The notes below the pieces were generated by a model. The model was not told the DNA's origin and made no database searches. It saw nothing but the letters and a program-made list of their open reading frames with translations. DNA of 64,000 nucleotides from Magnetococcales bacterium (GTDB lineage Bacteria > Pseudomonadota > Magnetococcia > Magnetococcales > DC0425bin3), in assembly GCA_015228935.1 (NCBI GenBank), contig JADGCO010000001.1, positions 1 to 64,000 of the forward strand. The letters are read 5' to 3'. Below are positions 1 through 64,000 of this stretch, in pieces. Every line of letters begins with the position of its first letter. The stretch's first letter is position 1. Position numbers and translations under genes: made by a program.

Positions 1-50
1 GGGGAAGGGCTGCGCCCTTCCCCCTGGTGGGGTCCGGGGCGAAGCCCCGA
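1..50 (-). repeat. GC-rich palindromic REP-like element (copy 1)
   Basis: Two adjacent short palindromes (a stem around GAAGGGCTGCGCCCTTC and one around GGGGCGAAGCCCC). Read on the minus strand it matches the two elements at 43913-44007 and 44058-44152. Here it abuts, and supplies the first codons of, a truncated transposase reading frame, so it marks a junction. Seen directly; its mobility mechanism is unknown. Confidence 0.7.
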
Positions 51-851
51 AAAAATGTCAAAGAAGAGGCGGAGAACCAGGTCAAGGTACAGCGAGTCGT
101 CAACGAAACGACTGGTGAAATAGAATTGTATTGTCACTCCAATAGGTTGCAAAAAAAGGAAGAATCAATTTTGGATCGTTTTTCCAAACGGTTCGAACAA
201 GGGCTGGAAAAACTGGCGGCTGGACTTCTCAAAAAGAGGGGATGCCGGGTACACGCCAAAATCATGGAGCGTCTGGGTCGATTGAAAGAAAGGTATGCTT
301 ACGCTGCCCAGCACTACAAAATCGAAATAGCCCAAGACACGGAAACTAAACATGTTTCAAGCATCACTTGGTGTCGCCATGAAGCAGTGAAACCGATCAT
401 TACCCATCCGGGTGTCTACTGCTTGCGTACCGATCAGCAACAATGGGATGCCGCCACGATCTGGAACACCTATACCATGTTGACCGACTTGGAATCGGTT
501 TTTCGTAGCATGAAATCAGAGCTGGGTTTGCGTCCAGTCTACCACCAAAAGGGGGACCGGGTAGATGCCCATCTTTTCATCACCATCCTGGCCTATCATC
601 TCGTTCATGGTATCCGTTACCAATTGAAAGCAAAAGGTATTGACGACTCATGGGAACGTTTGCGTAATCGCCTTTCCAGCCAAATCCGCATCACCATAAC
701 CATGACACGCCAAGATGGAGAGCTTGTCCATCTGAGAAAAAGCAGTCGAGCAGAACCCCACCAGCAGGCCATTTACAATGCTCTCGGTCTTCCCCATCAC
801 CCTGGCAAAACGCTGAAAATGTCTCCTCTCCCAAATTCAGTCAAGATGTAG
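51..851 (+). pseudogene. IS1634-family (IS4-like DDE) transposase, 3' remnant
   Basis: About 265 codons corresponding to the C-terminal half of an IS1634-family transposase, which is normally around 550 residues. The recognisable parts are an 'ELYCHSNR' segment, a Lys/Arg-rich helical segment, then 'FRSMKSELGLRPVYH' and 'RVDAHLF', which carry the last catalytic Glu region of this family. The N-terminal half with the first catalytic acids is missing. The frame is open back to base 27, but those codons lie in the palindromic repeat and are not transposase sequence. It cannot transpose by itself. Family call is from motif memory; a profile search would settle it. Confidence 0.75.
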
Positions 852-911
852 TGCCATACTGAGACAAAAAAATTTAGTAAAATATTGAAATAAATCAGAT
901 TTTGCACTACA
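847..911 (+). mobile_element. Right end of the IS1634-like element
   Basis: An inverted pair TGTAGTGC (847-854) and GCACTACA (904-911) brackets the AT-rich tail after the transposase stop. Downstream, from about 912, the sequence is an alkD-like coding frame, so the IS/chromosome border is near 911. The left end and target-site duplication are not in the window. Confidence 0.5.
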
Positions 912-1412
912 GATGACGAACATGGGTTGACCGGTTTGCTGATCCTGGTGGAACAGTACGCCAGGTGCAAAAATGCAGAAACCCGGCAACAAATTGTGGA
1001 TTTTTATATTGCCCATCTGGACCGGGTCAACAATTGGGATCTGGTGGATCTTTCTGCGCCCAAAATTCTGGGAGAACACTTGCTGCACCATCCGCATGCC
1101 AGGGGGATGCTGTCGATCATGGCCCAATCTGCCAATCTCTGGGAAAGGCGTGTTGCCGTGCTGGCCACCTGGCCCATGCTCAAGCAGAGGCAATTTGCGG
1201 AATTGCTGACCCTGGCTGAATACCTCCTCCGCGATACCCACGACCTCATGCACAAGGCCGTGGGGTGGATGTTGCGGGAGGCCGGCAAGGTTGATCTTGA
1301 TGTTTTGGTAAAATTTTTGGAAAAACATGCCGGGGCCATGCCACGGACCATGTTGCGTTATGCCATTGAGCGGCTGGATTCAGACCGCAAACAGAAATTC
1401 ATGGGACGTTGA
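912..1412 (+). pseudogene. AlkD-like DNA alkylation repair protein, 5'-truncated
   Basis: The frame encodes the C-terminal ~160 residues of an AlkD-type DNA glycosylase, a HEAT-like helical repeat protein that excises alkylated bases. Typical family signatures are visible: 'NNWDLVDLSAPKILG', 'WERRVAVLATW' and 'HDLMHKAVGWMLREAG' followed by 'MPRTMLRYAIE'. Family members are about 230 residues; the first ~70 are absent because the insertion sequence end lies at ~911. The frame is open from 912 and the first usable start is TTG at 927. The catalytic Asp/Trp surface lies partly in the retained portion, but an intact fold is unlikely. Most probably a gene broken by IS insertion. Confidence 0.7.
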
Positions 1413-1495
1413 TGCCGTTTTTGGCTTCTTTTTGAGCAGCACAGGTTACTGCATTTTATTATCCATGCCACCACTCCTGCCACCAAGGATAAAAC

Positions 1496-2062
1496 ATGTT
1501 CCCGAAATCGACCTTTATCCGTTGCCTGTTGTTCGTTCCGGTGGTGTTTTTATCCACACATGTCGCAGCCCAATCCCCACCCGCCGACGCACCCTCTGGA
1601 CAAACCTCATTCTGCACCCCTGCGGAAGAGGTGGTATTCGCCTGCCGAACCGGTCAGAAGATGGTGTCGGTGTGCGCAGCGAAAAATGCCGGTTCCCAAC
1701 AAGGCTATCTGCAATACCGTTTTGGCAAGCCGGACAGTGGACAGGCACTCGAACTTGTCTGGCCGGAAAAAATGAAGCCACCATCGGCAGTTGCCGTAGG
1801 CGACACTGTTGCCTTTTCGGGTGGCGGAGCGGCTTGGCTGCGAATTCCCAAGGGCAACTATGCCTACGTCGTCTATAACGGCATTGGCAAATGGGGTCCA
1901 AATGGAGAAATTAGCACCAGGGAGGGGCTGACCGTGGAGCGTGACAACAAGGTGATCGCCAACCTGTCGTGCAATGGCGGCGTCAGCACCCTGCTGGGGC
2001 CGGATTTGTTCGAACGGCTGGGCATCCAATCCCAGGGCAGGACATTTGATCTGCCGGAGTGA
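1496..2062 (+). CDS. Conserved secreted protein of unknown function
   Basis: 188 residues with a clear Sec signal peptide (Lys-Ser start, hydrophobic core to about residue 22, 'HVAAQ' cleavage region). The mature part has paired cysteines ('FCTPAEEVVFACRTG', later 'SVCAA' and 'LSCNGG') suggesting disulfides in the periplasm, and a 'GYLQYRFGKPDS' segment that I remember from conserved hypothetical secreted proteins of beta- and gammaproteobacteria. No catalytic motif is apparent. It stands alone between the alkD remnant and an AT-rich patch. ATG at 1496 is chosen because it gives the signal peptide; the longer overlapping frame at 1327 does not. Confidence 0.75.
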   Translation: MFPKSTFIRCLLFVPVVFLSTHVAAQSPPADAPSGQTSFCTPAEEVVFACRTGQKMVSVCAAKNAGSQQGYLQYRFGKPDSGQALELVWPEKMKPPSAVAVGDTVAFSGGGAAWLRIPKGNYAYVVYNGIGKWGPNGEISTREGLTVERDNKVIANLSCNGGVSTLLGPDLFERLGIQSQGRTFDLPE

Positions 2063-2319
2063 CCATCCTTTCCGTTGTCTACTTGTGTGAAGGATCCAGT
2101 AGAACCGTGTCTCCCCACGCCGTGTGAACAAATGTCCAGTTCTATCTTGAATGTACGCCAGGCAGAAAATATCAAGAACAAGGATTTTGATAAGGCCAAA
2201 ATGATCTTTTCCGGAGGGACAATCAAAATAAATATGTCGAAATATCGAGCGACGATAATCTCAAGGCTGAATTTATTTTACAAACGGGACGAAAAACGTC
2301 GTCTCACGGGCAGAATATT

Positions 2320-2532
2320 ATGGATAAAGTAGCCACAGCTCTTAAAGGGTTGGATGAAGATTATACTATTGAATTAAGAAATGGAAAAAAATTAACCAGA
2401 AATAATCTTTCGATACGTAAAACAGTCAGAGTTGGAGCCGTGGGTGGCCATCCGAATTTAATTGAGATCTATTCGGAAATGAGCGTATGGTTGCGAGAGT
2501 TAATCGGAGAAGGTGTTGCAATTCGGGAGTAA
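2320..2532 (+). CDS. Small hypothetical protein, possibly a fragment
   Basis: 70 residues beginning MDKVATALKG and rich in charged residues; no signal peptide or membrane segment. The same frame is open upstream to 2194 with no usable start codon, and that extension also looks protein-like, so this may be the end of a longer gene whose start was lost or frameshifted. Base composition is much more AT-rich than the surroundings. It is followed 4 bases later by a membrane protein gene, so the two may be co-transcribed. Function unknown. Confidence 0.4.
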   Translation: MDKVATALKGLDEDYTIELRNGKKLTRNNLSIRKTVRVGAVGGHPNLIEIYSEMSVWLRELIGEGVAIRE

Positions 2533-2536
2533 AGCC

Positions 2537-3082
2537 ATGTTCGCTTTGATTGTTCTGACCATCATAGCATCGTTTGCACTTGCCTGGTTGGCGTTACAGA
2601 TTGGTATTGGAGGTATTCCTTTTGAATGGGAAGATGGAATTCGGATGTTTTTTGGATTAGGCGTTGCGCTTATTGGGTCTCATTGGGTTCTTTTACAAAA
2701 AATTGACAAATTAATGGACGAAAAAATTCTTAAATTTAAAGAAATTGAAAAAATACAGCCTCTTCAGCATTATATTAAGCGTGGAAGCTGGTCTTTTACC
2801 GCAATAAATCTTGCACTTTCTGTGGGATGCATAGTTCAATCATTTATTCATATTCCATTGCTTTCTCTTTTCATGGCGATTTTAACAATCTTAATGGCTT
2901 TAATTACATTTTTGTGGGTCTGGAAGTGGTACACTCAGGCAGATCAATATTACAACATTAAGGTTAGAGATAACTCCAAGCACATTGCTCGCCTGACAGC
3001 TTTAAAAGAACTTCAATCCCACCCTCCAATTACGGATGAAGTCAAGAAAAAGCTTGACGGGTATTATAAACTTATTCCTTGA
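2537..3082 (+). CDS. Hypothetical membrane protein with about four helices
   Basis: 181 residues. Hydrophobic segments near residues 2-22, 32-52, 85-105 and 112-132 predict an inner-membrane protein with a charged cytoplasmic loop ('KIDKLMDEKILKFKEIEK') and a charged C-terminal tail. ATG 2537 is preferred over GTG 2513 because CGGGAG lies just upstream and the preceding gene stops at 2532. AT-rich like its neighbour, suggesting the pair arrived together by transfer. No family recognised. Confidence 0.55.
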   Translation: MFALIVLTIIASFALAWLALQIGIGGIPFEWEDGIRMFFGLGVALIGSHWVLLQKIDKLMDEKILKFKEIEKIQPLQHYIKRGSWSFTAINLALSVGCIVQSFIHIPLLSLFMAILTILMALITFLWVWKWYTQADQYYNIKVRDNSKHIARLTALKELQSHPPITDEVKKKLDGYYKLIP

Positions 3083-3089
3083 CTCTGTA

Positions 3090-3240
3090 AACTTCTCCGT
3101 CTGCGCCGCTCATCATGAAACCACGCAAAACCGGCTGTCTTGACGGAGAAGCAAAAGACGGCCATTCTGCAACTGTCCCAGTCTCGGCAAAAGGGATCAT
3201 GGTGCCAGGCCAGAAACCTGGAAATGGGCTGGCCGTGATT
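3090..3240 (+). promoter_or_regulatory. Structured leader candidate before the pilus operon
   Basis: The 194-base gap before the first pilus gene contains a perfect 10-base inverted repeat (CTTCTCCGTC at 3092-3101, GACGGAGAAG at 3142-3151) and a GGCCAG/CTGGCC pair (3208-3213, 3229-3234). This could fold as a leader RNA. I could not match it to a c-di-GMP riboswitch consensus. An Infernal search against Rfam would decide. Confidence 0.3.
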
Positions 3241-3276
3241 GGCCATGACAACACTCACGATTCCAACTGAAATATC

Positions 3277-6054
3277 ATGTGGCCTATTCTTGATTCAATT
3301 TTGAGCCGGCTGCCAGAGGATCTTCATGTGAGCTGGCTTCCCGAGGATCTCCGGAAGCGGCCATGGCTCGTGGTCATCAACGACCAGCAGGTGGCGATAC
3401 ACATCAGGGAAAAGATGCGGTTCGGAGAACGGCATGTGTTTCCGCAATCGCCGGCAGGCCTGGCCGGATTCAGGGAACACCTGCACCGGAAAGGTTTTTC
3501 CGGGTCGGCATCTGTCCTGGTCGATGTCATGGAAGAGGACATGCGCCAGGAGGTGATTCCGCAACTGCATGGTTTCAACCGCAATCAACTGATTCAGCAT
3601 CGTCTGGAAAGATTGTTTCGTACCACCCCCCTCAGACAGGCGGTGTCCCAGGGAAAGGATCGGCCTGGTTTCGAGAGAATTTTATTCAGTGGATTGACCA
3701 ACCCTGCTCCGGTGACGGCCTGGCTGGAGGTGTTGGCGGAGAGAGGAATCAAGGTAACCGGGGTATGGTCGGTGCCGTTGGTCAGTGGAGATGTGTTGCG
3801 GCGGGCCAGCGGGATTGGCTCCGACAATGCCCTGCTGGTCAGCACCAACAGCGGCGGCTTGCGGCAAACCAGTTTTTTCCGGGGCCGGACCCTGGTCAGC
3901 CGCTTGGTTCCCCTGCCAGGCGGAGAGACATCCGGCCTGATCCACGCCATCCTGAATGAGGTGGAAAAAACCCGCATGTACCTGAACAGCCTGCGTCTGG
4001 TACCCCGGGAAACCCCCATGGATCTGTTTTTTCTCTCGCATGCTGCCCTGGTCCGGCAATTGCGGGATCATCAGGGATTGGCCACGACCCGAAATTTGCG
4101 GATCCATGGACTGGATGCCGGCAGCGTGGCCGAACGGCTCGGCCTGCCGGTGCCTTTCCATGACACGGAGATGGATCTGCTCTTTGGCCACTTTCTGCTG
4201 AAGAGATGGTTCCGGGTTCGTCCCTATCCAGGTCTGGAACCGAAATGGCAGGAACCTGCCTGGTTGCAACGAGGCCGTCACTGGCTGCGGGACCATCTGC
4301 CGCAACCGGCCAGAGAAGAGGCTGAAATCAAGGAGGTTTCGCCGCATCAGCAGGCGGTGCGCCGGTTGGGGGATGTCCTGGTGGAAAAGGGGGTCATCAC
4401 CTACGACCAACTGGAAATCGCCCTTGCCGAACAACTGCGGGACAACAAACCCCTGGGCCGGCTGCTCGTGACTTTGGGCTTTGTCACCGACAAGCAGTTG
4501 CGGGATCTGCTGGGTGAATTTTTTGACCAGCAGAGCGTGGATTTGACCTCCGGGGTGGTGGATCCGGAAGCGGTCAACAAGGTACCCAAGGAGTTTGCCA
4601 AACGCCATGGGGTGTTGCCCCTGACCTGGAATCCCGACCAGCAACTGCTCGTGGTGGGAATGGCCAACACCCTGGATATGGCCACCCTCGACCGGCTGCT
4701 GGCACGGCTTCCCGCCGGAACCACGGTCGAAACAAAACTGGCCACGGAAAACGAGGTCATGGAAGCCATCGATGCGATCTATGGTTTTGATCTGTCGCTG
4801 GATGGCATTCTGCGGGAAATCGAGAGCGGCGAGGTGGACCTGGAGAGTCTGCCGGTTGATTCCGCCGAGTTCAGTCATCCCATGGTACGCCTGGTCAATG
4901 CCCTGTTGACCGATGCGATCAAACACGAAGCCTCGGACATTCACATCGGACCCATGGCCGGTTTTGTGCGAATCCGGTATCGACTCGATGGGGTGTTGCG
5001 TCAGGTGCGCAGTCTGCACCGCAAGTTTCAGGCTGGCCTGATTGTGCGGCTCAAAGTGATGGCGGGCATGAATATTGCCGAGAGCCGGATTCCCCAGGAT
5101 GGGCATTTTTCCTTTACCCTGGCCGGTCGCACCATTGATTTTCGAGCCTCGATTCAGCCGACGATCCACGGAGAAAACATTGTCCTGCGGGTCCTGGACC
5201 GGGCCAACCGGATCATGGGCCTGGATCATCTGGGGCTGTCACAATACAATCGCGAACGCATCGACCGGATCATGGAACGCCCCGAAGGGATCATCCTGGT
5301 CACCGGTCCGACAGGCAGCGGCAAGACCACCACCCTCTATTCGATGCTCTCCACCTTGAATGCCGACGAGAGCAACATCATGACCCTGGAAGATCCGGTC
5401 GAATATCCGATGAAATCGGTCCTGCAAACCTCGGTCAACGAGGCCGTCAGACTGGATTTCGTCACCGGCATCCGCTCCATGCTGCGCCAGGATCCGGATA
5501 TCATTCTGGTGGGGGAAATCCGGGATCTGGAGACCGCCCAGATGGCCCTGCGGGCCGCCATGACCGGGCATCAGGTCTACAGCACCCTGCATACCAATTC
5601 CGCCCTGGGAGCCATCCCCCGCCTGTTGAACATTGGTCTACCACCGGACATGCTGGCCAGCAACATCATCGGCATCGTGGCCCAACGTCTGGTCAGGCGT
5701 CTGTGCAAAAAATGTTGCACGCCCCAACCTGTCGGCCCCGAAGAACGTCGGCAGCTCTCCCTGCCGGACTCTGCCGAGGTGACCACCCTCTACCGGGCCG
5801 CCGGGTGTCCAGCCTGTAGCGGCTCCGGCTACAAGGGGCGTTTGAGTGTCATGGAAATTGTCATTGTGGATGATGATTTTGATGACCTGATCTCGCGCAA
5901 GGCCACCCCGGGAGAGTTTCGCCAACTGGCACGGCAAAAGGGAATTCGCACCATGACGGAAGATGCCATCCGCCACGTACTGGAAGGGGTCACCAGCCTG
6001 GACGAGGTCAGCCGTATCCTCGGTCATCCACCGGCTTTGCTTCAGAGTGTTTGA
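3277..6054 (+). CDS. PilM-like domain fused to MshE/GspE-type pilus ATPase
   Basis: 925 residues, far longer than the usual ~570 for GspE/PilB/MshE motors. Residues ~30-320 are clearly related to the N-terminal domain of the protein at 7350 (shared 'ILFSGLT', 'GI..G.WS.PL', 'NSGGLRQT'). Residues ~360-405 form an MshEN-type segment ('RRLGDVLVEKG', 'ALAEQ', 'LGRLLVTLGF') that in MshE binds c-di-GMP. The ATPase follows: Asp box, Walker A GPTGSGKTTT at ~677, Walker B around 'IILVGEIRD' at ~742, and the zinc site ('LCKKC' with 'CPACSGSGYKGR') near 808-850. It should power assembly of the pilus from the cytoplasmic face of the inner membrane. First gene of the operon; GspF follows after 9 bases. 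Confidence 0.9.
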   Translation: MWPILDSILSRLPEDLHVSWLPEDLRKRPWLVVINDQQVAIHIREKMRFGERHVFPQSPAGLAGFREHLHRKGFSGSASVLVDVMEEDMRQEVIPQLHGFNRNQLIQHRLERLFRTTPLRQAVSQGKDRPGFERILFSGLTNPAPVTAWLEVLAERGIKVTGVWSVPLVSGDVLRRASGIGSDNALLVSTNSGGLRQTSFFRGRTLVSRLVPLPGGETSGLIHAILNEVEKTRMYLNSLRLVPRETPMDLFFLSHAALVRQLRDHQGLATTRNLRIHGLDAGSVAERLGLPVPFHDTEMDLLFGHFLLKRWFRVRPYPGLEPKWQEPAWLQRGRHWLRDHLPQPAREEAEIKEVSPHQQAVRRLGDVLVEKGVITYDQLEIALAEQLRDNKPLGRLLVTLGFVTDKQLRDLLGEFFDQQSVDLTSGVVDPEAVNKVPKEFAKRHGVLPLTWNPDQQLLVVGMANTLDMATLDRLLARLPAGTTVETKLATENEVMEAIDAIYGFDLSLDGILREIESGEVDLESLPVDSAEFSHPMVRLVNALLTDAIKHEASDIHIGPMAGFVRIRYRLDGVLRQVRSLHRKFQAGLIVRLKVMAGMNIAESRIPQDGHFSFTLAGRTIDFRASIQPTIHGENIVLRVLDRANRIMGLDHLGLSQYNRERIDRIMERPEGIILVTGPTGSGKTTTLYSMLSTLNADESNIMTLEDPVEYPMKSVLQTSVNEAVRLDFVTGIRSMLRQDPDIILVGEIRDLETAQMALRAAMTGHQVYSTLHTNSALGAIPRLLNIGLPPDMLASNIIGIVAQRLVRRLCKKCCTPQPVGPEERRQLSLPDSAEVTTLYRAAGCPACSGSGYKGRLSVMEIVIVDDDFDDLISRKATPGEFRQLARQKGIRTMTEDAIRHVLEGVTSLDEVSRILGHPPALLQSV

Positions 6055-6063
6055 GGTTGCCTC

Positions 6064-7272
6064 ATGCCCAATTATTCATACCGGACGACCGATCAGAATG
6101 GCAAAATCCGCCAGGGGCGGATGGAAGCTGCCAATCTGGACGATCTGGAGTTTCGCCTGGACCGTCTGGGCCTGATGCTGATCAGTCACAAGGTGATTGG
6201 CGAAAAGGCCCAGGGCAAAAGCCTGTTCCGGCGTTCCGGGGTGGGGCGCAAGGAAATCCTGCTCTTTTGCTTTCACATGGAGCAGTTGACCCGTGCCGGG
6301 GTTCCCATTCTGGAAGGATTGACCGGATTTCGGGATGGGGTCGAAAATCCGCGCCTCAAAGAGGTGGCCGTCTCTCTGGTGGAAGACATCGAGGGGGGAA
6401 AAACCCTGTCGGACGCCTTGGGTGCCCATCCACAGTTGTTCAGCAGCATTTTTGTGCAATTGATCCGCATGGGAGAACGCACGGGACAACTGGATACCAT
6501 TTTCAAAAACCTGGCCGACTCCCTGAAGTGGGAAGACGAGCTGATGGCACAGGCCAAAAAGGTGATGATCTACCCCACCGTGGTGGGTCTGGTGGTTGCG
6601 GGTCTCGTATTTTTTCTGATGATCTTTCTGGTCCCGCAACTGATGGAATTCATCACCGGCATGGGGGAAGAACCTCCTCTGCATACCCTGGCCCTGATTG
6701 CCACCTCCAACTTCATGGTCGCCTGGTGGCCGGTATTGGTCTCGCTCCCGGTCGGAGCCATTGCGGCCATTAAATTTTTCCGCAGAGTCAGCAAGGGGTT
6801 CCGCCGGGGACATGACGCATTCAAGCTGAGAATATGGTTGTTCGGTCCTCTCAACCGGAAGATCATCCTGGTGCGTTTTTCCAATGCCTTTGCCCTGATG
6901 TACAAGGCCGGCATCACGGTCCTGGAGTGCATTCGCATCTGCGAGGGGTTGGTGGGCAATCTGGCGGTTCAAGAGGCCCTGGAGCAGGCGCGGCAACATG
7001 TTTCCGATGGCAAGGACATCACGGGCAGTTTTGGCGAAGTGGGCATTTTTCCACCCCTGGTGTTGCGCATGTTGCATGTCGGCGAAAGCACGGGTGGCCT
7101 CGATATTTCCCTGCGCAATGTGAGCTATTTTCTGGACCGGGAGGTCAAGGAGACCATCGGGCGTCTGGAAACCATGATCGAACCGACCCTGACCCTGATC
7201 CTGGCCTTTATTCTGGGGTGGGTGATCCTGTCGGTATTGGGACCCATTTATAATATTATTGCCAAATTGTAA
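6064..7272 (+). CDS. Type II secretion F / PilC / MshG platform protein
   Basis: 402 residues with the standard architecture of the inner-membrane platform protein: a ~60-residue N-terminal domain ('MPNYSYRTTDQNGKI'), then two repeats of a cytoplasmic helical domain followed by membrane helices (hydrophobic stretches near 180-205, 215-235 and 370-395). The conserved 'FCFHMEQLTRAGVPILEGL' and 'RFSNAFALMYKAGI' signatures are present. It transmits motion of the ATPase encoded 9 bases upstream to pilin extraction. Length is as expected. MshG is the likely equivalent; the name is not certain because the operon is rearranged. Confidence 0.9.
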   Translation: MPNYSYRTTDQNGKIRQGRMEAANLDDLEFRLDRLGLMLISHKVIGEKAQGKSLFRRSGVGRKEILLFCFHMEQLTRAGVPILEGLTGFRDGVENPRLKEVAVSLVEDIEGGKTLSDALGAHPQLFSSIFVQLIRMGERTGQLDTIFKNLADSLKWEDELMAQAKKVMIYPTVVGLVVAGLVFFLMIFLVPQLMEFITGMGEEPPLHTLALIATSNFMVAWWPVLVSLPVGAIAAIKFFRRVSKGFRRGHDAFKLRIWLFGPLNRKIILVRFSNAFALMYKAGITVLECIRICEGLVGNLAVQEALEQARQHVSDGKDITGSFGEVGIFPPLVLRMLHVGESTGGLDISLRNVSYFLDREVKETIGRLETMIEPTLTLILAFILGWVILSVLGPIYNIIAKL

Positions 7273-7349
7273 AACCCGGATTGCCGGTTGTTTTATGGCC
7301 AGAAATCCCCCTGTTGTCCAAATGTGAAATCCAGGACACCGATTGTTCC

Positions 7350-9089
7350 ATGGCCAGAAATCTTTTTCTTTATGTGACCAACCACAACCTGATCTCCTAC
7401 CCCTGGGAGGAAAATACCTTTGGCGAGGCGGCCTGGTTCGCCCATGGCGGTGAGGACAAGGGCCGTTTTCTGGAATATCTGGACTCCTTTGCGGCTGGAT
7501 TCACGGCATATATTCTCACCGATCTGACGGAAGAAGAGATTAAACAGGAACGGGTTCCCCGGCTTAACCCGTTCAATCGTTCCCAGATGCTGGAGCATCG
7601 GGCGCAACGGCTTTTGCGGAACACCCCCTTTCGCCATGTGCAATATCTCGGCAGGGATTCCCAGGTCAAGACCCAGGACAACGTCCTCTTTTCCGGCCTG
7701 ACCGACCCCGAGACAACCCTGCTTGCCTGGGTGAACATTTTGTTGGAAAAGGGGATTCCTCTGGCAGGCATCTGGTCCCTGCCGCTTTTGACTCCTCGGG
7801 TATTCCACTCGGTCATCGATGCGAAACATAAAAATGTCCTGCTGTCGAGTATCAATACCGGGGGACTGCGTCAAACCTTCATGCGGGATGGTCAGATCCA
7901 GATCAGTCGTTTGAGTCCTGTTCCTACCCTGGAGACGGAAAAGCTGGTGCCGTTTCTCCATGGTGAGGTGGCGCGCATGATGGGATACCTCTCCAGTCAG
8001 AGGCTGCTCGCCTGGGGCTCGGAAATGCATGTTTATATTCTGTGTGATCAAGCCCTGATCGCACTGTTGAATGCCGGTCCCAGGGAGGTGAGCAACCATC
8101 ATCTGCATCCGGTGGATGTGGCTGTTCTGACCAACCGCGTGGGATTGAAAAACACCCTGGAGGCCGGAAAAATGGACCGGCTGTTCGGGCATTACATCAT
8201 TCGACGGCATCTTCCGAACCATTATGCACGCCCATTGGATATCGCTGTTTTTCATTCGATGCAACTTCGGCAACAGGTGCGTTGGCTGGCGGCAGGCATG
8301 GCCGGAGTTGGTCTGCTGGCGGGAACTATTTTGTTTTTCCAGGCACGTGCCGATCAGGAACGCTTGCCGGCCCTGTTGCAACAGGTTCAGGAAATGGAGA
8401 AAAAAAGACCCTCTGGTGAGGTCAGCAACCAGGATCTGACCGTTCGGGATGTCCAACGCATCGTCGAAGCGGTCCCGGTGGTCGAAACTCTGCAAAAACA
8501 TGCCATGGATCCATTGCGTCTGCTGCAAATTGTTGGACCAATCCTTGCGGAACACCCTTCACTCTGGTTGAACAGTCTTGAATGGTCTGTCGGGCGGGAG
8601 GGGGTTCAACCGGTACCTGCTGCCACCGAAAGGGGTCGGGGAGGAAAAGGAGGACCTCCGGGTGGCCGGGCAGGAACACCTCCAGGCGGTCGGGGAAGCG
8701 CAGGAGCGGGGACAGGAGGAACATTGCCCGGCAGTCGGGCAGCGGCGGGCACAGGAGGATCCCCGCCTGGCAGCCGCGGAGGAGGAGCGCCACCTGGCAA
8801 TCAAGGAGAAACAGCAACTGAAAGAACGGATTATCAAACGGGCCAGATTTCCGGCCATATCCATCCTCTGCCCAGGGATGCCAAAGAGGCATTGAGCAAG
8901 GTCGAGGCTTTCATCCGTGACCTGCGTACACTTCCGGAGGTGGTTGAAATCCAGCCTGTCAAGATGCCCATGAATCTGGGACAGGGGGCCGTCATTCAGG
9001 GAGGAGGAGGATCCATCAGTGGTGGTGGGGCCGTTTCGGCGGATGCTGCCCTCTTTGTCTTGAAAGTGATTCTGGCCACGAGACCATGA
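7350..9089 (+). CDS. PilM/PilN-like (MshI-type) pilus assembly protein
   Basis: 579 residues. The N-terminal ~290 residues are homologous to the N-terminal domain of the ATPase at 3277 and resemble the cytoplasmic PilM/MshI-type domain. One membrane segment lies near 312-330 ('GMAGVGLLAGTILFF'), followed by a periplasmic part with a Gly/Pro-rich stretch (about 429-490) and a PilN-like C-terminal end. Start ATG 7350 is chosen (MARNLFLYV); an upstream TTG at 7281 adds residues unlike the family. The Gly-rich stretch appears to be read in the wrong frame (see findings). It overlaps the next gene by 4 bases. It probably links cytoplasmic motor to periplasmic alignment complex. Confidence 0.75.
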   Translation: MARNLFLYVTNHNLISYPWEENTFGEAAWFAHGGEDKGRFLEYLDSFAAGFTAYILTDLTEEEIKQERVPRLNPFNRSQMLEHRAQRLLRNTPFRHVQYLGRDSQVKTQDNVLFSGLTDPETTLLAWVNILLEKGIPLAGIWSLPLLTPRVFHSVIDAKHKNVLLSSINTGGLRQTFMRDGQIQISRLSPVPTLETEKLVPFLHGEVARMMGYLSSQRLLAWGSEMHVYILCDQALIALLNAGPREVSNHHLHPVDVAVLTNRVGLKNTLEAGKMDRLFGHYIIRRHLPNHYARPLDIAVFHSMQLRQQVRWLAAGMAGVGLLAGTILFFQARADQERLPALLQQVQEMEKKRPSGEVSNQDLTVRDVQRIVEAVPVVETLQKHAMDPLRLLQIVGPILAEHPSLWLNSLEWSVGREGVQPVPAATERGRGGKGGPPGGRAGTPPGGRGSAGAGTGGTLPGSRAAAGTGGSPPGSRGGGAPPGNQGETATERTDYQTGQISGHIHPLPRDAKEALSKVEAFIRDLRTLPEVVEIQPVKMPMNLGQGAVIQGGGGSISGGGAVSADAALFVLKVILATRP

Positions 9090-9706
9090 AAACACAATCC
9101 ATCAAGTGGAAAATTCTGGGCGGTTCCCTGGTTTTGTTGTTCCTTGCCCTGATATTTTCCGTTGCCCTGGTCTGGGGGGGGATGGAATACCAGGATCGCA
9201 TGGCGGTGCGGCTCCAGGAATTGGAAAAAAACATTGCCAAATTGCAGACACGCAAAAAACAGAGTGCCGCTCAGGAACAGCGTCTTGCCGAGATGCGACC
9301 CCGGTTTGAGGAGTTCCGAAAAATGGGAAGCATTGGCGATGAACCTCGTTTACGCTGGGTGGAAGCGGTCCAGGAGTTGGATGCGTTGGTCAAACTGCCC
9401 GTGCCAATCCGGTTCAAACTGGATCCGCCCCAACCCTTCGTCTCTTCCATATCCCTGCCGCCAATCCAGGAATACATGGTGTTGTCCAGCCGCATGGAGT
9501 TGACCTTCGGTCTGCTCCACGAAGAAGACCTGGCCAATCTGCTCAACCTCCTGCAACAAAAAAAAGTCGGGATCTTCCATGTCAACCGATGTAAAATCCA
9601 ACAGGCTCGTCCCCTGCCTGAAAATCAGGAAATTCGCGAAGTGGGGGTCAATCTGGAAGGAAGTTGTGCCCTGGACTGGTTGACTTTGCGCGAGATGTCC
9701 AAATAA
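9086..9706 (+). CDS. PilO/MshJ-like pilus alignment protein
   Basis: 206 residues with a short cytoplasmic start, one membrane helix (about 9-32), a coiled coil ('RLQELEKNIAKLQTRKKQ') and a compact periplasmic ferredoxin-like C-terminal domain, the plan of PilO and MshJ. Its position after a PilM/PilN-like gene and before a PilP-like gene matches pilMNOP and mshIJK order. The ATG overlaps the end of the upstream gene (ATGA), implying translational coupling. Primary sequence similarity is weak as is normal for this family, so the call rests on architecture and context. Confidence 0.7.
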   Translation: MKTQSIKWKILGGSLVLLFLALIFSVALVWGGMEYQDRMAVRLQELEKNIAKLQTRKKQSAAQEQRLAEMRPRFEEFRKMGSIGDEPRLRWVEAVQELDALVKLPVPIRFKLDPPQPFVSSISLPPIQEYMVLSSRMELTFGLLHEEDLANLLNLLQQKKVGIFHVNRCKIQQARPLPENQEIREVGVNLEGSCALDWLTLREMSK

Positions 9707-9711
9707 TTCCC

Positions 9712-10575
9712 ATGAATCAATTTTGTTGCCACGGAATTGCAGGAATGCTGCTGGTCATTGCCGGATTGCTCGCGCCGCTGTCGATTCTCCGTGCGACCGA
9801 AGGGAGTGATCTCGCCAACATTCTGCCGGGCCGCCTTTTTACCACCCCGGAAAATCGGCAGATCCTGGATCGATTGCGGCGGGGAGAGCGTGTTCCCAAG
9901 CCGGTTCTGCTCCGGAAAAAAGAGACTGACGGGGCAGATCAACCGAAAACCGCTGCCCCCGGCGAACCGATCATTCAGGGACCGCGCTTCCTTACCGTGA
10001 GTGGTCTGGTCCAAAAACGTGATGGGAGTTTCGTGGCATGGCTCAACGGCAAAAGTTTTGATCTGGCAACCGGCATGACAGGTGAAGGGTTTGTCGTGTC
10101 ACCGACTCGTACTGCTGTGGAAGAGATTGCCATTCTGTTGGAGGACCATGCAACGCCTTTCCTGCTGAAGCCCGGCCAAACCCTGGATGCAGACCAGAAA
10201 AAGATCGACGACAGTTTTCGAATTCCGGAACGGGTGCGCCAGTTGGCCCAGCGTGGCAAGCCCCTGCCTGTCATCCCTGTTCCTGATCCATCCGCAGTTG
10301 GCACACGGAATGAAAAGCACCCGGACTCAGAGAAGACAACCCAAAAAGCGGATGACTCCGGCAAGAGTGCAGAGACAAATTCCAGGAATGCTCATTCCAC
10401 CGGGACAACGCCATCTGGTACAAAAAAGGCCGGCAAGGAGATGGATCCCGACCAGGAGCTGGAACCGGACAAAATATTTGACCTGGCCAAAAAGGTCAAA
10501 AATGCCGGGAAAGGTGGTGGAATCAAGGGCCTGCTGGATACGGCCACGGAGGTGTCGCGTGCGGTTGGCCAATAG
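9712..10575 (+). CDS. PilP/MshK-like periplasmic pilus protein
   Basis: 287 residues from ATG 9712, five bases after the previous stop. A signal peptide or anchor (about 8-27) is followed by 'LFTTPENRQILDRLR' and a small beta-rich segment ('VSGLVQKRDGSFVAWLNGK'), the pattern of MshK and related PilP-like proteins that contact the secretin. The last ~90 residues are a charged, Ser/Thr/Lys-rich linker ending in a short helix. The longer frame from 9664 overlaps the upstream gene and is less likely. Confidence 0.65.
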   Translation: MNQFCCHGIAGMLLVIAGLLAPLSILRATEGSDLANILPGRLFTTPENRQILDRLRRGERVPKPVLLRKKETDGADQPKTAAPGEPIIQGPRFLTVSGLVQKRDGSFVAWLNGKSFDLATGMTGEGFVVSPTRTAVEEIAILLEDHATPFLLKPGQTLDADQKKIDDSFRIPERVRQLAQRGKPLPVIPVPDPSAVGTRNEKHPDSEKTTQKADDSGKSAETNSRNAHSTGTTPSGTKKAGKEMDPDQELEPDKIFDLAKKVKNAGKGGGIKGLLDTATEVSRAVGQ

Positions 10576-10609
10576 AGAATCACGACAGAATGCTGTTGAG
10601 TCGAAACCC

Positions 10610-11335
10610 ATGGCCATGAAGTCGGCACGAGGATCCATGGCGTCGGAACGTGGAGCCGTCATGCTCCTGACCCTGACGGTCCTGGTGATGGCGGGACTTT
10701 CCTTTGCCCTGGATGCCCTGTTGATCAAGAGTTCCCGGGTTCGGGAAGATGTGCGGGCATTTCAGGTTTTGTCGCAGGCCAAGGAGGCATTGATCGCCTA
10801 TGCGGGAGCTTCAGATCGGACCAACAACCTGGGGCGTCTCCCCTGCCCCTTTCTCGGCAACATCAGCAATTATGATACCGACGGCACAGCAGCTTCCGAG
10901 TGCAATGCCGTGACCGGCGTGGCGGACACTGTCAATTCTTTTGGATTGTTGCCTTGGAGTACCCTGGGATTGGCTCCATTGCGCGATGGCAGCAACTCCC
11001 CCATTCTGTACGCTGTGGCAGGGCGCTACAAAAGGGGATCCAGCACATCCATCCCGCCCTACCCTGCCGGTAACCTGACCCTGAACAACAATTCGGGAGA
11101 TTATGTGGCATTTGTCTTTGCCCCCGGCAACCCGCTCTCCACCCAGACCCGGGTTCTCAACGATACGGCGGCCAATCAGCAGGCGCAGTTTTTGGAGAGA
11201 CGTGCCGGCATCACAGGTGATTTTGAATTGGCCAAGATTGATGTCAACAGTACCACCCCGGCGGCCGATCGTTACAATGATCGGGTTCTGGGTATCAGCC
11301 AGAATGATTTGATCTATGCTGTCACCCGGAATTGA
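10610..11335 (+). CDS. PilX/MshP-like minor pilin-associated protein
   Basis: 241 residues. It begins with a short basic segment, 'SERGAVMLLTLTVLVMAGLS', which has the form of PilX/GspK-like proteins (a charged or small-residue start then a long hydrophobic helix), followed by a globular exported domain with one 'CPFLG' cysteine and 'FGLLPWSTLGL', a motif recurring in the pilin-like proteins here. It terminates in a one-base overlap with the next gene (TGATG). Alternative ATG starts at 10616 and 10637 are possible. Likely a minor subunit at the pilus tip or in initiation. Confidence 0.6.
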   Translation: MAMKSARGSMASERGAVMLLTLTVLVMAGLSFALDALLIKSSRVREDVRAFQVLSQAKEALIAYAGASDRTNNLGRLPCPFLGNISNYDTDGTAASECNAVTGVADTVNSFGLLPWSTLGLAPLRDGSNSPILYAVAGRYKRGSSTSIPPYPAGNLTLNNNSGDYVAFVFAPGNPLSTQTRVLNDTAANQQAQFLERRAGITGDFELAKIDVNSTTPAADRYNDRVLGISQNDLIYAVTRN

Positions 11336-13104
11336 TGCACCACGGATATTTTAACGTTGCGGAGGCAGCAGGAGCCGAAATCATGGAGCCGATCTCCTCA
11401 TTCCAAGCCGGGCGTCATCTTTTCCGGGCCATCTGGCGGCGGATTCGCGGCTTTTCGCTGATTGAAATTTCCGTGGCGATTGCCGTTGTCGGTCTGGTGG
11501 GAGGATCGGCGGTGGTGACCGTAAACATGCAACGGGAAAAAACCCAACGGGACAAAACCAACATTTCACTGGAACGGATCAAAGAGGCTGTGAAATGGTA
11601 TGCGGTGGCGCAGGGCTACCTGCCCTGTCCGGATACCGATTTCGATGGGGTGGAAAATGTCACCGGCGGGGCTTGTGACCAGCAGTTTGGCTTGCTGCCA
11701 TCTGTAGACCTGGGTTTGCAATCTCCGGATCCAGCAGGCAATCGGATTGCATATTATGATCCCTGGGGCAATCCGTTTACCTATCATGTGTCGCAGTTTT
11801 ACAGTAACAGCAACTCGCCCATCAGGGGAACGACCAATGGGGATTTGACAGTTTTGAGCCGAAATCCCGACGGAAGCAACACCACCCTGGGAAGTGTCTA
11901 TCCGGTGGTGGTGGTTTCGCATGGACGGAACGGCTACGGTCACTACAAACGCAACACCATGTCTTTGGAACGGGATCCTGTAGACCCCAGCACCATCAGC
12001 AACCCAGCCGAGCGGGAAAATGCCAATGATGACAATACATACATGGTTGGCACCGGCGATGATATTGTGTTCTGGTTGTCATCCCTGAATCTGAAAAATG
12101 AAATGACTACGGCGGGAGTTACCCTCTCTACGGTGACAACGACTTCGACAACGACTTCGACGCCGACGACATCGACGGCTCCAACGACCACCACGTCGGC
12201 TCCAACGACCACCACGTCGATTTCAACGTCCACCACTTCGGTCCCAACGACCACCACGTCAATTGAAACAACCACGTCCACAACCACATCGACATCCGTA
12301 GCAACGACATCGACTTCAACTTCGACTTCGACTTCGACTTCGACTTCAACTTCGACTTCAACATCCGTGCCGACGACGACCTCGTCAATTTCGACCACCA
12401 CATCGGTGCCAACGACCACCACATCGGCCCCAACAACCACCACATCGGCTCCAACGACCACCACATCGGTCCCAACAACCACCACATCGGTTGCGACGAC
12501 CACCACATCGGTGCCAACGACCACCACGTCGGCCTCAACGACCACCACGTCGGTCCCAACAACCACCACCTCCGTGCCAACGACCACCACGTCGGCATCA
12601 ACGACCAGCACCACGTCGGTATCGACCACATCCACATCCAGCGTTGCGGCGTCTGCCGGACTGCTCTTTACCGGCAGCAACTACAACTGTTTCGGTAACA
12701 GACCCACCAGCATGAACTCCTCGACCGGGGATGCCCGGTTTGTGAGAGGAGACAGTGCCAGGGCCGACAATCCCTGTCTTGTCTTGCCTGCGGCCAATCC
12801 GACGTATTTCTTTACCAGCTTTACAGCATCCGCAGGCCTGACTGGAACCAACGAAATTGAAATCCGGCCCGAGAATGGTTTTGGTTCCATCACCTGCCGG
12901 TTCAGTTTCACCAGTGCCGGAACAAGCAGTTGCAGCGGATATTCAATCACCATCACCAAATCTTCCGCTGCATCCGGGACGATCAAGGTCAACTTCGGAA
13001 ACAAAAACATGTCCAGTTTGAGCAGGCTGGAAATCAAGATCAACGATCTGAGTTCCAGCTATATTGATTTCAAATACATGTGCATCGGAACCTGCGGTCA
13101 GTAA
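11335..13104 (+). CDS. Minor type IV pilin with Thr/Ser stalk and Cys-rich tip domain
   Basis: 589 residues. A prepilin leader ends at 'RG', then 'FSLIEISVAIAVVGLVGG' forms the type III signal with Glu5, processed by PilD. A pilin-like head follows ('LPCPDTDFDGVEN' is shared with the paralogue at 28637-29467). Then come about 175 residues that are almost purely Thr, Ser, Pro, Val and Ala in a TTTTS-x-P pattern (bases 12124-12645), and a ~145-residue C-terminal domain with four or more cysteines. The layout, with a rigid mucin-like spacer carrying a terminal domain, suggests an adhesin displayed on the pilus. The stalk is a possible O-glycosylation target; this last point is inference. Confidence 0.8.
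   Translation: MHHGYFNVAEAAGAEIMEPISSFQAGRHLFRAIWRRIRGFSLIEISVAIAVVGLVGGSAVVTVNMQREKTQRDKTNISLERIKEAVKWYAVAQGYLPCPDTDFDGVENVTGGACDQQFGLLPSVDLGLQSPDPAGNRIAYYDPWGNPFTYHVSQFYSNSNSPIRGTTNGDLTVLSRNPDGSNTTLGSVYPVVVVSHGRNGYGHYKRNTMSLERDPVDPSTISNPAERENANDDNTYMVGTGDDIVFWLSSLNLKNEMTTAGVTLSTVTTTSTTTSTPTTSTAPTTTTSAPTTTTSISTSTTSVPTTTTSIETTTSTTTSTSVATTSTSTSTSTSTSTSTSTSTSVPTTTSSISTTTSVPTTTTSAPTTTTSAPTTTTSVPTTTTSVATTTTSVPTTTTSASTTTTSVPTTTTSVPTTTTSASTTSTTSVSTTSTSSVAASAGLLFTGSNYNCFGNRPTSMNSSTGDARFVRGDSARADNPCLVLPAANPTYFFTSFTASAGLTGTNEIEIRPENGFGSITCRFSFTSAGTSSCSGYSITITKSSAASGTIKVNFGNKNMSSLSRLEIKINDLSSSYIDFKYMCIGTCGQ
12124..12645 (+). repeat. Tandem Thr/Ser-coding repeat (mucin-like stalk)
   Basis: Degenerate ~15-18 base units of the type ACGACCACCACGTCGG(T/C)(G/T)CC repeated about 25 times, with an inner run of ACTTCG hexamers near 12314-12360. 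All units keep the reading frame. Copy number could vary by slippage without frameshift, changing stalk length. Confidence 0.9.
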
Positions 13105-13110
13105 TGGACC

Positions 13111-13827
13111 ATGGATCAATCATTGCGTCCCATTCCCCGTCACCTGATCATGCTGCTGATCGTTGCCCTGCTCTTCCAGGGAGGGTGGAAATTCCGGGAG
13201 AGGCAGCCCGTTGCCCGCACGCAAGATCTGGCCCCCCCGCCACGTCTGGAAATGTTGCACCTCTGGTCCCTGGGAGACCCGACCACGGCGGCCCGTTTCG
13301 GGATGCTCTGGCTGCAAACCTTTGACGCGCAGCCGGATGTGATCGTGCCATTGCGTGAGATGAATTACCACAACCTGGTTGCCTGGCTGGAACGCATTCT
13401 GGAATTGGATCCCCGCTCCGAGTATCCGCTGTTTGCCGCTGTGCGGATTTATGGGTTTGTCCCGGATGCCCAACGCGAACGCCTGATGATGGATTTTGTC
13501 CATCGCGCCTTTCCGGGCGACCCCCAGCGTCGCTGGAAATGGCTGGCCTTCGCCGCCGTCCAAACCCTGCACCGGCTCCAGGATCCTGACCGGGCGCTCC
13601 TGTACATGCGGGATATCGACCAAAAGGTGCAAAGTCAACAATTGCCATTTTGGGTGCGTGGCTTGCATGCCAGAATATTATATGGCAAAAATGAGTTTGA
13701 CAGTGCCCGAAGTCTGATGCAGGCTCTCCTGGCACGTGGCGGTGTAACCAATACACGTCAAAAACAAGCCATGGAACTCTGGCTCGAAAAGTTGAAAGAA
13801 AAAGGAAATCCCCATGAAAATCAATAA
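13111..13827 (+). CDS. Membrane-anchored helical (TPR-like) accessory protein
   Basis: 238 residues: an N-terminal membrane anchor (about 11-24), then an all-helical region with repeated 'LDPRSEYPLFAAVRIYGF' and 'ILYGKNEFDSARSLMQALL' pieces resembling TPR hairpins. Proteins of this type without a name are common next to MSHA pilin genes. The gene starts 6 bases after the minor pilin gene and its last 14 bases overlap the start of the pilin at 13814, so it belongs to the same operon. A role in pilus assembly or stability is inferred from position only. Confidence 0.6.
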   Translation: MDQSLRPIPRHLIMLLIVALLFQGGWKFRERQPVARTQDLAPPPRLEMLHLWSLGDPTTAARFGMLWLQTFDAQPDVIVPLREMNYHNLVAWLERILELDPRSEYPLFAAVRIYGFVPDAQRERLMMDFVHRAFPGDPQRRWKWLAFAAVQTLHRLQDPDRALLYMRDIDQKVQSQQLPFWVRGLHARILYGKNEFDSARSLMQALLARGGVTNTRQKQAMELWLEKLKEKGNPHENQ

Positions 13828-14458
13828 TAATAAAGATGGCGGTTTCAGTCTGATTGAAATTGCCATCGTTCTGGTGATCATCGGTCTGTTGATCGGCGGC
13901 GTCCTCAAAGGCCAGGCCATGGTCAAAAATTCCAAGATCAAGCGCATCGCCACGGATACCCAAAGCACCCAGGGTGCCGTCAACTCCTACATGGATTCCT
14001 ACTGGTTCCTGCCGGGTGATGACTCCGGTGCCGCCACCCGTTGGGCAATAGCTCCCACAGCCGGCAATGGAGATGGTGTCATCGCCGGACTTTTTGTTCC
14101 TGCCGCGCCAGCCGCAAACGAAACTGCACTGGCCTGGGACCACCTCTACTGCGAGGGTCTGGTGAAAGGGTCGTGCGTGGCAGGCGGGACTGCGGTAGCC
14201 AATCCCATCAACCCTGTCGGAGGTCCTACAGGTATTGCTGATGGTCGTGCATTAGCCGTTCTGGGTATGCCCCAAAAAGTAGTCTGCATGGAGAGTATGC
14301 CCTCCGAGTATGCCATGATCTATGATCAGCAATTCGATGATGGTGTCGGTAATACCGGGAGTATCCGGGGAAGTCAAAATGGGGAGACTGCCGCAACTCC
14401 TGGCACGGCTCAAGCCTATGCCGTGGGCCAAGTGATCCATATTTGTACCGGTTTCTGA
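13814..14458 (+). CDS. Type IV prepilin, probable major pilin
   Basis: 214 residues. Short leader ending 'DGG', cleavage before 'FSLIEIAIVLVIIGLLIGG' with Glu5, then a ~180-residue head with cysteines that could form the usual C-terminal disulfide (final 'HICTGF'). The size and short leader fit a major MSHA/type IV pilin better than the other pilin-like genes here. Its start overlaps the upstream gene by 14 bases with AAAAGGAAATCCCC before the ATG. A hairpin lies 20 bases after the stop, which could set transcript abundance. Confidence 0.85.
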   Translation: MKINNNKDGGFSLIEIAIVLVIIGLLIGGVLKGQAMVKNSKIKRIATDTQSTQGAVNSYMDSYWFLPGDDSGAATRWAIAPTAGNGDGVIAGLFVPAAPAANETALAWDHLYCEGLVKGSCVAGGTAVANPINPVGGPTGIADGRALAVLGMPQKVVCMESMPSEYAMIYDQQFDDGVGNTGSIRGSQNGETAATPGTAQAYAVGQVIHICTGF

Positions 14459-14477
14459 TTCTGTTTCGGATCTCTTC

Positions 14478-14517
14478 TCCTGGACCGTTTCCAAAATCAT
14501 CTGAAACCGGTCCAGGA
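14478..14517 (+). terminator. Hairpin after the pilin gene
   Basis: Inverted repeat TCCTGGACCGTTTC / GAAACCGGTCCAGGA with one bulge and an 11-base loop. No following T-run, so it may be a transcript-stabilising or partial terminator rather than a strong intrinsic one. It lies between the pilus genes and the ABC ATPase. Confidence 0.5.
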
Positions 14518-14546
14518 AAGAGTTTCTCTGAAGTCCCCCTCCCCCC

Positions 14547-15281
14547 ATGGCAATGGACGCATTTGACATTGTGGATGTGACCAGGCGCTACGGGTCTCTC
14601 TCGGTGTTGGCAGGATTGAAACTGCGAGTCCGTGAGGGAAGTTCATTCGGCCTTGTGGGCGGCAACGGTGCCGGCAAGACCACACTCATCAAATGCATCC
14701 TGGATCTCTGCCGCCCGGATACCGGAACCATCCGGATTTTTGGCACGGCTTCCACCCGGGTCGAGGCACGGCGACGAGTCGCCTATCTGCCGGAACGTTT
14801 TCTCCCGCCCAGTCACCTCCAGGGTCGGGAGTTTCTCGCCAGCATGATTCTCCTGCATGGCCAGTCCGTAAGCCGGACCAGGATGGAAGAGACCGTCGCC
14901 GCCCTGGATATGGACCCTTCCGCCTTGCGCAAGCCCGTCCACACCCTCTCCAAGGGGATGACCCAAAAGCTGGGCCTGGCTGCCTGCCTGTTGAGCGGCA
15001 AGGATCTTCTGGTCCTGGATGAACCCACCTCCGGGCTGGATCCCCTTGCCCGTGCCCTGTTCAAGGAGCAACTCCGGGAACGGCAGCGTCAAGGGCATAC
15101 CCTGTTCATCAATACCCACATTCTGGCCGATGTGGAAAACCTGTGCGACACCATGGCCATTCTCCACCATGGCCGGTTGCTTTTCCTGGGAACCCCCACC
15201 CGGTGCCGGGAACAATTCGGTGGCGATTCCCTGGAAAATGCCTACCTCAATGCCGTGCGCACCCTGGGTCAGGCAGCTTGA
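14547..15281 (+). CDS. ABC transporter ATP-binding protein
   Basis: 244 residues of a single nucleotide-binding domain: Walker A 'GGNGAGKTT' near 32-40, signature 'LSKGMTQKLG' near 133, Walker B 'LLVLDEPTSGLDP' near 153, and an H-loop 'NTHIL'. It resembles the export-type ATPases of the NosF/CcmA-like group. No permease follows; the best candidate partner is the permease on the other strand at 27844-28635, whose neighbourhood is rearranged. Start ATG 14547; ATG 14553 is also possible. Confidence 0.8.
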   Translation: MAMDAFDIVDVTRRYGSLSVLAGLKLRVREGSSFGLVGGNGAGKTTLIKCILDLCRPDTGTIRIFGTASTRVEARRRVAYLPERFLPPSHLQGREFLASMILLHGQSVSRTRMEETVAALDMDPSALRKPVHTLSKGMTQKLGLAACLLSGKDLLVLDEPTSGLDPLARALFKEQLRERQRQGHTLFINTHILADVENLCDTMAILHHGRLLFLGTPTRCREQFGGDSLENAYLNAVRTLGQAA

Positions 15282-15305
15282 AATGCCGCCACCAGTCTGC
15301 GAAAT

Positions 15306-15869
15306 TTGATCCGATTGCCGACAGGTTCACCATTGTGGCAGTATCAGCCGGAAATGCGGTACCATGTGATCGACGAAGGAAAATACCCGGATCAGGATCT
15401 GAAAGGTCGTTGGTCCCTGACCGCCATATTCTTTCGAATACAGCATCCGGTCATCCCTGCATTGGTCCTGGATGCCAGTCGTGACCTGGTCGTCTGGTTT
15501 GACAAGCATCCAGACGGTCCACCCGTGAAACGTCTGTTCCGGGAACTGCTGATCGTGGCTCTGGAACGAGTCAAGAAACAAGATCCCCGCCCGCACGTTC
15601 CTGTAGAGCTTGAGGAGATTGTCATCATGCTGACACGTTATATCGATAAATGGGAAAAAGACATTGAACAGAGGGGAATCCTGATCGGCGAAAAAAAGGG
15701 TGAACAGCGCACCCTGCTCCTCCTGATTCAACGTCGTTTTGGCTCAACACCGGAATGGGTCCATGCCAGACTGGGCGGTGCCACTCTGGAAATGCTCGAT
15801 ATGTGGACAGAAAATATCCTGGATGCCACATCGTTGGAAGCCGTTTTCCAGGAACGGATCAGGCAATAA
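15306..15869 (+). pseudogene. Rpn-family nuclease, 5'-truncated
   Basis: 187 codons matching the C-terminal part of the intact Rpn-type protein at 26559-27530: the same 'GSPLW.YQP' and 'ID' segment, then a helical tail with 'GEKKGEQRTLLLLIQRRFG'. The N-terminal PD-(D/E)XK nuclease core (about 130-170 residues) is missing and the only start is a weak TTG. It lies between the ABC ATPase and the glycan cluster at the edge of the inserted island, which suggests that it marks a recombination event. Confidence 0.65.
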
Positions 15870-16014
15870 ACAGGTGTCACCACCAGCATCATTCCATTCT
15901 GGCAACACATGGCCCATGTCGCCATCAAAAAGTTGTCGGCCATGCAGGACTCTCCCTGGAAAACGTATGAAAAACAGGCCGGATTTTATTGAATTTTAAT
16001 ACTTGCAACCTGGC

Positions 16015-17085
16015 ATGACCGGTATCTCTCCTTTCTCGCGCCGCCTGGGTTTGGCCATGGACATTCTCCGGGCCAATCTGGTTGACCGAGCCTTTCCCTA
16101 TAAATTGACCTTTGCCGTCACCGACCGCTGCAATGCCCGTTGTGCCCTCTGCGGCATCTGGAATAAATCGACCCAATCCAGCGAGTTGGCCACGGATGAA
16201 ATCATCTCCTTCCTGACCCGCAATGCTCATTTTTCCTGGATTGATCTCACCGGCGGTGAACTGACGGAACGCCCCGATGCCCTGGAGATTGTTCAGGCTG
16301 TCATCCGGCACCAACACCGCCTGTTTCATCTGCATATTCCCACCAACGGTCTGGACCTGCCCGGCATCACCACCCTGGTTCGGACCGTATTGGCCCTGTC
16401 TCCGCCTCTTTTTACCCTCACCATCAGCCTGGATGGTCCACCGGCATTGCACGACCGGCTGCGCGGACGCCCTGGCACCTGGGAAGCCTGCCTGCGCCTT
16501 TATGCCGCATTGCGCCCCTTGTGCCACGCCGGGTTCCGTATATTTTTCGGTTACACCCTCTCCCATCTGAATGCCGGCGCGTTTCCAGCCACGGTTCGGG
16601 CGGCGCAGGAACGTTTGCCGGGCCTCGCCATCCAGGACTTTCACCTGAACCTGGCCCACAGCTCCGCCCATTACTATGACAACACGCGCCGGGAGTGGCC
16701 CCCGTTCCCCAGAGAACAATACCTCCAGGATCTGACCTGGTTCCGGCAACACCGACCCGCCCGCTTTCTGGATCCGGTCTCCGTGCTGGAAAACCGCTTC
16801 TTGCGCCTGGCCCCGATATTTCTCGATCAGGGAAAAAATCCCGTTCCCTGCCAGGCCCTGGCCAGTTCGGTCTTTCTGGGACCCTCGGGTACGGTCTATC
16901 CCTGCACCATCTGGAACCGGCCCCTGGGTGAAATCCGGAATCATGACTATCATTTGGCCCCCATTCTGGCTGCATGCCGCTCCGTCCGCACCGCCATCCA
17001 GACCGGAGAGTGTCCCCAATGCTGGAGTCCGTGCGAGGCATATCCCTCGCTGTTGGCGCAAGGGTTCCTGTACAATGGCCGTTGA
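16015..17085 (+). CDS. Radical SAM protein with C-terminal SPASM-like cysteines
   Basis: 356 residues from ATG 16015. The [4Fe-4S]-SAM motif CNARCALC (about 39-46) is followed by 'LTGGELTE', the GGE-type SAM-binding signature. C-terminal cysteines ('PCQALASS', 'YPCTIW', 'ECPQCWSPCEAY') are arranged as in SPASM/twitch auxiliary cluster domains. Substrate unknown. As first gene of a cluster with GT2, carbamoyltransferase and GT39-like genes it is likely a sugar- or lipid-modifying enzyme rather than a peptide-modifying one, but no precursor peptide was sought successfully nearby. Confidence 0.8.
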   Translation: MTGISPFSRRLGLAMDILRANLVDRAFPYKLTFAVTDRCNARCALCGIWNKSTQSSELATDEIISFLTRNAHFSWIDLTGGELTERPDALEIVQAVIRHQHRLFHLHIPTNGLDLPGITTLVRTVLALSPPLFTLTISLDGPPALHDRLRGRPGTWEACLRLYAALRPLCHAGFRIFFGYTLSHLNAGAFPATVRAAQERLPGLAIQDFHLNLAHSSAHYYDNTRREWPPFPREQYLQDLTWFRQHRPARFLDPVSVLENRFLRLAPIFLDQGKNPVPCQALASSVFLGPSGTVYPCTIWNRPLGEIRNHDYHLAPILAACRSVRTAIQTGECPQCWSPCEAYPSLLAQGFLYNGR

Positions 17086-17183
17086 ACCGGGCTTGCATGG
17101 CAACAGGCGGTTGTCTCCCGATCTTCCATCCCGGTCCGGCATTTATTTTTTTTCATTCGTTTTTCATGGGGACTCTTTCAGGC

Positions 17184-17879
17184 ATGGCCGACCCTCACGA
17201 CACCTCTGACCTGACCATTGTCATCCCCGCCAAAAACGAGGCCGCCACCATCGTGGAAATTGTTCAAAGATGCCAATGTTTTGCAACCAGAATTCTGGTC
17301 CTGGATGGCCGTTCCACCGACGGCACCGGTGACAAAGCCGCCGCCGCCGGTGCCCAGGTGATCACCGTGACCCGCAACGGCAAGGGATCCGCCATCCGGG
17401 AAGCGATTCACCACATCACCACTCCCCTGGTGGTCTTCATCGATGCCGATGGCTCTCATGTCGTGGAAGACATTCCCCAACTGGTGGCCCCTCTCCGGGA
17501 GGGACGCGCCGATCATGTCCACGCCTCACGCCTGATCGGCGGCTCCAGTGAACTCCACGGCTCCTTCAGCGAATTTTTCCGACTGGCCGGCAGCGCCTTC
17601 ATCACCGCCTGCATCAACTGGCGTTTCAAGGCCTGCCTGAGCGAAAGCCAGAACGGCTTTCGTGCCCTGACCATGGATTTATTGCGACAATTGGATTTGC
17701 AGGAGACCATCACCACCATCGAGCAGGAAATGGTGATCAAAACCCTGCACCGCCGCGCCCGCTTGCTGGAAATTCCCAGCCATGAACATAAACGGCGCTA
17801 CGGTGAGTCCAACATTCGCCTGTGGCGCGTGGCGTTCCGTTACGTCTATTCTTTAATCAAATACATGTTTTTCAAGTAA
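17184..17879 (+). CDS. Family 2 glycosyltransferase (dolichol-phosphate mannosyltransferase-like)
   Basis: 231 residues: GT-A fold opening 'LTIVIPAKNEAATI', nucleotide-binding 'VLDGRSTDGTGDKA', and the 'FIDADGSH' metal-binding DxD-type motif near 90. There is no long membrane region, only a hydrophobic end near 'RYVYSLIKYMFFK'. It resembles polyprenyl-phosphate sugar synthases that provide the lipid-linked donor for GT39-type enzymes, two genes downstream. ATG 17184 is preferred; ATG 17166 is an alternative. The following gene starts one base after its stop. Confidence 0.8.
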   Translation: MADPHDTSDLTIVIPAKNEAATIVEIVQRCQCFATRILVLDGRSTDGTGDKAAAAGAQVITVTRNGKGSAIREAIHHITTPLVVFIDADGSHVVEDIPQLVAPLREGRADHVHASRLIGGSSELHGSFSEFFRLAGSAFITACINWRFKACLSESQNGFRALTMDLLRQLDLQETITTIEQEMVIKTLHRRARLLEIPSHEHKRRYGESNIRLWRVAFRYVYSLIKYMFFK

Positions 17880-17880
17880 C

Positions 17881-19587
17881 ATGGTCATTCTCGGCCTGTG
17901 GGATGGACATGATGCCGGCGCGGCCCTGATCGAAGAGGGACGTCTGACCGTGGCCATCAATGAAGAACGCCTCACCCGCCGCAAGCTGGAGATTGGCTTC
18001 CCCGCCGGGTCCATCCGGGAGTGTCTGCACATCCGGGGGATGGTTCCAGGAGATATCGACCATGTGGCCATCTCCACCCACGACTGGGCCAAAACCCTGG
18101 GCCGCTGGCTTCCCTCTTCCATGGAGACCCATTACCGGGTACGGCGGCGTCTCGCTCCACCGGGCTGGCGCTCCAGCCTGACCAAACGCCTGAAATATCG
18201 CCTCACCACCTGGCCCGGCAATGCCTTCACCCTGGCCTTGAGTCGCCACGCAGTCACCAGGCGCTTGCAAACCATGGGCATCCATGCCGCGCCTCTGGCC
18301 TTTGTCGATCATCATACCGCCCACGCCTCGGCGGCTTTTTTGAGTGGTTTTGCCCATGCGGTGGTCATCACCCTGGACGGCGTCGGCGATGGCCTGTCCG
18401 GCAGCATTCACCATTACGACGGTGAACGCCTGCACCCCCTGGCCAGGATTCCGGCCTGCCACTCCCTGGGAATTTTTTTTGAACATGTCACCAATCTGCT
18501 CAACATGCGGGAACTGGAAGACGAAGGCAAGGTGATGGCCCTGGCCGACCATGCCCTGCCTGTTCCCGATGCCTGCAATCCCCTGCTGGCATTGTTTCAG
18601 GTCTCCGGGCTGACCATCACCTGCCGCCTGCACGGACAGGCCCTGTATCGGCAACTGGCCCGCACGCTCTGGACCACCCCCTCGGAACAGTTTGCCTTCA
18701 TGGCGCAACGCACCCTGGAACACCATGTCCTGCATCTGGTGCAGAACGCCATCGCCCGGACCGGCGCACACCATGTGGTCCTGGCCGGTGGCCTGTTCGC
18801 CAACATTAAAATCAACGGCCTGATTCGTACCCTGCCGGGAGTCGAGGCCTGTCATGTCTTTCCCCACATGGGCGATGGCGGATTGGCCGTCGGGGCGGCA
18901 CTTCACCAGCATCGACTTGTGGCACCTTCGGTTCCCTGCCAACCACTGGACCATCTCCAACTCGGTTCCTCATACGACGAAGCCACCATCCTCGCCGCCA
19001 TCCAGGCTGTTCCGGACCTGCGCCAGCGCCGGGTGGACGACCCCGCCGCTGAGGCCGCCCGCCTGTTGGCAGAAGGCACCATTCTGGGCTGGTTCCAGGG
19101 AGCCATGGAGTATGGTCCCCGTGCCCTGGGAGGACGCAGCATTCTTGCCCCTGCCGACCGGCCCAGCCTGCGCCGGGAGTTGAATGTCACCCTGAAAAAA
19201 CGGACCTGGTATCAACCCTTCTGCCCGAGTCTGCTGGAAACAGAAGCCGAACGATTGCTGGTCGATGGGCAGGGGCCGCCGGATCGCTTCATGACCTCCG
19301 CCTACCATTTCCGGGAAGCCTACCGGGAACGACTCGCCTCCGTTTCGGGTCAGGATGGTTCCTGTCGCCCGCAGATGGTGGCCCCCGGCCAGGATCCGTT
19401 CGCCCGCCTTTTGCTGGCCTTGCACAAACGGACCGGTCTGGGCATCCTGCTCAACACGAGCTTCAACGCCCATGGCGAACCTTTGGTCCGAACCCCCGCC
19501 GATGCCATCCGCACCTTTCAAACCACATCCCTGCCCTGTCTCATCATGGGCCACCATGTGATCACCCGATGCCATACCCCCGCATGA
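17881..19587 (+). CDS. Carbamoyltransferase, NodU/CmcH/TobZ family
   Basis: 568 residues, usual family length. N-terminal TsaD/Kae1-like part ('GLWDGHDAGAALIEEG', metal-binding 'DHHTAHA' near 142, 'EDEGKVMALA', 'LAGGLFANIKIN') and the C-terminal domain ('GWFQGAMEYGPRALGGRS', 'NTSFNAHGEPLV'). These enzymes make carbamoyl-adenylate from carbamoyl phosphate and ATP and transfer the carbamoyl group to a hydroxyl, often of a sugar. In this cluster it probably decorates a glycan. Its 3' end overlaps the next gene by 19 bases. Confidence 0.88.
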   Translation: MVILGLWDGHDAGAALIEEGRLTVAINEERLTRRKLEIGFPAGSIRECLHIRGMVPGDIDHVAISTHDWAKTLGRWLPSSMETHYRVRRRLAPPGWRSSLTKRLKYRLTTWPGNAFTLALSRHAVTRRLQTMGIHAAPLAFVDHHTAHASAAFLSGFAHAVVITLDGVGDGLSGSIHHYDGERLHPLARIPACHSLGIFFEHVTNLLNMRELEDEGKVMALADHALPVPDACNPLLALFQVSGLTITCRLHGQALYRQLARTLWTTPSEQFAFMAQRTLEHHVLHLVQNAIARTGAHHVVLAGGLFANIKINGLIRTLPGVEACHVFPHMGDGGLAVGAALHQHRLVAPSVPCQPLDHLQLGSSYDEATILAAIQAVPDLRQRRVDDPAAEAARLLAEGTILGWFQGAMEYGPRALGGRSILAPADRPSLRRELNVTLKKRTWYQPFCPSLLETEAERLLVDGQGPPDRFMTSAYHFREAYRERLASVSGQDGSCRPQMVAPGQDPFARLLLALHKRTGLGILLNTSFNAHGEPLVRTPADAIRTFQTTSLPCLIMGHHVITRCHTPA

Positions 19588-21296
19588 TTCCCATTTTTCT
19601 GGCTGCCACCGGCTTTGCCGTTTTGATCCATGCCCTGGCGTTGCTCGTTTTCCTGCCCAACGCGGAACTTCAGGAGTGGTTGATCACCTGGACCAACCCC
19701 TTTCTGACCGGAACCCTTTTCCTGATCCTCCTGGGCCTGTTCCTCAATCTGGATGCCGTGCGCACCCTGTGCAAAAACATGCCCCGGCAGGTTGCCTGGG
19801 GTCTGCCCCTCATTTTTGTGGCAGGTACCCTCTATCCGGCCCTGGTTGCTCCCCAGACCCACCGCATCTATTACGATGAAAATATTTATCTCAACATTGC
19901 CCAGAACATGACCCATCTGGGCCGGGCACAAATGTGCAACTCCGGCGGCACGGAACACGGCGTCTATCATTGTGACCGCTGGGAATACAACAAGCAGCCC
20001 AACGGCTTTCCCTTTCTGGCCAGCCAGATGTTCCGGTTGGTCGGGGTTTCGGAAACGGCAGGCTTTCTCCTCAACAATCTGCTCCTGGGTCTGGCTGCCG
20101 TGACGGTATTTTTTCTTGGCCGGCATGTCGGGGGTTCCTGGCGGGCCGGGACGTTCGCTGCCCTCGCCGCGATCATCACCCCGCAAAACCTCCATTGGTA
20201 CAACTCGACCGCCGCCGAACCCGGGGCCGCCGTCAGCGTCGCTGCCGTGGTTCTGGCCACCTTTTTTCATCTCCACGAAAAAACCACCGTCAGCCTCCTG
20301 CCCCTGGTGGCCCTGGCGGCTTTTGCACTCCATTTTCGGCCTGAATCCATTTTGATCCTGCCCCTGGTCCTGCTCATTCTCCTGACCGGTCGGTCTCAAA
20401 CCCTGTTCCAGCCGGCCTTTCTGGTTTATCTGGCCCTTTTTCTGCTGCTCGCCCTGCCGGTCGGACTGCACATGGAACTGTTTCACAACCACCCCTGGGG
20501 CAGTTCCGGCAAACCCTACAGTCTCGATTATCTTGCCCTGAATCTCCCGGTCAATGGCTGGCACTATTTCGACAATCGCAAGTTTCCGCTTTTATTGACC
20601 ATCCTGGCTCTGTTCGGCCTGTTCTGGCCTGGAAAACGCTGGCCGGATCGACTCCTGATTGGAGTCTGGTTTTTGCTGTTCTGGGGTGTTTTCATATTTT
20701 TCTACGCCGGCAGCTACACCTATGGGGCCGACATCCGGTATGCCGTGGTTTCCGCCCTCCCCCTGGCCGTTCTGGCTGGCGCGGGTGGTGACCGGATCAC
20801 CCGTCTGCTGGAGCGGGGACCCCGCCTGACCGGTCATAAGGCCGTTGGCCTGCTGGGGGTGGTTATGTTCCTGTCGCACCTGTTGCATCTGCCGCAGGTG
20901 CGTGCCACATCCTATGAAGCCTGGGCCGCCAGGGCCGATCACCGCCTGGCCCGCGCCATGGCCTCCAGGCTTCCCCCGGAATCCCTGGTCCTGACCCACA
21001 ATCCCAACATGTTCCAGCTCTGGGGATTCGATGCCACTCAAACCTATCTGCTGCTCGCCGATCCCAACTATTACAAAATGACGTTGCATCCCAACCACCG
21101 TGGCGGGGTCTATTTTCACTTTAATTTCTGGTGCAACGTCGCCGACCCGGAGCAAAAACGTTTTTGTCGCCAGATACTCGATACCTTTCCCCATGACCTG
21201 GTGGAAGAACATTGGATCATGGACTATCGGTATGCCCTCTATCGCCTGCGACCCCCGCGTTCCGATGCGCTGCAATCCAGGCAGACAACAAATTAA
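19569..21296 (+). CDS. GT39/ArnT-like polytopic glycosyltransferase
   Basis: 575 residues with about eleven hydrophobic segments and the first-loop acidic motif 'YYDENIYLN' near 102, placed as in GT-C enzymes (ArnT, PMT) that use lipid-linked sugars at the periplasmic face. A cysteine pair ('QMCNSGG', 'YHCDRWEYN') lies in the same loop. The C-terminal periplasmic portion is ~120 residues. It would use the product of the GT2 gene upstream. The acceptor is not known: lipid A, a polysaccharide, or the Thr/Ser pilin stalk are all possible. Confidence 0.75.
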   Translation: MPYPRMIPIFLAATGFAVLIHALALLVFLPNAELQEWLITWTNPFLTGTLFLILLGLFLNLDAVRTLCKNMPRQVAWGLPLIFVAGTLYPALVAPQTHRIYYDENIYLNIAQNMTHLGRAQMCNSGGTEHGVYHCDRWEYNKQPNGFPFLASQMFRLVGVSETAGFLLNNLLLGLAAVTVFFLGRHVGGSWRAGTFAALAAIITPQNLHWYNSTAAEPGAAVSVAAVVLATFFHLHEKTTVSLLPLVALAAFALHFRPESILILPLVLLILLTGRSQTLFQPAFLVYLALFLLLALPVGLHMELFHNHPWGSSGKPYSLDYLALNLPVNGWHYFDNRKFPLLLTILALFGLFWPGKRWPDRLLIGVWFLLFWGVFIFFYAGSYTYGADIRYAVVSALPLAVLAGAGGDRITRLLERGPRLTGHKAVGLLGVVMFLSHLLHLPQVRATSYEAWAARADHRLARAMASRLPPESLVLTHNPNMFQLWGFDATQTYLLLADPNYYKMTLHPNHRGGVYFHFNFWCNVADPEQKRFCRQILDTFPHDLVEEHWIMDYRYALYRLRPPRSDALQSRQTTN

Positions 21297-21351
21297 AAAA
21301 CAAATAACAGTCAACCAAACCTGCCTGGACAACCTCGCCAGACGGACCCAT

Positions 21352-21379
21352 TTGCAGGCAATGGATTTCATGTGATAAT
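21352..21379 (+). promoter_or_regulatory. Sigma-70-like promoter before the unknown three-gene cassette
   Basis: TTGCAG (21352-21357) and GATAAT (21374-21379) with a 16-base spacer and an extended TGT before the -10. It lies in the AT-rich 204-base gap after the glycan cluster and would give a ~115-base leader for the gene at 21501. Confidence 0.35.
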
Positions 21380-21500
21380 ATTTCTTTGCAATTTGCCGGC
21401 TCTGCATGATACACACTCGGCTGGTTTCATTATTTAGGGTCAGATTTTCTTTCAATATTTCTTTCATTACCCGCTTGACTTACAATCATAATCAACAAAA

Positions 21501-22559
21501 ATGAAAAAAAATGTCGTAAATGATAAAAAATGGCAATACCTGAAAAGAATTGCCGACAATCCGACAGGTTGGATCATCCTGTGCAACCTTCTGGATGGCA
21601 TGGACCAAAGACTGTTCAAAAAAAAATTTGCTGTAGCCCTGCTTCTCTGCTGGATGCGGGCATATAAGCGGCAAAAGATAAATGCCCGGCAATCTGGTCA
21701 GTCACCTTTTACGCCACCTTCCGAGGCAGATATACTCCGGGACAGTTTTGACACTGCCTGCGGGTCTCCTGGCAACGGTGTATCCTGTTCCGAATGGCCG
21801 GAAGGGTTCCGTCTTCACTGCAAACGCCGCCTGCCTGGAAAACCACCCATAGACAGATATGCCAGTATCACCGACGCCAGGGACTTTGTTGAAGAAAGGA
21901 TCTCCCCTGATGAAAAGGTGCGACTTTCCGGTGAAGCGTGGTTGCACGGAATTTTGGACCCGGATCCGGCAACGTGGGATTCCTGGAGGCCTCTCGGCAA
22001 AACCAGGATTCGTTTGAAACTCCAGGACGCAAACGGAAATGCCTCTACCATTGGCAATCCAGCCAAGGTGCTTTGGATAACTCCAGAAGATGAAACCGTT
22101 GAACTCAGGAAACATCCCCGGCCTGCAAATAAACTGCGCGATCTTCTCGGCCTGGTGCATGTTTCCAACAGTCAGCTTCTGGCCTTGAGTCTGCCAAAAG
22201 CGGTGGTACAAAAACAGGATCATGGCCGCCCCACTGTGGCCGATGCCGGCAGCCATCGGCGGCACATGGCCCACTCCAGCCATCGAACCAGCGGAACCAC
22301 CAATCCCTGGGGTTATACAGCCAATCTGGCTTCATTTGCCGCCAAAGAAATAAACATTGACGGACTGCCTGAACGGGTGGTTCGGCCCATTCCCGTGGCA
22401 AGCCTGCCCGAATTGGATGTACAGGCCCTTGGTTTCTGTGGTCCGGAACGAGGCATTGAGCAGGGAATCGACGATGATGCAATTTTTGCCAAAAGATTGT
22501 GTCAAAGACATGGTGGTATCCCACAAATGATGGAACGGATTCGGAAGTTGCTGGCATGA
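21501..22559 (+). CDS. Unknown protein, first gene of three-gene cassette
   Basis: 352 residues, no family recognised. No signal peptide; the N-terminus is basic and helical. The middle holds 'DARDFVEERISPDEKVRLSG' and a beta-rich stretch with 'KTRIRLKLQDANGNAST' and 'VLWITPEDETVELRKHP'; a His-rich region near residues 244-268 ('HRRHMAHSSHRTSG') could bind metal. Its stop overlaps the ATG of the next gene (ATGA at 22556), so the pair is translationally coupled. The low GC start relative to neighbours suggests transfer. The position among nuclease remnants makes a conflict or defence role worth testing. Confidence 0.6.
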   Translation: MKKNVVNDKKWQYLKRIADNPTGWIILCNLLDGMDQRLFKKKFAVALLLCWMRAYKRQKINARQSGQSPFTPPSEADILRDSFDTACGSPGNGVSCSEWPEGFRLHCKRRLPGKPPIDRYASITDARDFVEERISPDEKVRLSGEAWLHGILDPDPATWDSWRPLGKTRIRLKLQDANGNASTIGNPAKVLWITPEDETVELRKHPRPANKLRDLLGLVHVSNSQLLALSLPKAVVQKQDHGRPTVADAGSHRRHMAHSSHRTSGTTNPWGYTANLASFAAKEINIDGLPERVVRPIPVASLPELDVQALGFCGPERGIEQGIDDDAIFAKRLCQRHGGIPQMMERIRKLLA

Positions 22560-23620
22560 GACAAAATTCAACAAAACCCGTCGATCCCTGGGATGAGCCG
22601 GAAGAGTCATGGGAGATAGGAGCTGCTCCAGTATCAAACCCTGGACCGCCCGAATCCAATCCAGCCGGAATTGAACGATGGCTCCACACAGGACTGCGTG
22701 GTTACCTCATGGATGGGTGGGGTTCCCGGGCTTTCCCTGGAGCGGAAGCGATTGTTGATCGCCACGACTCTCTTGCCGCCGCCTTGAAGGCGTTTTACAA
22801 CCGCCAGGATTCGCAAAGACAGGCGGATTTTCGCCAGGCGACGGCCAATCTCCTGGCCACCCTGGAACGTGTGCCTGAAAATCTGCCTTTATTTCAACGA
22901 ATTTTGCAACTGGCCGTGCGTCTTCCCGCTCCGGAAATATTTCCGGTTCTCGCCTTTCGCATTCGGCAGGGTTTCCTGCTTCGATGGCCCGACAAGGATG
23001 CGGAAACTCTCTTTACCGAATCCATGCTGGCTGTTTCCCAGCTTGCCGCGCCTCGTTCGGATGCCTTACCATGCCTGAACGAGTTGATCCAGTCTCCATC
23101 CTTCGCTGCCCCCTATCCGCATGCGGCCACAGCCCTGATTGCCTTGAATCGGATCCAACCCGATCAGTTTGTCGCTCATATGAACCGGCTGCGTCCCATG
23201 TTGAACCGTCAGTTCTCCCATTACAGGGTAAAACAAGACCAACAACGTCAATTGGCTGTCGCGCTGCTTGCTGCCATAGGACCATTGCAACTCCTGGAAG
23301 GATTGATCACCCTGAAGGGTCAGACAGACCGGGAAACAGCCCTTGCGCAGGATCATTGGCTGATGCAGGCCCTTTTTTCAAGAATGAATGAAGATATTCC
23401 TGTTCTGGAATGCCGGGAGGAACCCCATGCAGAAATATTGGAATTCTTCTTGCGTAAAAGTCCTGACAACCCCATCCATCCAAAAATGGTACACAGCCTG
23501 GGGTGGTCAAGATTCAAAGGGACTCTTGTAGAACAGGATTGGTTTACAAAACAAGCCATGCCCAGCCAGACCAGTGCAAATATTTTATCCATCGTAGAAA
23601 GAAAAAAACGGGCCGCATAA
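22556..23620 (+). CDS. Unknown all-helical protein, second gene of cassette
   Basis: 354 residues from ATG 22556, coupled to the upstream stop by a 4-base overlap. After a Pro/Glu-rich, probably disordered start ('PVDPWDEPEESWE') the protein is almost entirely predicted helix with HEAT-like alternation ('LLATLERVPENLPLFQRIL', 'AVALLAAIGPLQLLEGL'). No catalytic motif, signal peptide or membrane helix. A scaffold or regulatory subunit for the other two products is the simplest reading. The frame starting at 22499 is the same frame extended into the upstream gene. Confidence 0.6.
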   Translation: MRQNSTKPVDPWDEPEESWEIGAAPVSNPGPPESNPAGIERWLHTGLRGYLMDGWGSRAFPGAEAIVDRHDSLAAALKAFYNRQDSQRQADFRQATANLLATLERVPENLPLFQRILQLAVRLPAPEIFPVLAFRIRQGFLLRWPDKDAETLFTESMLAVSQLAAPRSDALPCLNELIQSPSFAAPYPHAATALIALNRIQPDQFVAHMNRLRPMLNRQFSHYRVKQDQQRQLAVALLAAIGPLQLLEGLITLKGQTDRETALAQDHWLMQALFSRMNEDIPVLECREEPHAEILEFFLRKSPDNPIHPKMVHSLGWSRFKGTLVEQDWFTKQAMPSQTSANILSIVERKKRAA

Positions 23621-23636
23621 AAAAGGGATCAGGATC

Positions 23637-26096
23637 ATGACCCATTTTAACGAACAACATCGGAAACTTGCCGACCTGTTCCAGGAAGCCGCCCGGCAAC
23701 GGCAGTTGATGGAACCCTGGCTTGATGACCAAAAATTCTCCGATGATCAAAACGGCCAGATATGGTATGCCATCGACACAGATATTGCCAAGCTCTATCT
23801 GCTTCCAGAAGATATGTCAATCTCCCGTATCCCTCAAGATGGTATCTCTGGAGATGGAGCAGGGCCACGGGATGGATATGCCGAAATATTTCCAGGTGAC
23901 AACTCGGACGAAAGCAGCAAAACATCCACCATCGCATTGGGCCAGGCCTTGGCCAACCATATTTTTTTCCACATCACTGGACCGGTACCCATGGCGGTAT
24001 TTCCTCCCACCCGGGAAGAGTTGCGCCGGGTCTATCTGGGCATTGCCAGGGATGCCGACCTGGAACAAATAAAAGCAACGGATGAATTGCAACAACTCCA
24101 ACAAATTTATGCAGGTTTGTCCGGGGTGGCCGATGACAACCTGCGCCGGGAACGGTTGGCACAAAATGCCCCCAACATCAATTCCATTCTCTTCGGATTG
24201 GGAGCCAACAGGGAACTGTTGCGTTTTTCCTATTTGCTGGACCGGCAACGCATGTCTGGAATTGAGGATTTGGCAAACAATCCGGATGCCGTTCGTTTGG
24301 GCTTCCCTGCTGAAGCATTCTCTGAACCCGATCAGGTGGCTGAAAAAGTTTCATTCGGCCTTCTCAAAGAACAATGGTTTGTACGCCTTGAAGAGGAATT
24401 CATCCAAAGAACCGGCGTGAATCAATGTGACATATTTCAGAGAATTTTGAACCAATTTGACAGCGATGCCGAACTCTTGGCCTGGATCGAATGGACCAAC
24501 AAGCATCTGAAAAATACCAGACATCGTCTGGTCCTGCTAACCGGTTCCATGCAACTGTTTCGCGTCGCCAGCAGACACAAACATGACTTGCAGGGCACGC
24601 AACCTGAAAAATCCTTTGCAGATCTCTACCTGCGCCATCCCAGGGCCTACCTGGCTGAACCGGACGTGTTGTTCCCCTCTGTCGATGAAGCCTCTCGGAG
24701 TGACGATCAAAAGGAACACAAAAAAAAGCGCTTTTTGGATTGGCTGGATACTTTCTTGTCCCATTCCAAGGGATATGATCCCGACGAAGGCGACCGAAAA
24801 AAATTGGAAGAAGCCGCACGGGATGCCTTGGAAACCCAACCCAACCTGTTGGGGGATTTTCAGAAACGCTGGGATGAATACCGGTTTTCGGTACAATTGG
24901 CTCACCCTTTCAGTGATCCGTCGTTGAAAAACACCTCTGCATCCCATGCCAATCATCAGAAACTCCAGCGGCTTTTTGCCGCCACGCAAGACCTGGATGA
25001 TTTGCGTCAGGGACTCAAGGCCCTGGTAGATGAACAAATCGAGACCAACTGGCAGGCGTGCTTCAACATGGCCACCCTGGCCGGCTACAGTCTGCTGTTT
25101 CAGCGTATGCGGGGCACCGAAATACCCACCCAAAACCCGCCGCCCATCTATTTCGGCAGCCTGCCGGAGGCAAGGCAATTCATCATGAAACTGCCTTTCT
25201 TGACCCTGATCCAACAAGCCCGGGAAAAGAATGAAAAACTGGATGCCGTAAAATTTCATCAAACCTTGACTGCCCTGCGCCTGGAGGATCCCTCTTGCTA
25301 CACCTACCACCTGGGATTTGCCACTCTCTTTGCCATGGAAGGGGCATGGCCAGTCGCCAACATTCAAGCCAAACGGGCCTATATCATCGCAGAACGCAGG
25401 GATGACGAACATATCACAGGTCGGGAAGCCGCCTACATGCAGGCCGTGGCTGTCCGACGCAGTGCAAAACATGTGACCGATCTGTTGCAGGTACGAAAAC
25501 ACCTGGATACCGCCAGAGAGTGCCTGAAGATGGATCTGAACCGTTTATCTCCAACCATCACCACAGCACTCCGTTTTGACGCAGAAGACCTGGCCTTGAA
25601 TGTTTCTGCGCACCTGTTCAGAATTTTTTGCGATGAAAAAATACCGGTCGAATTAAACGTTCTCTCCCTGCAAGAGACCGAAGCATTATTCAAGGAACTG
25701 ATCCGTTCACTGCATGATCAATATTCAACAGAAGACATATGGGTCATTCGCCATGTGGAACGAAAACTGATCACCAACCTGTTGATGGCAGCCCTGTTGC
25801 AGCAAAAAGAAACTCCCGAATCTGTGCCATCCTCCGACTATCGACCCTGGGTCGAACGCCTGGAAAAAAGCATCGAAAACAAACAGGAGGATATCGTCCC
25901 TGTCAAAGTGACCTTCCTGATCCGCGCCATCGTGCTGGCAACCAACTGGTGGACTACAGAGGATAAACAGAAACGCAAGGAATCTGCCAAAGAATTAAAC
26001 CTTCAATTGACCGACCAGGCGATCAAAGACAAATTCCGTTCCATGCTGCCCTATGATCGTCGGCGCTACCAGTTTTTGCGTGATTTTGTCAATTGA
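23637..26096 (+). CDS. Large cytoplasmic protein with PIN-like N-terminal region, third gene of cassette
   Basis: 819 residues. The N-terminal ~340 residues have the order of a PIN-like nuclease with an insertion: 'WYAIDTDIAKLYLLPE' (D47, D49), an acidic helix 'DSDAELLAWIEWTN' near 274-287, and 'RLVLLTGSMQLF' near 297-308, where canonical PIN domains have TGD; then 'LRHPRAYLAEPDVLF'. The last ~450 residues are helical and TPR-like. The PIN reading is inference at moderate to low confidence, and the Ser in place of the last Asp would weaken catalysis. RBS AAAAGGGATCAGG precedes ATG 23637. A hairpin at 26117 ends the unit. Confidence 0.6.
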   Translation: MTHFNEQHRKLADLFQEAARQRQLMEPWLDDQKFSDDQNGQIWYAIDTDIAKLYLLPEDMSISRIPQDGISGDGAGPRDGYAEIFPGDNSDESSKTSTIALGQALANHIFFHITGPVPMAVFPPTREELRRVYLGIARDADLEQIKATDELQQLQQIYAGLSGVADDNLRRERLAQNAPNINSILFGLGANRELLRFSYLLDRQRMSGIEDLANNPDAVRLGFPAEAFSEPDQVAEKVSFGLLKEQWFVRLEEEFIQRTGVNQCDIFQRILNQFDSDAELLAWIEWTNKHLKNTRHRLVLLTGSMQLFRVASRHKHDLQGTQPEKSFADLYLRHPRAYLAEPDVLFPSVDEASRSDDQKEHKKKRFLDWLDTFLSHSKGYDPDEGDRKKLEEAARDALETQPNLLGDFQKRWDEYRFSVQLAHPFSDPSLKNTSASHANHQKLQRLFAATQDLDDLRQGLKALVDEQIETNWQACFNMATLAGYSLLFQRMRGTEIPTQNPPPIYFGSLPEARQFIMKLPFLTLIQQAREKNEKLDAVKFHQTLTALRLEDPSCYTYHLGFATLFAMEGAWPVANIQAKRAYIIAERRDDEHITGREAAYMQAVAVRRSAKHVTDLLQVRKHLDTARECLKMDLNRLSPTITTALRFDAEDLALNVSAHLFRIFCDEKIPVELNVLSLQETEALFKELIRSLHDQYSTEDIWVIRHVERKLITNLLMAALLQQKETPESVPSSDYRPWVERLEKSIENKQEDIVPVKVTFLIRAIVLATNWWTTEDKQKRKESAKELNLQLTDQAIKDKFRSMLPYDRRRYQFLRDFVN

Positions 26097-26116
26097 CCTG
26101 CGTCCACCTTGAACCG

Positions 26117-26143
26117 AAAGGCTGTTTATCCTGGATAGCCTTT
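26117..26143 (+). terminator. Hairpin terminator after the three-gene cassette
   Basis: AAAGGCT (26117-26123) pairs with AGCCTTT (26137-26143), followed by AAAACTCTTTTTTG. Works for the plus-strand cassette; the T-run also touches the end of the minus-strand permease fragment. Confidence 0.5.
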
Positions 26144-26473
26144 AAAACTCTTTTTTGTGGATATCAATCAAGCCAACAACCGTCAACAGAAACAAATAGA
26201 TGACAGTTGTGATGCCATTAGCAAGAAGATCCCTGACCGAGCCGGTGTGATACACGAGCCAGTCGGTCACGGTGAAACGTTGCAGGCTGGGAAGAAACCC
26301 GGCAATGAAGGCCAGGGCCTGCTGGGCAGCCACATTGGTCCAATGGGGGTCGGCATGGGCGGCCGGCGGGCCAGCAGCAAAAAAGTCTCCATGGAGCGGG
26401 CCAGAAGATAAAAACCCGCCGTCAGGGTCAAGGCCAGGGTGGCGTGGGTGACGGATTGGGCGAGGAGCCTCCC
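26142..26473 (-). pseudogene. Duplicated 3' end of ABC permease gene, frameshifted
   Basis: About 330 bases nearly identical (roughly 90 percent by eye) to the 3' end of the permease gene at 27844-28635, sharing 'QRFTVTDWLVYHTGSVRDL' and the terminal 'LIDIHKKEF'. A one-base deletion relative to the full copy (GCGGCCGGCGG against GCGGCTTGGCGG) breaks the frame at 'LLLAR'. The homology stops abruptly near 26473. Not functional; useful as the footprint of a duplication or insertion. Confidence 0.8.
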
Positions 26474-26558
26474 ACATGGGCAATTCGCCGAAGCGGTACC
26501 GAGATAAACGGGCCAACATGAATAACTTGCTATTTCTTGCTCCATTTTTACGTTGAGA

Positions 26559-27530
26559 TTACGTCGTTCCGCCGCTCGCCTCGTTACCAAATACATCCTG
26601 CAACGAGTGGGCATCCATTGCCAGATCCGTCCACGCACGCAGCCTATCGAGATCCGATGCAAGCACCTTCGTCGCAACCCAGGTTGGCAAGTCGGGGAAA
26701 CGACGCTGGAGAATTTGCAGCAAAATAGCGGCTCCACCTTCTTGCCGCCATTCTTTTTGTTTCACGTCTCTCCAGGTTTCCATTCTGGTCTGTAACATGG
26801 ATGGCACCTTCAGCAAATCAATGGGGTTACCCGTTGGCAGAGAATTGTCGCTGCTTAAGACATTCATGGCGTTCAGGAGCATAGAGGCCAGAACCTGTCG
26901 CAGTTCTGCAAATTCCGGATGATGTTCAAGCCACGCAATGACAGCTTCTGCCAACATGGGCAGATCTTCTGGAGAGTGGCATTGCTCAACCCGGAACACC
27001 AATGCCGACATTGAATTACGTCGTTTCAGATCCTCAGTCAGGAAACGGCATTCATCAATCAGGAAAAAACGACCATTCGGTTGATATTTCCAGAGTGGCG
27101 AGCCATCAGGCAGGTCAATCAAGGCTTGCAAACAAACCGGTGTCAGCCAGGGAGTATCGCCATTGTGCAGTACCATAGGAAAGAGCGGTGGCAAAGGTCC
27201 CTGGGCCGGAATGCGTTTTTCGTGCAACAATTGGAGCCACAACAGGCACATGTACACGATCACGCGCAGGACCATCCACCGGTCTGACTTGGACTGTAAC
27301 TCCAGCAATACCAATAAATAAACATCGGATCCAGATTTGGTTGGAATGCGCCAGATGATATCACTGGTCCGTTTGGGCAACCCGGGTACCTGAAATTTGG
27401 TTTTGACAGGTTCCATCCTGGCCAAATCAAGATCCTGAACCCATGGTTCGGTCACAAACTGCTGCATCAGATCCGCCATCATGGCCGGATGCTCGTAGAG
27501 TTGATGGTAAAGACCGTCGTGATCCGTCAT
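26559..27530 (-). CDS. Rpn-family PD-(D/E)XK nuclease (recombination-promoting / transposase_31 type)
   Basis: 323 residues from ATG at 27530. Begins 'MTDHDGLYHQLYEHPAMM', characteristic of Rpn proteins, followed by the nuclease core 'RTSDIIWRI' (Asp) and 'LLVLLELQSKSDRWM' (Glu-x-Gln), then 'PVVL'-type and 'GSPLWKYQP' segments and a helical tail. Rpn proteins are DNA endonucleases linked to recombination and to phage defence. It sits between the full permease gene and its duplicated 3' end, in the same orientation, so it may have been inserted with a duplication of flanking DNA. It appears intact. Confidence 0.8.
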   Translation of the reverse strand: MTDHDGLYHQLYEHPAMMADLMQQFVTEPWVQDLDLARMEPVKTKFQVPGLPKRTSDIIWRIPTKSGSDVYLLVLLELQSKSDRWMVLRVIVYMCLLWLQLLHEKRIPAQGPLPPLFPMVLHNGDTPWLTPVCLQALIDLPDGSPLWKYQPNGRFFLIDECRFLTEDLKRRNSMSALVFRVEQCHSPEDLPMLAEAVIAWLEHHPEFAELRQVLASMLLNAMNVLSSDNSLPTGNPIDLLKVPSMLQTRMETWRDVKQKEWRQEGGAAILLQILQRRFPDLPTWVATKVLASDLDRLRAWTDLAMDAHSLQDVFGNEASGGTT

Positions 27531-27599
27531 TTCAACATACTCTTTGCATGGTCCTGGAATGCAAACAACTTCTGAAGTGTGCAGATGATATGGAGCCAA

Positions 27600-27843
27600 A
27601 CCAAGTTGAGGCTATTTCTCTGATTCTGGATTGTCCAGGATTTCACCCCTCCAGTCCATCGAAATCTGTCATCCTGATCCTGCCGGAATACCCGGACCTG
27701 GGTTTCGGGCAGGTAGTCCTGTCATCCTGGTTTGCCGAAGTACCGGAAGAATCGGGCCGAAATACCCGAAATTGGACCGGTATACCTGGAACCGGAATCG
27801 GGCCAAATGAGCCAACAGGTCAGGATCACATGCGCAAGACGGG
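27600..27843. other. Non-coding repeat-rich spacer
   Basis: Between the Rpn gene and the intact permease. It holds several scattered imperfect repeats built on CCGGAATACC / CCGAAATACC / GGACCGGTATACC and no coding frame that looks genuine. It probably contains the promoter for the minus-strand Rpn gene. Confidence 0.5.
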
Positions 27844-28635
27844 CTAAAACTCTTTTTTGTGAATATCAATCAAGCCGATAATCGTCAACAAAAATAGATA
27901 AATAACGGTCGTGATGCCGATGGTGACGAGGTCCCTGACCGAGCCGGTGTGGTACACGAGCCAGTCGGTCACGGTGAAACGTTGCAGGCTGGGGAGAAAT
28001 CCGGCAATGAAGGCCAGGGCCTGCTGGGCAGCCACATTGGTCCAATGGGGGTCGGCATGGGCGGCTTGGCGGGCCAGCAGCAAAAAAGTTTCCATGGAGC
28101 GGGCCAGAAGATAAAAACCCGCCGTCAGGGTCAAGGCCAGGGTGGCGTGGGTGATGGATTGGGCGAGAAGCAGGGAGAGAGCGGCGATCAGGGTCAACTC
28201 CCCGGCAAGGGTCATGCACCAGAGCCAGACCTGGCCAAAAGGGGCAAACGGGAGCAGGGCCAGGCCACTCACCAGGGCCAGGAGCAGAGCAGCCAGGGCA
28301 AATCCCCCCAGCTTGCCCAAAAACAGCACCGAACGCGGCAGGGGCAAGGCCAGGAGCATGTCGATTCCCCGGCGTTGAATGTCCCGGCTCACGGCAAAAG
28401 TGACCAGGACTGCCATCTGAAACACCGCTCCCAACCGCAACAAAAATCCCAGAATGGCAACCTGCGCCATTTCTGTTTCGATCAAAAACAGAGGGTCCAA
28501 ATAGACCGCCAACACCCAACCCAGCCCAATCATCAGGAGCGTGGTGCGGATCAGGCGTTCCCGTAACGCCTCTTGGAGGGTGAAACGGGCCAGGTGAAGC
28601 AGGGCGGACCAGACGGAAGGCATGGCAGGAAGCAC
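27844..28635 (-). CDS. ABC-2 type permease (NosY-like)
   Basis: 263 residues with about six membrane helices: cytoplasmic amphipathic start 'LARFTLQEALRERLIRTTLL', a loop 'SRDIQRRGIDMLLALPLPRSVLFLGK' typical of NosY-type permeases, and the terminal helix ending 'LIDIHKKEF'. It has no ATPase of its own next door; the ATPase at 14547 is the plausible partner, separated by the island. The start is GTG 28635, one base after the upstream stop, or ATG 28623. It is transcribed with the pilin-like gene upstream (28637-29467). Confidence 0.75.
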   Translation of the reverse strand: MLPAMPSVWSALLHLARFTLQEALRERLIRTTLLMIGLGWVLAVYLDPLFLIETEMAQVAILGFLLRLGAVFQMAVLVTFAVSRDIQRRGIDMLLALPLPRSVLFLGKLGGFALAALLLALVSGLALLPFAPFGQVWLWCMTLAGELTLIAALSLLLAQSITHATLALTLTAGFYLLARSMETFLLLARQAAHADPHWTNVAAQQALAFIAGFLPSLQRFTVTDWLVYHTGSVRDLVTIGITTVIYLFLLTIIGLIDIHKKEF

Positions 28636-28636
28636 A

Positions 28637-29467
28637 TCAAGGCAGTCGGCGGGCCTGCACCGTGCGAAATTTCAGGACCAGGGGTGAAATCCACATGACG
28701 ACATCGTCCCCGCCCCGGCTGAATGTACTGCTGGTGGCATCGAAGTTGGTTTGTTCCTCCAGGGTCTGGGCACCGGCGGTGGAAATCTGGTTGCCATTCA
28801 GGGTGAAAGCACCAAAGCTGTTGGCACCATGGGACATGAATACTGCCGGAATGCCGGTCGCAATCACTCTGCCGATGACCGGATTGGCCGAGTCGCGGGA
28901 ATCCCTGATGGTGATATCACCATCGGTCACCCCCGCCGGGCAGGTCAATGCAAAAGAAGAGGATGTCTCGGATGTGGCATTGGTGGGGGCATTGCAACCA
29001 TTATAGCTGTTCTGAGAAATATCATCGGCATACACACCGGTCACCTGGTAGGTGAACAGATGACTCCAGGGGTCCACGGGGGCGACTCCCAGGGTTCTCC
29101 AGGGAATAAATCCCCGGAACAGTCCACTGGCATTGGCGACACAGGTCACTCCCGCCGTTTGATTTTCCAGGCCATCAAAATCGGTATCCGGGCAGGGAAG
29201 GCGACCGTTGGCCAGGGCAAAACCAAATATGGACTCTTTGATTTCGACCAACTGGTCGTGGGTCTTTTCAGCGCGGCGTTTCAGGGACTGGGCATGGATG
29301 GCATTGATCGCCCCACCCAGCATCAGACCGGCAATCACCATGACGATGGCCATTTCGATCAAGGTGAAACCGGCAACGTTTCCCCGGATTGGCACAGAAA
29401 AACAGCCCAAAAATCCAGATATCTGCATACTTTTCCGGTTGCGTCTTCTTGTCGCCGACATGGGCAT
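28637..29467 (-). CDS. Minor type IV pilin-like protein
   Basis: 276 residues with a long leader and prepilin motif 'GNVAG' then 'FTLIEMAIVMVIAGLMLGG' (Glu5). The head shares 'LPCPDTDFDGLEN' and 'PW.HLFTYQVTG' with the minor pilin at 11335, showing common ancestry, but it lacks the Thr/Ser stalk and tip domain. Cysteines at the 'CPDTD', 'VTCVAN', 'YNGCNAP' and 'LTCPAG' positions suggest two disulfides. It is the only pilin gene on the minus strand and lies at the edge of the msh operon, consistent with an inversion. Confidence 0.75.
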   Translation of the reverse strand: MPMSATRRRNRKSMQISGFLGCFSVPIRGNVAGFTLIEMAIVMVIAGLMLGGAINAIHAQSLKRRAEKTHDQLVEIKESIFGFALANGRLPCPDTDFDGLENQTAGVTCVANASGLFRGFIPWRTLGVAPVDPWSHLFTYQVTGVYADDISQNSYNGCNAPTNATSETSSSFALTCPAGVTDGDITIRDSRDSANPVIGRVIATGIPAVFMSHGANSFGAFTLNGNQISTAGAQTLEEQTNFDATSSTFSRGGDDVVMWISPLVLKFRTVQARRLP

Positions 29468-29742
29468 TCCTTCATCCGCATGAATATTCCAGGTTTTTCA
29501 AGTCCTCTGCAAGAATCCAAACCAGCCATGCATTTAATACAAAGTTGTTTAAAATCAAAACTTTGAAATTCATGCTGCAACCGGTTCCGGTACGTTTCCG
29601 ACTCGTTTTTGCCGGGAACGCCGTCCTGACAGCCAACAAGGCGATGGCACAGGCCGGTGCCGGGTGATATACTACTCCCCAAAAAAAACGATGCAAGCCA
29701 TGTAAATGGTGTCGGTACCAATCAAAACAATCGGGTGGACCC
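29468..29742. promoter_or_regulatory. Divergent intergenic region
   Basis: 275 bases between the minus-strand pilin gene and the plus-strand sensor gene, so promoters for both should lie here. An inverted pair CAAAGTT / AACTTTG (29540-29546, 29559-29565) is visible in an AT-rich stretch and could be an operator. A GATATACT stretch near 29666 is a weak -10 candidate for the sensor gene. Confidence 0.3.
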
Positions 29743-30945
29743 ATGCCTTCAGCCTCCAGCCTGCGACCTGTGGCCGCGGTGGTGATTTCTCTTTTCCTTC
29801 TTTTGGTTGCCCTGCTCAATGTGCGCAATCACCATATGTATCATGGGCGTTTTCTGGCCCTGGTCAATGAACATCTGGCGACCCACATTGTCATGCAAAC
29901 CAACAGGATGATCAACGATGTCTTTCAGGTTCAGCAGTTTCTGACCGACATATCCGCAACCATGGGTCTGGACGGCCTGGATGACGGTTTTGACCGGGCG
30001 TGGCAGGCGTCTGAATCATTTCAGGGTCGATTGGCCCAGCTCAGACTCCTGTTTTCCGGACCTTGGCATGGAAAAATGAGCTCAACAGTCAGCCTGGATG
30101 ATCTGGGCAACCGCTTTCAACTCTTTCACAGTACGGGCGTCGAAATGGCGCAGGCCTATATCCACAGCGGCACCCTGCGTGGCAATGAGATCATGAGGCG
30201 TTTTGACGCAGAAGCCGATGCCCTGGCCGACGAATTGACAAAAATTTCTGAAGAATCCGCCGTTATTTTTTCCGCCAACCCATATCCGGAAGAGAGTGAT
30301 CCGGTTGCTTCTGGTGCGCTTGACAGACTCTGGGTCTATTTGATGGGCACTGAAATTCGGACCCATTTCCAGAATTTCCATGTAAATCTGATCAAAAACC
30401 GTCCAAAAAACAATCTGTCGCAACAGACCGGTCTGCTCGCCCAGGATTTATCAACCCAGGTCGTCCAAATACAACAATGGCTGACCGATATTTCTGTGAC
30501 CCGCGGTCAAGATGGATTGAATCGCGGCTGGGAAAATGCACATTCAAGAGCAATCAGGTTTTTGTCGGCGCAGGCTGAATTCCAGAAAATGGTCCAGGAG
30601 ATGAATGATCGACAAAAAGCGCAAAGTATTGTGGAGTTGCAACCTCATTTTGAACGATATTATGCCACCGGCCTGGCCATGGCCACGGCCTACATTGAAG
30701 GAGGGGCACCCCATGGCAATCCACTCATGAAGCAGTTTGATGCCATGGCGGACGAGCTGAACAATATTTTGCAAAAGTTCATTGAACCATCCCCGGATGA
30801 TTTCCAGATCGGCATGGTACATGTGGATTTTTTGCAGTATTCATTGCATGATACTCGAAATGTTTTAATGATCATTTTATTTTTGATGTTTCTTCTCAAC
30901 GGCATTTCCCTGTGGTGGTTGGACCTGGCGCGGCGCTCCGGCTGA
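29743..30945 (+). CDS. Membrane sensor with tandem four-helix modules and no output domain
   Basis: 400 residues. Membrane helices at ~9-27 and ~372-393 enclose a periplasmic region of two homologous helical modules: 'QVQQFLTDISATMGLDGLDDG' in the first corresponds to 'QIQQWLTDISVTRGQDGLNRG' in the second, and both carry 'GTLRGNEIMRRFDAEADAL' / 'GAPHGNPLMKQFDAMADEL'. This looks like the ligand-binding half of a chemoreceptor, but the protein ends 13 residues after the second helix, without HAMP or signalling domain. GGGTGG precedes the ATG. It may signal through a partner or be a receptor remnant. Confidence 0.65.
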   Translation: MPSASSLRPVAAVVISLFLLLVALLNVRNHHMYHGRFLALVNEHLATHIVMQTNRMINDVFQVQQFLTDISATMGLDGLDDGFDRAWQASESFQGRLAQLRLLFSGPWHGKMSSTVSLDDLGNRFQLFHSTGVEMAQAYIHSGTLRGNEIMRRFDAEADALADELTKISEESAVIFSANPYPEESDPVASGALDRLWVYLMGTEIRTHFQNFHVNLIKNRPKNNLSQQTGLLAQDLSTQVVQIQQWLTDISVTRGQDGLNRGWENAHSRAIRFLSAQAEFQKMVQEMNDRQKAQSIVELQPHFERYYATGLAMATAYIEGGAPHGNPLMKQFDAMADELNNILQKFIEPSPDDFQIGMVHVDFLQYSLHDTRNVLMIILFLMFLLNGISLWWLDLARRSG

Positions 30946-31078
30946 TGGGTTGGCTTCCTTTTTGCGTGATCGGGCTGTGATTTCTCTCTTGCCCTTGTGG
31001 GTCACCGATTGAACCAGGGGCAAGCTGTGTGGGCCTGTTGGCAAGATGGGTGATGTATCAGGAAGCGAGTGGCCAACC

Positions 31079-32659
31079 ATGTATCTGCACCATTTCGGAT
31101 TACAGCGGGATCCCTTTTCCTTGACACCGGACACGGAACTTTTTTTCGGTGGCGGAAATCGTGAATTGATCCTGAAAATGTTGATCCAATCCATCCTGGC
31201 TGGAGAAGGAATCGTCAAGGTGGTCGGCGAAGTGGGCAGCGGCAAGACCATGCTGTGCCGAACCCTTGGGCAGCATTTGTCCGGGCAGGTGGAAGTGGCC
31301 ATGTTGATCAATCCACACATTTCCCCGGCCCAGGTGGCGACCACCATTTTGCAGGAGTTCCGGTTGACGCCTGACCCATCCGGGAACCAGACGGTCAATC
31401 ATCAACTCCTGCTGAACCATCTGGTGGCCCTGCATCGGAGCGGTCGGCAGGCCGTGGTCCTGGTCGAAGAGGCTCACGGCATGCCCATGGCCACCCTGGA
31501 AGAGCTGCGCCTGTTGAGCAACCTGGAAACCACCCGCACCAAGTTGCTTCAGATCGTGCTGTTCGGGCAACCGGAACTGGACCGGATTCTGGCCGCGCAT
31601 GAAAATCGTCAATTTCTTGAACGGATCACGACCAGCTTTCATTTATCGCCCTTGTCGTTGCAGGAGACGGAACACTATCTGCAACGCCGGTTGTGGGCAA
31701 CGGGCTATCAGGGACAACAACTCTTTACCAAACGTGCAGTCCGGCACCTGTTTTTGATATCACGCGGAAGTATTCGCAAAATCAATATACTGGCACACAA
31801 GGCGTTGCTTGCGGCCTTTACGGAACTTGCGGTGACGGTACACACCCGGCATGTCCGATCAGCCATCGCTTCCAGTGAATTTTTTCCCGGTACCCTGGCA
31901 TGGTACCGCCCCATGCTGGCGGCTGCTGGCCTGATGGCCGTGATTGTGGGAGGGACGCTTCTGCATTCGTGGGGCAACACGGCCCCACAGACAGCCGAAA
32001 AATTCCAGGATTTCCAGAGTGCCCTATCGGATTCTCTCCCCGGAACGAGAATTGAAAAAGATCCAGGATTCATTTCCGTGCGCACTGCACGGTCCAAGGA
32101 TGATTCCAAGACATTTACTCCTGCTTCCGGGCTGCTGTCCTCTTCACCGGATGATGTTTTTCTGTCGTTTCTTGACATTCCCGCGATTCAGGGCGACCTG
32201 ACCGGAAAAAAAATGCCCCTGGTGGATACTTTCCCGTCGTCCCGAAACAAGGGCCAATATGTACTTCCCGGAAAACGGTCTGCTCCATATGATTCTCATC
32301 CCTATATGAACAGGGGGGATCCCTATGAAGAACGAATTCTTGCAGCACACTCCTGGATCGAAACAAGCGAGAATGCCCATTTCACCATCCAGTTGATGGT
32401 GCTTCCCGGTGATACCATCCTGGCGAATTTTGAAAAAAACATGCTGGATCTGATACCGGAGATCCGGCAACGGAAACTGCATGTCATGCGCCTGTTGGAC
32501 AATCGCCTGCTTGTCTTTCTGGACGAATTTTCCAGTTGGCAGGAGGCTGAGAATATTGTGCAACGCCTGGCAAAGGTCATGCAGACCCAGCACCCCTATG
32601 TCATTCCCGTGCAGCAGGCACGGGAAAAAGTGTATCGGCTGGCCAGATTCCATGGATGA
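31079..32659 (+). CDS. mshM: MshM-like AAA ATPase with SPOR-like C-terminus
   Basis: 526 residues from ATG 31079 ('MYLHHFGLQRDPFSLTPDT', the standard start of MshM/ExeA proteins). Walker A 'GEVGSGKT' near 50-57, Walker B 'VVLVEEAHG' near 126-134. After a membrane helix (~280-297) a periplasmic part ends in a SPOR-like domain ('FTIQLMVLPGDTIL', 'SWQEAENIVQRL'), a peptidoglycan-binding fold. The family couples ATP use to placing the secretin in the cell wall. First of four genes joined by 4-base ATGA overlaps with mshL, mshN and mshE. Confidence 0.82.
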   Translation: MYLHHFGLQRDPFSLTPDTELFFGGGNRELILKMLIQSILAGEGIVKVVGEVGSGKTMLCRTLGQHLSGQVEVAMLINPHISPAQVATTILQEFRLTPDPSGNQTVNHQLLLNHLVALHRSGRQAVVLVEEAHGMPMATLEELRLLSNLETTRTKLLQIVLFGQPELDRILAAHENRQFLERITTSFHLSPLSLQETEHYLQRRLWATGYQGQQLFTKRAVRHLFLISRGSIRKINILAHKALLAAFTELAVTVHTRHVRSAIASSEFFPGTLAWYRPMLAAAGLMAVIVGGTLLHSWGNTAPQTAEKFQDFQSALSDSLPGTRIEKDPGFISVRTARSKDDSKTFTPASGLLSSSPDDVFLSFLDIPAIQGDLTGKKMPLVDTFPSSRNKGQYVLPGKRSAPYDSHPYMNRGDPYEERILAAHSWIETSENAHFTIQLMVLPGDTILANFEKNMLDLIPEIRQRKLHVMRLLDNRLLVFLDEFSSWQEAENIVQRLAKVMQTQHPYVIPVQQAREKVYRLARFHG

Positions 32660-34458
32660 GGCGGTTTTGCATGTTGCAGCGCACAAAAAGACGCCTGGGA
32701 AATTTCCTGCTGATGTTGACCGCTGTGGGGGTGGTTGGCTTGTCAACTTCCGGCTGCGTCCCGCTGCCATCGGTTGATACGAATGCGATCCAGACCCCCT
32801 CGGATACGAACCGGTCATCCGACGCCGGTCAGAACACTGCCGTATCAAATAACGGCACATCTGCAAGCGGTACCACACCCGACCAGGCCGTGGTCAAAAA
32901 TAATAAATCCGATACATTGGTAGACGATACCATTCCGGGGACCGTCAAGGTCTCTTCGTTTCTTCCCGGAGATGAGGCCATTCCCCCCCAGTCCACCTAC
33001 ACGGTGGTGGTCACGGATGTTCCGGTACGGGAAGTTCTCTTTGCCCTGGCACGCGATGCCAATCTGAACGTGGATATTTTGTCTGATATCACCGGGCAGG
33101 TCACATTGAATGCCATCGATCAGACCCTGCCCCGGATTCTGGATCGGATTGCCCGCCAGGCCAATATCTGGTACCGGATCGAGGAGGGAAACATTGTCGT
33201 CGGACCCGACATTCCCGTCCGGCGCAACTATCGGGTGGATTATGTGTCATCCGTGCGCAACGTCAAATCGGATGTGCATATTTCGACGACGGTGGCCTCG
33301 TCGGATCAATCCGGACAAGGGATCACCAACAGTTCGACCGTCAATCTCGGCACCTCCTCTGCCATGGATTTTTGGAAAAACCTGATCACCAATATCCGGG
33401 GCATCGTAGGCGCTGAAGTGGATCCCAACAATAAAGATGCCGGTGACTCCAATGCCTCCCGCGTCATCTGGAACGAGGCCACGGGGATCATCAGCGTCAT
33501 GGGAACCTCCCATCAACACAAGGAGGTCCGGGAATTCATCGACCGGGTGGTCAACAGTGCGCGGCGGCAGGTGTTGATCGAGGCCACCGTCGCCGAGGTA
33601 CAGTTGTCCGATCAATATCAGGGGGGCATTGACTGGTCACTCGTCAACCGCAGAAATGGCGCAGAAGATACTGGCAATCATCTCTCCTTCATGGCCAACA
33701 AGTTGACCGCTACACCGCGTGCCTCCATCAGTCTCAAGGATATGCCTTTTCTTTCGTGGCTCATGAAAGACCGGGACATTTCCGCCACGGTGCGCATGCT
33801 GTCCCAATTTGGCAATACCCGGGTACTGTCTTCGCCGCGCATTACGGTTTTGAGCAACCAGACGGCCATTTTGCGAGTCACCACCAACGAAGTCTACTTT
33901 CAAATTAAAGTGACACCTCCCCGGTATGAAGATAATAAACTGGTCATGGCAGCCATAGCCGAGACCCAGATTCGGACCGTCCCTATCGGTTTTATCATGC
34001 AGGTGACACCCCAGATCGGTGAAACAGATACCATCACCTTGAACATTCGTCCAACGATTCAGCGCATATCCAAGTGGGTAGACAATCCAGATCCCAATCT
34101 GCGCGCCAATCTGGGCAACATTCAGAATTACGTACCGCCACAAGTACCGGTGGTTCAGGTCCAGGAGATGGATTCGGTACTGAGAGTTCCCAATGGCCAG
34201 GTGGCTGTCATGGGTGGCCTGATGGAAAATTCCCGTGGACAAACCACAGACGGTGTCCCCATCCTGGCCAGGATGCCGATTATTGGTCATTTGTTCAGTT
34301 TTCGTACCCAACGTGCCACCAAGACCGAACTCGTCATATTCCTCCGCCCCGTGATCCTGGATGAACCGGACAAAATGTTGAATGATCACGAACGCATTCT
34401 GTTGTCGGACAAGGAACCCCTGCCCGGATCCTGGAACCCATCCCCAGAAATTCCATGA
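32656..34458 (+). CDS. mshL: MSHA-type pilus secretin
   Basis: 600 residues. Lipoprotein signal with lipobox 'LSTSGC' near 33, then an STN-like N domain ('VREVLFALARDANLNVDIL') and the C-terminal secretin domain ('VLIEATVAEVQLSDQYQGGI', 'VLSSPRITVLSNQTAILRV', 'GQVAVMGGLMENS', 'TELVIFLRPVI'). It forms the outer-membrane channel through which the pilus exits. Its ATG overlaps the stop of mshM and its stop overlaps the start of the next gene. Length is normal for MshL. Confidence 0.9.
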   Translation: MRRFCMLQRTKRRLGNFLLMLTAVGVVGLSTSGCVPLPSVDTNAIQTPSDTNRSSDAGQNTAVSNNGTSASGTTPDQAVVKNNKSDTLVDDTIPGTVKVSSFLPGDEAIPPQSTYTVVVTDVPVREVLFALARDANLNVDILSDITGQVTLNAIDQTLPRILDRIARQANIWYRIEEGNIVVGPDIPVRRNYRVDYVSSVRNVKSDVHISTTVASSDQSGQGITNSSTVNLGTSSAMDFWKNLITNIRGIVGAEVDPNNKDAGDSNASRVIWNEATGIISVMGTSHQHKEVREFIDRVVNSARRQVLIEATVAEVQLSDQYQGGIDWSLVNRRNGAEDTGNHLSFMANKLTATPRASISLKDMPFLSWLMKDRDISATVRMLSQFGNTRVLSSPRITVLSNQTAILRVTTNEVYFQIKVTPPRYEDNKLVMAAIAETQIRTVPIGFIMQVTPQIGETDTITLNIRPTIQRISKWVDNPDPNLRANLGNIQNYVPPQVPVVQVQEMDSVLRVPNGQVAVMGGLMENSRGQTTDGVPILARMPIIGHLFSFRTQRATKTELVIFLRPVILDEPDKMLNDHERILLSDKEPLPGSWNPSPEIP

Positions 34459-36866
34459 GCCTGTTACTGGACATATTGCGCGAGACAGAGGAGAGCAAGG
34501 AGGCTCCCGGAAAGAAACAATCCCGGGAGGAGGTTGTTCCGCAACCGACAGTCTTGCCGTCATCCCCGGAACATCCGTCTGTTTCACAGTCACCGGCACG
34601 ATCGTCTTCTTCGGAAAACCATGCCTCTTCGCAGTCGCCGGCCAATGTGCCATCTGAAGATTCGACCAGCGACAGCATGGAAGCTTATCTGACCTTGCGA
34701 AAAAATGGCAAGGTCAGCACCAACCCGACTTCTTTCAGGCAATCGGGAATGTCGGAACCAACAAGACAGTCGGAATTGTCAAAAGAGTCTGAATTTCCGC
34801 AACTGCCGAAATTACCGATGCAACCGGAACAATCGGGACAATCGGAATTGCCGGGAACGCCAGGATCTTCGAGACGTTCAGAATTGCCCGAACTATCGGA
34901 AGCGATGGACTCATCGAGACAATCCGAATCGCCGAAATTATCGGAAACGTTCGATTCATCAAGACTATCCGAAACGCCGAAATTGTCGGAAACGTTCGAT
35001 TCATCAAGGCAATCCGAATTTCCAGAATTTTCAAAAGCATTGCACCCATCAAGGCAATCAAGATCGTCTGAATTATCAAAAACATTGGAATCATCTGGAC
35101 AACCAGGATCGCCTGAATCATCGAATCCTTTTGAATCATCGAAAGAATCGGAATCACCGAAACAGTCGGAATTACCCGGGGCGTCGGAACCATCAAGACA
35201 ATCCGAATCACCGAAACAGTCAAAAAAGCCAAGACAATCGGAACCTCTGGATCTGCCGGAATCACTGGAGCGAACAGCCTCAGTAGATTCTCATTCGGTT
35301 AAATCACAATCAAAGGATCATAAAACAAATCATTCTGTAGACTTGGCACAAACCCCCATGCCGACCGTGGAGGTTATTCCATTTTCCATGCCCCAGCCCG
35401 GGCATGAACATGCCATCCCAACCCACCAGGAAACGAATAACAGGGATGAGATGCGGAAAGAGCAGAAAAAATTGCTGCAAGTCACGCGCAATCCACGTTT
35501 CATCCGGTTGCAGAAGCGGCATTGGCAGGTGGGGGCAGGCGTGTTTCTGATCAGCGGGATGATGGTCATGGGATGGCTTTTCCAGGACATTCTGCAAGGG
35601 GATCCTTCTCCAACACCCCCCGTGCAGAAAAATTCCACGAATCGGCCAACCCAGAATCGATCTGCCAATCAAGCAGTGCCGCCACCTGGCAATCGGGCCA
35701 CCCATAATCAACCTCCCGGTCAAGCCGCCAACGGGCCAACCCACCCACCTGCCAGTCAAGCCGCCAACGGGCCAACCCAGCCATCTGCCAGTCAAGCCGC
35801 CAGCGGGCCAACCCGGCCACCTGCCAGTCAAGCCGCCAACGGGCCGACCCATCCGCCTGCCAATTTTTCAACGCCGCAGCAACCGCCATCCCACCAGGCA
35901 AAATCCTCCCCCGCTCCCGGTCCAGTGGCAGCAGCGACGAATCAAGAAGCCAGGCAACCTGCAAGCAACTCAAAAGTCAGACGAACGGACGCCCCTGCCG
36001 CTCGCAAAACGGCTCAAAGCCCGGCTGCCCCCTCCACGGCCTCTGCCCCAGCCTCTGCTTCAGCCGTTGAGCAGACACCGGGTCGCATTTCGACGTTGCA
36101 GCATCCCACTCCGACATCCGCCTCGGCTGGCCTCGTTGATTCGCAAGGCACCTCTTCCGGCTTTCCGCAACAAAAAACCCCTGCCCTTCCCCGTGCCGGT
36201 CCCGGTCGAGGGGAACCGGCAGATCCGCAATCAGAAAAAAAAGGAAAATCAACCGCCACCAGCCAGACTTCCCATGCGGAAATCGTGACTGAGCGTTTGC
36301 GTGCGGCACGTTTGGCTTTTCAGATTGGCAATCTGTCGCTGGCCCAGGAGCAATACCGGTCCATTTTAAAGAAGGACCCCCGCAACCATGCTGCGTTGGC
36401 AGGCTTGGCTTCTGTTGCCATCCGCAGAAGTGATCCCGACCAGGCCAAGGATTTGTATCGTCGAATTCTGAAAGAAAATCCCCGTGACACCCTGGCCATT
36501 TCCGGACTACTGAGTCTGGTCGGCAGTGCCGATACCACCCAGGCCGAAAGTCAAATCAAACTGCTCTTGCGCGATGCACCGGATGCTGTCCATCTCCATT
36601 TTGCCTTGGGCAACATTCATGTGGAGCAAAAAAACTGGCCCGGTGCGCAAAGCGCATTTTTCAATGCCTACCGATTGGAACCTGACAATCCCGATATTAT
36701 TTTCAACCTTGCCGTCGCTCTGGACCGGCTCGGACAAAAGCGGGCCGCCTTGGAATATTATCGCAAATCAGCAGCAGCCATGCACAAGCAGGGCAGTGGA
36801 GGTTTTGATCCGGCCTCCGTTCAACGCCGCATTGCCGTGCTGGAACAGGGGGAAGGAAATTCATGA
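34455..36866 (+). CDS. mshN: MshN-like TPR protein with long repetitive linkers
   Basis: 803 residues, roughly twice a usual MshN. The first ~270 residues are a low-complexity Ser/Glu/Pro/Gln region with a 'SRQSE.PKLSE' pattern. One membrane helix lies at ~356-375 ('VGAGVFLISGMMVMGWLF'). A periplasmic Pro/Ala/Gln linker contains four 36-base repeats (35721-35864), and TPR units occupy ~610-790 ('RLAFQIGNLSLAQEQYRSIL', 'DLYRRILKENPRD'). The TPR end fits MshN, which sits next to mshL and mshE. The enlarged linkers are unusual and probably disordered. Confidence 0.7.
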   Translation: MSLLLDILRETEESKEAPGKKQSREEVVPQPTVLPSSPEHPSVSQSPARSSSSENHASSQSPANVPSEDSTSDSMEAYLTLRKNGKVSTNPTSFRQSGMSEPTRQSELSKESEFPQLPKLPMQPEQSGQSELPGTPGSSRRSELPELSEAMDSSRQSESPKLSETFDSSRLSETPKLSETFDSSRQSEFPEFSKALHPSRQSRSSELSKTLESSGQPGSPESSNPFESSKESESPKQSELPGASEPSRQSESPKQSKKPRQSEPLDLPESLERTASVDSHSVKSQSKDHKTNHSVDLAQTPMPTVEVIPFSMPQPGHEHAIPTHQETNNRDEMRKEQKKLLQVTRNPRFIRLQKRHWQVGAGVFLISGMMVMGWLFQDILQGDPSPTPPVQKNSTNRPTQNRSANQAVPPPGNRATHNQPPGQAANGPTHPPASQAANGPTQPSASQAASGPTRPPASQAANGPTHPPANFSTPQQPPSHQAKSSPAPGPVAAATNQEARQPASNSKVRRTDAPAARKTAQSPAAPSTASAPASASAVEQTPGRISTLQHPTPTSASAGLVDSQGTSSGFPQQKTPALPRAGPGRGEPADPQSEKKGKSTATSQTSHAEIVTERLRAARLAFQIGNLSLAQEQYRSILKKDPRNHAALAGLASVAIRRSDPDQAKDLYRRILKENPRDTLAISGLLSLVGSADTTQAESQIKLLLRDAPDAVHLHFALGNIHVEQKNWPGAQSAFFNAYRLEPDNPDIIFNLAVALDRLGQKRAALEYYRKSAAAMHKQGSGGFDPASVQRRIAVLEQGEGNS
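35721..35864 (+). repeat. Four tandem 36-base repeats in the mshN-like gene
   Basis: Units 35721-35756, 35757-35792, 35793-35828 and 35829-35864 each encode a 12-residue Gln-Ala-Ala-(Asn/Ser)-Gly-Pro-Thr-containing block. In frame, so copy number changes alter linker length only. Confidence 0.9.
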
Positions 36867-38578
36867 CGACCCCTCCCAAAAAAGAACGCCGCCGCCTGGG
36901 TGAAATCCTGATTGACAGCGGGGCCATCAGTCCCGATCACCTCACCATTGCCCTGACGGAACAAAAAAAGACCGGTGAGCAACTGGGCCGCATCATCGTC
37001 AAGCTGGGTTTTGTCCCGGAAAAGATCATGCGGGATCTGCTCGGTTCGGCCCTGGGGCAGGAGAGCATCAATCTCGATGAGGTCCATGTAGACGCCGCCA
37101 CCGTGGCCATGGTCCCCAAAAAACTGGTGGAACGTTACCAGGTCATGCCGGTCGCCTGGAACGAAGAGTCGTCCACCCTGACCCTGGCCATGTCCGATAC
37201 CCAGGACGTGGCGGCAGTGGACAAGATTCAGGCCAACATTCAGCCGGGAGTGTTGATCCGGTCGGTCCTGTCAGGCGAAGGGGAAATCGCCCGAGCCATC
37301 CAGAAATATTATGGCGTCCAAATATCCCTGGACGGGATCATCCGGGAGTTGGAAACCGGTGATCTCGATGTGGAAACCCTCTCATCCGTGCAGAGCGGTC
37401 AATTCAGTCATCCCATGGTCCGTCTCGTGGACATGTTGTTGACCGATGCCGTGCATCAGGACGCCTCGGATATCCATATTGAACCGGAACTGGGATTTGT
37501 GCGGATCCGGTATCGCATCGACGGCGTTCTGACCGACGTGCGCAACCTGCACCGGGATTATCTTTCCGGTCTGGTGGTGCGCGTCAAGGTCATGGGAGGG
37601 ATGAACATTGCCGAAAACCGTACACCCCAGGATGGCCGATTTTCCATCAACGTGGCCACCCGCACCATCGACTTTCGAGTGGCATCCCAGCCCACCACCC
37701 ATGGAGAAAATATTGTTTTAAGGGTCCTCGACCGCAACAAGGGCATCATGCCGCTTGAGGATATGGGCCTCTCCCGGGAAACCCTGACCACACTCAAGTT
37801 GATGATGTCCCGTCCGGAAGGGGTGATTCTGGTCACCGGTCCTACCGGCAGCGGTAAAACCACCACCCTTTACTCGATGCTGAATTTTCTCAATACCGAG
37901 TCGGTCAACATCATGACCCTGGAAGATCCGGTCGAATATCCCATGAACCGGGTGCGGCAAACCGCCGTCAACCCTGGAGCAAACCTTGATTTTGCCAGTG
38001 GTATCCGCTCCATGCTGCGCCAGGATCCAGACATCATCCTCATCGGTGAAATTCGGGACAAGGAGACCGCTCAGATGGCCCTGCGTGCCGCCATGACCGG
38101 TCACCAGGTCTACAGTACCCTCCACACCAACTCTGCCCTGGGTGTTTTTCCCCGTCTCATGGATATCGGTGTCACCCCGGAAATTCTTTCGGGCAACATC
38201 ATTGGCATCCTTGGCCAACGCCTGGTTCGTCGCCTCTGTCAGGCGTGTCGTCGAGCCTACCAACCTTCGCCCCTGGAACGCCGCATCCTGGGCATCCTCC
38301 CCGACGCCGACTGCACATTATACTCGGCGGTGGGGTGTTCCAAGTGCCACAACTTCGGCTACCGGGGACGCATGACCGTCATGGAAGTCCTGCGCATGGA
38401 CGAAGATTTCGATGCCGTCATCGAACGGGGCGCTCCCAAAACCGGCATCCTCCAACTGGCCCGCCAAAAAGGGGTCCAATTCATGGCCGACGACGGTGTC
38501 CGCCGGATCCTGAATGGCAGCACCAGCCTGGAAGAGGTTACCCGCGTTCTGGACCTTTCCAAACGCCTGGAAAAATGA
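36863..38578 (+). CDS. mshE: MshE pilus assembly ATPase
   Basis: 571 residues, typical length. N-terminal MshEN segment 'RRLGEILIDSGAISPDHL' with 'ALTEQ' and 'LGRIIVKLGFV', the long motif that binds c-di-GMP in Vibrio MshE. ATPase core with Walker A GPTGSGKTTT near 323, Asp box 'EDPVEYP', Walker B 'DIILIGEIRDKETAQ', His box 'AAMTGHQVYSTLHTN' and the zinc-binding cysteines ('LCQAC', 'CSKCHNFGYRGR'). Coupled by ATGA overlap to the MshN-like gene. This is the second such motor in the window besides the fusion at 3277. Confidence 0.92.
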   Translation: MTTPPKKERRRLGEILIDSGAISPDHLTIALTEQKKTGEQLGRIIVKLGFVPEKIMRDLLGSALGQESINLDEVHVDAATVAMVPKKLVERYQVMPVAWNEESSTLTLAMSDTQDVAAVDKIQANIQPGVLIRSVLSGEGEIARAIQKYYGVQISLDGIIRELETGDLDVETLSSVQSGQFSHPMVRLVDMLLTDAVHQDASDIHIEPELGFVRIRYRIDGVLTDVRNLHRDYLSGLVVRVKVMGGMNIAENRTPQDGRFSINVATRTIDFRVASQPTTHGENIVLRVLDRNKGIMPLEDMGLSRETLTTLKLMMSRPEGVILVTGPTGSGKTTTLYSMLNFLNTESVNIMTLEDPVEYPMNRVRQTAVNPGANLDFASGIRSMLRQDPDIILIGEIRDKETAQMALRAAMTGHQVYSTLHTNSALGVFPRLMDIGVTPEILSGNIIGILGQRLVRRLCQACRRAYQPSPLERRILGILPDADCTLYSAVGCSKCHNFGYRGRMTVMEVLRMDEDFDAVIERGAPKTGILQLARQKGVQFMADDGVRRILNGSTSLEEVTRVLDLSKRLEK

Positions 38579-38707
38579 AGACAAATCTTGAATTGTCTGG
38601 TTGCAGCCTTGCCGCACCCTGTTTACTCGGAAAATGCCATGATCTACACAAGTTCCAAAATTTCCGGTGGTACTCTCACTTTGTTTCCCTTGAGGGAAGC
38701 TTTCTTC

Positions 38708-41700
38708 ATGGAACAGATGGATTTCATCTATTTTGTCTACGGTCTCAGCTTGATAATTCTGGGCATGGTCTGTCATACCTTGCCCAGAGAGGATAAGACA
38801 CCCCTGTCCTGGCTGTTCCTGGGACGATTTGCCTTGATCCACGGTTTGCTGGAGTGGTCGGAACTGGCTGCCATGGACCTGGGAGATACCCCTGTTTTTC
38901 ATGCCAGTCGCATTTTTTTATTGATATTCTCGTTTCTTTTTCTGATGGAATTTGTTCTGAAAGGCATTGCTTTCAATAGAAAATATTCTTATATCCCAGG
39001 GTTTTCCATGGTGCCTTTGATCCTGGTGGGCGCAGGAGTCTGGTCCTGGGGAATGGATACATTCCAGGGAGTGGTCCGATATGGATTGGTCTTGCCGGCC
39101 TGCATGGCAGCCGCATGGCTGTTATGGCGGGGATTTTCTCAGGCTGATCTGCAACAACGTCGCTGGTTGCGGATCGGTGCGTGTGCCATGGCAGGATACG
39201 GCCTTGCCAAGGGTTTGGTGCCCCCCCCCGGTGACTTCTGGTTGTCGATCCATTTGAACTCTGAATCGTTTCTGCAAGCCACAGGTTTTCCGATCCAACT
39301 GGTCCGAGCCTTGCTGGCAGGGTTGCTGACGCTGTCCATCTGGAGGATGGAAACCGACCGTCCGGAAGCATCCCCACTTTTCCAAAAAAACAAACTTTAC
39401 TTCGCTGTTTTCATGCTGGGTTTTGCACTCCTGGTCGGATGTGGCTGGACCTTGACCAATACATTGGGCAATCTTCATAAAACAGACCGTTCCAGGGAGT
39501 TGCAAACCAGCCTGGAATCCCTGGTCAACTACCTGAACCGTGAAATTTACGCCGTGAATGGGGGGGTGATTGCCCTGGCCGGAATCACCAGCTCTCTCTT
39601 CACTGGAAAAACCCTGTCGTCGGATCAACTGAAATCAGCCAATCTGGCAGTGGATCGAATTGCCGACACCGTGAAAGGTGGCGTGGCCTACCTCATGGAC
39701 AACGATGGGTTGGCTGTGACCGCATCCAACCGGGAAACCGTCAACAGCTTTGCCGGCAAAAACTACAAATTTCGCCCCTACTTCCAGCAGGCCTTGGCAG
39801 GAAATAACGGCAATTATTTCGCTTATGGTGTGGTGAGCGGAGAGCCTGGCTATTATGCCTCCGCCCCCATCTACTCTCTGGATCAAAAGGAGATCAATGG
39901 CGTGGCCGTGATCAAAAAAACCCTGGATCCGGATGAGCTGGGATTCAAGCATTTCAGTGATGTTTTTCTGCTCAATGCCGACGGAGTTGCCCTGCTGTCC
40001 AGCAGAGACAATTTCACCCCCAGGCCCTTGTGGCCACTTCTCCCGGAAAAATTGGAAAATTTGGAAAAAACCAAGCAATTCGGGTCATTGACCAAGGTCT
40101 CGCCTGTGTTCAACAAGGAGTTGCAGGATGGAGACAGACTCGCTCTGCTGAACAAGCATTACCAGGTCGGGCGCATCATGATCAATCCGGACGGCTGGTC
40201 GCTCCTGATGCTGAAACCCGATGCGTCATCTCTGATCGATCGCATGCTGGGCATAGTGATCACGCTGCTGATCAGCTTGTTGATGCTCGCCTATTACCTG
40301 GTACTCCATCGGGAAACGACCGTGTTGTCCTCTGCCAGAATGACTGCGGAAAACGCCAGCCAAACCAAATCGCTCTTCCTGGCCAACATGAGTCATGAAA
40401 TCCGCACCCCCATCAATGCGATCATGGGAATGACTCATCTGGTCCTGCAAACCAACCTCACATCCCGGCAACAACACTACCTGTTCCGCATCGATGAGGC
40501 CAGCCGTTCTTTATTGGCTATTATCAACGATATTCTTGATTTTTCCAAGATTGAAGCAGGCAAAATGACATTGGAAAGTGTCCCTTTTTCCGTGGACAAG
40601 GTTGCGGATCAGGTGGCCGCCATGGTGGCTTCCAAAACCCAGGATAAATCTCTCGAAATGATCGTTTCTGTCGATCACAGAATTCCCCACTTGTTGATGG
40701 GTGATCCACTGCGTCTCGGACAGGTCTTGCTCAATCTGGTCAGTAATGCCATCAAATTTACCGACCATGGCGAGGTCTGTTTTGACATTCAGCTTGTCGA
40801 AGCCACCGAGAAAGAAGCACGGGTACTGTTTCGGGTGCAGGATACGGGCATTGGCATGACGTCCGAACAAATGGCAAAATTGTTCAGTGCCTTCACCCAG
40901 GCGGATGCCTCGACCACGCGCCGCTTTGGCGGGACCGGCCTTGGTTTGGCCATCAGCCGTCACCTGGTGGAGCAGATGGGAAGCACGTTGTCGTTGACCA
41001 GTGAACCGGATAAAGGCAGTGTTTTCAGTTTTCAACTCACCTTGCCCCTGGCCAGGATGGAAACCCTTGTCGAACCCCAGGTGATGCCCAGCCGGTTGGT
41101 CGGGCTGCATATTCTGGTGGCCGATGACCATCCTGTGGCGCGCCGCGTCTGTCGTGACCTGCTGGTCCCCTTCCAGTGTCAGGTCGAAGAGGCGGCAGAT
41201 GGCCAGCAAGCCGTGGCAAGCGTTATTCAGGCAGCCGCGAAAGCCTCTCCTTTCGATGTGGTTCTCATGGATTGGCAAATGCCCAACATGGATGGTTTGG
41301 AAGCCATCCGTCGCATTCGTGACCAGATGAAACATGACGCTCCGATCATGATCCTCGTCACGGCCTATGGCCGGGAGGATCTGATGACCCTCACGGCACA
41401 AGAGGGGGTCCCCTGTTTTCTCATGAAACCGGTGACCACTTCGACCCTGGTCGAAACAATCTCCCATGCCCTGGGAGGAGAGATTGCACCCCGCATGCGC
41501 ATCGGAAACCATCCCAGGCAGATGATTGGCAAAAAGGTGCTGCTGGTAGAAGACAATGAGATCAACCAGGAAGTGGCGCAGGGCATCCTGAACCAGACCG
41601 GCCTTCAGGTCACCATTGCCAACAACGGTATGGAAGCGGTAGACATGGCACTTGACGGCTCGTTTGATGCCATACTCATGGATATACAAATGCCCATCAT

Positions 41701-42583
41701 GGATGGCTACGAGGCAACCCGACAGATCCGGCAAAAGGAACACCTCCAGGATACACCCATCATCGCCATGACGGCCAACGCCTTGATGGGAGATCGGGAA
41801 ATCTGTCTTGCAGCAGGCATGAACGACTACATTTCCAAGCCCATCGATCCCCGTTCCCTCCATGATGTATTGGCCAAATGGATTCCACTGGACGATACGC
41901 TGTCAGCGGCAAAACCCTCAGACGAAATCACCCCCCAATTACCGGATAACCTCCCGCCATTGCCCGGCTTGGATACCCGCTCCGCCCTGAGCAACATGGG
42001 TGGTGACGTGGATTTGTACCTGAATATCCTCTCCACATTTGTGCGCACCCAGGGAAACACCAGCCACACCATGGCCGAACTGTTGGTGGCCAGGGAGTGG
42101 TCCACACTGGAACGTACCGCTCACACGCTCAAAGGTGTATCCGCCACCATCGGTGCCACCAACTTGAGTGGAATAGCTCAACAAATTGAAATTAAGGCAA
42201 AAAAAGAAATAAATGACGATCAACTCCAAGACCTGTTAAACAAGGCTGCCTTGGAACTGGAAGAGGTATTGCAAACCATTGATGCCGCTGTGCCCAAGCC
42301 GGTGGTTGTGGATACCTCCACTCCCGATCATGACAAATCAGGCAACATCACCGCGCTGGTCCCCCTGTTCAGACAAGCCGCAAAACTGTTGAAAAATTAC
42401 AACTCCAAAGCCGAAACAGTGATCGAGGAAATGGGTAAATTCGCGAAAAGAAACAGTGACCGCGAACAAATGCGCATCTTGAAACAAAAATTGGATGACT
42501 ACGACTATGAAGGATGTCTGGAAACCTTGCAGCAATGGGCTGTCCAGATCGGCGTGCAACTGGAGAAAACAGATGACGGTTGA
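38708..42583 (+). CDS. Hybrid sensor histidine kinase (7TM-like, Cache, HisKA, HATPase, REC-REC, HPt)
   Basis: 1291 residues from ATG 38708 with GAGGGAAG upstream; the frame is open further to 38588. Order: about seven membrane helices (1-230), a periplasmic Cache-type domain (~255-500, '[17 protein letters not shown]', '[10 protein letters not shown]'), a membrane helix, H-box '[13 protein letters not shown]' near 562, ATPase ('DTGIGMT', '[17 protein letters not shown]'), receiver 1 with Asp in 'LMDWQMP' near 854, receiver 2 with Asp in 'LMDIQMP' near 991, and an HPt domain with His in 'AHTLKG' near 1138. A complete phosphorelay in one chain, co-transcribed with the phosphatase that overlaps its end; it follows mshE by 129 bases. 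Confidence 0.88.
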
Positions 42584-43712
42584 ATCAGATCAACAGCGCA
42601 AGACCATCCTGGTCGTAGACGACGCACCCGAAAATATCTCGATCCTGAGAAAGGTGTTGAGTCGGGAGTATGATGTTCGACCAGCAGTCAACGGCAGGTC
42701 CGCCCTGCGGGCTGCCAACGTCGATCCACTTCCGGATTTGATTCTGTTGGATGTCATGATGCCGGAGATGGATGGTTATGCTGTTTGTCGGCAACTGAAA
42801 AACGATCCCCGCACCCGGGATATTCCGGTCATCTTCGTGACAGGAAAAGCCCAGGAAGCGGATGAACTCCAGGGGTTGGAGTTGGGTGCAGTGGATTACA
42901 TCACCAAACCGTTTTCTCTTCCGATTGTATTGGCCCGGGTCAAAAGCCACCTGGCTTTGCGCGAAGCCAAACGTACCATCGAGGTCCAGAACGAATCGCT
43001 CAAAATGGAACGAGATCTGATTGAAAGCATCATTTCCCGTATGCGGTCAGTGGACTATTTGGATGATCGCCATCTGCGTTATCTGTTTTCTCCGGTGGAA
43101 CAGACCGCTGGAGACATCCTTCTGTCGGTTTTTGCCCCTGATGGCAGGCAATTGATCCTGCTGGGTGATTTTACCGGGCATGGTTTGCCGGCAGCCATCG
43201 GCGGTCCGTTGGTTTCTTATATTTTTCAGACCCTGGTTGCACAAGGGGAGCGGGGGGTGAATCTGTTTCGTGTAATCAACAACCAGTTACAAACCCGCCT
43301 TCCCTTGGGCGTTTTCTTTGCCGCCTGTCTCGTGGAGCTGGAAACAACCCGGCAACAGGCCACCATTCTGAATGCCGGAATGCATCCGTGTCTGGTCATC
43401 CGGGGTCAGACAAAGGTTCAGGAAATTCCCTCGCAATTTCCCCCTTTGGGCATCAGCGCAATGGTCCAACCCATCACTCAGTCCACATCCGTGACGCTGG
43501 AACCGAAAGACAAAATCTACCTGTTCACGGATGGCATCGTCGAAGCCCGCACCAAAAACAACGAGGTGTTCGGCATCCACCGCCTGGAAGAGTTCCTGAC
43601 CCGGCAAGTGGCCCAGGGATCTCCCCTGGAAACCCTTTTCGAACTGCTCAAGGCATTCTGCGCCACGAATCAACACGAGGATGATATTACCCTGGTGGAG
43701 ATTGCAAGATGA
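42573..43712 (+). CDS. Response regulator with PP2C/RsbU-type phosphatase output
   Basis: 379 residues from ATG 42573, overlapping the kinase gene by 11 bases. Receiver domain at ~10-125 ('[11 protein letters not shown]', phosphoacceptor in '[12 protein letters not shown]', Lys in 'YITKPF'), a short coiled linker, then a SpoIIE-like PP2C domain ('[14 protein letters not shown]', '[10 protein letters not shown]', 'LFTDGIVEA', '[10 protein letters not shown]'). Such proteins dephosphorylate anti-sigma-factor antagonists. It should receive phosphate from the HPt of the upstream kinase. No antagonist or anti-sigma gene is visible here. Confidence 0.88.
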
Positions 43713-43788
43713 TGGTCAAGCAGGAAAAAACATTCCACGCCACAAATCAGCATGAGGATGAGATCACCCTGGCGAAGATTTCTCCCTG
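43713..43788 (+). pseudogene. Duplicated 3' end of the phosphatase gene
   Basis: Directly after the phosphatase stop the sequence again encodes 'HATNQHEDEITLAKIS' and a stop, a degraded repeat of the gene's own last codons ('[17 protein letters not shown]'). About 70 bases. A local tandem duplication remnant without a start of its own beyond a short ATG frame. Confidence 0.65.
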
Positions 43789-43912
43789 ACGACCCGGCAG
43801 GAACAAAAAAATCAACTCACCAAACCCGGCAGGAAGCTGGACTTGTTGGAATATGCCTCTGAGAGGTTGTCCATAAACCCTCGGATAAAAAAAATTGGAA
43901 AGAAAGATTTTA
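43789..43912. other. Gap with no visible gene
   Basis: AT-rich spacer after the duplicated phosphatase end, leading into the first palindromic element. With the two repeat copies and their 50-base spacer it makes up a ~394-base stretch without genes (43789-44182). Confidence 0.5.
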
Positions 43913-44007
43913 TTGGGGCTCCGCCCCAAACCCCGCCAAGAGGAAGGGCACAGCCCTTCCTCCTGGACCTCCATCCCAGTTTTTCATTCGTTTTTATTGA
44001 AATTAAC
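43913..44007 (+). repeat. GC-rich palindromic element, copy A
   Basis: 95 bases starting TTGGGGCTCCGCCCCAAACC, with a second palindrome in GGAAGGGCACAGCCCTTCC and an AT-rich tail TTTTCATTCGTTTTTATTG. Nearly identical to copy B 50 bases downstream and related, inverted, to the start of the window. Confidence 0.9.
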
Positions 44008-44057
44008 GTAACCATTCAGAACCCCTTCATTAAAAGGATTTGACATGGAAGACTTTG

Positions 44058-44152
44058 TTGGGGCTCCGCCCCAAACCCCGCCAGGAGGAAGGGCACGGCC
44101 CTTCCTCCTGGACCCCCATCCCAGTTTTTCATTCGTTTTTATTGAAATCAAC
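44058..44152 (+). repeat. GC-rich palindromic element, copy B
   Basis: 95 bases in direct orientation to copy A, differing at only a handful of positions, including compensated changes in the hairpin (CACGGCC for CACAGCC). The two hairpins could also act as terminators between the convergent phosphatase and AEC genes. Confidence 0.9.
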
Positions 44153-44182
44153 AAGGTATTAGACAGCCTCTGAATGAGCCGC

Positions 44183-45082
44183 TCAGGCGATCCAGGAATA
44201 GACCAGGGGCAGCGTCGCGAATGAAAGCAGGATTCCCAGGCCAACGGCTGCGGCGGCCAGTTCCGGGGCCAGGTTGGCGGCGATGGCCAGTGCCCCGGCA
44301 GTGATCATGGGCGGCATGGCAGATTCGAATATCGTGATCTGGGCAGTCAATCCCGACCAGCCCGCCAGATGGCAGAGAGCCATGGCCAGAAGGGGGGAAA
44401 CCAGGAGTTTGAAACCCAGGGCCATGGTCAGGGGCAGCAGCATGGTTCTGGGTAACAACAGCCGGAATTGCATGCCGACAGCGACCATGACCACCGGAAC
44501 CAAGGTATTGGCCAGGGTTTCCAGGACATGTTCCAGCGGCGGCGGGATGGTGCCGGAGCGCACCGCCAACGCCGCCAACAGGGCCATGAAGGGCGGGAAG
44601 GTCACGATTTTTTTCAGAATGGAACCGGGCGTGGGTTGTGAAGCATCACCATAAATGGCCATAATGAAGGTGCCGTAGGTGGCCAACGCCGAAAACGTAC
44701 CAATCTGGTCGTACAGCAGGGCCGTCGCCACCCCGGATGGTCCAAAAAAAGCCTGCACCATGGGAATCCCCAAAAAAGAGGTGTTTCCCAAAGGCACCAC
44801 AAGCAACAAAACCCCCGCCACAGGGCGGGACCAGGAGAAAATTCTGACCAGGAACAGGATACTTGCCGCCGAGATGACGAGCAGGATCCACGGAGTCAGG
44901 AGAGGTGCCCAAAGATCTCTGGAAAATACAATCTGCGGCACGCGGGTCAGGACCAGAGCCGGCAGGGACACATGAATGACAAACCGGTTCAACACCAGGG
45001 CACCATCAGGAGGCATCACCCCCAGTCGCTGCAAGGCCATCCCCAAAAGAAGCGCCAAAACAATCATCAAAAAATTTTCCAT
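44183..45082 (-). CDS. AEC-family transporter (auxin efflux carrier type)
   Basis: 299 residues from ATG at 45082, which has GAGAGGG upstream; a longer start at 45136 adds a hydrophilic leader not seen in the family. About ten hydrophobic helices in two five-helix repeats, with conserved 'LNRFVIHVSLPALVL', 'PLGNTSFLGIPMVQAFFG' and 'ESAMPPMITAGALA'. These are secondary carriers for small organic anions. Divergent from the TolC-MacAB operon, with which it shares a ~230-base promoter region. Substrate not predictable. Confidence 0.82.
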   Translation of the reverse strand: MENFLMIVLALLLGMALQRLGVMPPDGALVLNRFVIHVSLPALVLTRVPQIVFSRDLWAPLLTPWILLVISAASILFLVRIFSWSRPVAGVLLLVVPLGNTSFLGIPMVQAFFGPSGVATALLYDQIGTFSALATYGTFIMAIYGDASQPTPGSILKKIVTFPPFMALLAALAVRSGTIPPPLEHVLETLANTLVPVVMVAVGMQFRLLLPRTMLLPLTMALGFKLLVSPLLAMALCHLAGWSGLTAQITIFESAMPPMITAGALAIAANLAPELAAAAVGLGILLSFATLPLVYSWIA

Positions 45083-45220
45083 CTCCGGTTTACCCTCTCC
45101 CCAGAATTCACTTGGAATCCTTGATTTTTTGGCCAACGAAATAATTTGTTACAATTTCCCACTGGCCGGAAACACTCTGTTTACAATTTGCGGGGCATGA
45201 TCAAGCCTGCTGCATGGATA

Positions 45221-45274
45221 ATACCTGAAATACCTGAAATACCTGAAATGCTTGAAATAACTGAAATACCTGAA
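45221..45274 (+). repeat. Six 9-base tandem repeats before the tolC-like gene
   Basis: ATACCTGAA at 45221, 45230, 45239 and 45266, with variants ATGCTTGAA (45248) and ATAACTGAA (45257). In frame with the downstream gene, encoding Ile-Pro-Glu units if translation started upstream (ATG 45197). Confidence 0.9.
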
Positions 45275-45316
45275 ATAATGCGTTTGTACGACGATTTTGA
45301 CGATTCTGGAAAAGTG

Positions 45317-46732
45317 ATGCAAATCTTTGCATTTTTGCTGTGGATCATGCTGGGTTCCTGTTTATTCTGGATGCCGGCGGTGTTGGCCTGGGGTGGCGAG
45401 GAGGATCCCCTGGCCACCGAGGGGATGGTGTCGCTTTCGCCAGCCGGGACCCTTCTGCCCGCCACGGGTACCCCCTGTGCCACGCAAAACGACCTTCAAC
45501 CGTTGCGGTCCCTGGTGTTTTCTGCGGTGATGGAACATGCCTTGTGCCGGCATCCCCAGACCCGCCAGGCCTGGGTCAATGCCCGGGTGCAGGCGGCCCA
45601 GGTGGGGGTCAGTCAGGGGGCGTTGTTGCCCACCCTCACGGGAACCCCGGCGCTGACCCATCGTCAGACGGCCACATCCAGCGATTCTCTCACCCGCAAC
45701 CAGCAAAACACGACGGCGGACGCTTCCCTGACTCTGAGTTGGTTGTTGTATGATTTTGGTGCCCGGGAGGCCAATCTGGCAAGTGCCCGTGCCCTGCTGA
45801 CCGCCCTCAATGCCGATCATGCCACGGCGGTTTGGCGGGTCTATCTGGCTGCTGCCCGGGCTTATTTTCAATATTTTATTGCCGAGGCCACCGTGACGGC
45901 AACCCGGGAGGCCGAAGCCGCCGCCGCAACCAGTCTGGATGCGGCAGGCACCCGGCGGTCGGCTGGAGTGGGAACGCCCGCCGACGAATGGCAGGCACGC
46001 ACGGCCCATTCCCAGGCCACGCTCAATCGCATCCGTGCCGAAGGGGATTTGCGGGTGGCCCGTGGTGTACTGGCGGAAAGCCTGGGCGAGAATGTGGATG
46101 CCGATGTGACGCTGGCACCCTATCCCGTCGGGGAATTGGATCCCCTGCTCCACCATGTTGCCGAGCTGTCGGACTTGCTGACCGAGGCACAGAAACAGCG
46201 TCCGGAACTGAAGGCAGCGGCGGCCCAGGTGGCAGCCGCCCGGGCCGAAGTCAAGGCCGCCGAGGTGGCCGGATTGCCCACCATCACCTTGACCACCACC
46301 CTGGATGGATCCCGGGATACCAAAAACAATGCGGCTCAGGAAGGGGTGGTCGGGGTTAAACTTTCCTATCCCCTGTTCGATGGTTACAAAACCACCTATC
46401 GCCTCCGCGCCGCCCGGGAACAGGAAACGGCCCGGCGCATCCAGGAAGAGCAGACCCGGCATCAGGTGGGCCTCGATGTCTGGAAGGGGTATCAGCAATT
46501 GTTGACCGAGACCCAGGCGTTGCGCACTTCTGTCGATTTGGCAGCCAGTGCCCGCCAATCCGAGCGGGTGGCGCGTGGCCGCTATGAAGCCGGTGTGGGT
46601 ACCATTCTGGATCTTTTGACCGCCCAAAGCACCCTGGCAGATGCCCGGCGGCAACACATCCAGGCTTTTTACAACTGGCACCTGGCCCGGATCACCCTGG
46701 CCCAGGCAGTAGGCCGTTTGGATGGCAACTGA
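45317..46732 (+). CDS. TolC-family outer-membrane efflux protein
   Basis: 471 residues from ATG 45317, which starts a signal peptide ('MQIFAFLLWIMLGSCLF') and has TGGAAAAG just upstream. The frame extends in-phase to 45146, with ATG also at 45197 and 45278. Two homologous outer-membrane factor repeats are visible: 'LSWLLYDFGAREANLASARALL' and 'LSYPLFDGYKTTYRLRAAREQE', each followed by long coiled-coil helices. It provides the outer-membrane tunnel for the MacA/MacB pump encoded next; its 3' end overlaps that gene by 11 bases. Confidence 0.85.
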   Translation: MQIFAFLLWIMLGSCLFWMPAVLAWGGEEDPLATEGMVSLSPAGTLLPATGTPCATQNDLQPLRSLVFSAVMEHALCRHPQTRQAWVNARVQAAQVGVSQGALLPTLTGTPALTHRQTATSSDSLTRNQQNTTADASLTLSWLLYDFGAREANLASARALLTALNADHATAVWRVYLAAARAYFQYFIAEATVTATREAEAAAATSLDAAGTRRSAGVGTPADEWQARTAHSQATLNRIRAEGDLRVARGVLAESLGENVDADVTLAPYPVGELDPLLHHVAELSDLLTEAQKQRPELKAAAAQVAAARAEVKAAEVAGLPTITLTTTLDGSRDTKNNAAQEGVVGVKLSYPLFDGYKTTYRLRAAREQETARRIQEEQTRHQVGLDVWKGYQQLLTETQALRTSVDLAASARQSERVARGRYEAGVGTILDLLTAQSTLADARRQHIQAFYNWHLARITLAQAVGRLDGN

Positions 46733-48014
46733 CATGTCCTGGAAAAAATTCATCGTCTGGCTCCTTTTATCCATTCTGCTCGGCACAGCCGGCTATGCCG
46801 GCTGGCAATACCGGTTTGATGTACCCGGTTATTCCATCGTGCAGGAGTGGTTTGTCCCCCCCCTGGAAACCCGCTACAAAACCCTGCCCATCAGCCGCGG
46901 CCATCTGGCCCGGACGGTGACGGCCAATGGCACCCTGAATCCGGTGGTTCTGGTCAATGTCGGAACCCAGGTCTCCGGCACCGTGCAAAAACTGCATGTC
47001 GATTACAACTCCCGGGTTGAAAAAGACCAGATTCTGGTGGAACTGGATCCGGCGCTGTCCAAGGCGCAGGTCCGGCAAAGCGAGGCCAACATGGCGAGTG
47101 CCCGGGCATCCCTGGATTTGGCCAAGGCCAATGCGGCCCGCATGCGGACCCTGTTCCAGAAGGAATTTGTTTCGCGGCAGGAGTGGGACCAGGCCACCCA
47201 GGCCGTCAAATCGGCCCAGGCCCAACTGGCTTTGGCCCAGGCACAAAATGACAAGGACCGGACCAACCTGGCCTATACAATCATTCGTTCCCCGGTGTCC
47301 GGCGTGGTGGTGGACCGGCAGGTGGATGTCGGGCAGACCGTGGCAGCCAATTTTCAGACTCCAACCCTGTTTCGCATCGCCCAGAACCTCAGCAAAATGC
47401 AGATCGACGCCAATTTTGCCGAAGCCGATATCGGCCAGATTCGGGTGGACCAGGAGGCGCGGTTCACGGTGGATGCCTTCCCCAACCGCTCGTTTCAGGG
47501 CACGGTGCAACGGATTCGCCTGACCCCGCTCATTCAACAGAATGTGGTAACTTACGATGTCGTCATTGCCGTGGAAAATCCGGAATTGATTCTGATGCCC
47601 GGCATGACAGCCTATGTGCGCATCGTGGTAGCACAACGCGACAATGTGTTGCTGATACCCAACTCTGCCCTGCGTTTCCGGCCAGCCACGAAAAACACGG
47701 GCAAACCGGATGGATCGGCACCCAGAAAACAGGGAACCCCGGGCGAACCCGGTGCAGGAACCCGAATCGACGGATCGGCACACACAAAATCTGGACCCCA
47801 GGGCGAATCCGGATCGGGTACTGTCCACCAACTGCTGAACAACGCCCTCGAACCGGTACGGATCGGGATCGGCATCACCGACAATCGCCAAACCGAGATG
47901 ACTTCAGGCAAACTTCAGGAAGGTGATCTGGTCGTTGTCGAAGAGGCACGTTCTGGTCAGGATGAAAAGAAATCCATGCCGCCGCATGGGGGCATGCGCA
48001 TGAGGATGTTTTGA
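46722..48014 (+). CDS. MacA-like periplasmic adaptor (RND/HlyD type)
   Basis: 430 residues. N-terminal membrane anchor (~8-26), then lipoyl halves ('VNVGTQVSGTVQKLHVDYNS', 'IIRSPVSGVVVDRQVDVGQT') flanking an alpha-hairpin ('ASARASLDLAKANAARM'), beta-barrel and membrane-proximal domain. Between ~325 and 365 is an extra Gly/Pro linker with an internal imperfect repeat ('DGSAPRKQGTPGEPGAGT', 'DGSAHTKSGPQGESGSGT') not usual in MacA. It bridges the TolC-like and MacB-like proteins. ATG 46722; ATG 46734 possible. Confidence 0.85.
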   Translation: MATDMSWKKFIVWLLLSILLGTAGYAGWQYRFDVPGYSIVQEWFVPPLETRYKTLPISRGHLARTVTANGTLNPVVLVNVGTQVSGTVQKLHVDYNSRVEKDQILVELDPALSKAQVRQSEANMASARASLDLAKANAARMRTLFQKEFVSRQEWDQATQAVKSAQAQLALAQAQNDKDRTNLAYTIIRSPVSGVVVDRQVDVGQTVAANFQTPTLFRIAQNLSKMQIDANFAEADIGQIRVDQEARFTVDAFPNRSFQGTVQRIRLTPLIQQNVVTYDVVIAVENPELILMPGMTAYVRIVVAQRDNVLLIPNSALRFRPATKNTGKPDGSAPRKQGTPGEPGAGTRIDGSAHTKSGPQGESGSGTVHQLLNNALEPVRIGIGITDNRQTEMTSGKLQEGDLVVVEEARSGQDEKKSMPPHGGMRMRMF

Positions 48015-48724
48015 CGGTGGATACCCCACGGCCCCTCATCCATATTCGCGGGTTGGGCAAGGATTATGTCACGGCGGCAGGACCGGTATTGGCCCTGGAT
48101 GGCGTCGATCTGGATATTGCGGCGGGCGAGTTTGTCGCCATCATGGGCCCCTCGGGTTCCGGCAAATCCACTTTCATGAATCTGCTCGGATGCCTGGATG
48201 TGCCCACCCGGGGCCAATACCATCTGGCCGGGGCCGATGTGCAAAACCTCAACTCCGACCAGTTGGCCGACTTGCGCAATCGCATGATCGGCTTTGTTTT
48301 TCAAGGGTTCAATCTGATTTCCCGGGCCGATCTTCTGCACAATGTCGCCCTGCCCCTCCTCTATGCCGGCGTCAAAAAATCCGTTCGTCAGACGCAGGCC
48401 CGCGAGATGCTCGCCAGAGTGGGCCTGGAAAAGTATGGTGCCCATTTGCCCAGTCAGATATCCGGCGGCCAACAGCAGCGCGTCGCCATTGCCCGCGCCT
48501 TGATCAATCATCCCGGCCTGATCCTGGCCGACGAACCCACCGGCAACCTCGACAGTCACACCAGTCAGGAAATCATGGATCTTTTCATCCGGCTCAACCG
48601 GGAGGAAGGCATCACAATCGTGCTGGTCACCCATGAAGCGGACATTGCCCGTCATGCCCGCCGCCTGGTGCGGTTTGTCGATGGTCGTCTGGCCGACGAT
48701 GCGACCGTGAATAACAGCGTCTGA
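48011..48724 (+). CDS. MacB-type ABC ATPase subunit (LolD-like)
   Basis: 237 residues from TTG 48011, overlapping macA by 4 bases. Walker A 'GPSGSGKST' near 47, signature 'ISGGQQQRVAIARAL' near 151, Walker B 'LILADEPTGNLD' near 173. In classical MacB the ATPase is fused to the permease; here it is separate, and the permease (49679-50902) is 950 bases away beyond a toxin-antitoxin pair. Confidence 0.88.
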   Translation: MTVDTPRPLIHIRGLGKDYVTAAGPVLALDGVDLDIAAGEFVAIMGPSGSGKSTFMNLLGCLDVPTRGQYHLAGADVQNLNSDQLADLRNRMIGFVFQGFNLISRADLLHNVALPLLYAGVKKSVRQTQAREMLARVGLEKYGAHLPSQISGGQQQRVAIARALINHPGLILADEPTGNLDSHTSQEIMDLFIRLNREEGITIVLVTHEADIARHARRLVRFVDGRLADDATVNNSV

Positions 48725-48847
48725 GCAAAGATGTCCTGGATCAACACGCGCACCTGCCCCACATTTTTTCCGCAACATTCCCGTCTTGATCCGGGAAGCG
48801 GATTGAGGCGAAAATAGGCAATCCGATCATGAAAGAGGAGACTCCCC

Positions 48848-49075
48848 ATGGCCCTGGCTGAAGAAATCTATCAACGTGCCCAACAGTTGCCCGAGGACAA
48901 AGCGGCAGAGGTTCTGGACTTTATTGGCTATTTGGAAACCACGATGAATCGTCGATCATCCATTCAGGAGAAACGTCGTCCTGTGTTGGAATGGCTGAAA
49001 CCTGTTCACGTCAGTTCCTGGGACAACACGATTGATTTAAGTCGAGAAGCCATGTATGGCGACGATGGACGCTGA
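48848..49075 (+). CDS. DUF2281-type antitoxin
   Basis: 75 residues: 'QRAQQLPEDKAAEVLDFIGYLE' is the DUF2281 helical signature found in antitoxins paired with PIN toxins, followed by a tail that would wrap the toxin. A strong GAGGAG site lies before ATG 48848. The 3' end overlaps the toxin gene by 20 bases. Expected to bind its own promoter together with the toxin. Confidence 0.75.
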   Translation: MALAEEIYQRAQQLPEDKAAEVLDFIGYLETTMNRRSSIQEKRRPVLEWLKPVHVSSWDNTIDLSREAMYGDDGR

Positions 49076-49514
49076 TACCCTGTTTCTCGACACGAATATC
49101 CTTGTTCACGCCAGCGTGGCCAGCTCGCCACGACATGCAGAGTGTGTGGCCTTCCTGCAACTTCAGGAAGATGCGGGTATGCGAATGGGGATCAATCGAC
49201 AGGTACTGCGTGAGTTCATGGCCGTGCTGTCTCGTTCGCAATCCTTCACCCCACGGATCCCCATGGATGAAATCATTTCTCTTGTCACTACGTTTCGTCA
49301 GACGTGGAATGTCTTCGACGAAACGGAAGAGACTGGAAACCGACTGCTGAGACTGGTTGCAGAAATTCCCGTCGGCGGTAAACAGATCCACGATGCCAAC
49401 ATAGTCGCTACCATGTTGGCTTATGGCATTCCCACCCTGGCCACCTATAATCTGGCCGATTTTCGCCGTTTCAAGACTCACATCCGTCTGATCACACCGG
49501 AAACATCGTCTTGA
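49056..49514 (+). CDS. VapC-like PIN-domain toxin
   Basis: 152 residues. PIN acids visible: Asp in 'LFLDTNILVHA', Glu in 'QVLREFMAVLSR', Asp in 'QIHDANIVATMLAYGI', and the last polar position in 'ATYNLADFRRF'. These ribonucleases cleave tRNA or other RNA when released from the antitoxin. ATG 49056 overlaps the antitoxin; ATG 49065 is an alternative. The pair sits between the ATPase and permease of the MacB exporter. Confidence 0.82.
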   Translation: MATMDADTLFLDTNILVHASVASSPRHAECVAFLQLQEDAGMRMGINRQVLREFMAVLSRSQSFTPRIPMDEIISLVTTFRQTWNVFDETEETGNRLLRLVAEIPVGGKQIHDANIVATMLAYGIPTLATYNLADFRRFKTHIRLITPETSS

Positions 49515-49648
49515 CCACCATGCCCGGCAACCCCTGGGATATCCGGTTCATGGCCGTGTTCCACATCTCCAGTGACATCCATTCAGTGATTCATCAATTC
49601 AAAATCAAGGACACTCGCATCATCCGCAAGGAAAACTGAAATCGTTTA

Positions 49649-49654
49649 TATAAT
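49649..49654 (+). promoter_or_regulatory. Perfect -10 hexamer before the separated MacB permease
   Basis: TATAAT 25 bases before the permease start, in the 164-base gap after the toxin gene. No good -35 at 16-18 bases. It could supply transcription to a permease cut off from its operon. Confidence 0.25.
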
Positions 49655-49678
49655 CAATGGCAAAGGTGAGAACATGTC

Positions 49679-50902
49679 ATGATCGGTTCCATTGTTGGGG
49701 AAGCGTGGTTGGCCATGGGGGCCAATCGGATGCGCACCTTTCTGACCATGCTGGGCATCATGATCGGTGTCGGGGCCGTGATCCTGATGATGGCCATCGG
49801 TGAAGGGATGCGTTCCCAGGTTGCGCAGTCCATCGCCTCCATGGGCAGCAATCTGTTCGTCATTCTGTCCGGGTCATCCACCTCCGGTGGCATGCGCATG
49901 GGGGGGGGAGCCGCACCCACCCTCAAACATGAAGATGCCAAAGCCATTGCCGAATTGCCCGCCATCTCTGCCGTCGCCCCCACATATCCTGGCAGTGCCC
50001 AGATTGTGTATGGTGCCAACAATTGGAGTACAACGGTGTATGGCACCACCCCGGATTATCTCGTGGTCAGGGATTGGCCTTTGGCATCCGGCTTTATTTT
50101 CACCGATACCGATCTACGTTCGGCCACCCGGGTGGCGGTCATTGGCCAGACCGTGGTCAAAAATTTATTTTTGGACGAAGATCCGGTTGGCAAGATGCTG
50201 CGCATCCGCCACAGTCCCTATCTGATCATCGGCGTGTTGACCGCCAAGGGCCAAAGCCTGGAAGGACGTGACCAGGATGACTCCATTCTGATTCCCCTCA
50301 CCACGGCCCAGTCGCAGCTTTTCGGGGTGTCAATTCCCGGCTCGGTACGTTTCATCATTGCCCAGGTCATGGGGCCTGAACTCATGGCCAGCGCCGAACA
50401 GGCCATCACCCAGCTCTTGCGGCAACGCCACCGTCTGCAAGAGGGCGTGGATAATGATTTTTCCGTCCTCAATCTGACTTCCGTGACCAAAACCGCCGCC
50501 GATACCGCCCGGATCATGACCATGATGCTCGGTTCCATTGCTTCCATATCCCTGCTGGTGGGCGGGATCGGCATCATGAACATCATGCTCGTTTCGGTCA
50601 CCGAACGGACCCGTGAAATCGGCATTCGCATGGCCATCGGTGCCCGCCGCCGCGCCATACTCCTGCAATTTCTCCTGGAAGCGGTCATCATTTCCATCGG
50701 CGGCTGCCTGATCGGGGTCCTGCTCGGAATCGGCAGTGGACTCCTGATCAATCATCTCTTTGAAACATCCGTCATTTTCACAATGGATTCCACCGTAATG
50801 GCCTTCCTGGTGGCCGCCGGCGTCGGAGTCTTTTTCGGGTTTTATCCCGCCAATAAAGGGGCACGTCTGAAACCAATCGAAGCGTTGCGGTACTCGAACT
50901 GA
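49679..50902 (+). CDS. MacB-type ABC permease (FtsX family)
   Basis: 407 residues. N-terminal helix 'MRTFLTMLGIMIGVGAVILM', a ~230-residue periplasmic MacB domain, then three C-terminal helices with 'GGIGIMNIMLVSVTERTREI' and 'GIRMAIGARRRAIL', diagnostic for MacB. There is no ATPase domain, matching the separate ATPase at 48011. AAGGTGAG precedes ATG 49679. With the TolC- and MacA-like proteins it should form a tripartite exporter of toxins, peptides or siderophores; substrate unknown. Confidence 0.88.
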   Translation: MIGSIVGEAWLAMGANRMRTFLTMLGIMIGVGAVILMMAIGEGMRSQVAQSIASMGSNLFVILSGSSTSGGMRMGGGAAPTLKHEDAKAIAELPAISAVAPTYPGSAQIVYGANNWSTTVYGTTPDYLVVRDWPLASGFIFTDTDLRSATRVAVIGQTVVKNLFLDEDPVGKMLRIRHSPYLIIGVLTAKGQSLEGRDQDDSILIPLTTAQSQLFGVSIPGSVRFIIAQVMGPELMASAEQAITQLLRQRHRLQEGVDNDFSVLNLTSVTKTAADTARIMTMMLGSIASISLLVGGIGIMNIMLVSVTERTREIGIRMAIGARRRAILLQFLLEAVIISIGGCLIGVLLGIGSGLLINHLFETSVIFTMDSTVMAFLVAAGVGVFFGFYPANKGARLKPIEALRYSN

Positions 50903-51042
50903 TTGGATAAACTGATCGAAGGCTTCGTTTTCCAGGCCCTTGTTGAATTCATGGAGATATATATGATCGAATGTGGAACTGTCAGGCCGAGTAAAACGAT
51001 GGTGGTATCGGTGGGTTCAAGCCAACCATGGGGAGAACGGTC

Positions 51043-51378
51043 ATGGGTGAAACTGAATTGATGGAAAAATTACGGTCACTGCCACATGAAAAACAGGCAG
51101 AAGTATATGATTTCGTTGAATTCCTTTCAGAGAGATACCTTGTACAAACCGGGACTGGAAGTGTGTCTGGAAAATCGGGAGAAGGGACAGGAGTCCATCG
51201 GAATGCGTCGGCTGGCACAATGATTCGTCCTCCCAAGCCAATGAGCGAGGAGGAGATCAAGCGGATTTTTCAAGCCGCCCAAGGCGCATGGGGACCTCGA
51301 ACCCTGGAAGAGACCGATGCTCTGATCCAAGAGCGACGTCGGATTGATTGGGGTGATAACAACAAGTGTACCTCATGA
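51043..51378 (+). CDS. DUF2281-like antitoxin, second TA pair
   Basis: 111 residues from ATG 51043 (GGAGAACGGTC upstream): 'ELMEKLRSLPHEKQAEVYDF' matches the DUF2281 helical start, followed by a Gly/Ser-rich linker and a C-terminal charged segment ('MSEEEIKRIFQAAQGAW') that may mask the toxin. Its stop overlaps the toxin start (ATGA). Not closely similar in sequence to the pair at 48848, so probably a separate acquisition. Confidence 0.7.
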   Translation: MGETELMEKLRSLPHEKQAEVYDFVEFLSERYLVQTGTGSVSGKSGEGTGVHRNASAGTMIRPPKPMSEEEIKRIFQAAQGAWGPRTLEETDALIQERRRIDWGDNNKCTS

Positions 51379-51770
51379 ATATTTTGTTCGATACCAACCC
51401 ATTGATTTATTTTCTCAACAAGCAATTACCACCGGAAGGTGAACGCTTGGTGCTGAGGGGGATGCATGGTGGAGCAGCGGCTTATTCGGTCATCACGCGC
51501 ATTGAAGTGCTGGGATACCCATCCCCACCGGGAAAAATAGAAGCAGCTCGTCACCTGCTGGATAGCATGACCGAGATCGGTCTGAGCGAATCCATTCTGG
51601 AACAAACCATTGTTTTGCGCCAGAAATACCGCCGGTTGAAACTTCCTGATGCCATCATCGCCGCCACGGCCATGGTATTCACTTTGCCCGTGTTGACCCG
51701 CAACGTGGGAGATTTTGGTGCCATCGTTGGATTGCGGGTAATGGATCCCTTCGTTGACGTACTCATGTAA
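51375..51770 (+). CDS. VapC-like PIN-domain toxin, second TA pair
   Basis: 131 residues from ATG 51375. Asp in 'ILFDTNPLIYFLN', Glu in 'ITRIEVLGYPSP', and Asp in 'RLKLPDAIIAATAMVF' with 'LTRNVGDF' at the fourth position fit the FitB/VapC type of PIN domain. Translationally coupled to the antitoxin. Lies directly downstream of the MacB permease. Confidence 0.8.
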   Translation: MNILFDTNPLIYFLNKQLPPEGERLVLRGMHGGAAAYSVITRIEVLGYPSPPGKIEAARHLLDSMTEIGLSESILEQTIVLRQKYRRLKLPDAIIAATAMVFTLPVLTRNVGDFGAIVGLRVMDPFVDVLM

Positions 51771-51802
51771 AGCTGGCCACACGTCGTCTGTCAAAGCCAT
51801 CT

Positions 51803-53713
51803 TCAAAAAGAGGGTGCCACCTGTTCTGCGGCTGCCTTTTCTTCGGCAAGGCGTTTGCGAGTCTCTTCCAGTTCGCGCTTCAAGGCATCCGTATCGGCTG
51901 CATGTTCCAGTTTGGTCAGTTTCGACTGTCACTGAATTATCAAGGTGCCAGTCAATTTGCTGCCAGTCAGCGAAACGTTATTGACCGACAAGGCTCCCAC
52001 ATCGAAGTAGTTTGCGTCTTTATCCATGAGGTTCACACCCTCTATGAAAGTTGTGACAACAAACCTGCCCTTTGATAACATGGGGAAATTCTTCATATAC
52101 GAACTTTGGGCAGTCACATTGTTGACTATTGGATTGATAAGGTTGTTGCCATTCAAAGTGATGGTAGCACCGGTCGAGCGCACATGATCACTACTGATGG
52201 TGATGGCATCTATCTTCGAGTTGACCAGGGAAGCTGTAAATTCAGACCCTGTCTCGTTTTTAAAAGTATAGCTTAGTTTGGCGTCGGCAGGAACATTCGC
52301 AGTTAGCAAAGAGTCTCCGTGGATAATCAGATCAACACTATCGATCAACATGCTCATGCGCAATTTATTTGTCGTGCTGGCCACACCATTGACATCAACT
52401 GGTGTCACTTTGAAGCCAAGCTTGACACTTCTGGTCGAAACGCCTCCAAGGGGTTCCCCTTCTGCTTTAGCCACAAATGAAAGCGTATCAACACCACCCC
52501 ATACGGATGCACTTGGAACGAAAGAGGAAATGGTAAAACTGCCATTGGAAGTGACCGGAGTGGTAATACCGTTGACAGTAACGGCATTGTTCACCAACAT
52601 GAAACCACTTTTGCCGGAAACGGTGGAAATGGTTTCCGGGGCTTTGGCAGCTCCCTCGACCAATGTAGAAGATGACACATCTTTCCCGGTGACACTTTGA
52701 ATATTTTTTGCAACATCTGGATTGCTTGCAAGCAAGGCATTCAACCTGGCGACATCCCCGGCGAGCTGATCCAAGATTCCCTTTTGCACCAAAACACTCA
52801 TGTTGCTCAATTTCGTGGAATCGAAGACATTTTTCATCCAAGCATTGGATTGGATTTCACTGAGGATGAAGGAAAGCACACTGGCGATCATGTCATCGGT
52901 GATTTTGAAAGCAGATGCGGCATTTTTGGTGGTATCCGCCATTGCTTCTTTCATTCTATCCTGCATACCTGTCATCATGAAGGTCGTCAGCATGTAGGTC
53001 TGGTCCGCAGACACGGTTGGACCGTAGAATATCTCCTGCGAATTAACCACGAACTGGACCATTTTTTTGGAAATATTCGTTGCGGTTGGAATTTCGACCT
53101 TGGCAGGGTCAGGTTTAGTTTTGTCGAATCTGGAGTCTTCAGCCACAGTGGCAACTTGCATGAGGGCACCTGTTACAGCTTTCATGACGCCGGTGACAAC
53201 ATTTTTGTCTTCCAGTTTTCCGCGATTGTCCTTCAGCACTGTTTGCACATAAGCCAATTCGGCACCAACGGCTCTGATTTTGGCCTCGATAGTGCTGTTC
53301 AAGGCTCTTGCTGTGCCACTTCTGAAGTTGTCATCGATGATTATGGCCCTGAACAGAGGATCACGCAACCGGTCGGCCACGACATCCATGCGCTCCTGGG
53401 CACCAATCAGAAGATGCATATCCTGATCTTGCAAGCTGACCACGATGCTATCCAGGGTAGACCCTGTGACAAAATCGGTTCCTGCCGTGCTGACCAGTCT
53501 GGCAACGTTTTGTGTGGCCCGGACAATCGTATCCCCGGCCAGTGCTGTAATACCAGCCGGGTTGACCAGATTCAGGGAGGTTGCGGACGTGAAAGCAGCA
53601 TCCTTGGCCAAGTTGGCAACTGCTGTTTTGATGACAAAGGATGCCAGTGAATCCAGATCAGTGGTCTTCGCGGTATCAACAAAATTGTAGACAGTCGGAG
53701 ATATGGCACTCGA
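51803..53713 (-). pseudogene. Fragment of a large surface or secreted protein with in-frame stop
   Basis: The frame is open from 53713 with no ATG; the first usable start is TTG at 53611, giving 560 residues to a TGA at 51929-51931. Beyond that TGA the same frame continues for 41 codons ('KLTKLEHAADTDALKREL', 'EETRKRLAEEKAAAEQ') to a second stop at 51803, a plausible coiled-coil C-terminus. Much of the body is Ala/Thr/Ser/Val-rich with beta-rich stretches near the end. No family recognised. Both the missing start and the internal stop argue for a decayed gene, though TGA readthrough or a longer upstream partner cannot be excluded. Confidence 0.5.
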
Positions 53714-54224
53714 TCAATTCAAATAGACGATAAAACAACACCACATTGCATAAATAATGCGATCAACCAATAAATAAACCCATCACCGACGCTTAACTAC
53801 ACCACTCAGGCACTCCTGATGGATCTTTATTTTACTGACAGCGTGCGATAAGAAATCCCCGACACACCCCTGTTCACTCTGATGCATGACAGGCTCTCTT
53901 GAGAGCCGATATCACGATAGCGACAATCGATCACATGGTCAAGCTATTTTTATTATTAATATTTTTTAATTTTAGCGAAATGCAATTTTTTATTACAGTT
54001 CTCCTCCATAACTTTCATGATATCACCTATTTTTTACATATTTACTTACAAAATTTTATCAATCTAAATTTTTTTAGATCACATCCACACAATATAATCA
54101 GAAAGAATTTTATCAAAAAAAGACTCCATCCTGAGACATGAACAAATTTTAAGGCATGGGCGAACGATTCCGTACCTGATGCAAAATGAATGACACCAAC
54201 GCCATCTTCTGGTAACCTGAGGAT
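53714..54224. other. AT-rich gap without a credible gene
   Basis: About 510 bases. 53930-54130 is extremely AT-rich with poly-T runs; the 80-codon frame inside it is Phe/Ile/Asn-rich and looks like composition noise. A GAGAGCC/GGCTCTC-type inverted pair near 53888-53904 is the only structure noticed. Confidence 0.5.
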
Positions 54225-54568
54225 GTGTGGTGCTTGGTGCCACCCAAAGCCAGAGCCGATGCCCTGACCAGACTGGTCATCATCGCCGAACTGCGCAAAT
54301 TGGAACTCGTGGTCATCAAGGAGGCAAACGAAATGGCCATCACCTTCGATGTCATGGAAAATGATGTTTTGCGGGAAATCTTCCTGAAAACACAACAAGA
54401 AAGCGAGAAAAGGGGCGAAAAAAGTTGGAAAACAAATTCGGTATTCTATCCGATGAAACTCGAAACAAAATCCTCAAGGCAAGACGCTCCACCCCGGAAA
54501 AGTGGAGCCTTCATGTGCTGAAAGCCGATACCCTGGAAGATGTTTTCCGTATCAAGGACAAAGAGTGA
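54225..54568 (+). pseudogene. Rpn/DUF4351-like C-terminal remnant with frameshift
   Basis: The first frame reads 'ALTRLVIIAELRKLELVVIK', 'DVMENDVLREIFLKTQQE', and after about 54423 the protein-like sequence continues in another frame ('KLENKFGILSDETRNKIL', 'TPEKWSLHVLKADTLEDVF') to a stop at 54566-54568. This tail resembles the C-terminal end of Rpn/DUF4351-type proteins. There is no nuclease core and the frame is broken, so it is a relic. Third Rpn-like sequence in the window. Confidence 0.55.
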
Positions 54569-54596
54569 ACTGAACGGATGATCGGGACACGGGCGA

Positions 54597-54866
54597 TTAT
54601 TTTTCCTGCTGTCTGCACGCCTTGAGCGCCTTGTGATCTGCGGCGGCCTGCACACAACTCTGCACATGCTGAAGTCTTGCGAGTCGTTCAGCGATATTCT
54701 TGAGAACCTTGGCCTTGTGTTCCGGGAATTTTTCCTGGAGTTTATGGCCATCTCTCCGGCCAGCGTCAGGATTGCCCTGGGGACCTCCCGTTTCAGCGGC
54801 ACTTTGTGTGACACCCGCGACCGTCCAAAACATCACCAACGCAGTCAAAAAGACATATTTTTTCAT
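54597..54866 (-). CDS. Small periplasmic helical protein
   Basis: 89 residues from ATG at 54866, which has CAGGAGAC upstream. Signal peptide to about residue 24 ('VFLTALVMFWTVAGV', 'SAAET'), then a charged helical mature region ('KLQEKFPEHKAKVLKNIAER') with two cysteines ('QSCVQ', 'KACRQ') that can form a disulfide hairpin. No family recognised. Divergent from the respiratory operon and sharing its FNR-box-bearing upstream region. Confidence 0.65.
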   Translation of the reverse strand: MKKYVFLTALVMFWTVAGVTQSAAETGGPQGNPDAGRRDGHKLQEKFPEHKAKVLKNIAERLARLQHVQSCVQAAADHKALKACRQQEK

Positions 54867-55012
54867 TTGCAGTCTCCTGTGATTCCCGGATGCACGGGGC
54901 TTGTCGTGTTGCATGTTACAGAAAAAATTACCGATTTGCAATTAGCGTTCATGACCTGTCAGTAGCGGATCGGCAAGGGTGGGACAGGATGAAGAAAAAA
55001 AATGCACTCCCG

Positions 55013-55026
55013 TTGATCCAGGTCAA
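55013..55026 (+). promoter_or_regulatory. FNR/DNR-type box 1
   Basis: TTGATCCAGGTCAA, a near-perfect match to the TTGAT-N4-(A/G)TCAA consensus of CRP/FNR-family activators. A CATTAT -10-like hexamer lies at 55049-55054, exactly where a class II activated promoter (site centred at -41.5) would place it. Confidence 0.65.
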
Positions 55027-55147
55027 GCACATAGCCATCAATCCATTTCATTATGGCAAAAATCTGTCAAACTGGTCCGGCATGGTAGAGAGACGCTGGC
55101 CGGGATACCGGACGAGAGGCCCATCCCGGATAAAAAAATCACGCGAC

Positions 55148-55161
55148 TTGATCCAGGTCAA
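55148..55161 (+). promoter_or_regulatory. FNR/DNR-type box 2
   Basis: A second, identical TTGATCCAGGTCAA. The nearest -10-like sequence (GATTAT, 55188-55193) is about 4 bases further than ideal. Suggests anaerobic or NO-responsive control of the heme-copper operon. Confidence 0.6.
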
Positions 55162-55289
55162 ATACCTGATCAGGTTCTTCTTTCCAAGATTATCGTTGCC
55201 ATGTAGGATCGCCACTTCAATGTCACCCCGGCGCAGGTTCCGGACTGATGGTACCAGTTCATTGTTCAATTAAATCAAAGGAGAAAAAA

Positions 55290-55457
55290 ATGGCGCAGCA
55301 AGGAAATCATGCTGATGCGGGGGGGGAGGAGATTCCCTTCATGCAAAAGCTGCTGGACAATCCGTTCCAGCTTTTGGCTTTGGGGCTTGTCGTACCCGGT
55401 GTCTTTTACTTGATCTGGGGCCTCATTGAGGCCATCACCATCCCTCTGGCTCAGTAG
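55290..55457 (+). CDS. Small single-helix subunit of heme-copper enzyme
   Basis: 55 residues with one membrane helix ('LLALGLVVPGVFYLIWGLIE') after a short hydrophilic start. AAAGGAGAAAAAA precedes ATG 55290. Position and form match the subunit IIa-type small proteins of ba3-like (B-family) oxidases. It lies 22 bases before subunit II. The longer frame from 55248 lacks a ribosome site. Confidence 0.7.
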   Translation: MAQQGNHADAGGEEIPFMQKLLDNPFQLLALGLVVPGVFYLIWGLIEAITIPLAQ

Positions 55458-55479
55458 AACGAAACGGGAGAAAACCACG

Positions 55480-56019
55480 ATGTCGATCACCCCTCCCTCA
55501 CAGAAAATCTGGTGGAATCAGCCCATCGACAAGATCGAGGCCGCCTGGATTGGCCTGGCCCTGGTCTGGTGTCTCGTGCTGTTCCTGTGGATGCCCTACT
55601 GGCATGTCTTTGGCAAACAAAACCTCTCCTCCGAATCGTACAAGACGACCCCGGCCGCCTTTGAGAAAAAGACGAACGAGATGATCAGCAAGTACACGGT
55701 TCGCAAGGAGGTCAACGGCCAGATGCCCGTCGTTGCCCCCCCCCCGGGCAGCAATGTCTACCTGGCCGCCAGCAAATGGGCCTGGAATCCCATCCTGGAA
55801 CTGAAAAAAGGCCAGAGCTATCGTCTGCACATTTCGTCCCTGGATTGGCAGCATGGGTTTTCCCTGCAACCGGTCAACATGAATCTGCAAATCCTGCCTG
55901 GCTACGAAACCGTGATCACCCTGACACCCACGCAGACAGGGGAATTCGGCGTTGTTTGCAATGAATTCTGCGGGATCGGTCATCATGCCATGCTTGGCAA
56001 GATCTACGTAAAAGATTGA
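55480..56019 (+). CDS. Heme-copper enzyme subunit II with CuA site
   Basis: 179 residues: one membrane helix (~21-38) and a C-terminal cupredoxin. All CuA ligands are present: H125, C160, E162 (backbone), C164, H168 and M171 in 'VVCNEFCGIGHHAM'. CuA accepts electrons from a cytochrome c or similar donor on the outside of the inner membrane. Length and single-helix anchor match B-family (ba3-type) subunit II. GGGAGAAAACC lies before the ATG. Confidence 0.88.
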   Translation: MSITPPSQKIWWNQPIDKIEAAWIGLALVWCLVLFLWMPYWHVFGKQNLSSESYKTTPAAFEKKTNEMISKYTVRKEVNGQMPVVAPPPGSNVYLAASKWAWNPILELKKGQSYRLHISSLDWQHGFSLQPVNMNLQILPGYETVITLTPTQTGEFGVVCNEFCGIGHHAMLGKIYVKD

Positions 56020-56042
56020 AAAGTAAACAGGAGGAATGCAGC

Positions 56043-57773
56043 ATGGCAGGTAACTCATTCAGACAATGTCCCTCATCGGGATTGTACTTTCATCGGAGTG
56101 CCGAATCCCTCATGAAAGCCCACGCCGTCATGGCCGTGGTCTTTTTTCTGATCGGTGGCATTTTCGGACTGTTGGTCATGTTGACCCGCATGCCCAGTGT
56201 CCATCTTCTCTCAGCCGAAGCGTTTTACATGGCCCTGAGTATCCACGGTACGGATATTCTGATCTTCTGGATCATCTTCTTTGAAATCGCGGTTCTTTAT
56301 TTTGCCTCCAGCACCCTGTTGCGGGTGCGACCGGCAATGCCCCAATTGGGTTGGCTCGGATTCATCCTGATGCTCGCCGGTTCCGTGACGACGACGCTCT
56401 CCTTTTTCCGGGGCAACTCCTCCGTCATGTTCACAAGCTATGTACCCATGCCGGCGGAACCCATTTTCTACCTTGGCCTGATCCTGTTCGCCGTGGGTGC
56501 CCTGGTCGGATGCTTCCTGTTCCTGGGAACCCTGGTGATCGCCAAACGGGAAAAAACCTATGAAGGTTCCATCCCCCTGGTGACCTTCGGCGCACTGACC
56601 GCCTGCATCATTGCCATTCTGACCATCGTCATGGGTGCCATCATCCTGATCCCCACCCTGCTCTGGTCCATGGGCTACATCGCCGAAATCGATCCCCTGG
56701 TCTACCGGACCATCTGGTGGGGCCTTGGCCACTCTTCCCAACAGATCAACGTTTCGGCGCAGGTGGCCATCTGGTACGCCATCGCTGCCATCGTCTTTGG
56801 TGCCAAACCCATGTCGGAGAAGGTCAGCCGCGGTGCCTTCCTGCTCTACATCCTGTTCCTGCAACTCGCTTCGGCCCACCACCTGCTCGTGGATCCAGGC
56901 CTCAGCACCAGTTGGAAAGTGTTCAACACGAGCTATGCCATGTACCTCGCGGTCCTGGCCAGCATGGTCCATGGTCTGACCGTCCCCGGCTCCATCGAAG
57001 TGGCCCAACGCAAAAAGGGATTCACCAACGGCCTCTTCGAATGGCTCCGCAAGGCCCCCTGGGACAATCCGGTATTTTCCGGCATGTTCCTCGCCATGAT
57101 CATCTTCGGCTTCATCGGCGGCATCACCGGCGTCGTCATGGGTACCGAACAGATCAACCTGATCATTCACAACACCATTTTCGTTCCCGGTCACTTCCAC
57201 GCCACCGTGGCCGTCGGCACCACCCTGACCTTCATGGCCATCACCTACTTCCTGATCCCGGTCCTTTTCCGCCGGGAACTGATCCTGCCCAAACTGGCAA
57301 AAATTCAGCCCTATCTGTTTGCCGGTGGCATGCTCATGCTCATCCTCTTCATGTTGGGTGCCGGTACCCTGGGTGTACCCCGTCGGCATTGGGACGTGAG
57401 TTTCTCCGACGCTGTCATGAAATTCCAGTTCGCCGGAACCGCCATCACCATGCTCGGCATGGCCGGTGTCGGTGGCATCCTGGCCGCCCTGGGTGGTGCT
57501 GCCTACTGCCTCATCGCTGTCGGTTCCCTGGTCTTCGGCAAACGCCTGGACGACAATGCCTCCCTGTTCTCCAGCTTTGGCTTCCCGATGGCCGCCCCGG
57601 CCTACAAGGTGGATCAACCGGATCGTCTGGCCATGACCCCGGTCGAAAGCCACGGCAGCGAACCTCATGCCGCACCAGGCACCTTCGCACTGGCCCTGGT
57701 CTTCCTGGCCACATTCGTGGTCTACTTCTTCATCAATGCCAAATATCTCTCATCCCTCTGGCATATGAGCTGA
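56043..57773 (+). CDS. Heme-copper subunit I, active-site Tyr replaced by Gln (candidate NO reductase)
   Basis: 576 residues, about 13-14 membrane helices, AGGAGG before ATG 56043. Metal ligands are present: low-spin heme His68, CuB-type His230 and His279-His280, and His384/His386 ('VPGHFHATV'). The 'AHHLLVDPG' around the histidine pair is B-family-like. In ba3-type oxidases the helix VI motif is H-P-x-V-Y with Tyr at His+4 cross-linked and required for O2 chemistry; here it is H-S-S-Q-Q, so the +4 residue is Gln234. Tyr-less, CuA-linked members of this superfamily are known as NO reductase families. With nirS nearby and no norB in the window, NO reduction is a real possibility; O2 reduction is less likely. 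Confidence 0.8.
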   Translation: MAGNSFRQCPSSGLYFHRSAESLMKAHAVMAVVFFLIGGIFGLLVMLTRMPSVHLLSAEAFYMALSIHGTDILIFWIIFFEIAVLYFASSTLLRVRPAMPQLGWLGFILMLAGSVTTTLSFFRGNSSVMFTSYVPMPAEPIFYLGLILFAVGALVGCFLFLGTLVIAKREKTYEGSIPLVTFGALTACIIAILTIVMGAIILIPTLLWSMGYIAEIDPLVYRTIWWGLGHSSQQINVSAQVAIWYAIAAIVFGAKPMSEKVSRGAFLLYILFLQLASAHHLLVDPGLSTSWKVFNTSYAMYLAVLASMVHGLTVPGSIEVAQRKKGFTNGLFEWLRKAPWDNPVFSGMFLAMIIFGFIGGITGVVMGTEQINLIIHNTIFVPGHFHATVAVGTTLTFMAITYFLIPVLFRRELILPKLAKIQPYLFAGGMLMLILFMLGAGTLGVPRRHWDVSFSDAVMKFQFAGTAITMLGMAGVGGILAALGGAAYCLIAVGSLVFGKRLDDNASLFSSFGFPMAAPAYKVDQPDRLAMTPVESHGSEPHAAPGTFALALVFLATFVVYFFINAKYLSSLWHMS

Positions 57774-57783
57774 TATCCACAAC

Positions 57784-57811
57784 CGGGGATGGGCATTTCC
57801 GCCCATCCCCG
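57784..57811 (+). terminator. Hairpin after subunit I
   Basis: CGGGGATGGGC (57784-57794) pairs perfectly with GCCCATCCCCG (57801-57811), 6-base loop, followed by ATTTTCC. Strong enough to attenuate transcription into the heme O synthase gene, giving more structural subunits than assembly factors. Confidence 0.6.
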
Positions 57812-57849
57812 ATTTTCCCACACGACCCTTGCCCGGGAAGAAGCTTACA

Positions 57850-58716
57850 ATGGTCGCCAGAATCAAACATGTATTGACCCTGTTCAAATTACGCATCGGC
57901 GTGGCCATCGTCCTGACTGCCCTGACAGGCTTGGCCGTCACCCCTGGTTCCGCTCTCTCCACCATGCAGGTGCTGGTGCTGACCATGGCCGTGCTGCTCT
58001 CCGCCTCCGCAGCGGGGGGATTCAATCATTATTTCGATTGGGACCTTGACTCACGCATGGCGCGGACCCGCAACCGCCCCTTCGTCGCCGGAACCCTGCC
58101 CCGCTCACCCTGGTGGCTGCCGCTCTTCGGCAGCATGATGCTCCTCCCCTGTGTGGCCGTCATGCTCGCCATCAACGTCACGGCAGGTCTGTTCGTCTTT
58201 CTGGGAGCCTTTTTTTATGGTGGCGTCTATACCTTCTGGCTGAAGCGCCGCACCTGGATGAATATCGTCATCGGTGGCTTGGCTGGCAGCTTTTCCATTC
58301 TCGCCGGGTCCGCAGCCGTCAATCCAGACCTCGGTCCCCTCTCCCTGTGGCTGGCCGTGGTGCTGTTCCTCTGGACGCCGCCCCATTTCTGGAGTCTGGC
58401 CATCACCCTCCGTGCCGACTATGCCGCCGCCGGTGTCCCCATGCTGCCGGTCGTGGTCGGCAATGTCGTATCGTCCCGGGTCATCCTGGGTCATACCGTT
58501 CTCCTGGTCATGGCCTCGATCATGCCCTTTTTCCATGGTCTCGGCTGGGTTTATCTCGCCGGTGTCCTGTTGGGGGGTACCCTGTTCCTGTACCGCAGCA
58601 TTCTCTTGGTCCGCAACCCCGTGCCCCTGGCTGCCAAGGCCAATTTTCTCGCATCCCTCCAGCAGTTGGCCCTCTTTCTGGGTGGTGCTTGCCTGGATCC
58701 CTGGCTGCGGGGTTGA
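57850..58716 (+). CDS. ctaB: Protoheme IX farnesyltransferase (heme O synthase)
   Basis: 288 residues from ATG 57850 with GGGAAG upstream. UbiA-type prenyltransferase with about nine helices and the first aspartate motif 'NHYFDWDLDSRMARTRNRP'; the second motif region has 'LRADYAAAGVPMLPVV'. It adds a farnesyl tail to heme b to make heme O. Its presence says that the heme-copper enzyme uses heme O or a derivative in its active site. Start GTG/TTG further upstream is less likely. Confidence 0.88.
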   Translation: MVARIKHVLTLFKLRIGVAIVLTALTGLAVTPGSALSTMQVLVLTMAVLLSASAAGGFNHYFDWDLDSRMARTRNRPFVAGTLPRSPWWLPLFGSMMLLPCVAVMLAINVTAGLFVFLGAFFYGGVYTFWLKRRTWMNIVIGGLAGSFSILAGSAAVNPDLGPLSLWLAVVLFLWTPPHFWSLAITLRADYAAAGVPMLPVVVGNVVSSRVILGHTVLLVMASIMPFFHGLGWVYLAGVLLGGTLFLYRSILLVRNPVPLAAKANFLASLQQLALFLGGACLDPWLRG

Positions 58717-58717
58717 A

Positions 58718-59542
58718 ATGGCCAACCATGCAGGTCGCGGATGGCTCGTCGGATTGACTCTATGGATGGTTGCTGCAACGTCAGGATGGGCCGAAGGGTA
58801 TACCACCCTGGACAATGAAACAGCCATTCGTACCAGTCAGGCAGTACTGGGCAACAAACTGGATGCTTCCCTCGCCTTCAAGGATCAGGATGGACGTTCT
58901 GTCGCCCTGGGTGATTTTCTGGGCAAACCCCTGGTGATCAGTCTGGTCTTTTCCAGTTGCACCACATCCTGTACCGTGGCCACACGCTTTCTGTCCGATG
59001 TGATCGACAAGGCCCGCGACGCCTTGGGCAAGACCAGTTTCAATGTGGCAACCATCGGTTTTGATACCGCTCATGATACACCATCTGCCATGGCTGCGTT
59101 TGCCAGACGCCAGGATATCCGCTCCCCCGAGTGGAAATTTCTCAGTGCTGATGCCCATACTCTCGATCAATTGATCCGGCAACTCGGATTCGTTTATGTG
59201 CGTTCGACACGCGGCTTCGATCATGTCACCCAGGCCACCATCGTGGATGCCCAAGGAATCATCTATCGACAAGTCTATGGTGATGTCTTCGAAACCCCCC
59301 TGCTGATCGGCCCCCTCAAAGAGTTGATCCTGGGACGACCCGCTCCCCAGGAACCTTTTCTGCTCGAACTCGTGCGGCAGGTGCGCCTCTTTTGTACGGT
59401 CTATGATCCAAAACGGGATGTCTATAGATTCGACCCTTCCCTGTTTGTGGGCATGTTGATCGGTGGTACGATCATTCTGGGGTCATTTGTTCTGCTGATA
59501 CGAGAGATGCGCCGCAGTCGTCGTCTGCGTGACAAACAGTAA
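58718..59542 (+). CDS. SCO1/SenC-type copper chaperone with C-terminal anchor
   Basis: 274 residues from ATG 58718, one base after the previous stop. Signal peptide (~8-24), thioredoxin-like SCO domain with copper-binding CxxxC ('SSCTTSC') and distal His in 'RGFDHVTQATIVDAQG', then an unusual C-terminal membrane helix (~244-263) and a basic tail. SCO proteins load CuA of subunit II. Most SCO proteins are anchored N-terminally, so the C-terminal anchor is atypical. Confidence 0.82.
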   Translation: MANHAGRGWLVGLTLWMVAATSGWAEGYTTLDNETAIRTSQAVLGNKLDASLAFKDQDGRSVALGDFLGKPLVISLVFSSCTTSCTVATRFLSDVIDKARDALGKTSFNVATIGFDTAHDTPSAMAAFARRQDIRSPEWKFLSADAHTLDQLIRQLGFVYVRSTRGFDHVTQATIVDAQGIIYRQVYGDVFETPLLIGPLKELILGRPAPQEPFLLELVRQVRLFCTVYDPKRDVYRFDPSLFVGMLIGGTIILGSFVLLIREMRRSRRLRDKQ

Positions 59543-59557
59543 AACGGAGATCCATTC

Positions 59558-61120
59558 TTGGCTGCCATCCACAAGCTGGGCAATTCGCTTTACGTAACCG
59601 TTGAGCAATGGTTCAACCGGGGCTTTGGCAACCGGTGGAACCCTTTCTACCACCTGGGTTCCCTGACATTTTTCTTTTTCTGGGTCGTTCTGGTCAGCGG
59701 ACTTTATGTCTTTATACTGTTCGAAACCAGTGTGGGACGGGCCTATCTGTCGGTCGAATACATGACCCATGATCAATGGTGGCTGGGCGGCATCATGCGG
59801 TCGCTGCATCGGTATGCCTCGGATGCCGCCATCATCACCATATTTCTCCACATGTTCCGGGAATTTTTCCGGGACCGGTATCGGGATGTGCGCTGGTTTT
59901 CCTGGTTTACCGGCGTCCCGACCCTCTGGCTGGCCGTGATCCTGGGCATCACCGGCTACTGGCTGGTCTGGGACCAGATGGCCATGTACGTGGCCGTGGC
60001 CACTGCGGAATTGATTGACTGGCTGCCGGTGACGCTGGGATCAATGATTCTCAATTTTATCGGCAGCGAGGTATCGGACCGGTTTTTCACCCTCATGTCC
60101 TTCCTGCACCTTTTGGCATTTCCGGTCGGCATGGTATTCATGCTGTGGATTCACGTCAGTCGCATCAGCCAGGTGGAATTTTCCGCCCCTCTTGGTCTCT
60201 CCCTGGGCAGCCTGGGGGCATTGATCATTCTTTCCCTCATCAAGCCCGCCGTCAGCCATGGTCCGGCCAGCCAGGCCATTGCCCCAACCGAACTCCATCT
60301 GGACTGGTTCTACTTGAATATTTATCCATTCCTGGATCAATACGGCCCCGGCTGGGCCTGGGGCATCTCCCTGGGCACCACCCTGTTGCTCATTCTGCTC
60401 CCCTGGTTGCCGCCCAGAAAAGCCAAACCAGCCGCCATCGTCAACCTGGAAACCTGCAACGGTTGCGGTGGTTGCGCCCGTGATTGTCCATTCGGGGCAG
60501 CTTCCATGCAGCCGCGCAAAGATGGCAACAAGCAGTTTCTGCTGCAATCAACGGTGGATCCGGCCCTGTGTACCGCCTGCGGCATCTGTGTAGGGGCCTG
60601 CGGTGCCTCCAACCCCTACCGGCAAGCCAACTCGGATCTGCTGATCGGCATCCATCTGCCGGAGTTCACCGTGGATGAACTGCGCAACAAAACCAATGCC
60701 GCACTCGAAATCCTCGAAAAACAAGACGGTCGAATTCTCGTCTATGGCTGTGATCACGCCGCCGATCTGGATCTGTTGCGCAGCCCCGGCATCGAAGTCA
60801 TCAGCCTTCCCTGTACCGGCATGCTCCCCCCTTCGTTCCTGGATTACGCCCTGAGTCAAGGGGCGGAAGGGGTTGTGGTGACCGGTTGCCGTTCGGGAGA
60901 CTGCTATTATCGACTCGGCAACAAACTGGTCGAGGAACGTCTCGCCGGCAGTCGAGACCCCAAACTGTTCACCCGCACCGACCGCAGCCGCATCCTCGTC
61001 TCCTGGGCCGGCAAGGAGGATCACCTCACCCTCTCCAGAAATATTGCCCGGTTCCGCTCGGAAATGCTGGCGGAAAACGACCGTATTCCCTCCAGTCTGA
61101 CCCTGGAGAAAGCATCATGA
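59558..61120 (+). CDS. Cytochrome b - 2x[4Fe-4S] ferredoxin - MvhD-like fusion
   Basis: 520 residues from TTG 59558 (ACGGAG upstream). Residues ~1-285 are a bc1/b6-type cytochrome b: helix B His pair spaced by 13 ('SLHRYASDAAIITIFLHMF') and helix D pair spaced by 14 ('FLHLLAFPVGMVFMLWIHVS'), the b6-like spacing. Residues ~295-350 hold two [4Fe-4S] motifs, 'CNGCGGCARDCP' and 'CTACGICVGACG'. Residues ~390-475 match the MvhD/hydrogenase delta family ('YGCDHAAD', 'LPCTGMLPPSF', 'VTGCRSGDCYYR'). It should pass electrons between quinone and a cytoplasmic Fe-S partner, or to the heme-copper enzyme. Overlaps the next gene by 4 bases. Confidence 0.85.
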   Translation: MAAIHKLGNSLYVTVEQWFNRGFGNRWNPFYHLGSLTFFFFWVVLVSGLYVFILFETSVGRAYLSVEYMTHDQWWLGGIMRSLHRYASDAAIITIFLHMFREFFRDRYRDVRWFSWFTGVPTLWLAVILGITGYWLVWDQMAMYVAVATAELIDWLPVTLGSMILNFIGSEVSDRFFTLMSFLHLLAFPVGMVFMLWIHVSRISQVEFSAPLGLSLGSLGALIILSLIKPAVSHGPASQAIAPTELHLDWFYLNIYPFLDQYGPGWAWGISLGTTLLLILLPWLPPRKAKPAAIVNLETCNGCGGCARDCPFGAASMQPRKDGNKQFLLQSTVDPALCTACGICVGACGASNPYRQANSDLLIGIHLPEFTVDELRNKTNAALEILEKQDGRILVYGCDHAADLDLLRSPGIEVISLPCTGMLPPSFLDYALSQGAEGVVVTGCRSGDCYYRLGNKLVEERLAGSRDPKLFTRTDRSRILVSWAGKEDHLTLSRNIARFRSEMLAENDRIPSSLTLEKAS

Positions 61121-61620
61121 AACAAGTGGGTGCCTATCTATTCCAGGGAATTGCCTATGGCCTGTTCTGTCTGGTCATCTATTATTTTTCCACCAGTCCG
61201 GCCTATCACTACCTGCCACCAGGCCATGCCGAACTCCGGCTGGCCTTCAAACATACGGCAGAGTTGCGCGAACCCTGCCGGAAACGAACCCCGGAAGAGC
61301 TGCTGAAACTTCCCCCCAACATGCGCAAACCCATGTCCTGTTCCCGCGCCCGTTCCCCCATCCACATCGAACTGGCCATGGACGGAAAATTTCTGGCCCA
61401 ATCCACTTTCCCCCCCCCCGGTTTGCACGATGATGGCTCCGCATTCGTCTACGCCAAGTTTCCGGTGCCAGCCGGCAACCATCTCCTGGAAGTCCGCATG
61501 GATGACAGCGTGGCCACCCCGGGATTTGAATTTCAAGTCAGCCAGCAACGCACCCTGACTCCCGGGCAGCTTCTGGTAATCGGCTTCGACGACACCACCC
61601 GGACATTCACCTTTCACTGA
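61117..61620 (+). CDS. Small membrane-anchored protein of unknown function
   Basis: 167 residues, ATGA-coupled to the cytochrome b fusion. One N-terminal helix (~8-25) then a periplasmic domain with two cysteines ('REPCRKRTPEE', 'KPMSCSRARSP') and a beta-sandwich-like end ('NHLLEVRMDDSVATPGFEF'). No family recognised. Its strict coupling to the fusion gene suggests that it is a subunit or assembly factor of that complex. The last 48 bases are duplicated downstream. Confidence 0.65.
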   Translation: MKQVGAYLFQGIAYGLFCLVIYYFSTSPAYHYLPPGHAELRLAFKHTAELREPCRKRTPEELLKLPPNMRKPMSCSRARSPIHIELAMDGKFLAQSTFPPPGLHDDGSAFVYAKFPVPAGNHLLEVRMDDSVATPGFEFQVSQQRTLTPGQLLVIGFDDTTRTFTFH

Positions 61621-61678
61621 GCCGTTGATTGGTAGTCGGCTTCGACGACACCATCCGGACATTCACCTTTCACTGAGT
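61574..61678 (+). repeat. Tandem duplication of a gene's 3' end
   Basis: 61574-61622 (end of the preceding gene, including stop) recurs at 61630-61678 with about three changes; period 56 bases. The second copy has no reading frame of its own. Same kind of event as at 43713-43788. Confidence 0.9.
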
Positions 61679-61897
61679 TGTCGATACAGCACCACTCCCG
61701 TCAACCCCTGCCGCAGGTGGTGGCATATAACGCTCAATGATCTGAAAGGTGATCAGGGAAAACATCAGAATCAAGACGAAAAAAATGACCGAACGGTGTT
61801 GAAATCGGGCACCGCGTTGCCTCTCCAGCGCCTCCAGAATACGAGCTGTCAGAAGATAAAGAACAACACCCACCAGGACAAAAATAACGGATTGCAT
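61670..61897 (-). CDS. Small two-helix membrane protein
   Basis: 75 residues from ATG at 61897, which has CTGGAGGAAGCC directly upstream (the longer frame to 61954 does not). Two hydrophobic helices ('VIFVLVGVVLYLLTA', 'VIFFVLILMFSLITFQII') with a basic loop between and a Pro/Gly-rich tail. No family known to me. Convergent with the respiratory operon and divergent from nirS. Confidence 0.55.
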   Translation of the reverse strand: MQSVIFVLVGVVLYLLTARILEALERQRGARFQHRSVIFFVLILMFSLITFQIIERYMPPPAAGVDGSGAVSTTQ

Positions 61898-62020
61898 GGC
61901 TTCCTCCAGGATCATTTGAACGGAAAGCAGATACTCTACCTCCAATAAACGCAAAATAAAGCCCCTGTCGATTTCTGATACGTTTTGTTACAAATATTTT
62001 ACAATTTTCTTTGCATTAAT

Positions 62021-63776
<1,756 letters not shown>

Positions 63777-63844
63777 TTGCTGGAGTCTGGCAGCCAGTCG
63801 CTGCCGGAGTCTGGCAATCTGTCGCCAGAATGATGTTCAAGGCC

Positions 63845-63880
63845 GTGCCTTCCGTCCCCCCACAGGGCGACGGAAGGCAC
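63845..63880 (+). terminator. Strong hairpin after nirS
   Basis: GTGCCTTCCGTC (63845-63856) and GACGGAAGGCAC (63869-63880) form a perfect 12-base-pair stem with a 12-base loop. No T-run follows; a transcript-end stabiliser or factor-dependent terminator is possible. A direct repeat GGAGTCTGGCA precedes it (near 63783 and 63809). Confidence 0.6.
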
Positions 63881-64000
63881 GACCTGCGCCCTGTGTGTCA
63901 ACTTTGCAATTGTTTTTTCTGCACTTTGGACATAGCATGGAACGTCTGTTTCCCCGTCTGGCCAATAGATCGCAATCCGCGAGGAAAAGATTGTGAAAGG
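63881..64000 (+). other. Leader of the next gene, possible start at 63993
   Basis: GAGGAAAAGATT precedes a GTG at 63993-63995, so the next gene after nirS may begin at the very end of the window. Only two codons are visible. The short frame from ATG 63938 is not convincing. Confidence 0.3.

Follow-up and report, generated by a model that had tools for sequence, protein, structure and literature searches.

A three-gene cassette of no recognized family

Three adjacent, co-directional genes, here called A, B, and C, lie in the window (the whole 64,000-nucleotide stretch of DNA that was analyzed) at the positions given in Table 1. The stop codon of A and the start codon of B overlap in ATGA, and B and C are spaced by 16 nt. 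There is an alternative, longer start for B (GTG at 22499); homolog alignments begin at the ATG. The initial annotation had described the genes, with these lengths and the ATGA coupling, as a cassette of no recognized family. The coordinates and the overlap were confirmed, and searches of A, B, C, and their homologs against Pfam, NCBIfam, and PADLOC returned nothing significant. A PDB sequence-profile search of the cassette proteins likewise gave no match. The promoter and terminator that had been proposed for the cassette did not hold up. Promoter- and terminator-like matches were no more numerous than expected by chance (5 versus 3.8 and 9 versus 6.4 in shuffled sequence), and there were zero terminator-like matches downstream of C on the plus strand.

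Table 1. Features of the cassette and of related loci; positions refer to the window unless a locus is named
Feature	Position	Strand	Description
Gene A	21501..22559	+	352 aa; N-terminal helical part and conserved C-terminal part; no family assigned
Gene B	22556..23620	+	354 aa; helical by inspection; no family assigned
Gene C	23637..26096	+	819 aa; predicted N-terminal PIN-like domain with helical insert, then TPR-like helical solenoid
PIN motif 1, D47-T48-D49 (predicted)	23775..23783	+	D47 in 17/17 covering sequences; residue 49 is D in 15, N in 2
PIN motif 2, E128 (PPTREEL; predicted)	24018..24020	+	Invariant, 18/18; placed by hhalign on the conserved PIN Glu
Candidate PIN motif 3, D277 (DAELLAW)	24465..24467	+	Invariant, 18/18; DA..LA pattern
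Candidate PIN motif 4, T302-G303-S304	24540..24548	+	Residue 304: D in 9, N in 1, S in 2, A in 6 (n = 18)
Duplicated permease 3′ end, copies 1 and 2	26143-26468 and 27845-28171		Match at 90-97%; flank the Rpn-type gene
Rpn-type gene	26559-27599		PF04754
Trio with permease and prepilin homologs	21501-29467		Near MSHA-type pilus genes
Trio with permease and prepilin homologs	G043, L015 6353-14637		Near MSHA-type pilus genes
ADP-ribosylglycohydrolase next to A	G044, L013 14347-15372	same as A	PF03747; ends 24 nt upstream of A
C relic	G003, L014 6324-7343		Adjoins GspE/GspF-type genes
A plus extended B-like protein	L086 (G021:C31) 10013-12709		B-like protein of 521 aa; no C homolog found
FAD-variant operon	L031 6128-11275		Ruegeria plasmid; no ABC ATPase inside
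FAD-variant operon	L029 1387-6610		Integrase island; no ABC ATPase inside

Most of the conservation in protein A falls in the C-terminal half, which contains the motifs LRD.LGL.H, RPT..D.G...R, WG.T..L, and DG..ER. A His-rich patch highlighted earlier in this protein is not conserved and reads RFK in relatives. The AF2 model of A was of moderate quality (pLDDT 66, and below 50 in the motif region 244-290), and with it no match at an E value of 0.001 or less was found among PDB or viral folds. The earlier description of B as all-helical agrees with inspection of the sequence; the one HEAT_2 match was weak (E 0.039) and came from a single homolog.

A, B, and C form a conserved and mobile unit

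The order A-B-C was constant at 13 full loci, with intergenic gaps of −35 to +45 nt. Across these loci, the pairwise protein distances of A, B, and C were correlated (r 0.91 to 0.97; Mantel p about 0.0002). A neighborhood search for conserved trios had been set in advance as a test of the cassette, and in it A-B-C recurred well beyond chance; it is nearly certain that the trio is a conserved unit. The 13 loci belong to Magnetococcia, an Acidobacteria MAG, Thiotrichales, Nitrospirota, and Alphaproteobacteria. Each of the three genes was present in 9 of 48 Magnetococcia genomes. Profile searches recovered one of the 13, a second, divergent copy of the trio in the genome that contains the window (G000:C51), and homologs in two other Pseudomonadota genomes. 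A contig scan of genomes added the Acidobacteria MAG, a Thiotrichales MAG, and Candidatus Magnetobacterium casense (Nitrospirota), together with a C fragment in Bacterium BMS3Bbin13 and a Zetaproteobacterium, and the trio of an Alphaproteobacterium came from a separate search. Phage records (P0006 query) and viral contigs (A4 query) yielded no homolog, and the only plasmid with one was from Ruegeria.

The distribution of the cassette is patchy, neighboring genes vary between loci, and relics are present. The Acidobacteria trio was nested within the Magnetococcia trios, and G043, G044, and G046, species of one genus, were placed in separate clades, both of which argue for horizontal transfer. 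Profile searches with A and B recovered the same genomes as those with C, with two exceptions: in G003, a genome of the same genus, only C residues 531 to 818 are left, and G021 has A and B without C. One further locus (L030) has B and C without A. Constant gene order, correlated distances, signs of transfer, and losses together indicate a real, mobile, and dispensable three-gene unit.

At the G021 locus (L086), about 220 aa at the C terminus of the B-like protein have no counterpart in B; this locus is either a variant or a decayed copy of the cassette.

Protein C has a probable PIN-like N terminus and a TPR-like tail

The initial annotation had recognized the residue order of a PIN-like domain at the N terminus of C. 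To examine this prediction, 18 C sequences with identities down to about 20% were aligned and compared with a reference profile built from the 29 PF01850 proteins collected in related genomes; 100 column-shuffled versions served as a control. The N-terminal region of C scored higher against the PF01850 profile than 100 of 100 shuffles. With the helical insert removed, which the match requires, the alignment spanned the domain and scored 24.2 with an E value of 0.0015, compared with at most 16.9 for the shuffles. In it, D47 was placed on the PIN Asp at the end of strand 1 and E128 on the conserved Glu of the region that follows. The positive control, PIN_8 against the same PIN profile, gave an E value of 0.0017, equal in significance to that of C, while the negative controls (A, B, and the C tail) gave E values of 0.26 to 0.73. 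Motifs 1 and 2 carried most of the score; that of motifs 3 and 4 alone was reached by 11 to 12 of 100 shuffles, and D277 aligned poorly. C did not match the profile of PIN_8, and none of 14 C members was matched by a Pfam PIN model at an E value of 5 or less. In the AF2 model of C (pLDDT 80), the order of N-terminal strands and helices is compatible with PIN, and N288 and R297 are also invariant in the alignment. Judged from the sequences, the N terminus of C is very probably PIN-like, and such a PIN-type domain would most likely cut RNA. Of the earlier reading, the PIN-like residue order of C is confirmed and conserved; the LLTGS segment, also cited then, is degenerate at the fourth acid, where the copy in the window has Ser304.

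AF2 modeled the C-terminal region of this protein as a TPR-like solenoid, and the matches listed by Foldseek for the whole protein were helical-repeat proteins, including TPR structures, Pins/LGN, and kinesin light chain, none of them reaching an E value of 0.001. The model and these top matches support the TPR-like tail that had been predicted. B and the C tail were unrelated when compared.

Distant C homologs occur with an LmuA-like partner

In two distant C operons (L029 and the Ruegeria plasmid locus L031), the places of A and B are taken by an LmuA-like FAD protein (PADLOC LmuA, E 2e−47 and 6e−39) and a small protein of 264 to 296 aa, and the C homolog follows both. A and the small protein were unrelated. 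All three genes of the Ruegeria operon are annotated as hypothetical, and the operon adjoins genes for a HATPase protein, an Mrr-type helicase, and a PIN_8 protein. At L029, an LmuB-like ATPase is encoded about 4.6 kb from C, beyond the integrase. These loci support the location of distant C homologs in defense and mobile contexts. By eye, the small protein is possibly a degenerate trypsin-like protein without the catalytic Ser.

The trio in the window lies in similar surroundings to those first described, an island with Rpn nucleases and duplications: the PF04754 gene and the repeat that flanks it were both confirmed. At other A-B-C loci, the neighbors include genes for Rpn (L011), a DUF5906/D5 helicase (L016), a WD40 protein (L035), and Fic (L012). 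Some loci have ordinary neighbors, such as trmD/rimM/rpsP near L038 (by inspection) and an aminopeptidase gene at L012. The trios in the window and in G043 lie by the same permease and prepilin homologs, which suggests a shared insertion region. The genome that contains the window (G000) has 29 matches to PF01850 PIN proteins (VapC type) in 4.7 Mb, far above most of the relatives searched.

The cassette as a candidate conflict module

We consider it probable that the trio is a conflict module of three components that moves horizontally, in which C is the nuclease or sensor core and the partners can be exchanged. The conflict or defense role, argued from genomic context and the nature of the domain, is held with the same confidence. 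Of the earlier proposal of an undescribed conflict system, the conserved trio, the lack of a described family, and the defense and mobile contexts of C homologs have been borne out, and the role itself remains a matter of probability. The module would probably act against phages or plasmids. Its constant core, C, is predicted to be a metal-dependent nuclease of the PIN fold, most likely an RNase, whose TPR-like solenoid may sense a trigger or hold the partners; B, being helical, could serve as an adaptor or regulator, and A, from a new family, could act either as a partner enzyme or as a second effector. Upon infection, a putative A-B-C complex would be freed from inhibition, and the released C would cleave RNA, so that either the invader or the cell is blocked. 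More tentatively, the PIN-like/TPR-like core may define an undescribed immune-system family in which C works with either A and B or the LmuA-like FAD protein and the small protein, with A representing a new enzyme family.

It is unlikely, in our view, that C is instead an inactive PIN-derived scaffold that, with B, only senses and recruits while A (or the LmuA-like FAD protein) is the effector. The fourth PIN acid is absent in 8 of 18 sequences, including that of the window, and C stays constant while its partner is exchanged, as a scaffold might. However, the invariance of D47, E128, and D277 in proteins as diverged as these (about 20% identity) is easier to reconcile with catalysis than with a purely scaffolding role. 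These three are also concrete residues to mutate.

Less likely still is a large toxin-antitoxin-like module in which C is a PIN toxin held back by A and/or B. VapC toxins owe their catalytic activity to PIN domains, and the tight coupling of the genes and the richness of the genome in PF01850 proteins would suit such a module, but VapC has only about one-sixth the size of C, A and B resemble no antitoxin family, and both B and C without A (L030) and A and B without C (L086) exist. An accessory regulatory or RNA-processing operon with no immune role, linked for example to the MSHA-type pilus region, is improbable to the same degree: MSHA-type pilus/secretion genes occur close to the window and G043 trios, and GspE/GspF homologs adjoin the relic in G003, yet neighbors at most other loci are unrelated, the trio is scattered over several phyla with losses, and distant C homologs sit in defense and mobile contexts with effector-type partners.

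Comparison with known systems

In principle, conflict systems that join PIN and TPR parts to exchangeable effectors are already known. The closest published architecture is TPR-GreA/B-C-PIN of the EAD10 system, a single protein with a GreA/B-C domain and a C-terminal PIN (PMC8195603). It shares with the conflict module proposed here the combination of TPR repeats with a PIN domain and the recruitment of exchangeable effectors. In contrast, the PIN-like part of C is N-terminal, so that the domain order is opposite, and there are two further conserved genes, A and B; a Pfam search of C for GreA/B gave no match. The vWA-MoxR/VMAP ternary conflict systems have a constant component and exchangeable effectors, PIN among them (PMC7159879). 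The likeness lies in the three components and in the exchange of partners around a constant C. Unlike those systems, the cassette has no vWA, MoxR, VMAP, iSTAND, or recognized EAD domain; A, B, and C had no Pfam match to vWA or MoxR, and no NTPase was found in the trio.

The FAD-variant operons resemble the Lamassu/ABC-three-component systems in encoding a protein that matches LmuA, at positions 6 to 254 of 827. The match is limited to this N-terminal region, however, and no LmuB ABC ATPase lies inside the operons; the A-B-C trio itself has neither an LmuA match nor an ATPase. With PIN_8 (PF18476) and PF01850 proteins, C shares the acid order D-E-D, with D277 as the candidate third acid, and its match to the PF01850 profile is comparable to that of PIN_8 to PIN. 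It differs from PIN_8 and VapC-type PIN proteins in its long helical insert, TPR-like tail, fixed A and B partners, and absence of a Pfam PIN match.

No description of this architecture was found in the literature searched, and the cassette is not represented there or in the family libraries searched. Three unannotated protein families travel together across several phyla, and a PIN-like/TPR-like core is linked to an FAD effector region known from Lamassu. If the cassette defends its host, it would be a multi-gene PIN-based immune system that is absent from PADLOC as searched.

As to the chemistry of A, two structural matches to ADP-ribosyltransferases (Foldseek, E 5 to 7) were too weak and were rejected as evidence. 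In G044, the gene directly upstream of A encodes an ADP-ribosylglycohydrolase (Table 1). This neighbor and the nonsignificant Foldseek matches are a lead only.
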